Notes under the pieces: generated by a model | What the model was told of the DNA's origin: nothing | Seen by the model: only the letters and a program-made list of their open reading frames with translations | Database searches by the model: none | Assembly: GCA_023248955.1 (NCBI GenBank) | Contig: JAHFDP010000005.1 | Span: forward strand, 1-48,726 | Source of the DNA: Deltaproteobacteria bacterium | Lineage (GTDB): Bacteria; Myxococcota; Myxococcia; Myxococcales; JAHFDP01 | Direction: 5' to 3' | DNA length: 48,726 nucleotides | Shown: positions 1-48,726 of the stretch, piece after piece | Numbering within the stretch: position 1 is the first letter of the stretch | How the letters are laid out: the number at the start of each line of letters is the position of its first letter | Made by a program: the position numbers and the translations under genes

Positions 1-1050
1 ATCGTCGCTAAAGTCGAACGGGGCTCGGTCACCGACATCGTCGAAGCCGCCGGCCCACTCCAACCGCCGCCCGGATTCGACGCCAAGCTCGGCTCGCTCG
101 TGCCCGGACGATTAGCAACCGTCCGCGTCGCCGAGGGCGATCACGTCGCCGCGGGACAACTTCTCGCCAGGGTCGACACACGTCCGTTTCAAGACGCCGT
201 CGCGCAAGCCGAGGCCAACGTCGCCGGTGCGCGCGCACAAGAAGAAAACGCCGCGGCGAAATTTTCTCGCGCACAAAAATTATTTGAGGCGGGCATCGTC
301 GCGCGTTCCGAAGTGGAAGATGCCAAGGCGCAAGACGTTTCCACTCACGCGGCTGTCTCCACCACGCGGGCGGCGCTCTCCACCGCGAAGAACCAGCTCG
401 CACGTGCCGAATTGCGCGCGCCATTTGCGGGCGTGGTGGCGCACGTATTCGCCGCGTCCGGCGAACCGATGTCGGGCGATGGAAAGCCCATTCTCGAAAT
501 CGCGCGCACCCAAATTCTCGAGCTGCGCGCGCCCCTGTCGGCGTCGTCGGCCTCGCGCGTGCAAGCGGAACAGCGTGCGCAGGTTATCGCGGATGGTCTC
601 TCGGACCATCCATTCGAAGGCACCGTCGTCGCCGTGGCGCCGGTGGTCGATCCCCAGAGTGGCGCGGCGCTGGTGCGCGTGCGCATCGACAATCCGCAGG
701 GCCTGCTGAAGGGCGGCGCCTTTGCGCGCGCGCGGATCGCGGTGAACGTCCACACCAACGTGCTGACAATCCCGCGGGAAGCGCTCCTCGCTGACGGTAT
801 GACATCCGATCACGAAAGCAATACGCCTCGCTTCGCAGTCGCCACCGTAGCGGCCGATGGCTTCGCGCATCGTCAGTCCGTCACCGTCGGCGCCATGGAC
901 ACGCGCGCCGTGGAAATTCGCTCCGGTCTCACGCTTGGGGACGAGGTGATTGTGCAAGGCGGCTACGCGCTTCCCGACGGAACGAAAGTGCGCGTCGCGC
1001 GCGAAGCAGCGAGCGATGGAGGCGCGTTGAGCCTGCCCCCAACAAAATGA
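1..1050 (+). CDS. RND efflux periplasmic adaptor (membrane fusion protein), 5' end missing
   Basis: The reading frame is open from the first base, so the start lies upstream; 349 codons are visible. The protein has the usual adaptor order: a lipoyl-like half motif around residues 31-60 (PGRLATVRVAEGDHV), a long alanine-rich helical hairpin at about 65-125, the second lipoyl half (RAPFAGVVAHVFAASGE), then beta-barrel and membrane-proximal segments ending near VIVQGGYALPDGTKV. Such proteins bridge the inner-membrane RND pump and an outer-membrane channel. The stop codon overlaps the ATG of the permease gene by 4 nt, so the two are translationally coupled. The substrate cannot be told from the sequence. 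Confidence 0.9.
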   Translation: MVAKVERGSVTDIVEAAGPLQPPPGFDAKLGSLVPGRLATVRVAEGDHVAAGQLLARVDTRPFQDAVAQAEANVAGARAQEENAAAKFSRAQKLFEAGIVARSEVEDAKAQDVSTHAAVSTTRAALSTAKNQLARAELRAPFAGVVAHVFAASGEPMSGDGKPILEIARTQILELRAPLSASSASRVQAEQRAQVIADGLSDHPFEGTVVAVAPVVDPQSGAALVRVRIDNPQGLLKGGAFARARIAVNVHTNVLTIPREALLADGMTSDHESNTPRFAVATVAADGFAHRQSVTVGAMDTRAVEIRSGLTLGDEVIVQGGYALPDGTKVRVAREAASDGGALSLPPTK

Positions 1051-4000
1051 GCGACGCCGCCGCCAACAGCACCACCGCGCTCGCGCTTCGTCACGGTCGA
1101 GCGCTCGTTTTCATCGCGCTCTTCGCGGCCGCGGCCGGACTTTTCGTCTGGGGCCGTTTGCCCAAAGGCATCTATCCCGAAGTCACGTTTTTGCGCGTGC
1201 AGGTCGCGGCTACATTGCCCGGCGCGCCGGCAGCCACCGTTCTCGCGGGCATCACGCGGCCGCTGGAAGCTGCGCTGGCGGCGGTCCCGGGCGTGGAGCG
1301 CGTGAAGAGTCGCACCATCCGCGCGGCCGCCGAGTTGTCGCTTTTTTTCGCGCAAGACACCGACATGCTGCAGGCGCATCAACTGGTGCTGGCCCGGCTC
1401 GCCGAGACGCGCACCACGCTTCCGCCCGATGCGGAGGTGGTCGCCGAGCGCGTCACGCCGTCCAGCTTTCCGATTCTGTCGATGAACATCGAGGGGCCGT
1501 ACGCACCAACGAAACTCTACGAGATCGCGCAATATACGCTGCGGCCCGCGCTCTCGGGATTGCCGGGCGTTGGGCTCGTCGGCGTGCAGTCGAGCGACGT
1601 TCCGGAGATGGAGGTGCTGCTCGATTCCGCACGGCTGGAAGCGGCGCATCTCACCGTGACCAAAGTCGCCGATCGTTTGCGCGATGCGAATCAGGTGCGC
1701 GCGGTGGCACGGCTGACCGACACGCACGAGCAAGCACTCGGTGTGGTGACTGGCGAGCTCGGCGATGCAACGGCGATCAGCGACGTCGTCATCGGTGGAA
1801 CGCCCGAAGCGCCGTTGCGCGTGCGCGATGTCGGCCGTGTGGTGGAAGACGTCGCGCCGCGCACCACGCTCATTCGCGTCGACGGCCGCCCTGGCGTGAT
1901 CCTCAATGTCGCGCGACGCCCCGGTGGTGATGCGTTGGAGCTCGCCAATGCCGTGCGCGAAAAACTGGCGGCTCTCAAATCCGTCCTTCCGCCGGGCGTC
2001 TCCATCGTCCCTGTTTACGATCAAGCCGTTTTTGTAAACGACGGTATTCAAAATGTTCGCGATGCCGTTCTGCTCGGCGCGATATTGGCCGTGCTGGTGC
2101 TGGCTCTGTTTCTGCGTGATCTGCGCGCGACCATGCTCGCCGCCACTTCTCTGCCGCTCACACTGGGCGCGACGCTTCTGGCGTTGCACGGCCTCGGCCA
2201 GACAATGAATCTCATGTCGCTCGGCGGACTCGCCGTGGCCGTTGGTCTCGTCATCGACGACGCGGTGGTGATCATTGAAGCCATTCATCGCCACCTCGAA
2301 GCGGGCCTCTCTCCCACCGAAGCCGCGCGCCGCGGGACCGCCGAACTTTTTTGGCCAGTGGTGGGAACGACCGCCACCACCATCGTCGTTTTTCTTCCGC
2401 TCGGGCTGCTTTCGGGCGTGGCTGGACAATTTTTCATGGCGCTGTCGATCGCGCTGGCTGCCGCGGTGGCCATCTCGCTTCCCGTGGCGCTCCTCATTTT
2501 GCCTGCGCTCTGCGCACCTTTTTTGCGCCCTCCGCGACACCGCTCGGCGGGCGCCAGTTTGGCGCACGTCTACGCCCGCTTGCTCGATCGCGCGCTGAAC
2601 CGCCCGCGGATCGTTGCACTCGGCGCGCTGTTGCTCGCACTCGGTGGCGCGCTGATCGCCTCGCGGCTGCCCACCGATTTTCTCCCCGAGGCCGACGAAG
2701 GTTCCTATGTCCTCGACTACTTCGCACCGGTCGGCGCTTCGCAAGAAGACGCCGATGCGCTCGCCACTCGCGTGGAAGCGATCGTCAGGGACACGCCCGA
2801 GGTCGAATCTTTCTCGAGACGGCTGGGCGCGGAGTTGGGACCGCCCGTAGCGACCTTGCCGTCGCGCGGCGACATCGCCGTGCGGCTCAAGCGCGATCGC
2901 AAACGCGCCATCGACGAAATCTTGGACGATCAGCGCGCCCGCATCAGCGCCGCGGTGCCGGGGCTGCGCGTCGAGTTCGTGCAGGTGCTCGCCGACATGC
3001 TCGGTGACTTGCAAGGCTCGCCGGAACCCGTGGAAGTGAAAGTATTCGGAAGTGATCCAAAAGTATTACAACCGATCGCTGCGCAGATCGCCGCGCGTCT
3101 CGACCATGTGCCTGGCCTGGTCGATCTTTTCACGGGTGATGAAGGCTGCGCGCCCGAGGTGGATCTGCGCATCGATGCGCTGGCCGGCGGACGACAAGGG
3201 CTTACCGCGGCGCAGGTCAGCGAGCAGCTCAGCGCGGATTTCTTGGGCGTGGTGCCGACCTCGCTTCGTCGCCCCGATCACCTCGAAAATGTACGGGTTC
3301 GTTTAGCTCCTTCTTCGGACGAGCAACCGGGCCGCGCCACGCTGGAATCCGCGCGGCTGCTAACCGAGAGCGGCGCGGGCCTTCCGGTGCAGTCGGTCAC
3401 TCGCCTCGAAACCGCCTGTCCGAAAGCTGCGCTCCTGCGCGAGAACCAGCAAAACATGGTGCACGTCACCGCGCGTTTGTCGGGAACGGATCTCGGAACC
3501 GCAGTGGCGACGGTGCGCGCGCGATTGGCAAATCTTCCGCTGCCACCCGGCGTGCATTGGGAGCTAGGTGGTCTGGCCGAGCAACAGGCGCAGAGTTTTC
3601 GATCGCTCCTCGTCGCGCTGGCAGTGGCCATCGCTGCGGTGGCCGGCGTGCTCCTCTTTCAGCTTCGTTCGGTACGTCGATCCTTGGCCGTGCTGGCTGG
3701 CGCGCCACTCGGGCTGGCGGGCGGTTGTGGCGCGCTCTGGGCCACACACATCGCGCTCAACGTCTCGTCGATGATGGGCGGCATTTTGCTCATCGGCCTG
3801 ATGGTGAAAAACGGCATTCTGCTGCTCGACTGCGCGCTCCTCGCCGAGGAAAACGGCACGCCGCCTCGCCAAGCTCTCCTGGAAGCGGCGCGGCTCCGTT
3901 TGCGACCGATCCTCATGACGACACTAGCGACGTTGGCCGGACTTTTTCCGTTGGCGCTCGGACTTGGCGCCGGCGCCGCGCTGCAACAGCCGCTGGCCAT

Positions 4001-4085
4001 CATGGTGATCGGCGGTCTCTTGTTCTCGACGGCTGCGACGCTCTTCGTGGTGCCGGCGCTCGCGCTCTGGGTACGGCGCAATTAG
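1047..4085 (+). CDS. RND efflux transporter permease (AcrB/HAE-like), 1012 aa
   Basis: Full-length RND proton antiporter of typical size (1,000-1,050 aa). An N-terminal membrane segment (about residues 17-35) is followed by a first periplasmic loop. The TM4 motif VGLVIDDAVVIIE has adjacent Asp404/Asp405, expected for proton translocation in hydrophobe/amphiphile exporters. A second periplasmic loop follows LPTDFLPEADEGSY, and the C-terminal membrane bundle carries GGILLIGLMVKNGILL. It works with the adaptor just upstream; no outer-membrane factor gene is visible. The last codon overlaps the stop of the convergent gene at 4082. The double Asp and lack of obvious Met clusters argue for an organic-substrate pump rather than a metal pump, but that is an inference. 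Confidence 0.93.
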   Translation: MSDAAANSTTALALRHGRALVFIALFAAAAGLFVWGRLPKGIYPEVTFLRVQVAATLPGAPAATVLAGITRPLEAALAAVPGVERVKSRTIRAAAELSLFFAQDTDMLQAHQLVLARLAETRTTLPPDAEVVAERVTPSSFPILSMNIEGPYAPTKLYEIAQYTLRPALSGLPGVGLVGVQSSDVPEMEVLLDSARLEAAHLTVTKVADRLRDANQVRAVARLTDTHEQALGVVTGELGDATAISDVVIGGTPEAPLRVRDVGRVVEDVAPRTTLIRVDGRPGVILNVARRPGGDALELANAVREKLAALKSVLPPGVSIVPVYDQAVFVNDGIQNVRDAVLLGAILAVLVLALFLRDLRATMLAATSLPLTLGATLLALHGLGQTMNLMSLGGLAVAVGLVIDDAVVIIEAIHRHLEAGLSPTEAARRGTAELFWPVVGTTATTIVVFLPLGLLSGVAGQFFMALSIALAAAVAISLPVALLILPALCAPFLRPPRHRSAGASLAHVYARLLDRALNRPRIVALGALLLALGGALIASRLPTDFLPEADEGSYVLDYFAPVGASQEDADALATRVEAIVRDTPEVESFSRRLGAELGPPVATLPSRGDIAVRLKRDRKRAIDEILDDQRARISAAVPGLRVEFVQVLADMLGDLQGSPEPVEVKVFGSDPKVLQPIAAQIAARLDHVPGLVDLFTGDEGCAPEVDLRIDALAGGRQGLTAAQVSEQLSADFLGVVPTSLRRPDHLENVRVRLAPSSDEQPGRATLESARLLTESGAGLPVQSVTRLETACPKAALLRENQQNMVHVTARLSGTDLGTAVATVRARLANLPLPPGVHWELGGLAEQQAQSFRSLLVALAVAIAAVAGVLLFQLRSVRRSLAVLAGAPLGLAGGCGALWATHIALNVSSMMGGILLIGLMVKNGILLLDCALLAEENGTPPRQALLEAARLRLRPILMTTLATLAGLFPLALGLGAGAALQQPLAIMVIGGLLFSTAATLFVVPALALWVRRN

Positions 4086-5353
4086 CGACGTCGCCGCCGC
4101 GACACCAACAACAAAAATCCGATCATCGCCCAATCCATCGGCGCCGATCCACAGTGGCATCCGCCTTTCGGCGGCGGTGCACCAACATTTAGTCCGCCGT
4201 CTAGACCAGCATCCGCGCTCCCGCCATCGCTCGCCTGCGTGCAAGAAACGTCATCGGCGATCTTGAACGACTTGCGAAGCTTGTCCCAGTCGTCAACACA
4301 CGTCGCCTGCACCGCCTCGCACTCGGCCATCCCGCAGATGTTTTGAAAACGAAAGAGCGGCTTGAGCGTTTTTCCGCCATCGTCGCTTTGCCCGAGTGCA
4401 AAACCGTCCAGCGCGTTGTCGCCGCAGGCGAAGAGATGCCCCGCGCGCTCACCCAAACAGCGCAGGTGCGGCGCAGCGCGTTTCTCGAACGTACCGGCAC
4501 CCGGCGCGCGCACATAGAGCGAGCTTGCGCGTGTGCCGGCGTAGAGCGTCCCATCGCTGGCGCGCAAAAACGCGGTGAAAAAATCGTCAATCTGCAGCGC
4601 CAACGTGATGGTCTGGCCACCGTCGTCGCTGATGCCGATGGCATCCTTGCCGGCCAAGGCATCGGTGAGTCGCAAATAGATTCGGTCGCGATCGGGATCG
4701 ATTGCGGCGATGCGCACGATCGATCCGGGCACCGCGGTGATCGCTTGCCGACTCCAGTGGACGCCGCTGTCCACGCTGCGAAGCAAGAAGGAGGTGCCGG
4801 CGCCGGTTTTGTCGAGGTGAAAACTGGTCGCGTAAAGAAGGCCCGGAACCGATCGAGAAATTTCCACGCTCTTCAACGAATCGGGATCGGTCATCAGCGG
4901 AGCAGCAAACGTAAGCGCGCCGTCCTGCGACGGATAGAGCGCCGTGGCGTCCGAATCGGCGCTCCCGATGGCAACGACGCGCTGCGCATCATTGGGATCG
5001 ACGAACGCATCGAAAACGAATCGGCCGCTCAACGTCCCGCCCGCGGGCGACCAGGTGCAGCCATCCGCGGATCGCGCCATGCCCCGCGTGTAGATGCCGT
5101 AGAGCGCGCTGTCGGGGCCGACTTGGTAGAGGCTAACGAGGGCGTTGGAGGCGCCGCCGCTGACGAGCCGCTCGCAAGTGAAGCGCCAATGCATCCCGTC
5201 GTCCTCGGAGATGACCAAGCCAAAATTGGTGGCCACGATGAGTCGGTGTGGGGCGCTGGGGGGCGCGAGCACGGCCATCTCGTCGGGGAAGGCGCCGTCG
5301 GCCAGCGCAACGCCCGGGAGCAGGAGCAGCGCAAAAAAGAGGAAAAACCGCAT
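4082..5353 (-). CDS. Exported Asp-box (BNR) beta-propeller protein with MYXO-CTERM-like tail
   Basis: 423 aa. The N-terminus is a signal peptide (hydrophobic stretch FFLFFALLLLPGVALA). The body has repeated Asp-box signatures of the S-x-D-x-G-x-x-W/F type: SEDDGMHW, SADGCTW, SVDSGVHW, SDDGGQT and SDDGGKT. These indicate a sialidase/sortilin-like propeller, without identifiable sialidase catalytic residues. The C-terminus has a Gly/Pro-rich linker, a GCHCG cysteine motif, a short hydrophobic helix and a final run of five arginines. This is the architecture of MYXO-CTERM sorting tails that retain proteins at the myxobacterial surface. Function unknown; a surface-exposed binding protein is likely. 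It converges on the RND permease gene with overlapping stop codons. Confidence 0.75.
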   Translation of the reverse strand: MRFFLFFALLLLPGVALADGAFPDEMAVLAPPSAPHRLIVATNFGLVISEDDGMHWRFTCERLVSGGASNALVSLYQVGPDSALYGIYTRGMARSADGCTWSPAGGTLSGRFVFDAFVDPNDAQRVVAIGSADSDATALYPSQDGALTFAAPLMTDPDSLKSVEISRSVPGLLYATSFHLDKTGAGTSFLLRSVDSGVHWSRQAITAVPGSIVRIAAIDPDRDRIYLRLTDALAGKDAIGISDDGGQTITLALQIDDFFTAFLRASDGTLYAGTRASSLYVRAPGAGTFEKRAAPHLRCLGERAGHLFACGDNALDGFALGQSDDGGKTLKPLFRFQNICGMAECEAVQATCVDDWDKLRKSFKIADDVSCTQASDGGSADAGLDGGLNVGAPPPKGGCHCGSAPMDWAMIGFLLLVSRRRRR

Positions 5354-5429
5354 GCGTCAATGTCGGCCACGGCAATGACAACGTCAACGCGGACGGCCTC
5401 TTCTGCGCAAAAAGGCACCCAGAAAGATG

Positions 5430-5458
5430 TTGATCAAAAGTATGGCAATGTATATACA
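5430..5458. promoter_or_regulatory. Palindromes upstream of the ribbon-helix-helix gene (candidate operator)
   Basis: Two perfect palindromes lie just before the small regulator gene: TTGATCAA at 5430-5437 and TGTATATACA at 5449-5458. The second ends 8 nt before the ATG at 5467. Ribbon-helix-helix proteins commonly bind short palindromes and repress their own genes, so autoregulation is possible. The region is clearly AT-richer than its surroundings, so a promoter is also plausible. No binding data exist here. Confidence 0.3.
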
Positions 5459-5466
5459 ACGTCATC

Positions 5467-5661
5467 ATGGAACGAGACGCGATGTTGGTGATGCGAGTCC
5501 CCGGTTCGTTGAAGACTGCCCTCGACAAGGCGGCCGCCGACAACCTTCGCTCGATGTCGAGCATGGCCTCTTGGATTCTCTCGCAATGGCTCGAAGGCAA
5601 GAGCTATCTGCCCAAGCAAGAGAACGGCGATATCGGCGGACGGCGACGCAAGAAGGTGTAG
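5467..5661 (+). CDS. Small ribbon-helix-helix-like DNA-binding protein, 64 aa
   Basis: A short protein with the layout of Arc/CopG-type repressors: a beta strand near the N-terminus (MLVMRVPGSLK), a first helix (TALDKAAADN), and a second helix beginning SMSSMASWILSQWLEG. The tail is basic (GGRRRKKV). The strand motif with alternating residues followed by PGSLKTALDKAA matches the family pattern R-hydrophobic-P-x-x-L. An alternative ATG at 5482 would remove five residues; neither start has a strong ribosome binding site. No toxin gene follows, so it is not an obvious antitoxin. It could regulate itself through the upstream palindromes or act on neighbouring genes. Confidence 0.6.
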   Translation: MERDAMLVMRVPGSLKTALDKAAADNLRSMSSMASWILSQWLEGKSYLPKQENGDIGGRRRKKV

Positions 5662-5979
5662 TTCCGTTTCGGGAATGCGGAACCCTTCGCATTAGCGTTC
5701 GATGTCAGACCCCCGGCGTACAGTCTCGGGGTGAACAAAAAATTTGATCATCGTCAGAAACCCTGCCTAAGGTGGCGGCACATCTTCCTAGCCCGCTCAC
5801 CTTTGACTTGTTCAAAACAAAACAAATCCCATGCCAACGCGGTATCCCCGCGACACTCCAGCGGAACTGGCGTGGGGTTGACTTATACCCCATATCTTGT
5901 GGCAGAGTGTTGTTCACATATCAACCTGTTGTAGTACACCCGTCTTCGCCGATTTCTACCCAACCCCCCGGGAGAACAT
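5662..5979 (+). promoter_or_regulatory. 318-nt noncoding leader of nrdJ
   Basis: No gene is supported here. It starts with a small hairpin (GTTCCG at 5661-5666 pairing with CGGAAC at 5678-5683) at the end of the regulator gene, which lacks a U tract. Toward nrdJ it contains TTGACT at 5878-5883, a fair -35 match, overlapping a candidate NrdR box. A strong Shine-Dalgarno (GGGAGA) sits directly before the nrdJ ATG. No cobalamin riboswitch signature was recognised. Confidence 0.5.
5887..5902 (+). promoter_or_regulatory. Candidate NrdR box upstream of nrdJ
   Basis: The 16-mer ACCCCATATCTTGTGG fits the NrdR operator pattern (roughly ACACwATATmTwGTGT) at most conserved positions, including the central ATAT and the GTG half. 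NrdR represses ribonucleotide reductase genes when dATP is abundant. NrdR boxes usually occur as pairs about three helical turns apart. The sequence near 5918-5935 is only a weak second match, so this is a candidate rather than a firm call. Confidence 0.45.
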
Positions 5980-8900
5980 ATGAAAATCGCTCGCCGCTTC
6001 ACCAAACAGGGCCAAGGACCGTACGCCAGCATCAAGTTCGAGAAGCGCACCTCCGAGATCAAAAACCCGGATGGCTCGACGGTTTTTAAGCTCGACGGCA
6101 TCGACATTCCCGAGAGCTGGTCGCAGGTCGCTACCGACATCCTGGCCCAAAAATATTTCCGCCGCGCCGGCGTTCCGCAGAAGGACGGCAAGACCGGCGG
6201 CGAGACGGACGCGCGGCAGGTGTTCCACCGTTTAGCCGGCTGCTGGACTCACTGGGGCAAGGAGCACGGCTACTTCGATTCCGAGAAGGACGCCAACGCC
6301 TTCTACGATGAAATCGCCTACATGCTGGCCGCGCAGTTTGCCGCGCCCAATTCGCCGCAGTGGTTCAACACAGGTCTGCACCAGGCCTATGGCATCACGG
6401 GGCCAGCCCAGGGGCATCACTATGTCGATCCGAAGACGGGTGAGCTGACGCAGTCGAAAAACGCTTACGAGCGGCCGCAACCGCATGCTTGCCAGCCCTA
6501 CGGCGCGCTTATTTCCACACCGTTAGGGCCGGTCGCCATTGGCGACATCGTGACCAAAAACCTAGTTGGCCTCGAAGTGTTCGATGGGACCTCCGAGGGA
6601 ACGGGACGCACGCAGGTCCTCGCGGTCAAAGCGAATGGTGAAAAGGGGGTCTTCCGAATCGTCTTGAAGAATGGCGCCGCTGTTGAAGCTACCGCGGACC
6701 ATCTGGTCTTTGCCCTTGATGAACGGCGAACGGACGGCGAATGGCGCCGTGTGGATGCGCTGACACCCGGAATGCGCATGCAGCTCTCGACGCGCTTGAA
6801 CGTCGAGAAGCATTCCGATGAGCTCGCTGTGCGCGAAGCGGCCTTGGCGGGCTGGCTGCAAGGCGATGGGTTCGTCGGCCAGTACGACCACGGGACCAAC
6901 CAGAGCCTCACCGTCGAGTTGATCACAATCAACGATGACGAGTTCGCGTTCGTCAAAGGCCTCGTCGAAAAGATCTTCGAGGGCGTGCACTACAACGTTC
7001 GCTCGGTCGAGACGCAGAACAGCGATCTCGACGTGAAGCGCATCCGCCTCTACGGCGAACAGCTCCGGCCGTTCGTCGAGAAATACGGCCTTTTGCGCGC
7101 GGGTGACGATCACACAATTCCCGCCGCCGTGCGAACTGCTGGCGCCCAGGCCCAAGCCGCTTACCTGCGCTCGCTCTTCCAGACGGACGGCACGGTGCGC
7201 TTGCGGCACCGCACGACGCACACGGCCGACGTGGTGCTGACCACCGTTTCGCCAAGCCTGGCGCAGGGCGTTCAAACGCTGCTGATGAACCTGGGCATCT
7301 ACGCCCGCGTGCAGACCGGCGTCGAGAAGCGTTCCGATCGCCGCACGTCCTATTTCGTCTCCATCGGCTACGCGGAATCCCGCGCGCGCTATCGCGACCT
7401 CATCGGCTTCGTCTCCGAGGAGAAACAGCGCAAGCTCGCCACCTCATGCTCGGCGGAATTTGCGGGCAAGGCGTTGCCCTCATTGCGCGAGGAATCGATC
7501 GTCCGCATCGAGGCCGTTGGAACGCAGCCTGTCTTTGACGTGCAAACCAAGAGCGGCCAATACCTCTGTAGCGGTGTTCTCGTACACAACTGCTTCATCC
7601 AGTCCGTCGCCGATGATCTCGTCAACGACGGGGGCATCATGGACCTCTGGGTCCGCGAGGCGCGGCTCTTCAAATATGGCTCGGGCACCGGATCCAACTT
7701 CTCCGCGTTGCGCGGCGAGGGCGAAAAGCTCGCGGGCGGCGGGCGATCCAGCGGCCTGCTCAGCTTCTTGAAAATCGGCGACCGCGCGGCGGGCGCCATC
7801 AAGAGCGGCGGCACCACGCGGCGCGCAGCCAAAATGGTCTGCCTCGACTTGAACCATCCCGACATCGAAGACTTCGTCAGCTGGAAGGTGACCGAGGAGC
7901 AAAAAGTCGCGGCGCTGGTGGCTGGTTCGCGGATCGCCAAGCAGAAGCTTGAAGCGGTCCTCGCCGCGTGCACGCCGACGGAAGGCGCGCCGATCGAGGC
8001 CGATCCAAAAAAGAATCCGGCGCTCAAAGCCGCGATGCGTGCGGCGCGCGAGTCGTTCGTTCCCGAGTCCTACATCCAGCGCTGCCTGCAATTCGCCGCG
8101 CAGGGCGTGACCAAGCTCGACTTCCCGGAGTTCGACACCGATTGGGAAGGCAAGGCGTACGCCTCCGTCTCGGGACAGAACTCCAACAACAGCGTCCGCG
8201 TGCCGAACAACTTTTTCGAAGCACTCGACCGAGACGCCTCGTGGGAGCTCGTGCGCCGCATCGATCGGAAGGTGGCCAAAACCGTTCCGGCCAAAGCGCT
8301 CTGGGAGAAGATCGCGCAAGCGGCCTGGGCCTGCGCGGATCCGGGACTGCAATTCGATACGACCATCAACGAGTGGCACACCTGCCCGGAGGATGGACGA
8401 ATCAATGCATCGAATCCCTGCGTCACGGGTGACACGCTCGTGGCCACGCCACACGGGCTCTTGCGCATCGCCGAACTCGTCGGGAAAGCAACCGACATCA
8501 TTGCTGGCGATGGGAAATCCGCATCGGTAACTGGCGCGTTCAAGACCGGCACGAAAGAGGTCTTTGTCCTGCGCACAGCGAGCGGATATTCGATCAAGCT
8601 CACCGCCGACCACAAAGTGCGAACGCAAAATCGCGGCGATGTCCCCGCGCTCGAGCTCACGCGCGATGACGTGGTCGAGTTGCAACCATCGGGATTCGGC
8701 GAAGATCGTCTCGGCACGGAGATCGGCGAGCTGGTCGGTCTGGCCGTCGGCGATGGCTGCATTTCGCAGGGCATCCTCACGTTAGCCATGGGCAAGAACG
8801 AACGCGCGATTCTCGAGCGAATGGCGAGCGTCGTGAACAGCGTCAAACCCAACCGGCCGGTGAATGTCACCGAGAGCGAAACCACAACACGGCTGGCCAC

Positions 8901-11637
8901 GAACGCGGATGAAGTCGTTGGCGAGTGCGCGAAGTGGGCCGTTCTCGATGGCGGATCGGAGAATAAGCGGTTTACCGATCCCGTTTTCGGTCTGGATCGC
9001 CGCTCGGTGGCTGGCCTCTTGCGCGGCCTTTTCACCGCCGATGGCACCGTCGCAAACTACGGCGAGAAGAGCCAATTCGTCGCGCTGGATTCGACGTCAC
9101 TGGAGCTCCTGCGCCAAACGCAGCTCTTGCTGCTCTCCTTCGGCATCAAGGCCAAGCTCTACGAGAACCGCCGCGCGCTAACCCAAACCACCGCCATGCT
9201 TCCCGACGGAAAGGGTGGGGCGCGCGAATATCCGGTGCAGCAGATTCACTCGCTGCGCATCAGCCGCTCTTCACGTCTCGCCTTCGAGCGGGAAGTCGGC
9301 TTCATGCCACAGAGTGAAAAAGCGGCGCGGCTTCACGTGCTCAACGAATCGGTCGGCAGCTACGCGGACCGCCTCACCGATCGCGTGGCCAGCTTAACGC
9401 CGGCCGGTGTCGAGGACGTCTTCGATCTCACCGAGCCGCGCACCAACCACTTCGTGGCCAACGGCCTCGTCGTCCACAACTGCTCTGAATATATGTTCTT
9501 AGATGATACGGCCTGTAATCTGGCAAGTATCAACCTCGCCAAATTCCTGCGCGACGATGGCTCGTTCGACATCGACGGATTCCGTCACGCGTGCCGCCTC
9601 TGGACGGTCGTCCTGGAAATCAGCGTGCTGATGGCGTCGTTCCCGTCCAAGCCCATCGCGCAGAAGAGTTACGAATTCCGTACGCTCGGACTCGGCTACG
9701 CCAACATGGGCACCATCCTCATGCGCGCGGGCATCGCATACGACTCGGCGCAAGGCCTAGCATTGTGCGGTGCCATCAGTGCCGTGCTCACCGGTGAGGC
9801 TTACTCCACGAGCGCGGAGATGGCTGGCGAGTTGGGACCGTTCGCGGGATTCGCCAAAAACAAAGCAGCCATGATGCGCGTGATGCGCAACCACCGCCGC
9901 GCGGCCTATGCGGCCCTCGACAAAGAGTACGAGGGCCTTACCGTCAAGCCGCATCCGATCGACGCCAAGTCATGCCCAGCCGATCTCTTGGCTGCGGCGC
10001 GTACCGCGTGGGACCGCGCGCTGACGCTCGGTGAAAAGCACGGTTACCGCAACGCGCAGACCACCTGCATTGCGCCGACAGGCACCATCGGCCTAGTCAT
10101 GGACTGCGACACCACGGGCATCGAGCCAGACTTTGCGCTGGTAAAATTCAAGAAGCTTTCGGGGGGCGGCTACTTCAAAATCATCAACCAGAGCCTCACG
10201 CAGGCGCTGCGCACGCTCGGGTACACGCCTGATCAGGTCGCGGAAATCGTCGCCCACTGTCTCGGCCGTGGAACGCTAGTGAGCGCGCCGCACATCAACC
10301 ACGAGACGCTGCGCGCGAAGGGCTTTTCCACCGAGGCGTTGGCGAAAATCGAAGCGGGGCTGGCGCAGGCCTTCGACATCCAGTTCGTCTTCAACAAGTT
10401 CACGCTGGGCGACGAGCTCTGCAAGAAGCTGGGCGTGACGGATGCGCTGAGCGTCCTCGAGGCGCTGGGCTTCTCGCCCGAGCAGATTCAGGCCGCCAAC
10501 GACTACTGCTGCGGCACCATGACCGTGGAGGGCGCGCCGCATTTGAAGGCGGAGCACCTGCCGGTCTTCGACTGCGCCAACCGTTGCGGACGCAGCGGCA
10601 AACGGTTCATTCCGTTCGAGGCGCACGTGCAAATGATGGCCGCGGCGCAGCCGTTTATCTCCGGCGCGATCTCCAAAACCATCAACATGCCCAACGACGC
10701 CACGCTCGACGATGTCAAGCGCGTCTACCGGTTGGCATGGACCACCATGAACAAGGCGGTTGCGCTCTACCGCGATGGGAGCAAGCTGTCGCAGCCGCTC
10801 GCCTCCACCGCGGACGAGGATCTCCACGACGCGGTGATCACCAAAGACGCGGGCAAGCTGGCCGAAAAAATCGTCGAGAAGTTGGTGGTGCGCTACATCG
10901 CTAAGCGGCACAAGTTGCCGTCGCGCCGCGCGGGTTACACGCAAAAGGCGCTGGTCGGTGGTCACAAGATCTACCTGCGCACCGGCGAATATGAAGATGG
11001 CGCCATCGGCGAGATCTTCCTCGACATGCACCGCGAAGGCGCGGCGTTCCGCAGCTTGATGAACTGCTTCGCCATCGCTATCTCGCTCGGGCTCCAGTAC
11101 GGCGTGCCGCTCGAGGAGTACGTCGACGCGTTCGTCTTCACGCGCTTCGAGCCCAACGGCCCCGTGCAGGGACACAGCCGGCTGAAGCTCGTGACCAGCG
11201 TCATCGACTACGTCTTCCGCGAGTTGGCAATCAGCTACCTTGGCCGTACCGATCTGGCCCAAGTTGCCGAAGAGGATTTGCGCGCCGACACCGTTCACAA
11301 CGATGAGCCAGCGTTTGTGAGCGAAGAGGTGGTTTCGGAAACGGAAATCCCCGAGGTAAAGACCGGCGCTCCGGAGATGCCGGGTGCGGTTGTGGCGATG
11401 GCCGCACCGGCCGCAACAGTGCCGCAGTCAGCAGCAACGCCCGCGCCGCACAAGAACGGCAAGAGCAAAGTACAACTGGTGGCCGGTCCCGACGGCCGCG
11501 TTGGCGTGGCGGTGCGCGAGGCCAAGATGAAGGGCTACGAGGGCGATGCTTGCCGCGAGTGTGGACAGTTCACGCTGGTGCGCAACGGAACGTGCCTTAA
11601 GTGCGTCAGCTGCGGCGGCACCAGCGGTTGCTCGTAA
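5980..11637 (+). CDS. nrdJ: B12-dependent (class II) ribonucleotide reductase NrdJ containing two inteins
   Basis: 1885 codons, of which 721 belong to two inteins; the spliced enzyme would be 1164 aa. It makes deoxyribonucleotides using adenosylcobalamin to generate a thiyl radical. Diagnostic extein motifs: [18 protein letters not shown], the second-cysteine region [37 protein letters not shown] (predicted radical cysteine 1168 and redox partner), the phosphate-binding APTGTIG, and a C-terminal CxxC-x-CxxC-CxxG cluster (residues from about 1856) typical of the long vitamin-B12-dependent form. A linker rich in Ala/Pro precedes that cluster. The start is set by GGGAGA a few bases before ATG. 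It stands alone after a 318-nt leader and is followed by a hairpin, so it appears monocistronic. Confidence 0.96.
6490..7590 (+). other. Intein 1 of NrdJ (367 aa, LAGLIDADG type)
   Basis: Residues 171-537. It begins with Cys171 ([15 protein letters not shown], splicing block A) and ends VLVHN, the His-Asn pair needed for asparagine cyclisation, followed by extein Cys538. Block B is TADHLVF with the conserved Thr and His. Two LAGLIDADG-type endonuclease motifs are visible: [11 protein letters not shown] and [11 protein letters not shown], each with the acidic residue. Removing it joins PHA to CFIQSVADD, the uninterrupted class II sequence, which fixes both boundaries. The +1 residue is the cysteine that, by homology with characterised class II enzymes, belongs to the redox pair. 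All key residues are present, so splicing and homing activity are plausible. Confidence 0.95.
8419..9480 (+). other. Intein 2 of NrdJ (354 aa, LAGLIDADG type)
   Basis: Residues 814-1167. It begins with Cys814 ([17 protein letters not shown]) and ends [10 protein letters not shown] before extein Cys1168. Block B is LTADHKVRT. Endonuclease motifs are [11 protein letters not shown] and [11 protein letters not shown]. Excision joins NASNP to CSEYMFLDD, restoring the strictly conserved NPC motif that carries the thiyl-radical cysteine, so the intein sits directly before the catalytic radical residue. It resembles intein 1 in length and block layout but the two are well diverged, so they are probably independent acquisitions or an old duplication. 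Confidence 0.95.
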
Positions 11638-11655
11638 TTGACGTAAAAACGCAAA

Positions 11656-11687
11656 GCGGAATGCAGGTTGCGAGGCCTGCATTCCGC
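11656..11687 (+). terminator. Hairpin downstream of nrdJ
   Basis: A perfect 12-bp stem (GCGGAATGCAGG at 11656-11667, complement at 11676-11687) with an 8-nt loop lies 18 nt after the nrdJ stop. There is no following U tract, so it may be a Rho-assisted terminator or an mRNA 3'-end stabiliser rather than a classical intrinsic terminator. Confidence 0.55.
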
Positions 11688-11773
11688 CCAACGGGCCGGT
11701 GAAAATCGGAACCCGACAGTAGAAACTCGCATACGGGATCCTCTTTGAGGGCGCGCAGGTTACCCGTTCAGTT

Positions 11774-11870
11774 CGTCATGGCCGGGCTTGACCCGGCCAT
11801 CCACGAGGATTTCGATGCACGTGGATGGCCTCCCCGGGCTTGACCCGGGGATCGGCGGCCGGCCATGACG
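11774..11870. repeat. Three-hairpin palindromic (REP/BIME-like) repeat
   Basis: The ends are inverted copies (CGTCATGGCCGG and CCGGCCATGACG). Inside are TGGCCGGG-CTTGA-CCCGGCCA (11779-11799), ATCCACG pairing with CGTGGAT (about 11799-11826), and TCCCCGGG-CTTGA-CCCGGGGA (11831-11851). The two outer hairpins share the same CTTGA loop. The motif TCATGGCCGGGCTTGACCC is a repeat I know from many Alphaproteobacteria. It lies between nrdJ and the next lipoprotein gene and generates spurious reading frames on both strands. Confidence 0.8.
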
Positions 11871-11923
11871 ACTGGTGTGCCGTACTGAATGGATACTTTT
11901 TTAAAACGCGGTATCTTATTCCA

Positions 11924-12514
11924 ATGCGAAAGTCCCTCGTTCTCCTCCCCGTTTTTCTTTTCGCGGCCTGCGCAAGCGGAACCAGCGGCGGAGGCGATGC
12001 CGGCACCAACGACGCTGGCCCTTCGGACAAAGACCGCGCGAATTCCGACCTTGCAAAATTTGCTAGCGCTTATCAACGGTTTCACGCTGACACCGGGCAG
12101 TGGCCCGACGGCTCCGTGACTTGGAACGTCAACAGCGATGGCTGCTTTGCGCCTGAATCAATGGACTCATCGTATGACGCTCTTTTCAAGGCTCCGCAAG
12201 GAACAACGGCCTGCGCAAGCGGGACCACTCAGGCAAACCATTGCTGGAAGGGGCCCTATCTCCCCGGAGATCCAAACATCGCGTTCGGCGTCGGCGATCC
12301 GTGGGGCAACCCCTACAAAGTATTTCTGATCGCCAACAGCGGCTCATCCAACGCCTGTCCTCAGTGGTCCGCAAAAACTCCGAATGGTGCCATCGTCCTC
12401 TACAGCACCGGCTCCGATGGCACCGACAACAGCCAAGGCAATATGGCCGACTTAGCTGAAGGCACCGTCAGCGGTGATGATATCGCTCTGCAGGTCACCA
12501 GCGACGTGCGGTAG
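11924..12514 (+). CDS. Lipoprotein with GspG-like (major pseudopilin) globular domain, 196 aa
   Basis: The start at 11924 is chosen because it gives a clean lipoprotein signal: MRKSLVLLPVFLFAAC, with lipid-modified Cys16. A longer frame from 11825 runs through the upstream repeat and is rejected. After a Gly/Asp-rich linker the protein reads SDLAKFASAYQRFHADTGQWP, then W-KGPYLP, DPWGNPYKV, and YSTGSDGTD. This is the order seen in the C-terminal domain of type II secretion major pseudopilins (dLxxiaxalxxyxxdxGxyP, GPYLxxxPxDPWGxPY, SxGxDG). The prepilin peptide and N-terminal helix are missing and replaced by a lipoprotein anchor. It therefore cannot polymerise as a normal pilin; role unknown. 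Confidence 0.75.
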   Translation: MRKSLVLLPVFLFAACASGTSGGGDAGTNDAGPSDKDRANSDLAKFASAYQRFHADTGQWPDGSVTWNVNSDGCFAPESMDSSYDALFKAPQGTTACASGTTQANHCWKGPYLPGDPNIAFGVGDPWGNPYKVFLIANSGSSNACPQWSAKTPNGAIVLYSTGSDGTDNSQGNMADLAEGTVSGDDIALQVTSDVR

Positions 12515-12553
12515 CTCGCGAGAGCTGTTTGTTTAGGTCCCCCAAAAGAAAAC

Positions 12554-12585
12554 GCGGATGGGTCATCGCCTCAAGACCCATCCGC
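12554..12585 (+). terminator. Hairpin after the GspG-like lipoprotein gene
   Basis: An 11-bp perfect stem (GCGGATGGGTC at 12554-12564, complement at 12575-12585) with a 10-nt loop, 39 nt after the stop codon. It is preceded by an A-rich run but not followed by a U tract. It probably ends or stabilises the upstream transcript. Confidence 0.5.
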
Positions 12586-12631
12586 ATTCGCTCGTGGCCC
12601 CCGCAGGCCGCTTAGTGTTTAAAGGATGACA

Positions 12632-12671
12632 CGCATCGGAAACGTTGCCTATCGGGCAACAGACCGATGCG
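12632..12671. other. Two-tier hairpin upstream of a Cys-rich lipoprotein gene
   Basis: Outer arms CGCATCGG (12632-12639) and CCGATGCG (12664-12671) enclose inner arms GTTGCC (12644-12649) and GGCAAC (12655-12660) around a TATCG loop. It starts about 120 nt before the ATG at 12751. It could be an untranslated-leader structure or a protein-binding site; nothing else supports a function. Confidence 0.4.
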
Positions 12672-12750
12672 CATAGACGCTCCCGAATGGGTGCGGAAAG
12701 CAGCATAGCGGCACGCGCCTTGCTTCTATTTCACCCCATAGGAGCCTTCC

Positions 12751-13560
12751 ATGCCCACGTTCCCTCGCCGCCCCATCCCGTTCGCGCTTTCCCTAATCCT
12801 CTTCACCGCCTGTGGGGCGTCCAAGCTCACCGGAACCGATTCGGACGGCGGAACGAACGGCGGAACGAACGGCGCAACGGACGGGGGTGCGACCGACGGT
12901 GGCGCGAAATGTCATCCTCAAACATGCACCCTCGCTTGTCCCAACGGGTTCGCCAAAGACACGGATGGGTGTGATCGGTGCGCCTGTGCTCCAATTTCAT
13001 GCGAAGTGGACTGTGATTGCTCCGGAAGCGACGTCTGCAGCACCGGTCAGTGCGTTGCCTCGACGAGCGGCGCCAACGCCAAGTGTTGCCATCCCGTCGA
13101 GTGCGCTGCACCACCGGCGACGTGCCACTATAAAGGCGGCAGCTGCACCTCCTGCGGCGAGCTCCTTTGCGACAAATGCCCGACGACCACGACCTGCACG
13201 CTCGACTGCCCCAACGGGTTCACCCAAGACGACAACGGCTGCGACAAGTGCGAATGCGCGCCCGACAATGGTGGATGCATCTGCCCGGAAAACGTCGATC
13301 CCGTGTGCGGCGAAGACGGCAAGACCTACAACAACAGCTGCGCGATGGACTGCCGAAACGTGGATGAACGGCACGCTGGCGCCTGCGGCACGAGCTGCCC
13401 CGCTGGCCGATCGGACCTCTGCAAAAACGGCGAGAAGTGCCTCTCCGATCCCAAGAGCCATTTGATCGGTGGCGGCGAATGCGTGCCTGCGGACTTCTGC
13501 TACGGCGGTGGCGACTGCCCGCACGGCGTTTGCGACACCGATAACAACGTCTGCAAGTGA
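12751..13560 (+). CDS. Cys-rich lipoprotein with antistasin-like repeats and a Kazal domain, 269 aa
   Basis: Lipoprotein signal with Cys21 (SLILFTAC), preceded by an AGGAG ribosome binding site. A Thr/Gly/Asp linker follows. Two antistasin-like segments occur at about residues 58-79 (CPNGFAKDTDGCDRCAC) and 149-169 (CPNGFTQDDNGCDKCEC). A Kazal-type domain at about 176-212 has PVCGEDGKTYNNSC. Both module types are serine-protease-inhibitor folds in animals and occur in bacterial secreted proteins. The cysteine pattern implies many disulfides and an extracytoplasmic location, probably the outer membrane. Two relatives lie downstream at 17454 and 18570. A protease-inhibitor role is an inference from the domains only. 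It converges on the ThiS-like gene with a 4-nt gap. Confidence 0.8.
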   Translation: MPTFPRRPIPFALSLILFTACGASKLTGTDSDGGTNGGTNGATDGGATDGGAKCHPQTCTLACPNGFAKDTDGCDRCACAPISCEVDCDCSGSDVCSTGQCVASTSGANAKCCHPVECAAPPATCHYKGGSCTSCGELLCDKCPTTTTCTLDCPNGFTQDDNGCDKCECAPDNGGCICPENVDPVCGEDGKTYNNSCAMDCRNVDERHAGACGTSCPAGRSDLCKNGEKCLSDPKSHLIGGGECVPADFCYGGGDCPHGVCDTDNNVCK

Positions 13561-13564
13561 TTCG

Positions 13565-13828
13565 TTACCCGCCGCTCAGCGCACAGACGATCATCACCTC
13601 GTCGTCCTCGCCGAGCGGCTGAGCCACGGTTTTCGCAAGCGCTTCGCCCGCGAAAAAACGGATGTGGGGCCGAATCCGATCCTGTTCGTCGACGATGCGA
13701 AAACGAATCCCGGGAAAGCGCGCGTCGAGATCGGCGAGCATGTCGGCGAGCGTCGCCCCGCGGCCTTCAACCAGCGGCGCACCGGCCGTGTAGGAGCGCA
13801 GCGCGGACGGTATTCGGATTCGCATCAC
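13565..13828 (-). CDS. ThiS/MoaD-like ubiquitin-fold sulfur carrier, 87 aa
   Basis: A small protein with the beta-grasp pattern IRIPSALRSYTAG at the N-terminus, a central helix GATLADMLADLDARFPGI, and the pairing D-E-V-M-I-V-C-A-L-S-G-G at the very C-terminus. The terminal Gly-Gly is the site of adenylation and thiocarboxylation in MoaD and ThiS. No ThiF/MoeB, MoaE or ThiG gene is nearby. It follows the BNR gene on the same strand by 15 nt, so the two are probably co-transcribed. A GTG at 13828 and an ATG at 13825 are both possible starts. Its sulfur acceptor is unknown. Confidence 0.8.
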   Translation of the reverse strand: MMRIRIPSALRSYTAGAPLVEGRGATLADMLADLDARFPGIRFRIVDEQDRIRPHIRFFAGEALAKTVAQPLGEDDEVMIVCALSGG

Positions 13829-13843
13829 TTGTAATGCTTCGTA

Positions 13844-14977
13844 TTACAGCGCGGCTGCGGTCACGGACTGGATGTACGGCAGGTGCTCGGCGATGCGCGA
13901 CCAGCTTTCGCCATTGTTCGGGCTGGTCCAAACTTCGCCGCTGGTCGTGCCAAACGTGAGCCGGACCGGTCCGTCGCCATGGCCGATCATCGCTTGGCGC
14001 AAAACCGTCCAATAAGCGCCGCGCGCCGGCAGCCCGCGATCTTGCCGCTCCCACGAACGTCCACCGTCCTTCGAACGATACACCGCGGGCTTTCCACCGG
14101 GCGACGTGCGCGGCCAAACCGTGGTGCCATCCATCGGAAACATCCAGACCATGTCGGGATCGCGCGGGTGCGCCACTACCGAAAAGCCAATGTCGCCGAT
14201 CTCCTTCGGCAGGTTGTTGCCGATACGCTCCCACCTTTCGCTCGGGCGATCGAGTCGGTAGAACCCGCAGTGGTTCTGCTGGTAGAGCCGGTCGGGATTG
14301 GCGGGATGCAAAATCACGCAGTGCGGATCGTGACCATAGGGTGGCAGCTCCGTTCCCGCCGGAAGAAAATCCATGGCCACGCCCTGGTTCAACGGTTTCC
14401 AAGTGGAACCTTCGTCGTGCGTTTCGAAAATCCCGCCGCCCGACAGGCTGACATACATATGCCTTGCTTGGCGGGTATCGATGAGAATCGAATGGGTGAT
14501 GGCGCCACCCGGCGTGGCGCCGAATGAGACATCAGCCCGCGGGAGCGATTGCAAGTACGTGCGAAAGGCCGCGAGCTCCAACCAAGTCACGCCGCCATCT
14601 TCCGAGCGGAAAAGCGCGTGCGGCGCGGTGCCTGCCCACCAGACATTTTTCTGCGAGGCGTGACCAGGCGCGAGCCAAAAGACATTGAGTACCGATGGCG
14701 CTTTTTCGCCTTCGGGTGCCTTCGGAAACGCGGGCGGCCGCTCGGCTTCGGTCCACTTCTTTCCACCGTCCGTCGAACGAAACACGGTCGGTCCGAGGTG
14801 CCCCGTGCTAGCGGCAGCTAGCAGCGTTTGGCCATCGCGCGGGTCGAGGACAACATGGTGCACGACATGCCCCAGAAAATGGGGATCGTCGAGCTGCCAC
14901 TGGCCGTTGTTCTCGTGAAGAAAGAAGGCACCTTTCTTCGTCCCCACCATCAGCGTCAGCTTTCCGTTGGCAATCAC
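13844..14977 (-). CDS. BNR/Asp-box beta-propeller protein (glycosidase-like), 377 aa
   Basis: The GTG at 14977 is chosen because AAGGAG lies 9 nt before it and the protein then begins MIANGKLTLMVGTKKGAFFL, a family-typical start; the longer frame to 15379 crosses the divergent gene. Asp-box repeats are visible: FRSTDGGKKW, FRSEDGGVTW, THDEGSTW, YRSKDGGRSW and SPNNGESW. No signal peptide is seen, so the protein is probably cytoplasmic, unlike true secreted sialidases. Databases often label such proteins exo-alpha-sialidase, but the sialidase arginine triad is not evident. The sulfur-carrier gene follows immediately, suggesting a shared job. The 66-nt gap to the divergent gene at 15044 should hold both promoters. 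Confidence 0.78.
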   Translation of the reverse strand: MIANGKLTLMVGTKKGAFFLHENNGQWQLDDPHFLGHVVHHVVLDPRDGQTLLAAASTGHLGPTVFRSTDGGKKWTEAERPPAFPKAPEGEKAPSVLNVFWLAPGHASQKNVWWAGTAPHALFRSEDGGVTWLELAAFRTYLQSLPRADVSFGATPGGAITHSILIDTRQARHMYVSLSGGGIFETHDEGSTWKPLNQGVAMDFLPAGTELPPYGHDPHCVILHPANPDRLYQQNHCGFYRLDRPSERWERIGNNLPKEIGDIGFSVVAHPRDPDMVWMFPMDGTTVWPRTSPGGKPAVYRSKDGGRSWERQDRGLPARGAYWTVLRQAMIGHGDGPVRLTFGTTSGEVWTSPNNGESWSRIAEHLPYIQSVTAAAL

Positions 14978-15043
14978 GTACGCCGCTCCTTGGTTGGTGC
15001 AATCCGGCTGAAACAGTTGAATGTTAAGGTCGCAGTCTTCACG

Positions 15044-16762
15044 ATGCGACGATTTTTTTCCACGCAGATATTCAAACGCTGCCTGACCTTCGTCTTTCTC
15101 TTTTCCATCGTACCCGCGCTCGCCGCATGGCTCTCGCTCGCCCTGGGTGCGGGCCCGCAAATGTCCGCGTTGCGAAGTGCCTTCCAATCCGATAGCGGCT
15201 GGGCGGCGCGCACCGCCCTCGGCGCCGTGTCCGCATCGCTCCTCGTGGCCGTCGTTCTCGCACTCACTTCGTTTTGGGCCTGGCGCGAGTCCGACGGACA
15301 CCACGTGCTGCGTGCGCTGCGCGCGCTGGTCGGACTGGGCGGCGCGACGCTCGCGCTCCATCCAGGATTCTGGGCGCACGCTACCGTCGTTCGTTCCATT
15401 CCACTTGCGCTCCTCTGGATGATCGGCGCTAGCCTCTTCGGGCTACTTTTGCTCTGGAAACCGGCCCGGCCCTCTCGGCATGAGCTCCTCTGGATCGTGG
15501 CCTTCTTGGCCCTCTGGCTCACGTCGTTTCGGAGTACTGCTTTCGATTTTACCGCCCGCGCCGGACGTGATCTCACCAGCCGCGACACCCTGCTCTTCGG
15601 CTTCGATTCGGTCTCCGGCGATGATGTCCAAGAGGCGCTTGCGGCCTTTCAGCCGAGGGCGGGGACGAAGGTCGTCTACACCAATGCCTACACACCAGTG
15701 GCGATCACCAGCGCTGCTTGGCGCTCGGCCCTCTCCGGACTTTTTCCCTCGAAGACATCGTTGCTGCCGGGAACTACGTGGGCCTCGGACAGTCCCGGCT
15801 GGCTGCCTGCGCAGGCGGCGCGGCTGGGCATCCACACGACTTTTTTTCAAGATAGCCCCTCGACGAACATTTTCGCGCCAGCCGAACAGGTCGAGGTCCG
15901 CACCCTTCAAGGGTGGAAATTTCTCTTCTGGCAAACCGCGTGGAAAGCTCTGTTTCCCTTGTCCACCGTAGGCGCCCCCTGGTGGGTGGACGCATTGGGT
16001 GGACCTGCGGGCGCACCAAGTCAGTACACCTATTGCCCCGACTGTTTCTGGAACAGGACGCTGGCGCAGGTCGCCGACACCGCTCGCACAGGGCCCGTAC
16101 TCTTCGCCGCGCACTCCTGTTTCGCGCACCCAGCGATCCATCTCGAGCTCGAAGAGCTCTGGTCGCTTCCACACTGGTGGCTCCGACCTCCGATCGAGCT
16201 CGAGGGATCGGACCTCGTGGGCGTCTCCAACGTCACGGTAGGCCAAGATCTCATCTGGTCGGCGCGCACGATCCGCACCAAGCGCGTTCTCTCGCGCCTC
16301 CTTCACCGCCTCGACGACTCAGGCATTTTGGGAAAGGCCAACGTGGTGATCCTTTCCGATCACGGCGCCCGCGCCTCCTGGTTTCCCAAGATCCGCACCC
16401 ACCACATCATGCTGACCACCTTCACGCCGGGGCCACGCGAGGATCGCGTCATCATCGCGCCGGTGGTGATGGCGGATTTGGCGCCGACAGTGCGCGCCTG
16501 GCTTGGAATCCCTTTCTCGGAGCCGGAAGATGTGCGGCCACTGCCAACCACCGAACCCGCGCAGTGGCCCGCGCGCGAATGGCCGATGTTCGCCGTCCCG
16601 ACGCTCAACACGCTGGGCTTGGCGCCCGACAAGAGTTGGTCGAAAGCGGCGGATGAGTTGATCCGTTTCAACGGAGACGGAACGTACGTTTTTTCAGAAC
16701 TTCTCCAGCGGCGATCGGGCGGGCGCGACGACGTCGGAATGGTGCCACAGCAGGAACCCTAG
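15044..16762 (+). CDS. Membrane-anchored sulfatase/alkaline-phosphatase-superfamily protein, 572 aa
   Basis: The ATG at 15044 starts a hydrophobic N-terminus (RCLTFVFLFSIVPALAAWLSLAL); upstream in-frame codons overlap the divergent gene and are rejected. Several membrane segments fill about residues 1-180. The rest is periplasmic, with features of the sulfatase/phosphoglycerol-transferase fold: DTLLFGFDSVSGDD (first metal-site region), TSAAWRSALSGLFPS (nucleophile region) and VVILSDHGA (second metal-site Asp-His). The overall plan resembles lipoteichoic-acid-synthase-like or lipid-headgroup transferases rather than soluble sulfatases. The substrate is unknown. The Cys/Ser of the classical C-x-P-x-R sulfatase signature is absent, so sulfatase activity is unlikely. 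Confidence 0.7.
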   Translation: MRRFFSTQIFKRCLTFVFLFSIVPALAAWLSLALGAGPQMSALRSAFQSDSGWAARTALGAVSASLLVAVVLALTSFWAWRESDGHHVLRALRALVGLGGATLALHPGFWAHATVVRSIPLALLWMIGASLFGLLLLWKPARPSRHELLWIVAFLALWLTSFRSTAFDFTARAGRDLTSRDTLLFGFDSVSGDDVQEALAAFQPRAGTKVVYTNAYTPVAITSAAWRSALSGLFPSKTSLLPGTTWASDSPGWLPAQAARLGIHTTFFQDSPSTNIFAPAEQVEVRTLQGWKFLFWQTAWKALFPLSTVGAPWWVDALGGPAGAPSQYTYCPDCFWNRTLAQVADTARTGPVLFAAHSCFAHPAIHLELEELWSLPHWWLRPPIELEGSDLVGVSNVTVGQDLIWSARTIRTKRVLSRLLHRLDDSGILGKANVVILSDHGARASWFPKIRTHHIMLTTFTPGPREDRVIIAPVVMADLAPTVRAWLGIPFSEPEDVRPLPTTEPAQWPAREWPMFAVPTLNTLGLAPDKSWSKAADELIRFNGDGTYVFSELLQRRSGGRDDVGMVPQQEP

Positions 16763-16880
16763 AACATGGTGATCCGCCGTGGTGACGTCTTTGAATCGGA
16801 ACGACTTGCCGCTCGCGCCCTGCGTGCCCAACTTCCCGCACCGCTGCGGACATGGCGTCCGCGCGACAACGAGGCTCCCC

Positions 16881-17285
16881 ATGAAATACGTCGTCACCTA
16901 TCGCGAAGACACCGCCGTCAGCACCAACATTCCCGCTCCGGCCATCGTCGAGTTCGTCGAAGCGTCGCAGAATTACCTCGAAGACCTGAAGCGTAAGGGA
17001 AAGGTCACCGACTACGGCTTTCATGCGGCCGGCCACGGCGGAACGGTTATTTTCAATGTCGCCAATCACGGTGAGCTGTCCGAGCTGACCGAAGGCGTTC
17101 CGGTTCGTCCGCTCTGTTCCATGGAGTCGACGCCGCTGTGCGATCAGGAAGAGTTCGCACAGGCCTTCCGCAAGCAAAAGCCGCAAATTCTCTCGATGTG
17201 GGAGAAGCGCCAGGCCATGATGCAGGGTAGCGCTGGCAATGTAGGCAGCGGTGGCGCCGGCGGTTACGGCGGACAGCGCCGGTAA
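16881..17285 (+). CDS. Small cytosolic protein, possible muconolactone-isomerase/YCII-like fold, 134 aa
   Basis: The start at 16881 follows a GAGG ribosome binding site; a longer frame from 16779 has no such support. The core (MKYVVTYREDTAVSTNIPAP, then YLEDLKRKGKVTDYGFHAAGHGGTVIFNVANHGEL) resembles the dimeric alpha/beta-barrel proteins of the muconolactone isomerase type. The last 20 residues are Gly-rich (GNVGSGGAGGYGGQRR) and likely disordered. No catalytic residues were recognised; function unknown. A good intrinsic terminator follows. Confidence 0.6.
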   Translation: MKYVVTYREDTAVSTNIPAPAIVEFVEASQNYLEDLKRKGKVTDYGFHAAGHGGTVIFNVANHGELSELTEGVPVRPLCSMESTPLCDQEEFAQAFRKQKPQILSMWEKRQAMMQGSAGNVGSGGAGGYGGQRR

Positions 17286-17305
17286 TTCAAGTACCCCTGA
17301 CTTTG

Positions 17306-17348
17306 AAAAAGGGCGACTTGCCGACGCGGCTGGTCGCCCTTTTTCTTT
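17306..17348 (+). terminator. Intrinsic terminator
   Basis: Stem AAAAAGGGCGAC (17306-17317) pairs with GTCGCCCTTTTT (17333-17344) around a 15-nt loop and runs into a T-rich stretch. It lies 20 nt after the stop of the 134-aa gene and is also symmetrical enough to work on the other strand. Confidence 0.85.
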
Positions 17349-17453
17349 GCGAAGCGAGTGGACGCTTTCCACGGTTCCACACCCGTTCCACGCTCTGCGC
17401 TTCGACGTTTCAGGCACTTAGCATTGGCCCTCGGCTTGCTTTAGCGACAAAGC

Positions 17454-18479
17454 ATGACCACCAACGCCCTGCGCCCATTCGTGCAACTCGCCGCCGTTTT
17501 CACACTCACCGCTTGTGGAAGTTCGTTTCTAGGCTCGAACGACGCCGGCCCCGCAATCGAGTGCATCTTTCCGTCGGACTGTCCGATCAACAGCGCCGCC
17601 TCTTGCGCGACGGCTTGCGCCGACGGAAGCAATCCCTGCAACAATACCTGCATCAACAACCGTTGCGCGGAGCGCGGCTGCAAGGTCGAAAAACCCGACG
17701 GCGGAGGCTGCATCGATGAGTGCCCGCCGATGCCGGACGGCTGCCGTGTCGTCGAACCGCCTTCCTGCCACAGCTGCGGAACCTTTCATTGCGACGGAAC
17801 CGATGCCGGCGCGCCCTGTGCGACCACGTGCGACTGCCCGGACCAACAATTCTGTCACGCTGGGCACTGCGGCAATCCGCTACCTGGCGACGGATCGGGC
17901 CTACTCTGCTCGAATCCACCGGCAGGGTGCCACTATGAGGGCGGCGGGCGTTGCCGCTGTGGAATAATCGTTTGCAACACCGACGGCGGATCGGAATTCT
18001 GCAATTCAGACGACGATTGCCCCTGCGGCGAATTCTGCCCTCGACCCGGAGGTGGCCGATGCGCGATTATTGAATGTGCACAAACAGACTCAGCCTGCCC
18101 TCGCAGTTCTTGCCACAGCTGCCCGCCGCGGACCTGCTCCGACGGCGGAACGCCCGGCTGTGCCACCGACAAAGACTGCCCGAGCGGTCAGAAATGCGAA
18201 GACAGCTTGCTCTGGTGCGAATCCACCGTGGGATCCTGCGGCACCTGCATCGCCATCGCGACACCCTGCATGCTCCATGGGGATGTGCGAGCAGACTGCC
18301 CGGCCGGCCAAACCTGCGTCGCGACGCTGGACAACGAAGACGCTGGAGGCGCTCCCATGTATGGGGAATGCAAACCCGACGGCTACTGCAACTCGCCGTC
18401 GGATTGTGACCACCTCGGATTGGCCTGTCCGTGGACTTGCTCCAACCACGCCTGTTCGGCGTCTTACTGTGGGACCTAG
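17454..18479 (+). CDS. Cys-rich lipoprotein, 341 aa
   Basis: The lipoprotein signal ends at Cys21 (AVFTLTAC). The mature part is rich in Cys, Gly, Asp and Pro, with repeated C-D-C-P and C-x(5)-C-P-C-G units such as TTCDCPDQQFCHAGHCG, SDDDCPCGEFC and TDKDCPSGQKC. The end (GYCNSPSDCDHL...TCSNHACSASYCGT) parallels the end of the 537-aa neighbour, so the two are paralogues. No Kazal domain is present, unlike its relatives at 12751 and 18570. Probably outer-membrane and disulfide-stabilised; function unknown. Confidence 0.75.
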   Translation: MTTNALRPFVQLAAVFTLTACGSSFLGSNDAGPAIECIFPSDCPINSAASCATACADGSNPCNNTCINNRCAERGCKVEKPDGGGCIDECPPMPDGCRVVEPPSCHSCGTFHCDGTDAGAPCATTCDCPDQQFCHAGHCGNPLPGDGSGLLCSNPPAGCHYEGGGRCRCGIIVCNTDGGSEFCNSDDDCPCGEFCPRPGGGRCAIIECAQTDSACPRSSCHSCPPRTCSDGGTPGCATDKDCPSGQKCEDSLLWCESTVGSCGTCIAIATPCMLHGDVRADCPAGQTCVATLDNEDAGGAPMYGECKPDGYCNSPSDCDHLGLACPWTCSNHACSASYCGT

Positions 18480-18512
18480 CGAGCCCGCATCGTTGTGACC
18501 TTTCGCACGTTA

Positions 18513-18538
18513 TTGACAGAGTGCACGTCGTATAGAAT
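18513..18538 (+). promoter_or_regulatory. Candidate promoter upstream of the 537-aa lipoprotein gene
   Basis: A consensus -35 hexamer TTGACA (18513-18518) precedes an AT-rich TATAGAAT (18531-18538), just before the gene. The spacing between obvious hexamers is shorter than the ideal 17 nt, so the exact -10 is uncertain. Confidence 0.35.
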
Positions 18539-18569
18539 GAAGTAGCCACTTCTGTCGAAAGGACACGCC

Positions 18570-20183
18570 GTGAATAGTCGCCTCCTCCGCATCGGTCTCA
18601 CGCTCGCCGGAATTCTTGCCGTCGGATGCAATCCCAACGGTCTCAAGAACACGCCCGACGGCGGCGACGGTACCGACAACGGTGGGACGGTCACCACCGA
18701 CGGCGGCGACTGTGCGGCGCTCAACTGTGACCCCAAGTGTCCGAGTGGCATCGCCCTCGACCCGAACGGCTGTCCGACCTGTTCCTGCGCCTCCGTGTGC
18801 AGAAACGATTGCGACTGTCCCGGCACTCAGGTTTGCAACGTCGATCACAACAGAGGCGGCAGCTGCATCGCGCCCTCGAGCGCGGTAGCCAAATCTTGTG
18901 GCGGCACGTGCGTCACCTGCCAGCCGCCTCCGCCGGGCTGCTACACCCGCGGCGCGGACTGCCACAGCTGCGGCCAGATGATTTGCGACCATCCGGACGG
19001 GGGCGGTCCGCAGTGTGAAAAAGATTGCGATTGTCCGGGCTCAGATGTCTGCATCTTCCCGATGCCGTGCGACCCCGCGGGACCCAACGCGGGATGTCCT
19101 CCCCAAGAGGGTCCGCACTGCGGTCCCAGCGGGCCGCGCGGACACAACCCCAAACACTGCGAACCCACCGACGGCGGCAACTGCGACTACTGCGTCGCCA
19201 CGTGCAGGGGAGACACAGATTGCGGCGACGGTATGAGCTGCATCCACAAGCGCTGCGGTCCCGGCTGCGGTGTCGACGCCGAGTCCACATGGTGCCAGCC
19301 CAGCAACGGCGGGGGAGCCTGGTGCAAAGACGACTGCGGCTGCCCCGACGACGAGACGTGCGATCCATTGTCCGGCCATTGCGTGAACTGGATGAATCGC
19401 CAGAACCAGTGTGGCGACTCCGATGGCGGATCTTGCGTTGCTTGCCCTCCGCCACAGCCGGGTTGCTACTATGCCGGTGGCGACTGCGGTAGCTGCGGAA
19501 AACTTGTTTGCTCGTCCGGTTGCAAATCCGACTGCGATTGCGGCGCCGAAACCACCTGCAACGCCGGCCAATGTATGATGTCGAACCGCCTCAATAACTG
19601 CGGTGGCGGGTCATGCAAGGACGACTGCGGCTGCCCACCTGATCAGACTTGCGATACAACGCAATACAAGTGCACCAATACCATGGACCGCCAGAACCAG
19701 TGCGGCGCCTGCATGAAAGACGGAGACTGCGGGCCCAAGCAGGTGTGCGCCTTTGCCTGCGGTGGCACCGGTGGCAGCACCACCAGTGGAAGCGGAACGA
19801 CCGGCGGCGGAAGTGGCTCCTGCTCTGGGCCGGGCCGTTGCGTTCCGAGCGACCCCGGCGGCACGACGGGCGGCACCGGCTGCATTTGCCCCCACGACTA
19901 CGCACCCGTTTGCGGCGGCGACGGCAGAACCTACACCAATGGGTGCGAGGCGAACTGCGCCCGCGCTCCCGTGAAGCACGACGGCGCGTGCGGCGCGGTC
20001 TGCAATCAGTCGTCCAGCTGCCCGCCGCACACCAAGTGCGCCCCAGCGCAATTCGGCCCCGGCGAATGCGTTTCCGACGGTACCTGCGTCACGCCGACCG
20101 ACTGCCAGACGCTCGGCACGCCGGGCTGCGCTGGAAGCTGGAGCTGCACCAGCGGCAAGTGCGCGTTCGCCTGCGGGACCTAA
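18570..20183 (+). CDS. Large Cys-rich lipoprotein with antistasin-like and Kazal modules, 537 aa
   Basis: GTG start with AAAGGA just upstream; the lipoprotein signal ends at Cys20 (AGILAVGC). An antistasin-like segment (CPSGIALDPNGCPTCSC) is near residues 55-75. At least three tandem units of the form CKDDCGCPDDETCDP...N-M-x-RQNQCG follow, separated by CPPPQPGCYYAGGDCGSCGKLVC-like blocks. A Kazal-type domain (APVCGGDGRTYTNGC) is near residues 438-475. The C-terminal block GTCVTPTDCQTLGTPGC... matches the end of the 341-aa neighbour. The repeat pattern shows internal duplication. Secreted protease-inhibitor or adhesive roles are possible; nothing in the context decides. Confidence 0.78.
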   Translation: MNSRLLRIGLTLAGILAVGCNPNGLKNTPDGGDGTDNGGTVTTDGGDCAALNCDPKCPSGIALDPNGCPTCSCASVCRNDCDCPGTQVCNVDHNRGGSCIAPSSAVAKSCGGTCVTCQPPPPGCYTRGADCHSCGQMICDHPDGGGPQCEKDCDCPGSDVCIFPMPCDPAGPNAGCPPQEGPHCGPSGPRGHNPKHCEPTDGGNCDYCVATCRGDTDCGDGMSCIHKRCGPGCGVDAESTWCQPSNGGGAWCKDDCGCPDDETCDPLSGHCVNWMNRQNQCGDSDGGSCVACPPPQPGCYYAGGDCGSCGKLVCSSGCKSDCDCGAETTCNAGQCMMSNRLNNCGGGSCKDDCGCPPDQTCDTTQYKCTNTMDRQNQCGACMKDGDCGPKQVCAFACGGTGGSTTSGSGTTGGGSGSCSGPGRCVPSDPGGTTGGTGCICPHDYAPVCGGDGRTYTNGCEANCARAPVKHDGACGAVCNQSSSCPPHTKCAPAQFGPGECVSDGTCVTPTDCQTLGTPGCAGSWSCTSGKCAFACGT

Positions 20184-21031
20184 AGAGAACCCAGCAACCG
20201 CTCGATGCGTGCCGCAACGAACTGCGGCCGCTCGAGCTGTGGCAGATGGCCGCAGTTGGGAATGACCTCGACCTGTCCGTTGTGCAGATGCGCGCGAAAG
20301 TAGTCGACGCTGCTAGCCGGAAGAAGCTGGTCGGACGCGCCCCACAACACGAGCACGGGACAACGAATCGCCGAGAGAACACGCGGCGGCAACGCGCCAT
20401 CCGCGGAAATCAACGCGGAGAGAATCGTTTGCACCGCGGGCACCGAGGCTTGGCGAGCCATGTCGCGCGCGAAGAGCAGCGCTGGCAACGGACGATGATG
20501 GTAGAGCCGCCGAATGCGCTCCATCGCCGAACTTAGGTTGTCCTGAAAAACATCGCGCAACACCGCGCGATCCGCTCCGGAGAGCGGTGCACCGGCCGGC
20601 GCCAGCGCGACGACCGCGGCAACACGACGCGGAAATTGCGCCGCGGCATGTAGCGCCAAACCGCCACCGAGTGAATTCCCCACCAGCAGCGCGGGTTCAC
20701 CGAAAAGTTGCAGCGCTTCCCCAATGGAAGCCGCGTGCTCCATGGCATTCGCGGGCAATTCGTCCGAACCCAACAACGAGCGGCCGTGACCGGCGAGATC
20801 GATCAACACCACCCGGCGACAGAGGCGCGCCAGCGGCCCGAGCAGCGGCGCAAACGAATAGGCGTTGCCGGAAAGGCCATGCACCAACAGCACCGGAGGA
20901 CCGCGCCCAGTGCCGGTCTTTTCATAAAGGTGAAACCGTCGCGCGCCGAGCTGCACCGTCCGCGAAGTCGCACCGCGCGCGCGGTAGAGCAGATGCGTAG
21001 CGGCGTGAAGGCTGGAGAGCGGCAGCAGCAT
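20180..21031 (-). CDS. Alpha/beta-hydrolase, 283 aa
   Basis: The start at 21031 removes an implausible N-terminal extension that overlaps the divergent gene. Family marks: oxyanion-region LLVHGLSGNAYSF, nucleophile elbow VGNSLGGGLAL, LWGASDQLLP (acid) and NCGHLPQLERP (His). These belong to the fold-1 lipase/haloperoxidase-like group that acts on esters or related bonds; the substrate is unknown. The stop overlaps the convergent lipoprotein gene by 4 nt. The 72-nt gap to the divergent acyltransferase gene should contain both promoters, hinting at a common lipid-related role. Confidence 0.85.
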   Translation of the reverse strand: MLLPLSSLHAATHLLYRARGATSRTVQLGARRFHLYEKTGTGRGPPVLLVHGLSGNAYSFAPLLGPLARLCRRVVLIDLAGHGRSLLGSDELPANAMEHAASIGEALQLFGEPALLVGNSLGGGLALHAAAQFPRRVAAVVALAPAGAPLSGADRAVLRDVFQDNLSSAMERIRRLYHHRPLPALLFARDMARQASVPAVQTILSALISADGALPPRVLSAIRCPVLVLWGASDQLLPASSVDYFRAHLHNGQVEVIPNCGHLPQLERPQFVAARIERLLGSL

Positions 21032-21103
21032 GCGGAAGGATATAACTTGATTGGCGAGATGAAAGCGCCTCGGCACCCCCGCCTGGTCCTGTAGACTAAC
21101 AAC

Positions 21104-22585
21104 GTGCGACTTGTATTCGGAGCGATCGCTTTTGTATTCGCTTACGAATTTCTCCGCGCCAATGTCCTTCGTCGCCTGCGTGCCGCATTTCACAATCGCG
21201 CGCGCCGCGCCGCCGAACGCCATGGCACGCGCGTCGACCTCTTCAAATTCGGAGGGAAAGCACTCGTCCGCGAAGAGATGCTCAACGATCGTGTGGTGAC
21301 CGCGGCCATGGCCGTCGCCGCGCGCGGAGGCGAACCGCCGGAAACCGTACGCTGCCGCGTCGAAAGCTACATCGACGAAATCGTCCCTGCCTTTTCGCTC
21401 GGCGCCTACTACCAGCTCGGCATGCCGTTGGCGCGCGCGGCGATTCACCTCTTCTACCGGCCGGTCATCGACGACGCGGCATTGCGTAAACTGGCCGCGC
21501 TGCCCGAGGGCGTTACGCAGGTCTTTGTGCTTAACCACCGATCCAACTTCGACTACGTCGTCGCCGGCTGGGCGCTGGCTAGGCGCGTGGCCATCAGCTA
21601 CGCGGTCGGCGAATGGGCGCGCGTTTTCCCGCTCGACGTTCTCTTCAAAGCGTTCGGCGGATTTTTCGTGCGGCGTGGGTTTCCGGATCCCGTGTATCAC
21701 GTTGTATTACGCCGCTATTTGCAGCTCATCGCGCGACGTGGCGTGACGCAGGGCATTTTTCTCGAAGGTGGACTCACGCGCGACGGAGCGCTGCGGCCAC
21801 CGAAAGTGGGACTGCTCGATGCGCTGGTGGAGCTCGCCGCCGAAGGGCAACAGCTCGTCTTCGTGCCGGTCGGCATCAACTACGATCGCGTGCTCGAGGA
21901 CGAAACGCTGCTCGCGGAGAAACGAGGCCAGGCCGCGCCGCCAACGTTCGCGCAAAAAATCATCGGCGTGTTGCGCTTTCTTTTCGGACTTCCGATCTGG
22001 ATGGCCATGAACACAATGCGCGCGCTTACCGGACGCTTGCACCACGCCGGCACCGTTGCCGTTGCCTTCGGCGCACCGCTTTCGCTCGACGATGCCGCCG
22101 CATCGCTCGGACTTTCGCTCGCAGCATTGCAAAAAGCCGACGATGACACGCGGCGCAACGCAAGTAAGTGCCTCGCGACCGAGCTGATGACCCGCATCGC
22201 GAACGTGATTCCGGCAACTCCTGTTCCTCTCGTCGCCCACGCCATCGATGCAGCCGGCGGAGATCTCAGCGAAGCGGCGCTCGTGCAACGCGTGCAAGAA
22301 ATTCGGCGGACGCTCGAAGAACGCGGTGTGCCGATCACACCCGGCGTCGAGCTCGATTCTTTGCGGACCAGCCGCGACACGCTCGACGAAAATCGCAGCC
22401 GCGAGACCGCGCTGCTCGAGGGTGAACTCGTGGGCATCGAAGAGAGTGAAACGATCGTGCGGCTCGGCGTGGAGCGGCTTGTGCGACGGCGAATTTTACG
22501 CCGCAATGGCGATCGGATCGTCCTCGAGGATTCCCAACGGGCGCGCGAATTGATCGCGTATTACAAACGATCAATCAGCAGCTAA
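21104..22585 (+). CDS. Glycerol-3-phosphate/acylglycerophosphate acyltransferase (PlsB-like), 493 aa
   Basis: GTG start (MRLVFGAIAFVFAYEF), giving a hydrophobic N-terminus. Acyltransferase motifs are in order: VLNHRSNFDYV with catalytic His145 and Asp150 (HX4D), GGFFVRRG near 185-192 (substrate-binding arginines), FLEGGLTRDG near 219-228, and VPVGINYDRV. This motif set is that of the PlsB-type glycerol-3-phosphate acyltransferases, although the protein is shorter than E. coli PlsB (about 800 aa). It should acylate the first position in phospholipid synthesis at the inner membrane. The C-terminal 150 residues carry no recognised domain. Confidence 0.83.
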   Translation: MRLVFGAIAFVFAYEFLRANVLRRLRAAFHNRARRAAERHGTRVDLFKFGGKALVREEMLNDRVVTAAMAVAARGGEPPETVRCRVESYIDEIVPAFSLGAYYQLGMPLARAAIHLFYRPVIDDAALRKLAALPEGVTQVFVLNHRSNFDYVVAGWALARRVAISYAVGEWARVFPLDVLFKAFGGFFVRRGFPDPVYHVVLRRYLQLIARRGVTQGIFLEGGLTRDGALRPPKVGLLDALVELAAEGQQLVFVPVGINYDRVLEDETLLAEKRGQAAPPTFAQKIIGVLRFLFGLPIWMAMNTMRALTGRLHHAGTVAVAFGAPLSLDDAAASLGLSLAALQKADDDTRRNASKCLATELMTRIANVIPATPVPLVAHAIDAAGGDLSEAALVQRVQEIRRTLEERGVPITPGVELDSLRTSRDTLDENRSRETALLEGELVGIEESETIVRLGVERLVRRRILRRNGDRIVLEDSQRARELIAYYKRSISS

Positions 22586-23271
22586 TTTTCGATCGGATAA
22601 AAAGCGCGCGACCCATCCTTGCGTTAGATGGACCAGCACGAGCCGTGCGGGGTTTCCGTAGCCGGATCCTTCGTAAATCCACTCAGAATTTTTCACGAAA
22701 AGTGCGAACTCGTAAATAGCCTCGTTGTCAGAGGCGTACGGAATGTAGAGCGTGCCATCGTTCCAGGTCTTTCCCAAAGCTTGGGCGTCCTTCACTGTGA
22801 TTTGCGCCGGACCCCACGTTGCCGCATTCGGAGGGAGGGACGTTCTATTCGCGAGCCCGACACTGTCGCCTCGAGACACCTCGCAGTAGCCATTGTTCAC
22901 GTCGACCAAACGTTGGTTTCGTTCGTGCCATCGTAAAAGATCCAAGACCATTTGTAGGCAGGCTTGTCATAACCATCCTGGGTGGCGACGACGAACGTAC
23001 CCTCTAGCCCGACGAAGCTCATGTTTCGAAAAAGCGTGTCATCGCTCTCTTCCTTCGCGAACTGAAAAAAACGCTTAACGCCATTGACTGCTTCCACCCG
23101 TGCGCGCCTGGTAACGCTCGGGTCGAGCGGATTAAACTTATCGAGCGTGTCCGCGCGCTTCAGCGTCACTTCGGCGCTGGAGTCGGTTTTTACCGCTCCG
23201 CTGGTTGGTCCGCCACAAGCGGCGACGGCGCAGAGCGGGATCAGAACGACAACGCGTTGGATCGAAAACAT
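22571..23271 (-). pseudogene. Frameshifted lipoprotein gene
   Basis: The first part starts at 23271 (GGAG ribosome binding site; signal VVVLIPLCAVAAC) and runs to a stop at 22897, ending ...YDGTNETNVWST. A second minus-strand frame continues without a gap as VDVNNGYCEVSRGDSVGL... to 22571. Adding one C in the short CC run at 22906-22907 would join them as NETNVWVDVNNGYCEV, a sensible protein of about 230 aa. Either this is a real single-base deletion or a sequencing error. The product would be an unrecognised outer lipoprotein. The 3' end overlaps the acyltransferase gene by 15 nt. Confidence 0.7.
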
Positions 23272-23369
23272 TTGAGCTCCGAGGTGCATTGATTTCCGGC
23301 AACAAAGCACGCTGCGTGCCAAACCGAAGGCCAGCAAATCCACGCTTAGGAGAGCTATCGCTGGTGCGC

Positions 23370-24425
23370 TCACGCACCAGGTGCGACGGAGAGACCCATT
23401 CCACTTTCATCGGCAAATGTGCGCGCCACATGATCCGCCGCGCGTACTTCGGCCCAAAAATCGGGCGCGAACGTCGACCCGCCGACGAAACCGACATGGC
23501 CACCACGCTTGGTCACCACCGCATGCACGTGGCGATGCATCGCCAGCGCTGAGGCGGGAATGTAGTCGGCCGGAAAAAAGGGGTCGTCCGCGGAAGTAAG
23601 GACCAAGAGATCGCGCGCTATCGCATCGAGATAACCGCCGCCGGAGCAGCGCGTCCAATAGTCGCGCGCGTCGCGAAAACCATGCACTGGTGCCGTGAAG
23701 GCTTCGTCGAATTGCGCAAACGTCGTCGCCGCGCGCACGCGACGTGAATCAGCGAGACCCGGAAATTGCGCAATCTTCGCCAGCGCCTTCGCGCGTAAGG
23801 TGCGAATGAAGTAGGCGCGGTACGGCGCGCCGCTCCAGCGATCGAGCGTCCGCGCCGCGCCCTCTAAGGTGAACGGCGGCGAAATGGCCACCGCGGTTTT
23901 CAGCAATGCCGGCGCGCTTGAACCCGCTTCGCCAAGAAATTTCATGACCAGATTTCCACCTACCGAAAAACCGATCATGCCGCAGGAACGTCCGATGCGG
24001 CGCGCGGCGAGGTGCATGAACGCAGCGCGCACATCGTCGGTCTCCCCACTGTGATAACTACGGCCGAGACGATTCGGTGGTCCAGAACAACCGCGCAGGT
24101 TGAGAAGACACGCCTCAATACCGCGCGACGTTAGTCCACGAGCCATACGAAGCATGTAAGGTGCCGCAGAGCTTCCCTCGAGGCCGTGCAACACCAGCAC
24201 CCACGGCGACCCTTCCTTCGCGCAGGCGGGCACAGCGACGTCAGCATCGAGAAAATCACCGTCTCGCAACTCGATGCGTTCACGCACCAGGGCCGGGGCC
24301 TTCGGAAAGGCTAACGACGCAAAGAGCGTCTGCGCGTGCGGATTGCTCAATAAACGAAGCGGCTTAAAATCGTCGGCGTGATTAAGAATCACCGAAATTG
24401 CCGCCCGCGCTCGAGCCCCTACCAA
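23370..24425 (-). CDS. YheT-like alpha/beta-hydrolase, 351 aa
   Basis: The sequence fits the COG0429 group: SNPHAQTLFASL near the N-terminus, LVLHGLEGSSAAPY, LNLRGCSGPPN, nucleophile elbow GFSVGGNLVM, LTSADDPFFP (Asp) and KRGGHVGFVGG (His). Proteins of this family are cytoplasmic or membrane-associated esterases of uncertain physiological substrate. The listed start is a TTG; a GTG at 24392 is an alternative, and neither has a clear ribosome binding site. It is on the same strand as the export genes upstream but separated from them by a hairpin. Confidence 0.85.
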   Translation of the reverse strand: MVGARARAAISVILNHADDFKPLRLLSNPHAQTLFASLAFPKAPALVRERIELRDGDFLDADVAVPACAKEGSPWVLVLHGLEGSSAAPYMLRMARGLTSRGIEACLLNLRGCSGPPNRLGRSYHSGETDDVRAAFMHLAARRIGRSCGMIGFSVGGNLVMKFLGEAGSSAPALLKTAVAISPPFTLEGAARTLDRWSGAPYRAYFIRTLRAKALAKIAQFPGLADSRRVRAATTFAQFDEAFTAPVHGFRDARDYWTRCSGGGYLDAIARDLLVLTSADDPFFPADYIPASALAMHRHVHAVVTKRGGHVGFVGGSTFAPDFWAEVRAADHVARTFADESGMGLSVAPGA

Positions 24426-24442
24426 AGGAATTCGTCTTTATC

Positions 24443-24463
24443 GGCGACCTAGAATCGGTCGCC
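24443..24463 (-). terminator. Hairpin between the export genes and the hydrolase
   Basis: A perfect 7-bp stem GGCGACC/GGTCGCC with a 7-nt loop, 23 nt after the stop of the OPX gene on the minus strand. No U tract follows, so termination would be weak or Rho-assisted. Confidence 0.35.
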
Positions 24464-24486
24464 CTTCACCAAAACCAACCTGTTGG

Positions 24487-25107
24487 CTAGAAGAAGGACT
24501 CGGGAACATAGACAATGTCGCCCGGCGCAAGAGCGAAATTCGGCGCTCGCCCATTACCAATATCCTTCACCGGAATTTTGATTTTGTGTTCCTGCTTTTC
24601 GACCTGGCGACTAACCGACGTAGAATTTGCCTCGGCCTTGGCCGTAAACCCGCCGGCAAGCGTAACCGCTTGAACGACGGTCATGCCACTTTCATAAGCA
24701 AACGTTCCCGGTTTTTGAACTTCGCCAAAGACGAAGACTTTCTTCGAATTGAACTCTTTGACGAACAGAGAAACCTGCGGCGCCTTTAGGTAACCACCTG
24801 TCCGAAGACACGCGATCAACATGTCTTCAATTTCGCTTCCAGTCTTTCCGGAAACGGCGACCGATCCGCAGAGTGGAAACTTAATGGTCCCATCAGCGGC
24901 AACCCTATACACGCCGCTCAAATCCTTCTCCTGAAAGACCTGAACTTCAAACACATCGCTAGGCCCAAGGACGGTCCCTTGAACTAGGAGCGGAGCAACG
25001 TGCGTGTAGTCAAGTGCGTGCTCACGCTGTTCCTGCTGGGCTGCAGTATGGCAGGAGCCCAATAAAACGAGACCGACCCTCAAAATTCGTTGGTTTAGGA
25101 GGCGCAT
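24487..25107 (-). CDS. Short OPX polysaccharide export lipoprotein (Wza/EpsY-like), 206 aa
   Basis: Lipoprotein signal ending LLGSC (Cys19). The polysaccharide-export domain spans about residues 45-125 (LGPSDVFEVQVFQEKDLSGVYRV, DGTIKFPLCGSV), followed by one SLBB domain (VFVFGEVQKPGTFAYESGMTVVQAV..., ending APGDIVYVPESFF). The protein stops there: it lacks the C-terminal amphipathic helix by which Wza crosses the outer membrane. OPX proteins of this short form pair with a separate outer-membrane barrel in myxobacteria. Its ATG lies one base after the stop of the barrel gene upstream, so they are coupled. Confidence 0.88.
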   Translation of the reverse strand: MRLLNQRILRVGLVLLGSCHTAAQQEQREHALDYTHVAPLLVQGTVLGPSDVFEVQVFQEKDLSGVYRVAADGTIKFPLCGSVAVSGKTGSEIEDMLIACLRTGGYLKAPQVSLFVKEFNSKKVFVFGEVQKPGTFAYESGMTVVQAVTLAGGFTAKAEANSTSVSRQVEKQEHKIKIPVKDIGNGRAPNFALAPGDIVYVPESFF

Positions 25108-25108
25108 C

Positions 25109-26320
25109 TCAGTACGTCGCGGTCGTCCTTACGAAGACTTCGTGACGGGTGTAGTTATACCCAGATCCGCCCTTGTTGCTTCCGCGGTTAGTCAAACCGT
25201 ACCCTGCACCAACCTTAAACCAAGATCCGACAGCGTAGTCGAGCGAGGCCGTCACGCCGAGGTTCGTGTCAAACTGCTGTCCGCCGAAATTAAGGTAGTC
25301 GTACCCAGCGTAGAGTGTGGTCATGAGCTTCGTCATGAACTGCGCCGTTAGATCTGCGTAAACACGGTCGTCGCTGTAGAAACCAAAAGCCGAAGGCACT
25401 GATTCAAAGGAGCGAACGTAACCGAGGTGCGCTGTAGTAAGCTCCGAAAAGCTATAGCCGACTTCCGCCTGGCCGATCGGCGAATTGAAGTTCGTTCCGG
25501 ACGTCAAGTTCGAGTAACCGTAACCACCCTTCAAGCTTAGGGAGACTCGTGGCGTAATCAAGCCTGCAAAGCCCGCCATCACGCGGATGGGGCTCGACCC
25601 AACGTTGCTTGCCTCGGTTAGATAAGTCCGAACGCCGTAGGAAAGATCGGCGACCAGGGCCGTCTTCGGAAGAAAGCGCCAGCGGAAGTCGAGCTCCCCG
25701 CTGTTGTTTAGATAATTCGAGTTGGACACTTCAGAAGCAGCCGGACTCGCCCCGAACCGTGTGTCGAAGTTTTCAAACGCAAAATCGTAAGCGAGGCCGA
25801 ATTCAATCGCCCCGCCGCCAGGACGCATGGTCGCACGAGCATGGGCGTCATTGTAAGTCGAAAGGACGCCGACTCCGAAAGCAAGCGAGTTTGTCCGATC
25901 GCTGCGAACGATACGATCGCCGAGCTGGAAGGCGAACTTGCCGCGGCGATTAAAGTCAGCCGTCATGTCGCCCTGCAAGCCGAAGAAGGAAAGTCCGGTC
26001 GTGTTCGCCACCGCACCGGTGTAATCGTTGTAGTCACCCTTGACGTTCAAATCGAGAGCCACAGAATCAGAGGGCAATTCGAGCCGGAGACCAGGAACGA
26101 CGTGTACGATAACATCGCCAGCGCTGCCTCCGCTAAAACTACCGACCACAGCTAGCGAGTCGTAACGCCCTTCGAGCGCTAGACTCGGGTGCAGGCGGCC
26201 ATCGCCAACCTTAATTCCGTTGGCACCTTCGTTGGTTTTTTCGACGGCGAATGCGGCACCGCTCAAGAGCAACATCGCGAAAAAAGAGCGGGCCGAGATG
26301 GAGGAGGCGAGCGAGTTCAA
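25109..26320 (-). CDS. Outer-membrane beta-barrel protein, probable partner of the OPX protein, 403 aa
   Basis: A TTG at 26320 is chosen because AAAGGA precedes it by 7 nt and it yields a signal peptide (SFFAMLLLSGAAFA); an in-frame ATG at 26404 has no such support and overlaps the leader. The mature protein has alternating polar/hydrophobic strands with aromatic ends throughout (for example GKFAFQLGDRIV, RVSLSLKGGYGY, GAGYGLTNRGSN) and ends VFVRTTATY, a typical C-terminal aromatic for barrel assembly. About sixteen to eighteen strands seem likely. Position and form match the Wzp/EpsX-type barrels of myxobacterial OPX translocons; that assignment rests on context and architecture. Confidence 0.75.
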   Translation of the reverse strand: MNSLASSISARSFFAMLLLSGAAFAVEKTNEGANGIKVGDGRLHPSLALEGRYDSLAVVGSFSGGSAGDVIVHVVPGLRLELPSDSVALDLNVKGDYNDYTGAVANTTGLSFFGLQGDMTADFNRRGKFAFQLGDRIVRSDRTNSLAFGVGVLSTYNDAHARATMRPGGGAIEFGLAYDFAFENFDTRFGASPAASEVSNSNYLNNSGELDFRWRFLPKTALVADLSYGVRTYLTEASNVGSSPIRVMAGFAGLITPRVSLSLKGGYGYSNLTSGTNFNSPIGQAEVGYSFSELTTAHLGYVRSFESVPSAFGFYSDDRVYADLTAQFMTKLMTTLYAGYDYLNFGGQQFDTNLGVTASLDYAVGSWFKVGAGYGLTNRGSNKGGSGYNYTRHEVFVRTTATY

Positions 26321-26404
26321 TTTCGAATCCTTTCCGAAGACCTTGTGTTGCAAAACGTTTTCGTGGGGTTGGATGTTATCGACGCAAGGGAAGAGAGAAG
26401 CCAA

Positions 26405-26929
26405 CTACTGGCCGCTCGCAGGAGGGGTGCGCGAAGTCAGAACACCAGACCCGGTCGGGCTCGTGGTTTCTCCACCGGCCGAAAGATCCTTCGGAGCCTC
26501 GACAGTCACCGAGCCGCTCTTGTCCTTATAGTTAGCGAGCTGGCCGACACACTGTTGGGCCTGATTAATGAGCTGATCCACCTTTTGTTTCGCGAGGTGA
26601 ATTTTCCCAGCCGACCGTACGATGCGTTTTTCGTCGTGCTGAGCGGCAGCGTCCTTAAGGTCGCTGCCGGCATCTTTAGCAACCCGCTCGAGGCCGTTAA
26701 TTAGAGAAAGCTTTGCGTTGACGCAGTTCAACTTCACGATGTCCTTATCGGTACGCGCCTGCTCGACAAGCTTCTCGACCTGTTGGCGGGCTGCGGCGAT
26801 CGCGTCAATTTCTTCGCGAGCGGCGCCGACCTCGTTGTTGGTATTGCTGATCGTCGGGCCGGCAGCAAAAGCTGAAGTTGCTGCGGCGCCTGCCAGAAAC
26901 ATCGTTGCAAGAAGAGGCGTTGCTTTCAT
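26405..26929 (-). CDS. Exported helical protein, first gene of the export operon, 174 aa
   Basis: Signal peptide (LLATMFLAGAAATSAFAAG) after a GGAG ribosome binding site. The mature part is mostly charged helix with heptad character (EEIDAIAAARQQVEKLVEQARTD), a pair of cysteines (about residues 69 and 127) that could form a disulfide, and a Gly/Ser/Pro-rich tail. Not a known family. It leads the barrel and OPX genes on the same strand, 84 nt before the barrel start, so a periplasmic part in export is possible. Confidence 0.65.
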   Translation of the reverse strand: MKATPLLATMFLAGAAATSAFAAGPTISNTNNEVGAAREEIDAIAAARQQVEKLVEQARTDKDIVKLNCVNAKLSLINGLERVAKDAGSDLKDAAAQHDEKRIVRSAGKIHLAKQKVDQLINQAQQCVGQLANYKDKSGSVTVEAPKDLSAGGETTSPTGSGVLTSRTPPASGQ

Positions 26930-27001
26930 AAATTCTCCGGGGCCTAGGCTTCAATTCGAACACGCTTAGCGCGATGGCCAAGCGCCCTTGTGCGTGTGTT
27001 G

Positions 27002-27030
27002 TCTATAGGGCTCTTTGCCGCTGATGGCAA
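27002..27030 (-). promoter_or_regulatory. Candidate sigma-70-type promoter for the export operon
   Basis: On the minus strand TTGCCA and TATAGA are separated by exactly 17 nt, about 75 nt upstream of the 174-aa gene. This is a good match to the housekeeping consensus in a GC-rich genome. It lies after the stop of the gliding-type cluster, so the export genes likely have their own promoter. Confidence 0.5.
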
Positions 27031-27062
27031 GTACTCGTCCTTTTTTCTTTTCGTGACCATGT

Positions 27063-27935
27063 TCATGCTGCCGAGTTCTCTCTCGTTGACCGCAATGATT
27101 GTACACCAAGTCCGCGTTCAGCTTCAAAAATTGTCAAAGGACGAACGGCGATTCCAAAGGCTGTGTCGTCGGTTGTGAGTGAGAGGGCGAGGACAAAAGT
27201 GGGTCGCTCGTTATCGGCGAAAAAAAGAAACTCCTCGCCTGGCGTGCAGCCAAAACGCGACTGTGCGGCGTCCCTTCGAGAGGCGAGGTTCAGAGACGCG
27301 TCTCGCTGCGCCGCGCGGGCCTCCGCTGCTTCGGCGCGCAGTCTTTCCGCTCTCTCTTTACGCATGCCGACTTCCGCCGTGAACGCGTCGGCGCGCCGGC
27401 GTGCTCGCTCCGCTAGCGCTAACTTTTCTGTCGACTCGATCTCGAGCTCGAGATTTCGCTCCCAGAGCTGCACCACCTCCGCCCAGATCTCGTCTTTGCG
27501 CTTCTGATCGCGCTCGTAGGCTACTTTGGCCTCCAGAAGCATGGCCGCGGAGGGCATCTTTCCGCTCTTCGTTGACGACTGTTCTCCGAGCGCGGTCTCC
27601 AGGGCGTTTACGCGGTGCCACGCGGCCGTCGTTCGATTGCGCTGCTGTTCGAACGCTTCGACTGCTTCGTACGAGCGTGTTTCGGTCTGCGCCGCGTCGG
27701 ACTGAAGGGTGACCGCGGCCGCTTCCCAGATCGCCGCAGATTCGTTGTGCTCATTCGCGCGGAGCGTTGCGAAGTCGGTTTTGGCTGCCATCAGCGCGGC
27801 CTGAGAGAGCGTCTCTTCCACGCGTGCCGCTGCGGCGTCGTGGTCGGCTCGCGCGCGCACGAAATCGTCCCACCAGGCGGAAAAGTCCGCAGACTCGACC
27901 AGCAATCTTAGCTCGGAGGGGGAAAGTGCGCGCAC
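27063..27935 (-). CDS. Coiled-coil protein at the end of the gliding-type cluster, 290 aa
   Basis: GTG start at 27935, 12 nt after the AgmX-domain gene. No signal peptide. Residues about 25-225 are almost entirely Ala/Glu/Arg-rich coiled coil (for example RARRRADAFTAEVGMRKERAE). A compact C-terminal domain follows, with EEFLFFADNERPTFVLALSLTTDD. No family was recognised. As the last gene of the operon and apparently cytoplasmic, it could be an adaptor or regulator for the envelope complex, but that is a guess from position. Confidence 0.6.
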   Translation of the reverse strand: MRALSPSELRLLVESADFSAWWDDFVRARADHDAAAARVEETLSQAALMAAKTDFATLRANEHNESAAIWEAAAVTLQSDAAQTETRSYEAVEAFEQQRNRTTAAWHRVNALETALGEQSSTKSGKMPSAAMLLEAKVAYERDQKRKDEIWAEVVQLWERNLELEIESTEKLALAERARRRADAFTAEVGMRKERAERLRAEAAEARAAQRDASLNLASRRDAAQSRFGCTPGEEFLFFADNERPTFVLALSLTTDDTAFGIAVRPLTIFEAERGLGVQSLRSTRENSAA

Positions 27936-27947
27936 GGCCGTTGTTGG

Positions 27948-29273
27948 CTAGCTCGAAGGCGAGAAAACGAAGGGGAATTCCACGGTCGCATCGGCATCGG
28001 GTGTGAAGGGCGTATGCCACGTCTTGATGAGGCGCGCCACGCAGGATCCAACCTCGTCGTCACCGAGCCCGTTTTGGGTCACCTCGACTTCAGTGACTTG
28101 ACCGCGCGTCCCGATGGTGAAGCGCACCACCAACTTGCCACGCAGACCAGGGTTGCGCTTGAGCTCGCGCTCGTAGCAGCTGACCAAGCTCTTCATACGT
28201 CCCTTGATAAATTTTCCCAGAGCGTCTTTGTCGACGGTCGCGCTATCGACTTCGGCTTCGCCGTCCGACGTGACACCGCCACGAATGGCAACGTCGCCTT
28301 TCTCTTTGAGCGCAACTTTGGATGCGCCGCTCGTTCCGATGGCACCGATCGAAGACGCCGACGCGCTACCCGAACCGCGCGGGCCTTCGCTTCCGTCCGA
28401 CGCTACTGCGATTCCGCCACCGGCACCGGCGATCGCCGAATCGATGTCACCCGAAAATCCGGCGCCCGCCGCGAACACGTTGGCCAGCGCCGAGTTGCCG
28501 CCAGAGCCCACCGCGCCGAGAATTTTCACGAGCCCCTTGCTCTGAACAGCCTTCTGCACTGCGGCCTTGTGCTCAGCTTCCGTCGCCACGGGCTTGGGCT
28601 CTTCTTTTTTCTTGTCTTCTTTTTTCGCCTCTTCCACCGGCTTTTCGTCCTCGACGGCGGCCTTCTCTTCTTCCTTGGGCTTTTCGTCTTCAACCGGTTT
28701 TTCCGGCATCAGGATTTTGGCGAAACGGTCCGGGATCTCTTCCATGCCGGGCTCGGACGGCGGAACGTTGCGCGTGGTCACGGCCAGCATCGTCATGCTG
28801 TGGAGCAGGAAGCTCCCCGTCAGAATTCCCGCAAAGGTGCGGTCCATCGTGTTCCACAGCGAACCGCGCGCGGCGGCGGGAAGCAGCGATGGCGGTGGCT
28901 TGGGCGGCGGCGTGGCGAACTGAAACAGAAACGTCCCCTCACCGACGATCACGCGCCCCTTGGCGGTGTCGTTGAGCGACAGCACGTAATTGCCGCCCTG
29001 TTTCTTGGCGAGGCCCGAACTCTTGAGCGACGCGAAGTCGTGATCCTTCCCATCGACGGTGAGCTTTCCGCTCATGTCGTCGTTGAAGACCAGCTGGTAC
29101 TGGCCGCTCTTGTGCTGAAAGAGCGTGTGCTGCATTTGCACCGTCGAGCCGACGATGAACGTGTTGCGCGAGCTCTCACCGACCGAGACACTTTCGTTTT
29201 TCAGAAAGTAGCGATCGTCGATGAGTTTGCCTTCGCGCAATACACCGATGCGGAGGACCTTAAGAGCGGCCAT
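27948..29273 (-). CDS. gltG: GltG-like protein: FHA-like domain, membrane segment, AgmX/PglI TonB-like C-terminus, 441 aa
   Basis: Residues 1-120 are cytoplasmic and FHA-like (SVSVGESSRNTFIVG, QHTLFQHKSGQYQLVFND). A membrane helix lies at about 147-165. A Glu/Lys/Pro-rich spacer (190-235) and a Gly/Ala-rich segment cross the periplasm. The C-terminus (about 350-440) is the AgmX/PglI domain: SCYERELKRNPGLRGKLVVRFTIG...VEVTQNGL...FPFVF. This layout is that of GltG/GltJ of the Myxococcus gliding complex, thought to reach through the cell wall. Operon position after D, E and F-like genes supports GltG. Start at 29273 lies 9 nt after the small exported gene. Confidence 0.8.
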   Translation of the reverse strand: MAALKVLRIGVLREGKLIDDRYFLKNESVSVGESSRNTFIVGSTVQMQHTLFQHKSGQYQLVFNDDMSGKLTVDGKDHDFASLKSSGLAKKQGGNYVLSLNDTAKGRVIVGEGTFLFQFATPPPKPPPSLLPAAARGSLWNTMDRTFAGILTGSFLLHSMTMLAVTTRNVPPSEPGMEEIPDRFAKILMPEKPVEDEKPKEEEKAAVEDEKPVEEAKKEDKKKEEPKPVATEAEHKAAVQKAVQSKGLVKILGAVGSGGNSALANVFAAGAGFSGDIDSAIAGAGGGIAVASDGSEGPRGSGSASASSIGAIGTSGASKVALKEKGDVAIRGGVTSDGEAEVDSATVDKDALGKFIKGRMKSLVSCYERELKRNPGLRGKLVVRFTIGTRGQVTEVEVTQNGLGDDEVGSCVARLIKTWHTPFTPDADATVEFPFVFSPSS

Positions 29274-29282
29274 GACGTTCTC

Positions 29283-29522
29283 CTAGAAGGGATCCTTATC
29301 GACCGACTTGACGACCTTGGGCAAGAAAGTTTCCCGACGGTCCAGCGCGTTGAAGTTCAAATTGGCGCGCTGGAGAATGTAAAACGCCTGCGGTTTCTGG
29401 ATGCGGCCTTCGACGGCGATCTCGTCGAGCTTCAAAACTTTTTTCTTTTTTTCCTGCGCATGCGCCGTTCCACTAAGCGTCACGACGGCAACGACGGCCA
29501 GGACGAACGTGAGCGTTTTCAT
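29283..29522 (-). CDS. Small exported protein, GltF-like by position, 79 aa
   Basis: A hydrophobic N-terminus (LTFVLAVVAVVTLSGTAHA) is cleavable or serves as an anchor. The rest is basic and then conserved-looking: VLKLDEIAVEGRIQKPQAFYILQR. The ATG overlaps the stop of the TPR lipoprotein by 4 nt and its ribosome binding site (GGAGAGGA) is inside that gene's last codons. Size and position between the GltE-like and GltG-like genes match gltF as I recall the Myxococcus operon; sequence alone would not identify it. Confidence 0.7.
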   Translation of the reverse strand: MKTLTFVLAVVAVVTLSGTAHAQEKKKKVLKLDEIAVEGRIQKPQAFYILQRANLNFNALDRRETFLPKVVKSVDKDPF

Positions 29523-31051
29523 TTTTCGTCCTCTCCGCCCAGCTTCCCGGTCGCCGCCGGCTTTGCTGATTTAGGAGTGACCGCTTCTTCGGCCTCGGAG
29601 ATTTTGCCCAAGGCGGGCTTTCCAGCCACCGCCGCTTTCGGAGCGTCGTCGTCCGCGCCGCCGAGCTTACCCTTCTGCAACCGCTCTGCCGCAGCCTTGT
29701 CCGCGACTGCTTTTTTCTCGGCGTCTTCCTTCTTTTTCTTGGCACTCGCTTCGGCCTTGACCGCACGCTGTTTGTCGCTCTCGATGCGTGCGACCTCTTT
29801 CTTCTGTGCCTTACTCGCGGAATCGAAGTACGCATCGAAGTGGGGATCTGCGCCGCCAGCTTGCTTGAATTGCTGAAAATAATTTTGCGCCAGCGCGATG
29901 CGATCTAGAACCGTTTTGTCCTTCATATCGCCATCGAGATAGAGCACCCCGAGGTTGAACAACGGATCGGGATTCTGCGGCGCCAGCTGCATTACGCGCT
30001 GATATTCCGCGACCGCCTTGGGATAGTCCTTGTTGCCGCGATAGGCGTTGCCGAGATTCAGGTGAACGCTCGGCCAATCGGCGGCATATTTCGCGGCCAG
30101 CTCGAGCTCCCGAATCGCGTCGGGCCAGGCGGAGGCCTCGTTGTAGAAGACACCGAGGTTGATGTGCGCCTCCGGGAAATCGTCGCGGAGGCTCGCCGCT
30201 TTCTTGAAAGCCTCGATGGCCATCGGCTTCTGCTTGAGCGCGAGATAGATAAAACCGAGCGTGTTGTAGAGGCCGGCATCTCCGGGACGAATGCGAATTG
30301 CGTTCTCCGCAAGAATGTCGCGCGCGAGCTCATATTTTTTCTGCTTGAGCCAGAGAACGGCCAAGTTGTGCATGGCCGAGGTGTTTTGCTCATCGGCCTT
30401 CAGCACTCGCTTGGCCTCGACTTCAGCCAAATCGAACCGGCCCAACGCGATAAGTACATCGACGTAATGCGTGCGTAACGCAAGTGCGGCGGGATTTTTT
30501 CCGATGCGGTCACGCAGATCCTGCTCTGCTAGCACCTGTTGGCCGGTACGCACGCGCAGATGCGTCAGGTTGGCGGCGGCCTCGTCAAAATCGGGCCGCG
30601 CGTCGAGCGCCCTCGCGTAGGCAACCTGCGCTTTGGCGTTGTCACCGCGCCGCTCGTAAATCACGCCGATGTTGTAGAGCGGCCACGCGTTCTGTGGATT
30701 GGCCAGGAACGCCTCTTCGAAAACCGTGATGGCACCGTCCTGATTTCCGTCGGACGCCTTCTTCTGCGCGGCAACAAAGAGATCGCGCGCCTTGCCAACC
30801 GCGGCTTCGCTTACCTTTGGCTTCGCCGAATCGGCGGGTTTTGCATCGCCTGCTGGAATCGGTGCCGTTACAAACGCGGCCTTCGCTGTCGGCGCCGTTA
30901 CTTCCGGAAGCGGTTTGAGTTTGGCGGCGGCCATCGGCGCCGCCGTGGGAGCGACCGGAGCGGTCGTCTGCTCATTCGGCGGCGCCTTCGTTTCGGGAAC
31001 ATGCGCACAGGCAGCAACCAGCGCGGAGCAAAGGAGGAGAAGGCGTTTCAT
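29519..31051 (-). CDS. gltE: GltE-like TPR lipoprotein, 510 aa
   Basis: Lipoprotein signal (ALVAAC, Cys15). Tandem tetratricopeptide repeats occupy about residues 80-400 (for example NAWPLYNIGVIYERRGDNAKAQVAYARALDARP and AEVEAKRVLKADEQN...). They are followed by a Lys/Ala/Glu-rich helix and a linker with three GKLGG or GK-x-x motifs, ending ATGKLGGEDEK. In Myxococcus, GltE is an outer-membrane TPR lipoprotein of the gliding complex that follows gltD. The ATG overlaps the upstream stop by 4 nt and has a perfect GGAGGTGA ribosome binding site within the preceding codons. Confidence 0.75.
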   Translation of the reverse strand: MKRLLLLCSALVAACAHVPETKAPPNEQTTAPVAPTAAPMAAAKLKPLPEVTAPTAKAAFVTAPIPAGDAKPADSAKPKVSEAAVGKARDLFVAAQKKASDGNQDGAITVFEEAFLANPQNAWPLYNIGVIYERRGDNAKAQVAYARALDARPDFDEAAANLTHLRVRTGQQVLAEQDLRDRIGKNPAALALRTHYVDVLIALGRFDLAEVEAKRVLKADEQNTSAMHNLAVLWLKQKKYELARDILAENAIRIRPGDAGLYNTLGFIYLALKQKPMAIEAFKKAASLRDDFPEAHINLGVFYNEASAWPDAIRELELAAKYAADWPSVHLNLGNAYRGNKDYPKAVAEYQRVMQLAPQNPDPLFNLGVLYLDGDMKDKTVLDRIALAQNYFQQFKQAGGADPHFDAYFDSASKAQKKEVARIESDKQRAVKAEASAKKKKEDAEKKAVADKAAAERLQKGKLGGADDDAPKAAVAGKPALGKISEAEEAVTPKSAKPAATGKLGGEDEK

Positions 31052-34000
31052 TTCTCGTCACCTCCGCCGAGCTTTCCAGACGGCGGTGATGCCTTAACAG
31101 GAGTTGCCGGCGGTGGAGCAGGAGATTTGATCTCCGCAGGAGGTGGAGGCGCCGTTTTGGTGGGGGCAGGTTCCGCTGAGGCTGGTGTCTTCGGCGCTGC
31201 CACCTCGGCAGTTGGCGCGAACGCCGGAATACCGTCTACCGTCGTCGCCATGGGCAACGCTGACAGCGCCTCCGTCACCATCTCCGCGCGGGCCTCTTTC
31301 AGCAGCGGGAAATTCTTGTGGTCGTACTTGTCGAGCCCCTCTTGGATTCGCTTGGTGCAGTCATTGGCGATGGCCAAGTGTTTGGCTTCGTCGAACGCTC
31401 TTTTGTAAGCCTGCAACGCGCGATCCTCGATGGGAATCGCCTTTTCCGCCAGCGAATCCTTGTACTGATTCACGTAGTCCTCGCCCGCCTGCTTGATTTC
31501 GCGCGGCACGGGCGCTTCGTAGAGCGATTGTGCGAAGCGCTCATCGAGGTAGCCCATGCGGTAGAGCGAGCAGACGATCCAGTCGCCGCGCCGGTAGCGT
31601 ACGATCGAATCCTTGTAATCATCGAAAAGCTTCTGCCGCGTTTCAGCCTTCTTGGTCAGGGCGGCACCGAGTGACTTTTCAAATTTGTTGCCCTTGCCCG
31701 AACCTTCGATTTTCAACTCGTCGTAGTGAGCGAACTCGTACTCCGCCAACTGGTAACGCGCCTCCGCCGCAGCCGCCGCCGCGATCTGCTTTTCTGGCGA
31801 GAACTTGCGTGAATCAAAATCGGACGCGCAGTCCTGGTAGGCCTTCTTGGCCATCGCATCGTTCTTTTGTGCCTTCCACGCCTGCGCGATTTTGAGATGG
31901 GCGTCGACGATGCGCTCCTCTTGCTTGGCATCGCGTGCGAACCGTTTCACGAACTCCTCGAGCTCCCGGATTTCACCCTTGTAGTCGTCCATTTTTTCGT
32001 ACACGAGGGCAGAGTCAAAGAGCATCGTTGCGGTGTCGTCTTTGTCTGGAAAGAGCTGCGCGTAGCGGGCGTAAGCGCGAGCCGCCTCGTTGTACTTCTG
32101 CGTCCGTTCGAGCAGGTGCGCCACGTTGTAGAGCGCGTCGGAACGCTTTTCCGACTGCTGGTATTTGTCAACCAGCGTCTCGTAGCGCGCAATGGCCGTG
32201 TCGAAATCGAAGGCCTTTTCCGCCTCGAGACCGACCAGGAAGAGCGCCGCATCGGAGAATTTGGACTTCGGAAACTGCGTGTAGACGCGCTCGTAAGTGC
32301 GCATCGCGGAGTCGTGTTTGAGCTCCTGCTGGTAGCAGAAGGCCGCGTTGTTGATGGCCACGTCGCCGAATTCGAACTTCGGATCTTCGTCCACCGTCGA
32401 GGTAAAAGTCTTCGCCGCCTTCTCCCACTCTTTAGCCGCCATCAATGCTTCGGCGGAGTGGAAACGCGCGCCCATCATCACTTTGCGTAGCTCTTCAGCC
32501 TTGTCTGGCGCGAGCGTCTTTGCCCGCGTGGCAAGGAGATCCTTCGACGACTCTTCAACGTGGGCCCAGTCCCTGACGGTGAGCCAAGTCTCCAGCGTGA
32601 GGTTGGAGGCTGACGTCGCGACTTCCGAGGCCGGCCAGCGCTTGACGATGTCCGTAAAGCGCTTGCGGGCCTCGTCGTACTGGTTGTAGCGGTAGAAAAT
32701 TTCCGCGGCGGTGTAGAGGATGCCCGGCGTGCGCTCGTCGTTCGACAAAATCTTTCCGAAACCATCCGCGGCCGCGATGTACTTTGTCCACAGCGGCGGA
32801 ATCGGAAGCGGCGCGACGACTTCCTTCTCCTGCCGATCCTTCGAGTAGAGAATTTTCTGCTCGAGCAGATTGCCGAGACTCTGCTGCCGCTCCGCCTCGC
32901 GCTGGAATGAGAGCACGGCACCATAGGCCGCATCCGATTGATAACGGTTGTCGTTATTGTTGTCCCGAACCCGCGTGTAGGCCTCGGCTGCCTCCGCGAA
33001 ACGGAGCGAGTTGTAGAGCGTTTCCGCCGAGTAAAAGAGTACCTCGTCGATGTCCTTGGCGTGCGGGAAACGGGCGATGTAGGCGCCGTAAGCTTCCGCG
33101 GCCTTTTCGAATTCCGCCTTCATCTCTTCGAGGCGACCGGCCTTTTTATACTCAATAGCTTGCTGGTGGTGGTGCGTGGCGGTCGAGCGCAAACGCCGTT
33201 CGATCAGATCGCGTGTTTTCTGCAAAATTTCGGGTTCATGCTTGTTGGCCTCCGCCCAGGCGCTCTTCTCTCCGAAGTTTTTGATCAGCTCCTCGATGGC
33301 TACGTTGGCCTTGTCGAAAGCGCGATCCCGCTCGTAGGCGAGGATAATTTTCTCCTGCGTGGCCGGCGCCTCGAGCGAGGTCGGGTCGTCGCGCAGCACC
33401 ACCTGGTAACAGGCGATGGCCTCGTTGTGCTTGGTCTCGTCGTAAAAAACGTCGCCTAGTTTTTTAAAAAACTCGCCTTTGTACGGACGCGGTCCGAGCT
33501 TGCCGAAAAAGTCGATGGCCTTTTGCGGGGTTCCCCAGGCCGGATCTGCGAACGAAATTGCCGTGTACTGCAACGCCTCGTTGCGCAGATCGCCACCGGT
33601 GAACTCCTTGCCGTCCTTCTGCGCTAGCGCCTTCTGCTTGGCGTAGAAGTCAATCAGCTGCACGAACGTCTCCACCGCGCTCTGGAAATTCTCCGGATGC
33701 TGCTCGTCCGCGAGCCGGTAATAGGACCAGCCCAACTTGTACATGGCCTTGTCGTAGAGCGGGTGGTCAGGAAATTCCATCACCTTCGAGTAGGCCGCGA
33801 TGGCTTTGTGCAACTCGGCATTCACGTCTGCGCCGGCCGATTCGAAGTAGTACTCGCCCATGCGCACCCATGCCTCGGGAACGAAGCGCGATTTGGGAAA
33901 GCGTCCGATCAGCGCGAGGTAGGTGTCGCGGGCGTCGTCGATCTGGTCCTGCTTTTCGTAGACATAACCGAGCAAATAGTAAACGCCGTCGAGCAGGCGG

Positions 34001-34608
34001 TACTCGGGAAAGCGGGCGATAAGGTCGCGGTAAAGCTGAATGGGGCGATCGTAGCGCTGCTTGGGTTCCGGCGGCGGCGAGTCGCCCCAAACGCCCGACT
34101 TGAGTTTGTCCTCGTAGTCGCGCATTCCCATGGCGGTGTCGTCCTGGCTCTTCTCGTAATAGAGCTCGGCCAAGCGGAACATGGCGTCGGCCGTGAAGCG
34201 CCTATCGTCGGGATAGCGGGCGACGAATTTTTCGAAGAGTGCGATGGCGTCGACGCGAAGCGCGCGCTCGTCCACTTCGAGTGCCCGGATCGAATTCTCA
34301 AAGACGTCGCCTATGGCACCCTTGCGGCTTTCGTATTTGCGCTCGATGGTCGCTTGAACTTCCTTTTGATAGGCCGCGATCTCGGCTTCGAATTTTTTGA
34401 ATTCGGCGATCACGTCATCGAGATCTTTGGCGGAGACGCGCGGGACCGGAGGTTTGGCCGGAGCTGCTTTCGGCGCCGCAGAAGCAGGTGTTTCCGCCGA
34501 AGTAGGTGCCGCAGCTGGAGCGGTTGCCGCGGGCATTGGAGCGGACGCCGGTGCGGGCACTGCGGACGCCGCTGCTGCCGCGGTTGCGAGGACGAATGCG
34601 GTGATCAT
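31048..34608 (-). CDS. gltD: GltD/AgmU-like periplasmic TPR protein, 1186 aa
   Basis: An Ala/Pro-rich exported N-terminus (MITAFVLATAAAAASAVPA) is followed by many TPR/YbgF-like helical repeats to about residue 1000 (typical unit: YRLLDGVYYLLGYVYEKQDQIDDARDTYLALI). A Pro/Ala-rich tail ends PPSGKLGGGDEK. AgmU (GltD) of Myxococcus is of similar length (about 1,200 aa) and repeat content and heads the same gene order, so the assignment is by architecture and synteny. It starts with a 4-nt overlap with the 776-aa gene; a CAGGAG ribosome binding site lies in that gene's last codons. It probably scaffolds the complex in the periplasm. Confidence 0.75.
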   Translation of the reverse strand: MITAFVLATAAAAASAVPAPASAPMPAATAPAAAPTSAETPASAAPKAAPAKPPVPRVSAKDLDDVIAEFKKFEAEIAAYQKEVQATIERKYESRKGAIGDVFENSIRALEVDERALRVDAIALFEKFVARYPDDRRFTADAMFRLAELYYEKSQDDTAMGMRDYEDKLKSGVWGDSPPPEPKQRYDRPIQLYRDLIARFPEYRLLDGVYYLLGYVYEKQDQIDDARDTYLALIGRFPKSRFVPEAWVRMGEYYFESAGADVNAELHKAIAAYSKVMEFPDHPLYDKAMYKLGWSYYRLADEQHPENFQSAVETFVQLIDFYAKQKALAQKDGKEFTGGDLRNEALQYTAISFADPAWGTPQKAIDFFGKLGPRPYKGEFFKKLGDVFYDETKHNEAIACYQVVLRDDPTSLEAPATQEKIILAYERDRAFDKANVAIEELIKNFGEKSAWAEANKHEPEILQKTRDLIERRLRSTATHHHQQAIEYKKAGRLEEMKAEFEKAAEAYGAYIARFPHAKDIDEVLFYSAETLYNSLRFAEAAEAYTRVRDNNNDNRYQSDAAYGAVLSFQREAERQQSLGNLLEQKILYSKDRQEKEVVAPLPIPPLWTKYIAAADGFGKILSNDERTPGILYTAAEIFYRYNQYDEARKRFTDIVKRWPASEVATSASNLTLETWLTVRDWAHVEESSKDLLATRAKTLAPDKAEELRKVMMGARFHSAEALMAAKEWEKAAKTFTSTVDEDPKFEFGDVAINNAAFCYQQELKHDSAMRTYERVYTQFPKSKFSDAALFLVGLEAEKAFDFDTAIARYETLVDKYQQSEKRSDALYNVAHLLERTQKYNEAARAYARYAQLFPDKDDTATMLFDSALVYEKMDDYKGEIRELEEFVKRFARDAKQEERIVDAHLKIAQAWKAQKNDAMAKKAYQDCASDFDSRKFSPEKQIAAAAAAEARYQLAEYEFAHYDELKIEGSGKGNKFEKSLGAALTKKAETRQKLFDDYKDSIVRYRRGDWIVCSLYRMGYLDERFAQSLYEAPVPREIKQAGEDYVNQYKDSLAEKAIPIEDRALQAYKRAFDEAKHLAIANDCTKRIQEGLDKYDHKNFPLLKEARAEMVTEALSALPMATTVDGIPAFAPTAEVAAPKTPASAEPAPTKTAPPPPAEIKSPAPPPATPVKASPPSGKLGGGDEK

Positions 34609-36935
34609 TCGTTCTCCTGCATGACTTCCTTGAAGTCGCCCTTGAGATCATGCACGCGCTTTTCTTTGTCGAGCGCCAGCGTCTTGATGGCATCCGACTT
34701 TTCGGCCTTGCGCGCCCAAGCCATGTCGACGAGTCCGACGTCGCCAGCCAGCACGAAGTCGTGGAAGCGACGGCCCACGCGGTCGAAGCTCTCGATGGCC
34801 ACTTGCCCCACCAACACACGCGTGTCGTCTTCCTGCTTGGAGACGCGGTCCTGCATCAGCCGGAGTTGCTCCTGTTCGGCGATCACCGCGTGGCGAAACA
34901 CCGCGTTGCGGCCAGCCGCCTTGTCGGCCAGCGCCTTGCGCACGCCGAGCACCACACCGCGCTGCTCGCCAATCGTCTTCATCGAGACATCGATGCGTTG
35001 AACCGTAGCGAGATCGTCGCCCTCGAGCTGTGATTGCACTTTGGAGTTGGCGGCCTGCTCGCGCTCCAACGCCGCACGGTAGGCGAGCCGAAGGTCCTCG
35101 TCTGCCACGCTGCCGGAAGCTTCCGCGCCTGAGATCACACGCTCTGCCGAGAGTCGAACCAAAAGCGCCTTGCGCGCCCCGGCCAGCTCGGCGACGTTCC
35201 CGCGCTCTTCGGCGACCTGCTCGCGATACTTAGCAATGATGTCCGCATCCCCATAGGCCTCTTCTTCCGAGAGATAAACCTCATCGCCGTTGAGCTGGGA
35301 TTCCATGCTCTTGACTTCGAAATCCATCTTGAAGAGATCCAGCTCGAGCTGGCCGATCGATCCGAGCAGCTTGGATTTACGCTCCTGCGTTTGCGCCTGA
35401 TTCTTGGGGAGGTCCGCGAAGCGAGAGTCGAGCGCTGCACGATCCTCGCGGGCCTGGTCCTGTTCGCCCTGCGCGTCGGGAGTGATCTTTCCGAAGACAA
35501 CGCTGGTGTGCATCTGAACGAAATCCTTCTCCAGATCCGTCAGCGCGTTGTCGGCTTCGACCGCTCGCGCGTCGCCCTCCTGCAGCGTGGGAAAAATATC
35601 GATTTTGCCCTCGCCCACCGCGGCGAGAAGACTTTCGGCGATCTGCATCGAAGCTTCGGTACCTTTGCGCGAGGTCTCGAGCTCGTGCACCACATTCAGC
35701 GCGCTGGCCACGTCCTTTCCAGAGACGTAACGACGGGCGGATGGAGGCAAAAGGAGCGTGATGTCGAGCGACTTTTGTCCCCGCGCGATGAGATCGTTGA
35801 AGTAGCGGACCGGATCAGCACGTTTCGTCACCAGCCGTTCGATTTCGTCGCGAATGGGCGAATACTGCTCGACCACGCTCTCGAACGCTTCGCGCGCTTT
35901 GTCGGGCCTGTTGAGCTTCAAGTAGAGATTGCCCTCGAGCACTTTGGCTTCGGGCGCGATTTCTGTCTCCTCGGCGAGCACCAAAAGAATTTCCGTGGAC
36001 TCCAACGCCTTGTCGAATTGGCCCATCTTCAAATAGGCGCTGCTTGTTTCGTAGAGCGCCTCAACATAGGCGTCGCTATCGCGATCGATCGATTGGTAGA
36101 CCTCGACGGCGTCCTCGTATTTGCCCTGCTCGAAGAGGATTCGCGCCGAAGACAGAATGGCAGTGTCCGCGATCTTGGACACCGGATCGGCAGCATCCTT
36201 GGCCTTGCCTTTTAGATCAGCAGCGAGCTCGGTAAAGAGCTTGCGCGCGCCCTCCAGATCACCTTTCTCCATCTGGAGAATACCGGTGAAATAGGTCGCC
36301 TGCGGACCGAACGACGAGTCCTTGGCGATGGACGCGAAGGCGGTCATTCCCTTTGTGATGCGATCGGCGTCAGCCACGTCCGTCCGGCGCGCGAGCCACT
36401 TGGCATAGACGTATTCCATCTCGGGCGTCACGGCCTGGCCCTTGAGCGAAGCGAAGTAGGTGTCGATGCCGGTATAGTCGTTCAATTGGCCGGAAATTTC
36501 GACCAACTTGATGAGCGCTTCGCCGGTGTACTTGACGATCTTCTTGTCGAGGATCGCGCGGTAGTAACGGCGCGCCTCGAGGTAATCCGCCGTTTTGTAG
36601 AGCGAGTCGGCCAAGAAGTAGACCGCGTCTTCGTAGTCGGGATCCTTCTCGAAATCCTTGACTTCCACCACGTCAAAGAGCAGTGCCGCGGCGGTCGAAA
36701 AATCGCCGAGCAGGTACTGGGTTTGCGCGTCGGAGTAGTGACGCTTGGCTTGGTCGATGGCGCTCGGATCGGCCACGTTGCCGTACTGCGCGGCAACGAA
36801 CTTCACCTGCTCGCCAATTTTCTGGAGCCGCTGCTCCATCGGCGCGAGGGGGCTTTCATCCTCCTCGGCGCGCGCTCCCGTCCAGGCGAGCACGACGACC
36901 AGAAGGAGCCCCGTTGAGTGGGCTCGCGACATCAC
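34605..36935 (-). CDS. Exported TPR and coiled-coil protein of the gliding-type operon, 776 aa
   Basis: Signal peptide (TGLLLVVVLAWTGARAEE). Residues about 30-360 hold TPR-like repeats (RHYSDAQTQYLLGDFSTAAALLFDVVE; VLEGNLYLKLNRPDKAREAFESVV). The C-terminal half is long charged helices. The start is a GTG at 36935 overlapping the upstream stop, with ATG at 36932 as alternative. Not assigned to a named Glt protein; it lies directly before gltD-like and is coupled to it, so it is likely a dedicated component of the same envelope assembly. Confidence 0.7.
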   Translation of the reverse strand: MMSRAHSTGLLLVVVLAWTGARAEEDESPLAPMEQRLQKIGEQVKFVAAQYGNVADPSAIDQAKRHYSDAQTQYLLGDFSTAAALLFDVVEVKDFEKDPDYEDAVYFLADSLYKTADYLEARRYYRAILDKKIVKYTGEALIKLVEISGQLNDYTGIDTYFASLKGQAVTPEMEYVYAKWLARRTDVADADRITKGMTAFASIAKDSSFGPQATYFTGILQMEKGDLEGARKLFTELAADLKGKAKDAADPVSKIADTAILSSARILFEQGKYEDAVEVYQSIDRDSDAYVEALYETSSAYLKMGQFDKALESTEILLVLAEETEIAPEAKVLEGNLYLKLNRPDKAREAFESVVEQYSPIRDEIERLVTKRADPVRYFNDLIARGQKSLDITLLLPPSARRYVSGKDVASALNVVHELETSRKGTEASMQIAESLLAAVGEGKIDIFPTLQEGDARAVEADNALTDLEKDFVQMHTSVVFGKITPDAQGEQDQAREDRAALDSRFADLPKNQAQTQERKSKLLGSIGQLELDLFKMDFEVKSMESQLNGDEVYLSEEEAYGDADIIAKYREQVAEERGNVAELAGARKALLVRLSAERVISGAEASGSVADEDLRLAYRAALEREQAANSKVQSQLEGDDLATVQRIDVSMKTIGEQRGVVLGVRKALADKAAGRNAVFRHAVIAEQEQLRLMQDRVSKQEDDTRVLVGQVAIESFDRVGRRFHDFVLAGDVGLVDMAWARKAEKSDAIKTLALDKEKRVHDLKGDFKEVMQENE

Positions 36936-37735
36936 TGCTTATCGGCCCCTTCCGGCGCCGGCGCAGCTTCAAGAGCTGGAACAGCTTCCGGTGCGGCTTC
37001 AGGAGCCGTCGCGGGAGTTGCGGATGGCGCCGAGGCTGCAACCGGCTTCTGGCCCGCCTTGTGCGCATCGCGCGTGACTTCCACTTCGTAGCTCACGGCG
37101 GGCTTGTCCTTCAGCTCGGCGGTGATGCCACCCTTCTGGTAGCCAATGATCTTGATCGCGGTCTGCTTTCCACCTTCGGCATTGAATGTATACGAAGATT
37201 GCACCGTGAACCGGTACCCCTCGAGGTAGCTGAAGAGGCCGATACCGGTAGGGTCGCGACCGCGGAAGACCAACTTCGCCGCGATCTCGTGCGCGCCAGG
37301 CTGCACATACCCATTGAACACTTCCATCTCTTCGGCACCGGCGAGATCGCCGTTCTCATCGACCTTCGAATAAATCGGCGTTCCGTCGAAGGAGTAGGTG
37401 GCGTTCTCGAGTTGGAACGACGAGCCCATCTCGTTGCGGTGCACGATGACCGCGCGCGCGCCCGAGGTGATGTCGCCGCCAAGAACGGTCTCTTGCAAAA
37501 GCAGAAGGCGCGCTTTGGTACGGAAGATTTTTTCCTTGAGGTCGTTGACCTGCTCCTCGAGTCCCTTGACCTTGAGATCGAAAGCTTCTTCCGAATTCCC
37601 AGTGGCAGCCGTGGCCGGAGTCACGGTCGGTGCTGGCGCTGCTGGCGCCGGTGCGGCAGCAGGGTCTTCAGCCCGTGCAGCACCACCAAGAAGCAGAAGG
37701 GTCGCGATGAGAAATCGAGCGTTCAATTTGGCCAC
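36932..37735 (-). CDS. Exported protein with Ala/Pro-rich ends, between mglA and the TPR genes, 267 aa
   Basis: A GTG at 37735 is preferred: GGAG lies 8 nt upstream and the signal peptide then starts at once (LNARFLIATLLLLGGAARAE). The ORF could extend to 37759 without better support. Parts: an Ala/Pro linker, a short coiled coil (LKVKGLEEQVNDLKEKIFR), a beta-rich domain (GSSFQLENATYSFDGTPIYS, VFNGYVQPGAHEIAAKLVFRG), and a Pro/Ala/Glu tail. Database relatives with such tails are often mislabelled dihydrolipoamide acetyltransferase; no lipoyl motif is present. Probably periplasmic and part of the same complex; function unknown. Confidence 0.68.
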   Translation of the reverse strand: MAKLNARFLIATLLLLGGAARAEDPAAAPAPAAPAPTVTPATAATGNSEEAFDLKVKGLEEQVNDLKEKIFRTKARLLLLQETVLGGDITSGARAVIVHRNEMGSSFQLENATYSFDGTPIYSKVDENGDLAGAEEMEVFNGYVQPGAHEIAAKLVFRGRDPTGIGLFSYLEGYRFTVQSSYTFNAEGGKQTAIKIIGYQKGGITAELKDKPAVSYEVEVTRDAHKAGQKPVAASAPSATPATAPEAAPEAVPALEAAPAPEGADKQ

Positions 37736-37834
37736 GCGGTGAGCTCCCTTTGAGGACAAGGCCCCAGACTTGTAATCGATCTGACACTTGGGGTCAAAGC
37801 AATGTTCGTTTCCGAACGCTCAAAGATCGGGGCG

Positions 37835-38422
37835 CTATTTTTTGTTTTTTTGGTCGTTGAAGACCAGCCGCACGGCGGCCTTGAGCGTCTCCAGTACGCC
37901 CGCGCCCGTCGGCGCCACGGCCTCGAACTCGGGCACCTTGCGCGGATTGAGCGCCGCGGAAAGCTCCGACACCGGCAACGCGCTCGGCAAATCGCGTTTG
38001 TTGTACTGAAGAACGAAAGGCATTTTGTCGAGTGCGAGCTTCGACTCCGCGAGATGATCGGAGAGGTTGTCCAACGATTCCAAGTTGGCGTCCATGCGCT
38101 CGGCCTGCGAGTCAGCGACGAAAATAACGCCGTCGGCATTGCGCAATACCAGCTTGCGGGTGGCGTCGTAAAAAACCTGCCCCGGCACGGTGTAGAGACC
38201 GAACTTGGTTTTGAAACCGCGGATTTCGCCGAGAGAGAGCGGGAGAAAATCGAAGAAGAGCGTGCGCTCCGTCTCGGTGGCCAAGGACACCATGTTCCCA
38301 CGTTCGTTCTTGGGCCACTTCGAATAGAGATAGTGCAGGTTGGTGGTTTTCCCGCAGAGCCCAGGGCCGTAGTAGACGACTTTGAGATAGAGTTCGCGGG
38401 AGCCGAAGTTGACGGTGGACAC
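37835..38422 (-). CDS. mglA: MglA small Ras-like GTPase, 195 aa
   Basis: GTG start. Same length as Myxococcus MglA, with near-identical G motifs: P-loop YYGPGLCGKTTN (Gly19-Thr26 region), switch region FFDFLPLSLGEIRGFKTKF, TVPGQVFYDA, and NKRD at 141-144. Arg53 (TERTL) and Gln82 (TVPGQ), the residues I recall as the MglA catalytic finger and glutamine, are in the same numbered positions. MglA-GTP sets cell polarity and recruits motility machinery at the leading pole. It lies 18 nt after mglB, its GTPase-activating protein, and about 100 nt before the next gene of the cluster. Confidence 0.95.
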   Translation of the reverse strand: MSTVNFGSRELYLKVVYYGPGLCGKTTNLHYLYSKWPKNERGNMVSLATETERTLFFDFLPLSLGEIRGFKTKFGLYTVPGQVFYDATRKLVLRNADGVIFVADSQAERMDANLESLDNLSDHLAESKLALDKMPFVLQYNKRDLPSALPVSELSAALNPRKVPEFEAVAPTGAGVLETLKAAVRLVFNDQKNKK

Positions 38423-38440
38423 GGACGCTACTCGCTCGGC

Positions 38441-38920
38441 CTAGTCAGTGAATAACTTATCAATGTCTTCATCGGAGATTTCCGCGAACGGCGATTCGGC
38501 CGCGCCGGGTTGATCCGCTTTTTTCAGAAGTAAATCGAAAATTTTCGAGAGCTCCTCGCTGGCCTTTTTCACACGCAACCGCACCAGCCCCAGCGACGAT
38601 CGGTTGTCGAAGATGACCACCAGGATCACGCGGCCGCCGACGATATTGATGTGCACGTTGTCGCGTTGGCCCTCGTGAAAAATCTGCGAGAACTCTTTTT
38701 CGTCGATGAGCTTGGCGATGCCGCCGGTGGCCGCGATGTTGCCAGCGGTCAGCGACGCGAGCGAGGTGGTGTCGAGGTTTTCGCCACCGTGCGTGGCGAT
38801 GAGCTGGCCGTTCTTGTCGACCAGAAAAACCACCTTGGCGCTGGCTTCGCGGGCAAGCCGGTCGCACACGGCGGAGATCTGCTGGAACTCCTGGTCGTAC
38901 ATCACCATCTGCTGGGCCAT
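38441..38920 (-). CDS. mglB: MglB roadblock/LC7 GTPase-activating protein, 159 aa
   Basis: The ATG at 38920 has GGGAG 7 nt upstream and gives a 159-aa protein, the length of Myxococcus MglB; a longer frame to 39019 is rejected. The roadblock/LC7 fold is clear: KVVFLVDKNGQLIATHGG, TSLASLTAGNIAATGGIAKLI, RVILVVIFDNRSSLGLVRLRVKKA. The tail SPFAEISDEDIDKLF also matches MglB. It acts as a dimer on MglA at the lagging pole. It is the first gene of the minus-strand cluster; the 118-nt gap to the divergent kinase gene should hold the promoter. Confidence 0.94.
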   Translation of the reverse strand: MAQQMVMYDQEFQQISAVCDRLAREASAKVVFLVDKNGQLIATHGGENLDTTSLASLTAGNIAATGGIAKLIDEKEFSQIFHEGQRDNVHINIVGGRVILVVIFDNRSSLGLVRLRVKKASEELSKIFDLLLKKADQPGAAESPFAEISDEDIDKLFTD

Positions 38921-39038
38921 CCCACGCTCCCGAAGTAGTGAGGAGTCTACACTGTTCAGGAGCAAACGTAATAAACCGCGTTCCCCGTGAGTGCGGCAAG
39001 CTCGCGCGTCGCGCGTCAAGGTGGGCTAGGATTGCCCC

Positions 39039-40136
39039 ATGCCGGCTCCGGTGGAAACCGAATCGCTTCGTTCGCACGCCGAAAACATGGAGCGGCTCAC
39101 CGGCCTTTGGCGCAGCGCCATCGACGCGGTCCCGCTGCCGCTCGCGGTCATTCGCGGCGACTATTCCATCGCCCGCGCCAACGCCTGCTTCGCCGATAAC
39201 GCCGGACTTTCGGTGCGCGAGATTTCCGGCCGCCACTGCTACACCGCGCTCTTCGGACGCAATGAGCCATGCGTTGGATGCCCGCTTCCAGAAGCTCTCG
39301 AAAAGGGCGGCGCGGCCACGCGGCTCCTCGAGATCAAAGATCGCACGGTGCGCGTAACGGCGCACGCCTTCGGTTGCCTCGGCGAAGGCGGACCGGTCGG
39401 GCTTTGTCTCTACGACGACGAGACGCACCGCCAGCGCGCGGCCGCCATGGTGGCCGCTGAGGAGCGACTCGCGCTGCTGGGTCAGCTCTCCGCGGGCGTC
39501 GCACACGAGATGAATTCACCACTGGCGGCGATTCTGATTTCCGCGCAGACGTTGCAATCGATCAAACGTCCCGCGGAAGAATTGACAGCGCTGGACATCA
39601 TCACGCGCAGCGCTCGGCAGGCGCAGAGGATCGTGGGGAGCCTTCAGCGCATCGCCTCTGGCGCGACCGGGCCCGAACGCAAAGAGCGGATCGAAATTTC
39701 GCGCGTCATTCAAGAAGCGCTGACGGCCGCGAGCCCGATGCTCAACGATCGCACCGTGGAATTACAACTTGGTTCGAGTCTCCCCACGCTTCTCGCCCAG
39801 CGCGCCAGCGTGGCCGAAGCGGTGCTGCACCTCATCGCCAGCGCGGCCGTGGGTGCGGGACCGTTCGGGCGCGTGCGCATAGAAGCAACGGCGGACAGCG
39901 CGCATGTTTTCGTCACCATCGAGGACGAAGGGCTGGCGCGAAAAAATGGCCACGCTCCGCTGACCCCGGGCAAGACCGCGCCGCCGCTCTTTTCGTCGCG
40001 GGCAGCCGGCGAGATGCTGGGAATCTCCTTCAGTCGAAATCTGCTGCAGCGTCTCGGCGGCCACCTCGATCGCGCGCCCAGCCGGTTTCCGCAAGGCGTG
40101 GCGCTGCAACTGCGTTTTCCGACGGAGCAAGCTTGA
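39039..40136 (+). CDS. PAS-domain sensor histidine kinase with degenerate ATP-binding domain, 365 aa
   Basis: AGGA precedes the ATG. No membrane segments, so it is soluble. A PAS domain (about residues 20-130) contains CYTALFGRNEPCVGCPLPEA with three cysteines, which may bind metal or sense redox. The H box is canonical (GQLSAGVAHEMNSPLAAI). The ATPase domain is eroded: the N box reads LHLIASAAVGA without the metal-binding Asn, the G1 box is IEDEGLARK, and the G2 region is FSSRAAGEMLGISFSR. It may be a poor kinase or mainly a phosphatase. It overlaps the response regulator gene by 4 nt and is divergent from mglB. Confidence 0.85.
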   Translation: MPAPVETESLRSHAENMERLTGLWRSAIDAVPLPLAVIRGDYSIARANACFADNAGLSVREISGRHCYTALFGRNEPCVGCPLPEALEKGGAATRLLEIKDRTVRVTAHAFGCLGEGGPVGLCLYDDETHRQRAAAMVAAEERLALLGQLSAGVAHEMNSPLAAILISAQTLQSIKRPAEELTALDIITRSARQAQRIVGSLQRIASGATGPERKERIEISRVIQEALTAASPMLNDRTVELQLGSSLPTLLAQRASVAEAVLHLIASAAVGAGPFGRVRIEATADSAHVFVTIEDEGLARKNGHAPLTPGKTAPPLFSSRAAGEMLGISFSRNLLQRLGGHLDRAPSRFPQGVALQLRFPTEQA

Positions 40137-41560
40137 CCCCGGAATCGGTTTTGGAAGGGCTTAGTGAGCACGGCCGAATCTTGGTCGTGGACGATGACGA
40201 GCCGCTGCTCAACGCCATCGGTACGCTGCTCACCAGCGTGGGCCATGACGTCACGCTGAGCAGCAATCCGCTGGAAGCCGTGCAGCGCCTCGACGGGATC
40301 GAAGTCGTTCTGAGCGACATCTTGATGCCGCACATGGACGGCCTGGAGCTCTTGCGCCACATCAAAGCACGGACGCCGGAAATCCAGGTCGTCTTCATGA
40401 CCGGATTTGGATCGATCAAGAGCGCGATGGAGGCGATTCGCGCTGGCGCCTACGACTACTTCACCAAACCCTTCGACGACGTCCATGACGTCTTTCGCGC
40501 GGTGGGCCACGCGCTGGAAAAGAGCCGTCTTGAGCATCGCGCGCGCGAGCTGTCGCGACAGCTCGACGCTGATGCGCGCTTCGCGGGCATGACCGGCGAG
40601 AGCGCGCCGATGCAAGCGATCTTTCGTCTCGTGAACTCATTGGCCGCGACCGAGTCGACGGTGTTGATTCGAGGCGAAACGGGAACCGGCAAAGAGCTGG
40701 TGGCGCGGGCCATTCATCTCCAATCGCAACGGCGGGCGCGGCCTTTCGTGGCGGTCAATTGTTCGGCGTTCGCGGAGACGCTCATCGACAGCGAGCTATT
40801 TGGGCACGCCAAGGGCGCGTTTACCGGCGCGCAATCCGCGCGGCGCGGACTCTTCGAAACGGCCGATGGCGGGACGCTTTTCCTCGATGAGATCGGCGAC
40901 ATTCCAGCAGCCACGCAGGTACGGCTCTTGCGCGCGCTCGAGGAGGGCGCGGTGCGGCCGGTGGGCGGCGATCGCGAATTGCACGTCAACGTGCGCGTGG
41001 TTGCGGCGACGCACGTGGATCTGAAACGCGCCATCGCCGAGGGGAAATTTCGCGAAGATCTCTTTTACCGACTGAACGTGCTGACCGTGGATTTGCCCGC
41101 TCTGCGCGATCGCATGGAAGATGTACCGCTCTTGGCGCGGACGCTGCTGGCGCGCGCCTGCGCACGGATTGGCAAAGAGGCGCCCACCATTTCTGGAGAC
41201 GCGCTGGGTGCGCTGCTTCGCCACAACTGGCCTGGCAATGTGCGCGAACTGCAGAATGCCATGGAGCGCGCGGCGGCCCTGGCACGTGGCGAAGTCCGCG
41301 CGGAGGATCTGCCGGCCGAACTCTCCATCGATCATTCCGGAGGGCCCGCGCCGCATCTCGACGAGAACGCGCTCTATGCGCTGCCCTACGCCGAAGCCAA
41401 ACGCGCGGCGCTGCAGGATTTCGAGCAGCGCTATCTAGCGGCGCGCATGTCCGGCGGGGCCAGTGTTTCGGCGGCGGCACGCGCGGCGGGAATGGATCGC
41501 AGCAACTTTCGCCGGCTGCTCAAAGCCAGCGGAATGCACGGCGACGACAACGAAGGGTGA
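40133..41560 (+). CDS. NtrC-family sigma-54-dependent response regulator, 475 aa
   Basis: TTG start overlapping the kinase stop (TTGA). Receiver domain: ILVVDDDEPLLNAIG and phosphoacceptor Asp in VVLSDILMPHMDG. AAA+ domain: Walker A GETGTGKE, the sigma-54 contact loop GAFTGA, and Walker B TLFLDEIGD. The C-terminal Fis-type helix-turn-helix is SVSAAARAAGMDRSNFRRLLKAS. It activates transcription from sigma-54 promoters when phosphorylated by its partner kinase. Targets are unknown; the divergent mglBA cluster and the pilus genes just downstream are natural candidates. Confidence 0.93.
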   Translation: MTPESVLEGLSEHGRILVVDDDEPLLNAIGTLLTSVGHDVTLSSNPLEAVQRLDGIEVVLSDILMPHMDGLELLRHIKARTPEIQVVFMTGFGSIKSAMEAIRAGAYDYFTKPFDDVHDVFRAVGHALEKSRLEHRARELSRQLDADARFAGMTGESAPMQAIFRLVNSLAATESTVLIRGETGTGKELVARAIHLQSQRRARPFVAVNCSAFAETLIDSELFGHAKGAFTGAQSARRGLFETADGGTLFLDEIGDIPAATQVRLLRALEEGAVRPVGGDRELHVNVRVVAATHVDLKRAIAEGKFREDLFYRLNVLTVDLPALRDRMEDVPLLARTLLARACARIGKEAPTISGDALGALLRHNWPGNVRELQNAMERAAALARGEVRAEDLPAELSIDHSGGPAPHLDENALYALPYAEAKRAALQDFEQRYLAARMSGGASVSAAARAAGMDRSNFRRLLKASGMHGDDNEG

Positions 41561-41561
41561 G

Positions 41562-42005
41562 CTAAAAATTGATCGTCGCGATGATGGAATCGGTGTACGT
41601 GCCCGCGACGACGTCCTGCCCCGCGGGGACGTTTGCAAAAACGGTCACGTTGACGTTGACGTTGTTCTTGGGCGGGGCGGAGTCCGAATAGACCGCCGTG
41701 CTGCCCGTGCCATCTCCCCAAACAGAAGTTAGTCCGGCCGTCGTATAGAGATTGTATTGCAATGTATTCGATCCGTTGTTCAGATTCCGAGTTCCATAGC
41801 TGCCGGAGTTGCCGGCGCTAAGGGACACTGTGATCGGCTTGGATTGGAGGCAAGCGAAGGTGATGGTCCCGGTCCCCGTCAGCGCCGTCGCGCTGAAGAC
41901 GTCGTAGCTGCCAAAGGAAATAGCCGTCGCGGAGATGGTGCAGGTGTTGGCAGCCTCGGCGGGAGCTGCCCAGCACAGCAGCACCGCCGCCACACTCCAC
42001 CGCAT
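41562..42005 (-). CDS. Spore coat U (SCPU) domain pilus subunit, 147 aa
   Basis: The ATG at 42005 gives a good signal peptide (SVAAVLLCWAAPAEAA). The mature protein starts NTCTISATAISFGSYD and ends TYTDSIIATINF; a second cysteine (TFACLQ) would form the family disulfide. This is the archaic (Csu-like) chaperone-usher subunit or spore-coat-U fold, assembled by donor-strand exchange. It is divergent from a second SCPU gene and convergent with the response regulator with a 1-nt gap. Confidence 0.85.
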   Translation of the reverse strand: MRWSVAAVLLCWAAPAEAANTCTISATAISFGSYDVFSATALTGTGTITFACLQSKPITVSLSAGNSGSYGTRNLNNGSNTLQYNLYTTAGLTSVWGDGTGSTAVYSDSAPPKNNVNVNVTVFANVPAGQDVVAGTYTDSIIATINF

Positions 42006-42175
42006 ACGGAAATGTGTGAGCGTCCGCACAGACGTAAGCCCTAGCACAACGTAGAAAGGGAAGCAGTACGGCACTTTGATTCGAGGTTTGATTTTAGACG
42101 TACAATGGACTATCTTCGGCAACACTGGACGTATTTTGTCTTCCAGTTCCCTTCACTCTGCGGAAAGAGGGTTGC

Positions 42176-42706
42176 ATGATGACGAAATCATTGAAGTTCA
42201 CCACGACGGCAGCTTTATTCGGCGCTCTGCTCTTTGCGGATTCGCGCGCGGTCGCAGGCTCCGCCAACACAACCTTCACGGTGACCGCGACGGTCGCGAA
42301 CAACTGCACCATCTCCGCGGCGAACTTGGCCTTCGGCGCTTACGACCCCATCGTCGCCAACGCCACCACAAACCTCGACAATACCGGAAGCGTCACCATC
42401 ACCTGCACCAAGGGCGCCACCACGACAATTGGCCTCAGCGCCGGCTCGAATGGTGCTAACGCCACGGGCACCACGCGCGCCATGAGCACCGGCGGCGGAT
42501 CGCCTTCGTATCTCTCGTACGAGCTCTTCTCCGACTCTGGGCGCACCACTGTTTGGGGCAACTCGGGCGGAGCGCTCTTCACACCCGCAGCCGCTCCCTC
42601 CAAGGCCGCGCGAGCGTTCACGGTGTACGGTCGAATTCCCTCTGGCCAAGATGTTCCGGCCTCGATCGCTTACTCCGACACCATCACCGCGACGGTGAAT
42701 TTCTAG
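42176..42706 (+). CDS. Spore coat U (SCPU) domain pilus subunit, 176 aa
   Basis: GGAAAGAGGG precedes the ATG. Signal peptide (TTAALFGALLFADSRAVA), then NTTFTVTATVANNCTISAANLAFGAYD, cysteines 44 and about 75 region, and a family-typical end AYSDTITATVNF. It is the first gene of the subunit-chaperone-usher series, so it is likely a major shaft subunit. It is followed by a strong terminator before the chaperone gene. Confidence 0.88.
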   Translation: MMTKSLKFTTTAALFGALLFADSRAVAGSANTTFTVTATVANNCTISAANLAFGAYDPIVANATTNLDNTGSVTITCTKGATTTIGLSAGSNGANATGTTRAMSTGGGSPSYLSYELFSDSGRTTVWGNSGGALFTPAAAPSKAARAFTVYGRIPSGQDVPASIAYSDTITATVNF

Positions 42707-42728
42707 CAAATCGTAGACGCTAGCTTCC

Positions 42729-42769
42729 GCCCAAGGCGTCGGAGTAATCTCCCGCGCCTTGGGCTTTTT
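42729..42769 (+). terminator. Intrinsic terminator/attenuator between subunit and chaperone genes
   Basis: Stem GCCCAAGGCG (42729-42738) pairs with CGCCTTGGGC (42755-42764) across a 16-nt loop and runs directly into TTTTTCTT. The likely chaperone start (TTG at 42771) comes right after the T tract. Partial read-through would give many subunits per chaperone and usher. Confidence 0.85.
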
Positions 42770-42770
42770 C

Positions 42771-43505
42771 TTGCGCACTGTTTTTCTTCTGCTCGCACTG
42801 TGCGGGTCGGCCAGCGCCGCGGCGCTTCACGTCACGCCGATCGTGGTTGACCTCACGCCGAGCACGCAATCCGCGATGCTACTCATCGCCAATGAAACCA
42901 ACGACTCAGTGCGCTGCCAAGTTAGCGCGGTGAGCTGGGACGAAGCGCCGGACGGCCGCATGTTGATTACGCCGACCAAAGACGTGCTGGTGTTTCCACA
43001 GCTCTTGACGCTCAAGGCCGGCGAAGATCGCAACGTTCGCGTGGGCACCACCATCCCGTTTGGCACTTCGGAAAAAACGTATCGCATTGTTATCCAGGAG
43101 CTCCCCGCCGAGAACCATCGGCTGCGGCTGCCGACGGCGGGCTTGCAGGTTCTGGTGCGATTTACAGTGCCGGTCTTTCTCGCGCCGGCCCAAGCCTCGG
43201 TCCATCCGCAGATCGAAAATATCGCAGTGTCTCACGGTGGGCTCTCGTTTTCGCTGCACAACGTCGGGACCATGCACGCGCGCACCGAGGCCATCCGCGC
43301 CACGGCGAAGGACGCCAAAGGCGAGCCGCTCTTCGATCAGCGCTGGGAGGGTTGGTACCTCTTGGCCGGGCGGAGCCGTGACTACGCGGTGAAAATTCCG
43401 CCGGCCTTCTGCGAAAAAACAGCCGCGGTCACGGTGGAAGCCTCCACGGACGGTGACGTGGTGAAGACCACCCAAGCGATTCCCGCTGGCGCCTGCGGGC
43501 CGTGA
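42771..43505 (+). CDS. Periplasmic pilus chaperone (PapD/CsuC-like), 244 aa
   Basis: A TTG at 42771 is preferred since it opens a compact signal peptide (LRTVFLLLALCGSASA); the in-frame TTG at 42759 lies inside the terminator stem. Neither has a good ribosome binding site. The mature part has the chaperone pattern: LHVTPIVVDLTPSTQSAMLLIANETNDSVRCQVSAVSWDE, FPQLLTLKAGEDRNVRVG and the strand VLVRFTVPVFLAPA. It caps SCPU subunits in the periplasm and delivers them to the usher. Its stop overlaps the usher GTG by 4 nt. Confidence 0.88.
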   Translation: MRTVFLLLALCGSASAAALHVTPIVVDLTPSTQSAMLLIANETNDSVRCQVSAVSWDEAPDGRMLITPTKDVLVFPQLLTLKAGEDRNVRVGTTIPFGTSEKTYRIVIQELPAENHRLRLPTAGLQVLVRFTVPVFLAPAQASVHPQIENIAVSHGGLSFSLHNVGTMHARTEAIRATAKDAKGEPLFDQRWEGWYLLAGRSRDYAVKIPPAFCEKTAAVTVEASTDGDVVKTTQAIPAGACGP

Positions 43506-46483
43506 AACCCAACGCTTGGGTTTTTCTGCTCGCGCTGACCGTGACGCGGCTGGGCGCTGCGGAGGAGCCCGAGGGCGGCGGCGGCGAAGTCCGAACCGTC
43601 GATCAGCTGGCGCCGGTTTCGCTGACCGTCAACCGCGTCGAAAAAACAGCCATCGTGGTTTTGCTCTCCGGCAGCGACGTGCTCGTGCAGGAAAGGGATC
43701 TCACGCTTTCGGGCGTGGAAAACGTTCCCGGCGATCGCATCGTGGTGGACGACATCCGTTACGTTTCGCTTGCGGAATTGGCGCCCGAGGTCACGTTTGT
43801 GCTCGACGAGCGCGGACCCACGCTGCACCTGACCGTCCCGCCCACGATGCTCGCCACGCAGCGGCTCGACGCGCAGGGCAACAACAAACCGCCGGGCCTC
43901 ACCTATGCCGCGAGCCCGAGTCTCTTCCTCAATTACGCCGTACAAGAGACGGCGATCGCCACGCCCACCGCGTTTTTTGAAACGGCGGCCAGCGCCAATC
44001 GCGCGCATCTCTCGACCTCCGCAGCGGTCTTGCCGAACTTCTCGGTGTTGCGCGCGGCGAGCACGTTTTCCGTCGATGACTCGGAGCGGCTCTCTCGACT
44101 CGCGATCGGCGACACGGTGGCCACCACGGATGTGATCGGCGGCGGCGCGATTCTCGGCGGCATCTCTTTCACGCGCGAGTTTGCGCTCGACCCCTACGAA
44201 AATCCGACGCCACTGCCTTCGCTATCGGGCGCCGCCATCACGCCCTCCATGCTGGACGTTTACGTCAACGACGTGCTGGTCCGATCGGAGCCGCTGCAAC
44301 CGGGGCGCTTCGAGCTCTCGCACGTTCCGGTTACCAATGGCGGCGGCACCATTCGCTACGTCGTGCGCGATGTTTTTGGCCGTACGCAGGACGTGCAGAC
44401 GCCCTACTACCAATCGGCGGGACGGCTCGCGGAGGGCTACTCGGATTTTGGATACAACGTCGGTTTTCGGCGCGTGAATCCGGGCACCGAAAGCTTTTCC
44501 TATTCAGCGACGCCCGCGTTGCTGGCGCGCCACCGCATCGGCGCCACGCAAAATGTCACGTTGGGCGCGCGCCTCGAAGCCGCGCCGGGCCTAATAAGCG
44601 CCGGGCCAAGCGTCTCGTTTCAGCTCCCGTTTGGGCGCCTCGATCTGGCCGGCGGCGAGAGCGTCGATAGCGCCGCGCATGGCCGCGCTGGTGCGTTCAC
44701 TTACTCCTTCGAATCGCCCCGCTTTGGAATTGCGGCGACGATGCGCGCCGAGAGTCGCCGGTACGCCACGGTCAGCCAAGCAGCCACGGACGATCGCGCA
44801 CTGCTTGTTGCGAGCGTCGCTGCAAGCATTCCGCTGGCCACCCATCTGGCCGCCAACGTCAGTTATACTCAAAATACAATGCGTGATCAGCCCCGCACGC
44901 AAACCGGCACCTTTTCGCTGCACGCCCAAATCCAGCGCGACGTCGCCATCATCACCACCGCCAACGCCACGCGGCTGGACGGCGGCAGGTTCGACTACGA
45001 CATTTTCGCGGGACTCATTTACGCTTTCGGCCCGCGTTCGCTGGCCCAAGCGTCCGCGTCGCGGAGCACAACGTCGACGGCGGCCCTCGATTTGCAAAAG
45101 TCGCTGCCCGTTTCTGACGGCTACGGCTATCGCCTCCACGCGGCGGCGCAAGATCCGTCCGCGCTCTCTGCCACTGGCCAATATCAGGGGCCGTACGGTC
45201 GTTACGAAGGCACCGTGGAACGGCTTGGTTCGCAGCAGTCGCTCTTACTCTCGGCGACGGGCGGCATCGTGGCGATCGGCGGGCGACTCTTCGCAACGCG
45301 GCCGGTCGAGGAGAGTTTCGCGCTGGTGCGCGTGCCCGGCGTGGCTGGCGTGCTCGGCACGGTGAACAATTTGGAAGCGGGCCGTACCAACAGATACGGC
45401 GATCTGCTGATTCCCAATCTCGTGCCCTACTACGGCAATCGGGTACGCGTTCGCGACGCAGACGTGCCGCTCGACTATGCGATTGGCCGCACCGAAGAGC
45501 TGGTGGCTCCGCCGGTTCTCGGGGGTGCGATCGCACGGTTCGACGTGCGGCCGGTGCAACGCATCGCAGGCACGCTGGAGGTGAATCGCGCGGGACGAAA
45601 AGTGGTTCCCGAAAATGGCACCATCACCATCGCGGTTGCCGGCGTGGATCAGCCGTTTCCGATCGGCGAAGACGGCGCGTTTTACCTCGAGGATGTGACA
45701 CCCGGAGAGACGCTGGCGACGATCGATTTCGTCGGCGGGCTTTGCCATTTGCCGATCACGGTGCCGCACGCGACGCAGCCGCTGACAGAGGTCGGTCTAC
45801 TGATCTGCACGCAAACGCCGGAAGAGGTGCAGAGCGCGCGAGCCGTTCCTGTGGGAATGGTAGCCGGGCGACTCTTTCTCGATCAGCATGGGAGTGGCCA
45901 TTACGAATCGGGCGATCCGATATTCAGTGGCATACGCGTGCAAGTGGATGGCGCGGAGGGTGTGACGGACGCGGAAGGCCGTTTCCTTCTCTCGGCGGTG
46001 GCGACCGGTGATCAGGGCGTTGAAATCGGAGAGCTTGCGCCGACCGACCTGCTTTTCGATCCGGAGCAGACCGTGACGATCGCGGAAGGCAAGACCACCG
46101 AGCTCTCGTTGGCCGTGCGGCGGCTTCCGTTGCTGGATGCAAACGGGATTTTGAAAATAGGCAACGAGCAGCTGCGCCCGGTGAAGGCGATGGCGCTTTC
46201 GCTGGACCGCTGGACGCTGCGACATTCAGTGTCGGCACGGCTCGGGCGCAAGTTGGAGCAGCTGGTGCAACTTGCGCAGGGCGATCGGCGCATCGCCATT
46301 CTGGTGCAGACGGGATCGACCGATGTCGAGACAGACATGGCGCGAGATGGCGCGGCAACGCTGGCGGAGTATCTGCACACGGCGTTGCAGGTTCCCGAAG
46401 CGCGCATCGTGAGCAGCATCGTTCAGCCGAACGCGGTAACCGCGCGCGGAACGATTGCCGTTGTGGTTGTCGAGGCGCCGTAG
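43502..46483 (+). CDS. Outer-membrane usher (CsuD/FimD-like) with extra C-terminal domain, 993 aa
   Basis: GTG start overlapping the chaperone stop. After the signal peptide there is an N-terminal chaperone-binding domain (PVSLTVNRVEKTAIVVLL), then the barrel and plug (DVYVNDVLVRSEPLQPGRFELSHVPVTNGGGTIRYVVRD). C-terminal domains follow, with GRLFLDQHGSG and SGIRVQVDGAEGVTDAEGRFLL (carboxypeptidase-regulatory-like). Archaic ushers normally end near there. Here about 110 more residues follow, with ILVQTGSTDVETDMARDGAATLAEYL, which resembles the OmpA peptidoglycan-binding fold in degenerate form. Typical length is 780-850 aa, so this one is long. Confidence 0.88.
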   Translation: MKPNAWVFLLALTVTRLGAAEEPEGGGGEVRTVDQLAPVSLTVNRVEKTAIVVLLSGSDVLVQERDLTLSGVENVPGDRIVVDDIRYVSLAELAPEVTFVLDERGPTLHLTVPPTMLATQRLDAQGNNKPPGLTYAASPSLFLNYAVQETAIATPTAFFETAASANRAHLSTSAAVLPNFSVLRAASTFSVDDSERLSRLAIGDTVATTDVIGGGAILGGISFTREFALDPYENPTPLPSLSGAAITPSMLDVYVNDVLVRSEPLQPGRFELSHVPVTNGGGTIRYVVRDVFGRTQDVQTPYYQSAGRLAEGYSDFGYNVGFRRVNPGTESFSYSATPALLARHRIGATQNVTLGARLEAAPGLISAGPSVSFQLPFGRLDLAGGESVDSAAHGRAGAFTYSFESPRFGIAATMRAESRRYATVSQAATDDRALLVASVAASIPLATHLAANVSYTQNTMRDQPRTQTGTFSLHAQIQRDVAIITTANATRLDGGRFDYDIFAGLIYAFGPRSLAQASASRSTTSTAALDLQKSLPVSDGYGYRLHAAAQDPSALSATGQYQGPYGRYEGTVERLGSQQSLLLSATGGIVAIGGRLFATRPVEESFALVRVPGVAGVLGTVNNLEAGRTNRYGDLLIPNLVPYYGNRVRVRDADVPLDYAIGRTEELVAPPVLGGAIARFDVRPVQRIAGTLEVNRAGRKVVPENGTITIAVAGVDQPFPIGEDGAFYLEDVTPGETLATIDFVGGLCHLPITVPHATQPLTEVGLLICTQTPEEVQSARAVPVGMVAGRLFLDQHGSGHYESGDPIFSGIRVQVDGAEGVTDAEGRFLLSAVATGDQGVEIGELAPTDLLFDPEQTVTIAEGKTTELSLAVRRLPLLDANGILKIGNEQLRPVKAMALSLDRWTLRHSVSARLGRKLEQLVQLAQGDRRIAILVQTGSTDVETDMARDGAATLAEYLHTALQVPEARIVSSIVQPNAVTARGTIAVVVVEAP

Positions 46484-46506
46484 GTGGGACAAAAGGCGAC
46501 GAATAC

Positions 46507-46540
46507 AAAGTAATACTTTCATACTACATCCGTACTACAT
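46507..46540. promoter_or_regulatory. Palindrome and one-turn direct repeat after the usher gene
   Basis: AAAGTAATACTTT (46507-46519) is a perfect inverted repeat. It is followed by two copies of TACTACAT (46522-46529 and 46533-46540) spaced 11 nt apart, one helical turn. The stretch is AT-rich against a GC-rich background and lies upstream of the small exported gene at 46685. It could be a regulator-binding site; no other evidence. Confidence 0.3.
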
Positions 46541-46684
46541 GCCCCGACGGAGCCCGAGCTTGTCGCGTGGGTCGCGGGCGATCCGCGGGTCCAGTTTTAC
46601 CCAGTGCGGGCGCGGGATTTCTCGAAGAAATAGGCGGCCTATTGGTTGCTGTGCTGTGGTGCGCGACTTGCTCCTGATGGAGGC

Positions 46685-46963
46685 ATGGCTCGCGCATCGC
46701 TTCTGGTGGTTCTGCTTGCGATGCTGGCGCCGCGTGGCGTGCGAGCGGACACGTCGCGTCGGGCTTCGTTTGCGGTGAGCGCGTCGGTGGCCGCGGTGTC
46801 GCGCGTCGAAGTGGATGCGGAGCGGCACCGGTGGCGCTGGGTGACGAATGCGCCAAGGCAGGCGGATCCGCCGAGTGTGGTGATCGTGGGTGACGATGGT
46901 GTCGAGCGCAGCACTGTTTTTTCCGGACGACCCGGCATGTGGATACCGCTGCCGGCGCGGTAA
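46685..46963 (+). CDS. Small exported protein after the usher, 92 aa
   Basis: Signal peptide MARASLLVVLLAMLAPRGVRA, then a short mature part (FAVSASVAAVSRVEVDAER...) ending GMWIPLPAR. The opening strand is reminiscent of pilin-like SCPU strands but lacks cysteines and the rest of the fold. A GGAGG lies very close to the ATG. It may be a minor pilus component or an unrelated small periplasmic protein; low certainty that it is expressed. Confidence 0.4.
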   Translation: MARASLLVVLLAMLAPRGVRADTSRRASFAVSASVAAVSRVEVDAERHRWRWVTNAPRQADPPSVVIVGDDGVERSTVFSGRPGMWIPLPAR

Positions 46964-47002
46964 CGCATCGATTACGACCGCGATGACGTCCGCGATTGAC
47001 GA

Positions 47003-47929
47003 TTACGGCCTCGATAAATGGGAACCGACCGCGATCGCCCGACCGGCCGCCCATGCGCTGGCTTCCATGCGCTTGCCGCCTTCGGGCTGAAGGTCTCGAA
47101 GCAACCAAGTGGCCGTTCCGCACGCCACGAGAACACCTTCGGTTGACACGGAAATCACTTCACCGGGCGCGCCTTTTCCCTCGGCCACGCAGGCTGCGTG
47201 GACTTTTACGTTCTCTCCCGCGTGCGAAAAAAAGGCGCCGGGCCATGGTGTGAAACCGCGGCGGCGGGCTTCGTTTGCGGCGGCAGATCGCGTCCAATCG
47301 ATGCGGCCCTCGTCGCGCGTGAGCAATGGCGCCAACGACGCGCGCGCGTTGTCCTGCGGCGTGCGCGGAAGATTTCCGGCGGCGAGAAGTGTGAGCGCTT
47401 CGCCCAAGGCGGCGGCGCCGAGCGTGGCGAGCTTGTCGTGCATCGTCGCGCTGGTTTCGTCACCAGCGATCGGAATCGCATGCTGCAAGCGGATGTCGCC
47501 GGTGTCGAGGCCTTCGTCCATCTGCATGATGGTCACACCGGTTTCGCGTTCTCCATTGGCTATCGCCCATTGAATAGGTGCGGCGCCGCGATAACGAGGG
47601 AGAAGCGAGGCGTGTACGTTGAGGCAACCCAGGCGCGGCGCGGCCAATGCGTCGGGCGGCAAAATGCGACCGTACGCGGCGACCACGGCCACGTCTGGCG
47701 CGGCTTTGGAGAGGATCGCGGCCAGCGCGCCGTTGCGGACTTTCGCTGGTTGCTCGACGGGAATGCCGTGCGCGATCGCCCACCGTTTGACCGGCGTCGG
47801 TTCGATTTTTTGGTGACGGCCGACGGGACGATCCGGTTGCGAGACGGCGAGGACGAGGTCGCCGTGCGCGGCGCACGTTTCGAGTTGGCGAGCGGCGAAG
47901 TCGGGCGTGCCGAGGAAGGCGATGCGCAT
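47003..47929 (-). CDS. fmt: Methionyl-tRNA formyltransferase, 308 aa
   Basis: The ATG at 47929 gives MRIAFLGTPDFAARQLE, the usual Fmt start; the frame could extend 8 codons upstream without support. Catalytic core GCLNVHASLLPRYRGAAPIQWAI includes the Asn, His and SLLPRYRG loop, with DEGLDTGD following. The C-terminal domain has NEARRRGFTPWPGAF. It formylates initiator Met-tRNA with 10-formyl-tetrahydrofolate. No def gene is adjacent; the kinase gene lies upstream on the same strand beyond a 189-nt structured gap. Confidence 0.96.
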   Translation of the reverse strand: MRIAFLGTPDFAARQLETCAAHGDLVLAVSQPDRPVGRHQKIEPTPVKRWAIAHGIPVEQPAKVRNGALAAILSKAAPDVAVVAAYGRILPPDALAAPRLGCLNVHASLLPRYRGAAPIQWAIANGERETGVTIMQMDEGLDTGDIRLQHAIPIAGDETSATMHDKLATLGAAALGEALTLLAAGNLPRTPQDNARASLAPLLTRDEGRIDWTRSAAANEARRRGFTPWPGAFFSHAGENVKVHAACVAEGKGAPGEVISVSTEGVLVACGTATWLLRDLQPEGGKRMEASAWAAGRAIAVGSHLSRP

Positions 47930-47939
47930 GGGGTGTTTT

Positions 47940-48118
47940 AACCGGAAAACCACAGCTGCCGTTACCTACGACGGCCGATCGCAGCCCGGCTGCTTCAGTG
48001 CTCCTCCGGTGCCTCCTCAGCGCACCGAAAAGTGCGCTTCCGGGGGCTCCTCGTCCGCGCTTCGCACCCGAGCCGCGCTCGACCGTCTCGGTACCACGGC
48101 AACTGTGGATTTCCGGTT
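47940..48118. repeat. Long imperfect inverted repeat (MITE-like or structured RNA) filling the fmt upstream gap
   Basis: The left arm begins AACCGGAAAACCACAGCTGC (47940) and the right arm, read on the other strand from 48118, begins AACCGGAAATCCACAGTTGC. 21 of the first 23 bases match. With small gaps the pairing continues for about 50-60 bases per arm (for example GACGGCCGATCGCAGC against GACGGTCGAGCGCGGC). The loop of about 70 nt contains a smaller hairpin GCGCAC-CGAAAA-GTGCGC. The element ends at the kinase stop codon and starts 11 nt from the fmt ATG. Confidence 0.7.
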
Positions 48119-48726
48119 TAACCGACCAGCGCGAGATGCAAATCGCCAAGATGCGTTCCCGTGGTCATGCGCGGCAAGGCAACGCCGAGCGATTCGCAGC
48201 AGCGCGCGGAATCGAAGGCGGCGAGCGCGGGGGCGATCGATTCGTGCGCGGTCTCACCGGTAACGAGCGCACCCGCGTGATCTGTTGCTCCATCGCGTCC
48301 GTCACTTCCCGCGGCAAGAAACGCGAACGGCAATCCCGCGCAAAGCTCGGCGACACGCAACGCAAGATGTTGCGCGCGGCCCCCTATCTCCCTCGCCCCT
48401 ATCTCCCTCCCCGCTAGCGGGGGAGGGTTGGGGTGGGGGTCCCGGATCGCGATCGTCGGTTCTCCCGCTAGCGCGAGCAGAAACGGAGATTTGCGCGACT
48501 GCCGTGGTCCCTGTGGCCACGGCACGGCTCGCGCGGATGCGCGTAGTGGAGGGCCAGCATAGGCGCGAATCCAATTCGCCACGAGCTGCGCCGCTTCTTC
48601 GACAGTGCCACCAAACACAGGCGGCGGCTCGTCGAAATCGATTCCGCGCTCCGCGGCTTCGGCGCATGCGGCTTCCGCGAGCGAGGCCATGTCGGCGATT
48701 ACGCGATGGCGCGCGCGCCAGGTGCG
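48118..48726 (-). CDS. Glycerate 2-kinase (MOFRL family), 5' part beyond the window
   Basis: The minus-strand frame is open to the last base, so the N-terminus is missing. The visible C-terminal part has family marks: LALAGEPTIAI (GGE-like), GGRAQHLALRVAEL, AGSDGRDGATDHAGALV (MOFRL Asp-Gly motif) and PRMTTGTHLGDLHLALV at the end. The enzyme phosphorylates glycerate at the 2-position, in serine or glyoxylate metabolism. Between GEPTI and GGR the protein has about 16 residues more than the family norm, encoded by a palindromic repeat (PHPNPPPLAGREIGARE). The frame is kept, so the enzyme may be active. Confidence 0.8.
   Translation of the reverse strand, partial: RTWRARHRVIADMASLAEAACAEAAERGIDFDEPPPVFGGTVEEAAQLVANWIRAYAGPPLRASARAVPWPQGPRQSRKSPFLLALAGEPTIAIRDPHPNPPPLAGREIGAREIGGRAQHLALRVAELCAGLPFAFLAAGSDGRDGATDHAGALVTGETAHESIAPALAAFDSARCCESLGVALPRMTTGTHLGDLHLALVG
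48381..48443. repeat. Palindromic repeat inserted in frame within the glycerate kinase gene
   Basis: A 15-nt unit CCCCTATCTCCCTCG/C occurs twice in tandem (48381-48395, 48396-48410). A near-perfect palindrome follows, CCCTCCCCGCTAGC with GGGGGAGGG (48405-48427), then TTGGGGTGGGGGTC. This is the common intergenic repeat whose translation gives PHPNPPPLAG in many bacterial genomes. Here it is inside a coding region and preserves the frame. Confidence 0.8.

Follow-up and report, generated by a model that had tools for sequence, protein, structure and literature searches.

A REPIN-like palindromic repeat in frame in a glycerate kinase gene of Myxococcota

Results

The kinase gene and its neighboring repeats

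The window (the whole stretch of DNA analyzed, 48,726 bases) ends within a glycerate 2-kinase gene on the minus strand. The kinase analysis in the window covers the last 202 residues; the remainder of the gene lies outside, beyond a 100-N scaffold gap (G000:C19:48727-48826). The 121 bp at 48606-48726 are repeated exactly across the gap, at 48827-48947, an assembly feature, and the contig parts flanking it probably overlap. The kinase stop codon occupies 48118-48120; an intergenic stretch separates it from fmt. The following features were annotated in and beside the gene.

48118..48726, minus strand: glycerate 2-kinase gene, 3' part (202 codons and stop), MOFRL domain; from sequence and Pfam
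48492..48560, minus strand: REP2, a palindromic repeat unrelated to REP1 and also in the kinase frame, encoding about LRASARAVPWPQGPRQSR
48405..48440, minus strand: REP1 body, an imperfect palindrome (about 36 bp) lying between GEPTIAI and GGRAQH in the kinase frame
48420..48427, minus strand: 5' stem arm of the REP1 hairpin, CCCTCCCC; read from sequence
48405..48412, minus strand: 3' stem arm of the REP1 hairpin, GGGGAGGG; read from sequence
48379..48408, minus strand: two 15-nt tandem units overlapping the 3' arm, encoding REIGA-REIGG
48117..48121, no strand: TTTAA, right target-site duplication of REP3, containing the kinase stop codon
47942..48116, no strand: REP3, MITE-like, 175 bp, between the kinase gene and fmt
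47937..47941, no strand: TTTAA, left target-site duplication of REP3 (5 bp)

The protein is of the MOFRL type. Pfam family PF05161 (MOFRL) matches it with 55.3 bits (cut-off 28.3, E 8e-15), and its GE, GGR, and DGxDG motifs are invariant. Eleven alignment columns are the same in the window protein and all 49 homologues, including the motifs on either side of the REP1 insert; the GE and GGR motifs presumably line the active site. The reading frame is open across both REP1 and REP2, up to the normal C-terminus, and no second full kinase copy was found in the genome. An AlphaFold model of the 202 residues, made with the 49 homologues, has a mean pLDDT of 85.9 and a pTM of 0.84, and its Foldseek matches are the solved glycerate kinases 1x3l and 2b8n (TM 0.70 by query). 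Most of the predicted core scores above 90, while the REP2 block (residues 61-80; pLDDT 56 and 65) and the REP1 block (residues 101-110; pLDDT 55) are modeled as coil.

The REP1 insert

An earlier note on this DNA had placed a palindromic repeat inside the kinase frame, and it is indeed seen there on the minus strand with the frame open. The body (48440-48405 on the minus strand, ACCCCCACCCCAACCCTCCCCCGCTAGCGGGGAGGG) forms an 8-bp stem from CCCTCCCC and GGGGAGGG, and its loop, CGCTAGCG, is unlike that of every other copy. The tandem unit AGGGAGATAGGGGSS occurs twice (48394-48408 and 48379-48393; 13/15 identical), so that the whole feature with its tandem units spans 48379-48440. No REP1 match was found in 100 shuffles of the window.

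Between the GE and GGR motifs, the loop is 20 residues long here versus 5-11 in all 78 aligned homologues, none of which has the equally long loop that the earlier note named as refuting its reading. Loops of five or six residues account for 68 of the 78 (17 and 51, respectively); seven residues are found in two, eight in six, and 10 and 11 in one each. These homologues comprise 18 from the same order, which were aligned first and also fall within 5-11, and 60 named loci; some species appear twice, and hence not all are independent. The Anaeromyxobacter relatives (L107, L108) have a loop of eight residues, and the source genome is the sole member of its family in the genome set compared. The net gain from REP1 is 9-15 residues, most likely 12-14. 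The insert does add residues, as proposed, but fewer than the "about 16" first estimated, since the approximately 21 repeat codons replaced some host residues.

REP2 and REP3

REP2, REP3, and the coding copies described below had escaped the earlier note, which did recognize the tandem 15-nt unit and its REIGA-REIG product. The REP2 peptide follows a helix ending in WIRAYAG and precedes the strand FLLALAGEP. This site has 30 residues here versus 2-26 in homologues; because its length varies naturally, the case for REP2 rests on the DNA repeat. REP2 has 15 matches in the genome including itself, the best other one, on a different contig, being 91% identical over 57 bp. A further copy lies in frame near residue 158 of an alanine-racemase-N-type protein, whose 270-residue frame has the domain at 43-269, and REP2 is also present in the long frame of a BatA-type protein. 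The long frame of a phosphodiesterase-type protein contains three 19-residue REP2 copies, and at G000:C86:21956-22113 (L083, L077) three tandem 57-bp copies in a long frame give rise to 19-residue protein repeats.

REP3 is bounded by 21-nt terminal inverted repeats (CCGGAAA-CCACAG-TGCCGT). Ends of this type number 72 in the genome (control, 0), many of them paired at distances of about 175, 244, or 307 bp, and some longer composites have REP2 inside. Beyond the window, at about 1976-2070 of L021 (G000:C19:49875-49970), lies a pair of GTCATGGCCGGG-type palindromes, which we take to resemble CGTC-tagged REPs.

REP1 is a dispersed, REPIN-like family

Searching with the 22-nt C-rich half (up to three mismatches) identified 91 REP1 copies in the genome, and the reversed control gave none. 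The copies occupy 65 places: 45 single, 17 double, and three fourfold. In the 91-copy set, the 26 neighboring pairs are arranged '-+' in 22 cases, '+-' in four, and in direct orientation in none; in a 69-copy set, two of 22 neighboring pairs are direct. The commonest spacing is shared by 8 of the 22 '-+' pairs. This is the head-to-head order of REPINs and BIMEs. Two subtypes, with GCAAA-like and GTCAA-like loops, are paired head to head. The body measures 36-41 bp (57 copies measured), and a stem of at least 7 bp is present in 61 of 69 copies (raw count). Four of the six reading frames are stop-free in both subtypes and in the kinase copy. A frame runs through 39 of the 65 places and through none of the other 26. 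On the G-rich strand, GGGGGAGGGTYAGGGTGGGGG, a four-tract G-quadruplex form is found in 59 of 69 copies (raw count); such folding is putative.

The core motif occurs in seven of 195 genomes of the phylum, the source genome, with 52 exact copies, being one of them; each of the six positives among the 194 others has 1-5 copies. REP1 is a REP/REPIN-like family that is nearly absent elsewhere in the phylum. Target-site duplications of 3-8 nt are no more frequent than in shuffled sequence (57 copies), and plasmid records gave no match. The Y1 transposase/RAYT family (PF01797) has no match in the genome, which is 95.57% complete, such that a RAYT may lie in the missing part; with none found, we label REP1 "REPIN-like" and not a RAYT-borne REPIN. 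A GTAG tag lies within 14 nt of REP1 on the 5' side in 1/91 copies and on the 3' side in 0/91, and a CGTC tag is nearby in 6/91 and 4/91, respectively, which places REP1 in neither tagged group.

In-frame copies in other proteins

Beyond the kinase, a genome search found REP1 in frame in at least eight other conserved proteins. In total, protein homology supports an internal coding insertion, in frame, at no fewer than 9 of the 65 places, or 10 if the copy at the edge of contig C92 is counted. Coding calls drew on Pfam, comparison with solved structures, and inspection of the translation; as homology was the sole basis for judging a place coding, the count is a lower bound. Pfam covered the through-frames of 29 of the 39 places that have one.

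In LigD, REP1 lies in frame between the ligase and polymerase domains. Mfd has two copies, with 168 residues between aligned blocks versus 123 in the E. coli protein. An Lhr-type helicase has 56 residues versus 13 between aligned blocks, the second of which is weak. In RlmN, the repeat falls within the radical-SAM domain, with about 20 more residues than in 6fz6. Internal, in-frame copies are also present in a sarcosine-oxidase-alpha-like protein, an M23 peptidase, a metallo-beta-lactamase-fold protein, and a GH123-like protein found at two contig ends (C14 and C92). Three of nine hosts (LigD, Mfd, and Lhr) act on DNA, a proportion from a small sample that is raw for gene length.

Other candidates were rejected. 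REP1 lies upstream of the likely start in an ALDH (C40), QueC (C43), an ABC protein (C56), an aminotransferase (C37), and a DinG-like helicase (C93; name read from the translation). A further group is doubtful, terminal, or weak: an amidase (C48, C-terminus), BatD (C61, N-terminus), prepilin-type leaders on C6, C89, and C110, and a DUF255 protein (C39), whose 38-bit copy falls outside the 91. Long frames on C11, C53, C66, C108, and others have no family match and were excluded. In the three prepilin-type genes (N_methyl motif; L203, L019, L074), REP1 lies just upstream of or inside the N-terminal leader, and on C6 the leader peptide is seemingly encoded by REP1. Sorting of 45 places by codon usage was too weak to be of use: frame recall was 122/150 on its own training pieces, two places were called in-frame, and the kinase was missed.

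Of the 48,726 bases of the window, approximately 79% lie in long frames (12,897 codons). Randomly placed, about 51 of the 65 REP1 places would be expected in genes, versus at least nine shown to be internal and 26 without a frame. This informal comparison is consistent with selection having removed most coding insertions. The in-frame count covers in-frame copies only; frame-shifting ones stand outside it, and 19 pairs of neighboring same-strand frames are candidates for genes split by a frame-shifting REP1.

Tandem tails

The tandem unit of the kinase is an instance of a family-wide habit. Tandem tails follow the 3' arm in 14 of 67 copies, compared with none of 66 control flanks. A tail was called at 17 or more self-matches in 24 with a period of 10-26, the control being the 5' flank set behind the same arm; the 67 are those of the 69 copies with a recognizable 3' arm, two having been dropped. 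In the full 91-copy set, 80 have the arm (11 dropped) and 16 a tail, a raw count, as the control was made for the 67-copy set. The period is 15 in 7 of the 14 tailed copies. In the four coding hosts with a tail (the kinase, C14, C45, and C73), it is 15, 15, 15, and 18, each divisible by three; in the other copies, periods of 12, 14, 16, 21, and 23 are seen in addition to 15 and 18. The unit consists of the G-rich arm plus bases that vary between copies, and because these non-arm bases differ from copy to copy, the unit includes host sequence. The C14 and C92 contig-end versions of the GH123-like gene have unequal numbers of units, reflecting either two alleles, two paralogues, or a matter of assembly.

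Discussion

We consider it very probable that a REP1 copy inserted into the GE-GGR loop of the kinase and was tolerated, that a 15-nt unit was then duplicated by slippage, and that REP2 entered a different linker in frame. REP1 would have inserted without creating a target duplication, and its length and stop-free frames (four of six) would have let the kinase frame continue. Situated in a flexible loop, the resulting peptide, presumably translated, may be near neutral and so have been tolerated by purifying selection. Replication slippage at the hairpin would then have duplicated the G-rich 3' arm with adjoining bases, giving a five-residue repeat, while REP2 would have come to lie in frame in a separate linker of the gene. 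The claim that a mobile-type repeat had become coding sequence thus holds up well: the family is multicopy, the copy is in frame, the extra loop is missing from all 78 homologues, and the insert is predicted as low-confidence coil. Slippage, also proposed before, is supported by the tails (14/67 versus 0/66); that it came after insertion is an order we infer.

The kinase gene might instead be decaying, or be an assembly chimera, with the open frame a matter of luck in a G+C-rich genome. The scaffold gap about 290 bp upstream does break the gene and has a 121-bp repeated end, and the gene is crowded by two repeats and a MITE. Yet the invariant motifs are retained, the reading frame continues uninterrupted across both inserts, REP1 and REP2 both fall in predicted loops, no second kinase copy was found in the genome, and the same pattern recurs in at least eight other conserved proteins, all of which make decay or chimerism very unlikely. 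It is equally improbable that the insert was kept for an effect on the enzyme or mRNA, whether through the loop or through a transcript hairpin or G-quadruplex tuning expression. Its position between two invariant motifs would suit such a role, as would the four C/G tracts in 59 of 69 copies and stems of at least 7 bp in 61 of 69 (raw counts), but coding copies are read in several frames in unrelated proteins, which argues against one selected peptide. The insert is likely neutral rather than adaptive. An ordinary lineage-specific loop, repeat-like by composition since genome and repeat are both G+C-rich, and with the REP2 site variable in homologues (2-26 residues), is refuted by the recurrence of nearly the same DNA at tens of unrelated sites, against zero matches in controls, and by the 91% identity over 57 bp between the kinase REP2 and a copy on another contig. 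Insertion of REP1 and REP2 into tolerant loops is thus the reading we retain.

Insertions of this kind are already known. In Rickettsia, palindromic elements (RPEs) are found in intergenic DNA as well as in frame within conserved enzymes, and a Gmk with an insert is translated and active, according to the available portion of PMC2229807. The earlier note had likened the kinase insert to these elements; the likeness is one of outcome, in-frame insertion in conserved proteins (at least 9 of 65 REP1 places), REP1 itself being REP/REPIN-like and private to its lineage. The hosts are unrelated, and REP1, of about 36 bp, occurs mostly as singles or head-to-head doublets, a comparison made by description. 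Several RPE families are longer than REP1.

In several species, GTAG/CGTC-tagged REPs occur within genes, many of them DNA repair genes, and may fall in linkers or loops; they form head-to-head dimers, and clusters are repeated together with adjoining DNA (Di Nocera et al. 2013; PMC3733652, from the part available). REP1 shares the intragenic sites and head-to-head pairs but has neither tag. The words Anaeromyxobacter, Myxococc, and Deltaproteobacteria are absent from the main text of PMC3733652. REPINs with RAYTs are inverted REP doublets of fixed spacing with many copies per lineage (Bertels and Rainey 2011; PMC3116915, in part). REP1 likewise forms inverted doublets with a preferred spacing; it differs in that no Y1 transposase was found and 45 of 65 places are single. 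In Coxiella, MITEs in coding sequence, short non-autonomous elements, have been considered in relation to protein evolution (PMC5896051, in part). REP1 differs from MITEs in having no target-site duplication; the adjoining REP3 has one but is noncoding here. Searches for such repeats co-occurring with the words myxobacteria or Myxococcota found no paper in the literature collection searched, and the accessible portion of PMC12306157 yielded nothing on intragenic REPs. Within the reach of these searches, the untagged family and its lineage are new, as are the number of proteins decorated, the co-occurrence of two families in a single gene, and the arm-plus-flank tails.

It is possible, though on balance somewhat doubtful, that this lineage gains new protein loops from the two unrelated palindromic families entering many enzymes in frame, with the hairpin then driving tandem duplication of its own 3' arm and a few host bases, and 15- or 18-nt units in genes yielding new peptide repeats of five or six residues (kinase, GH123-like, sarcosine-oxidase-like, and Mfd). 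If true, arm-plus-flank tails would represent a distinct process of hairpin-primed slippage. The presence of LigD, Mfd, and Lhr among the hosts bears on the excess of repair genes, a question left open in the available part of PMC3733652. With at least nine decorated proteins and visible tail growth, this high-G+C lineage offers many natural cases bearing on the neutrality of inserts.
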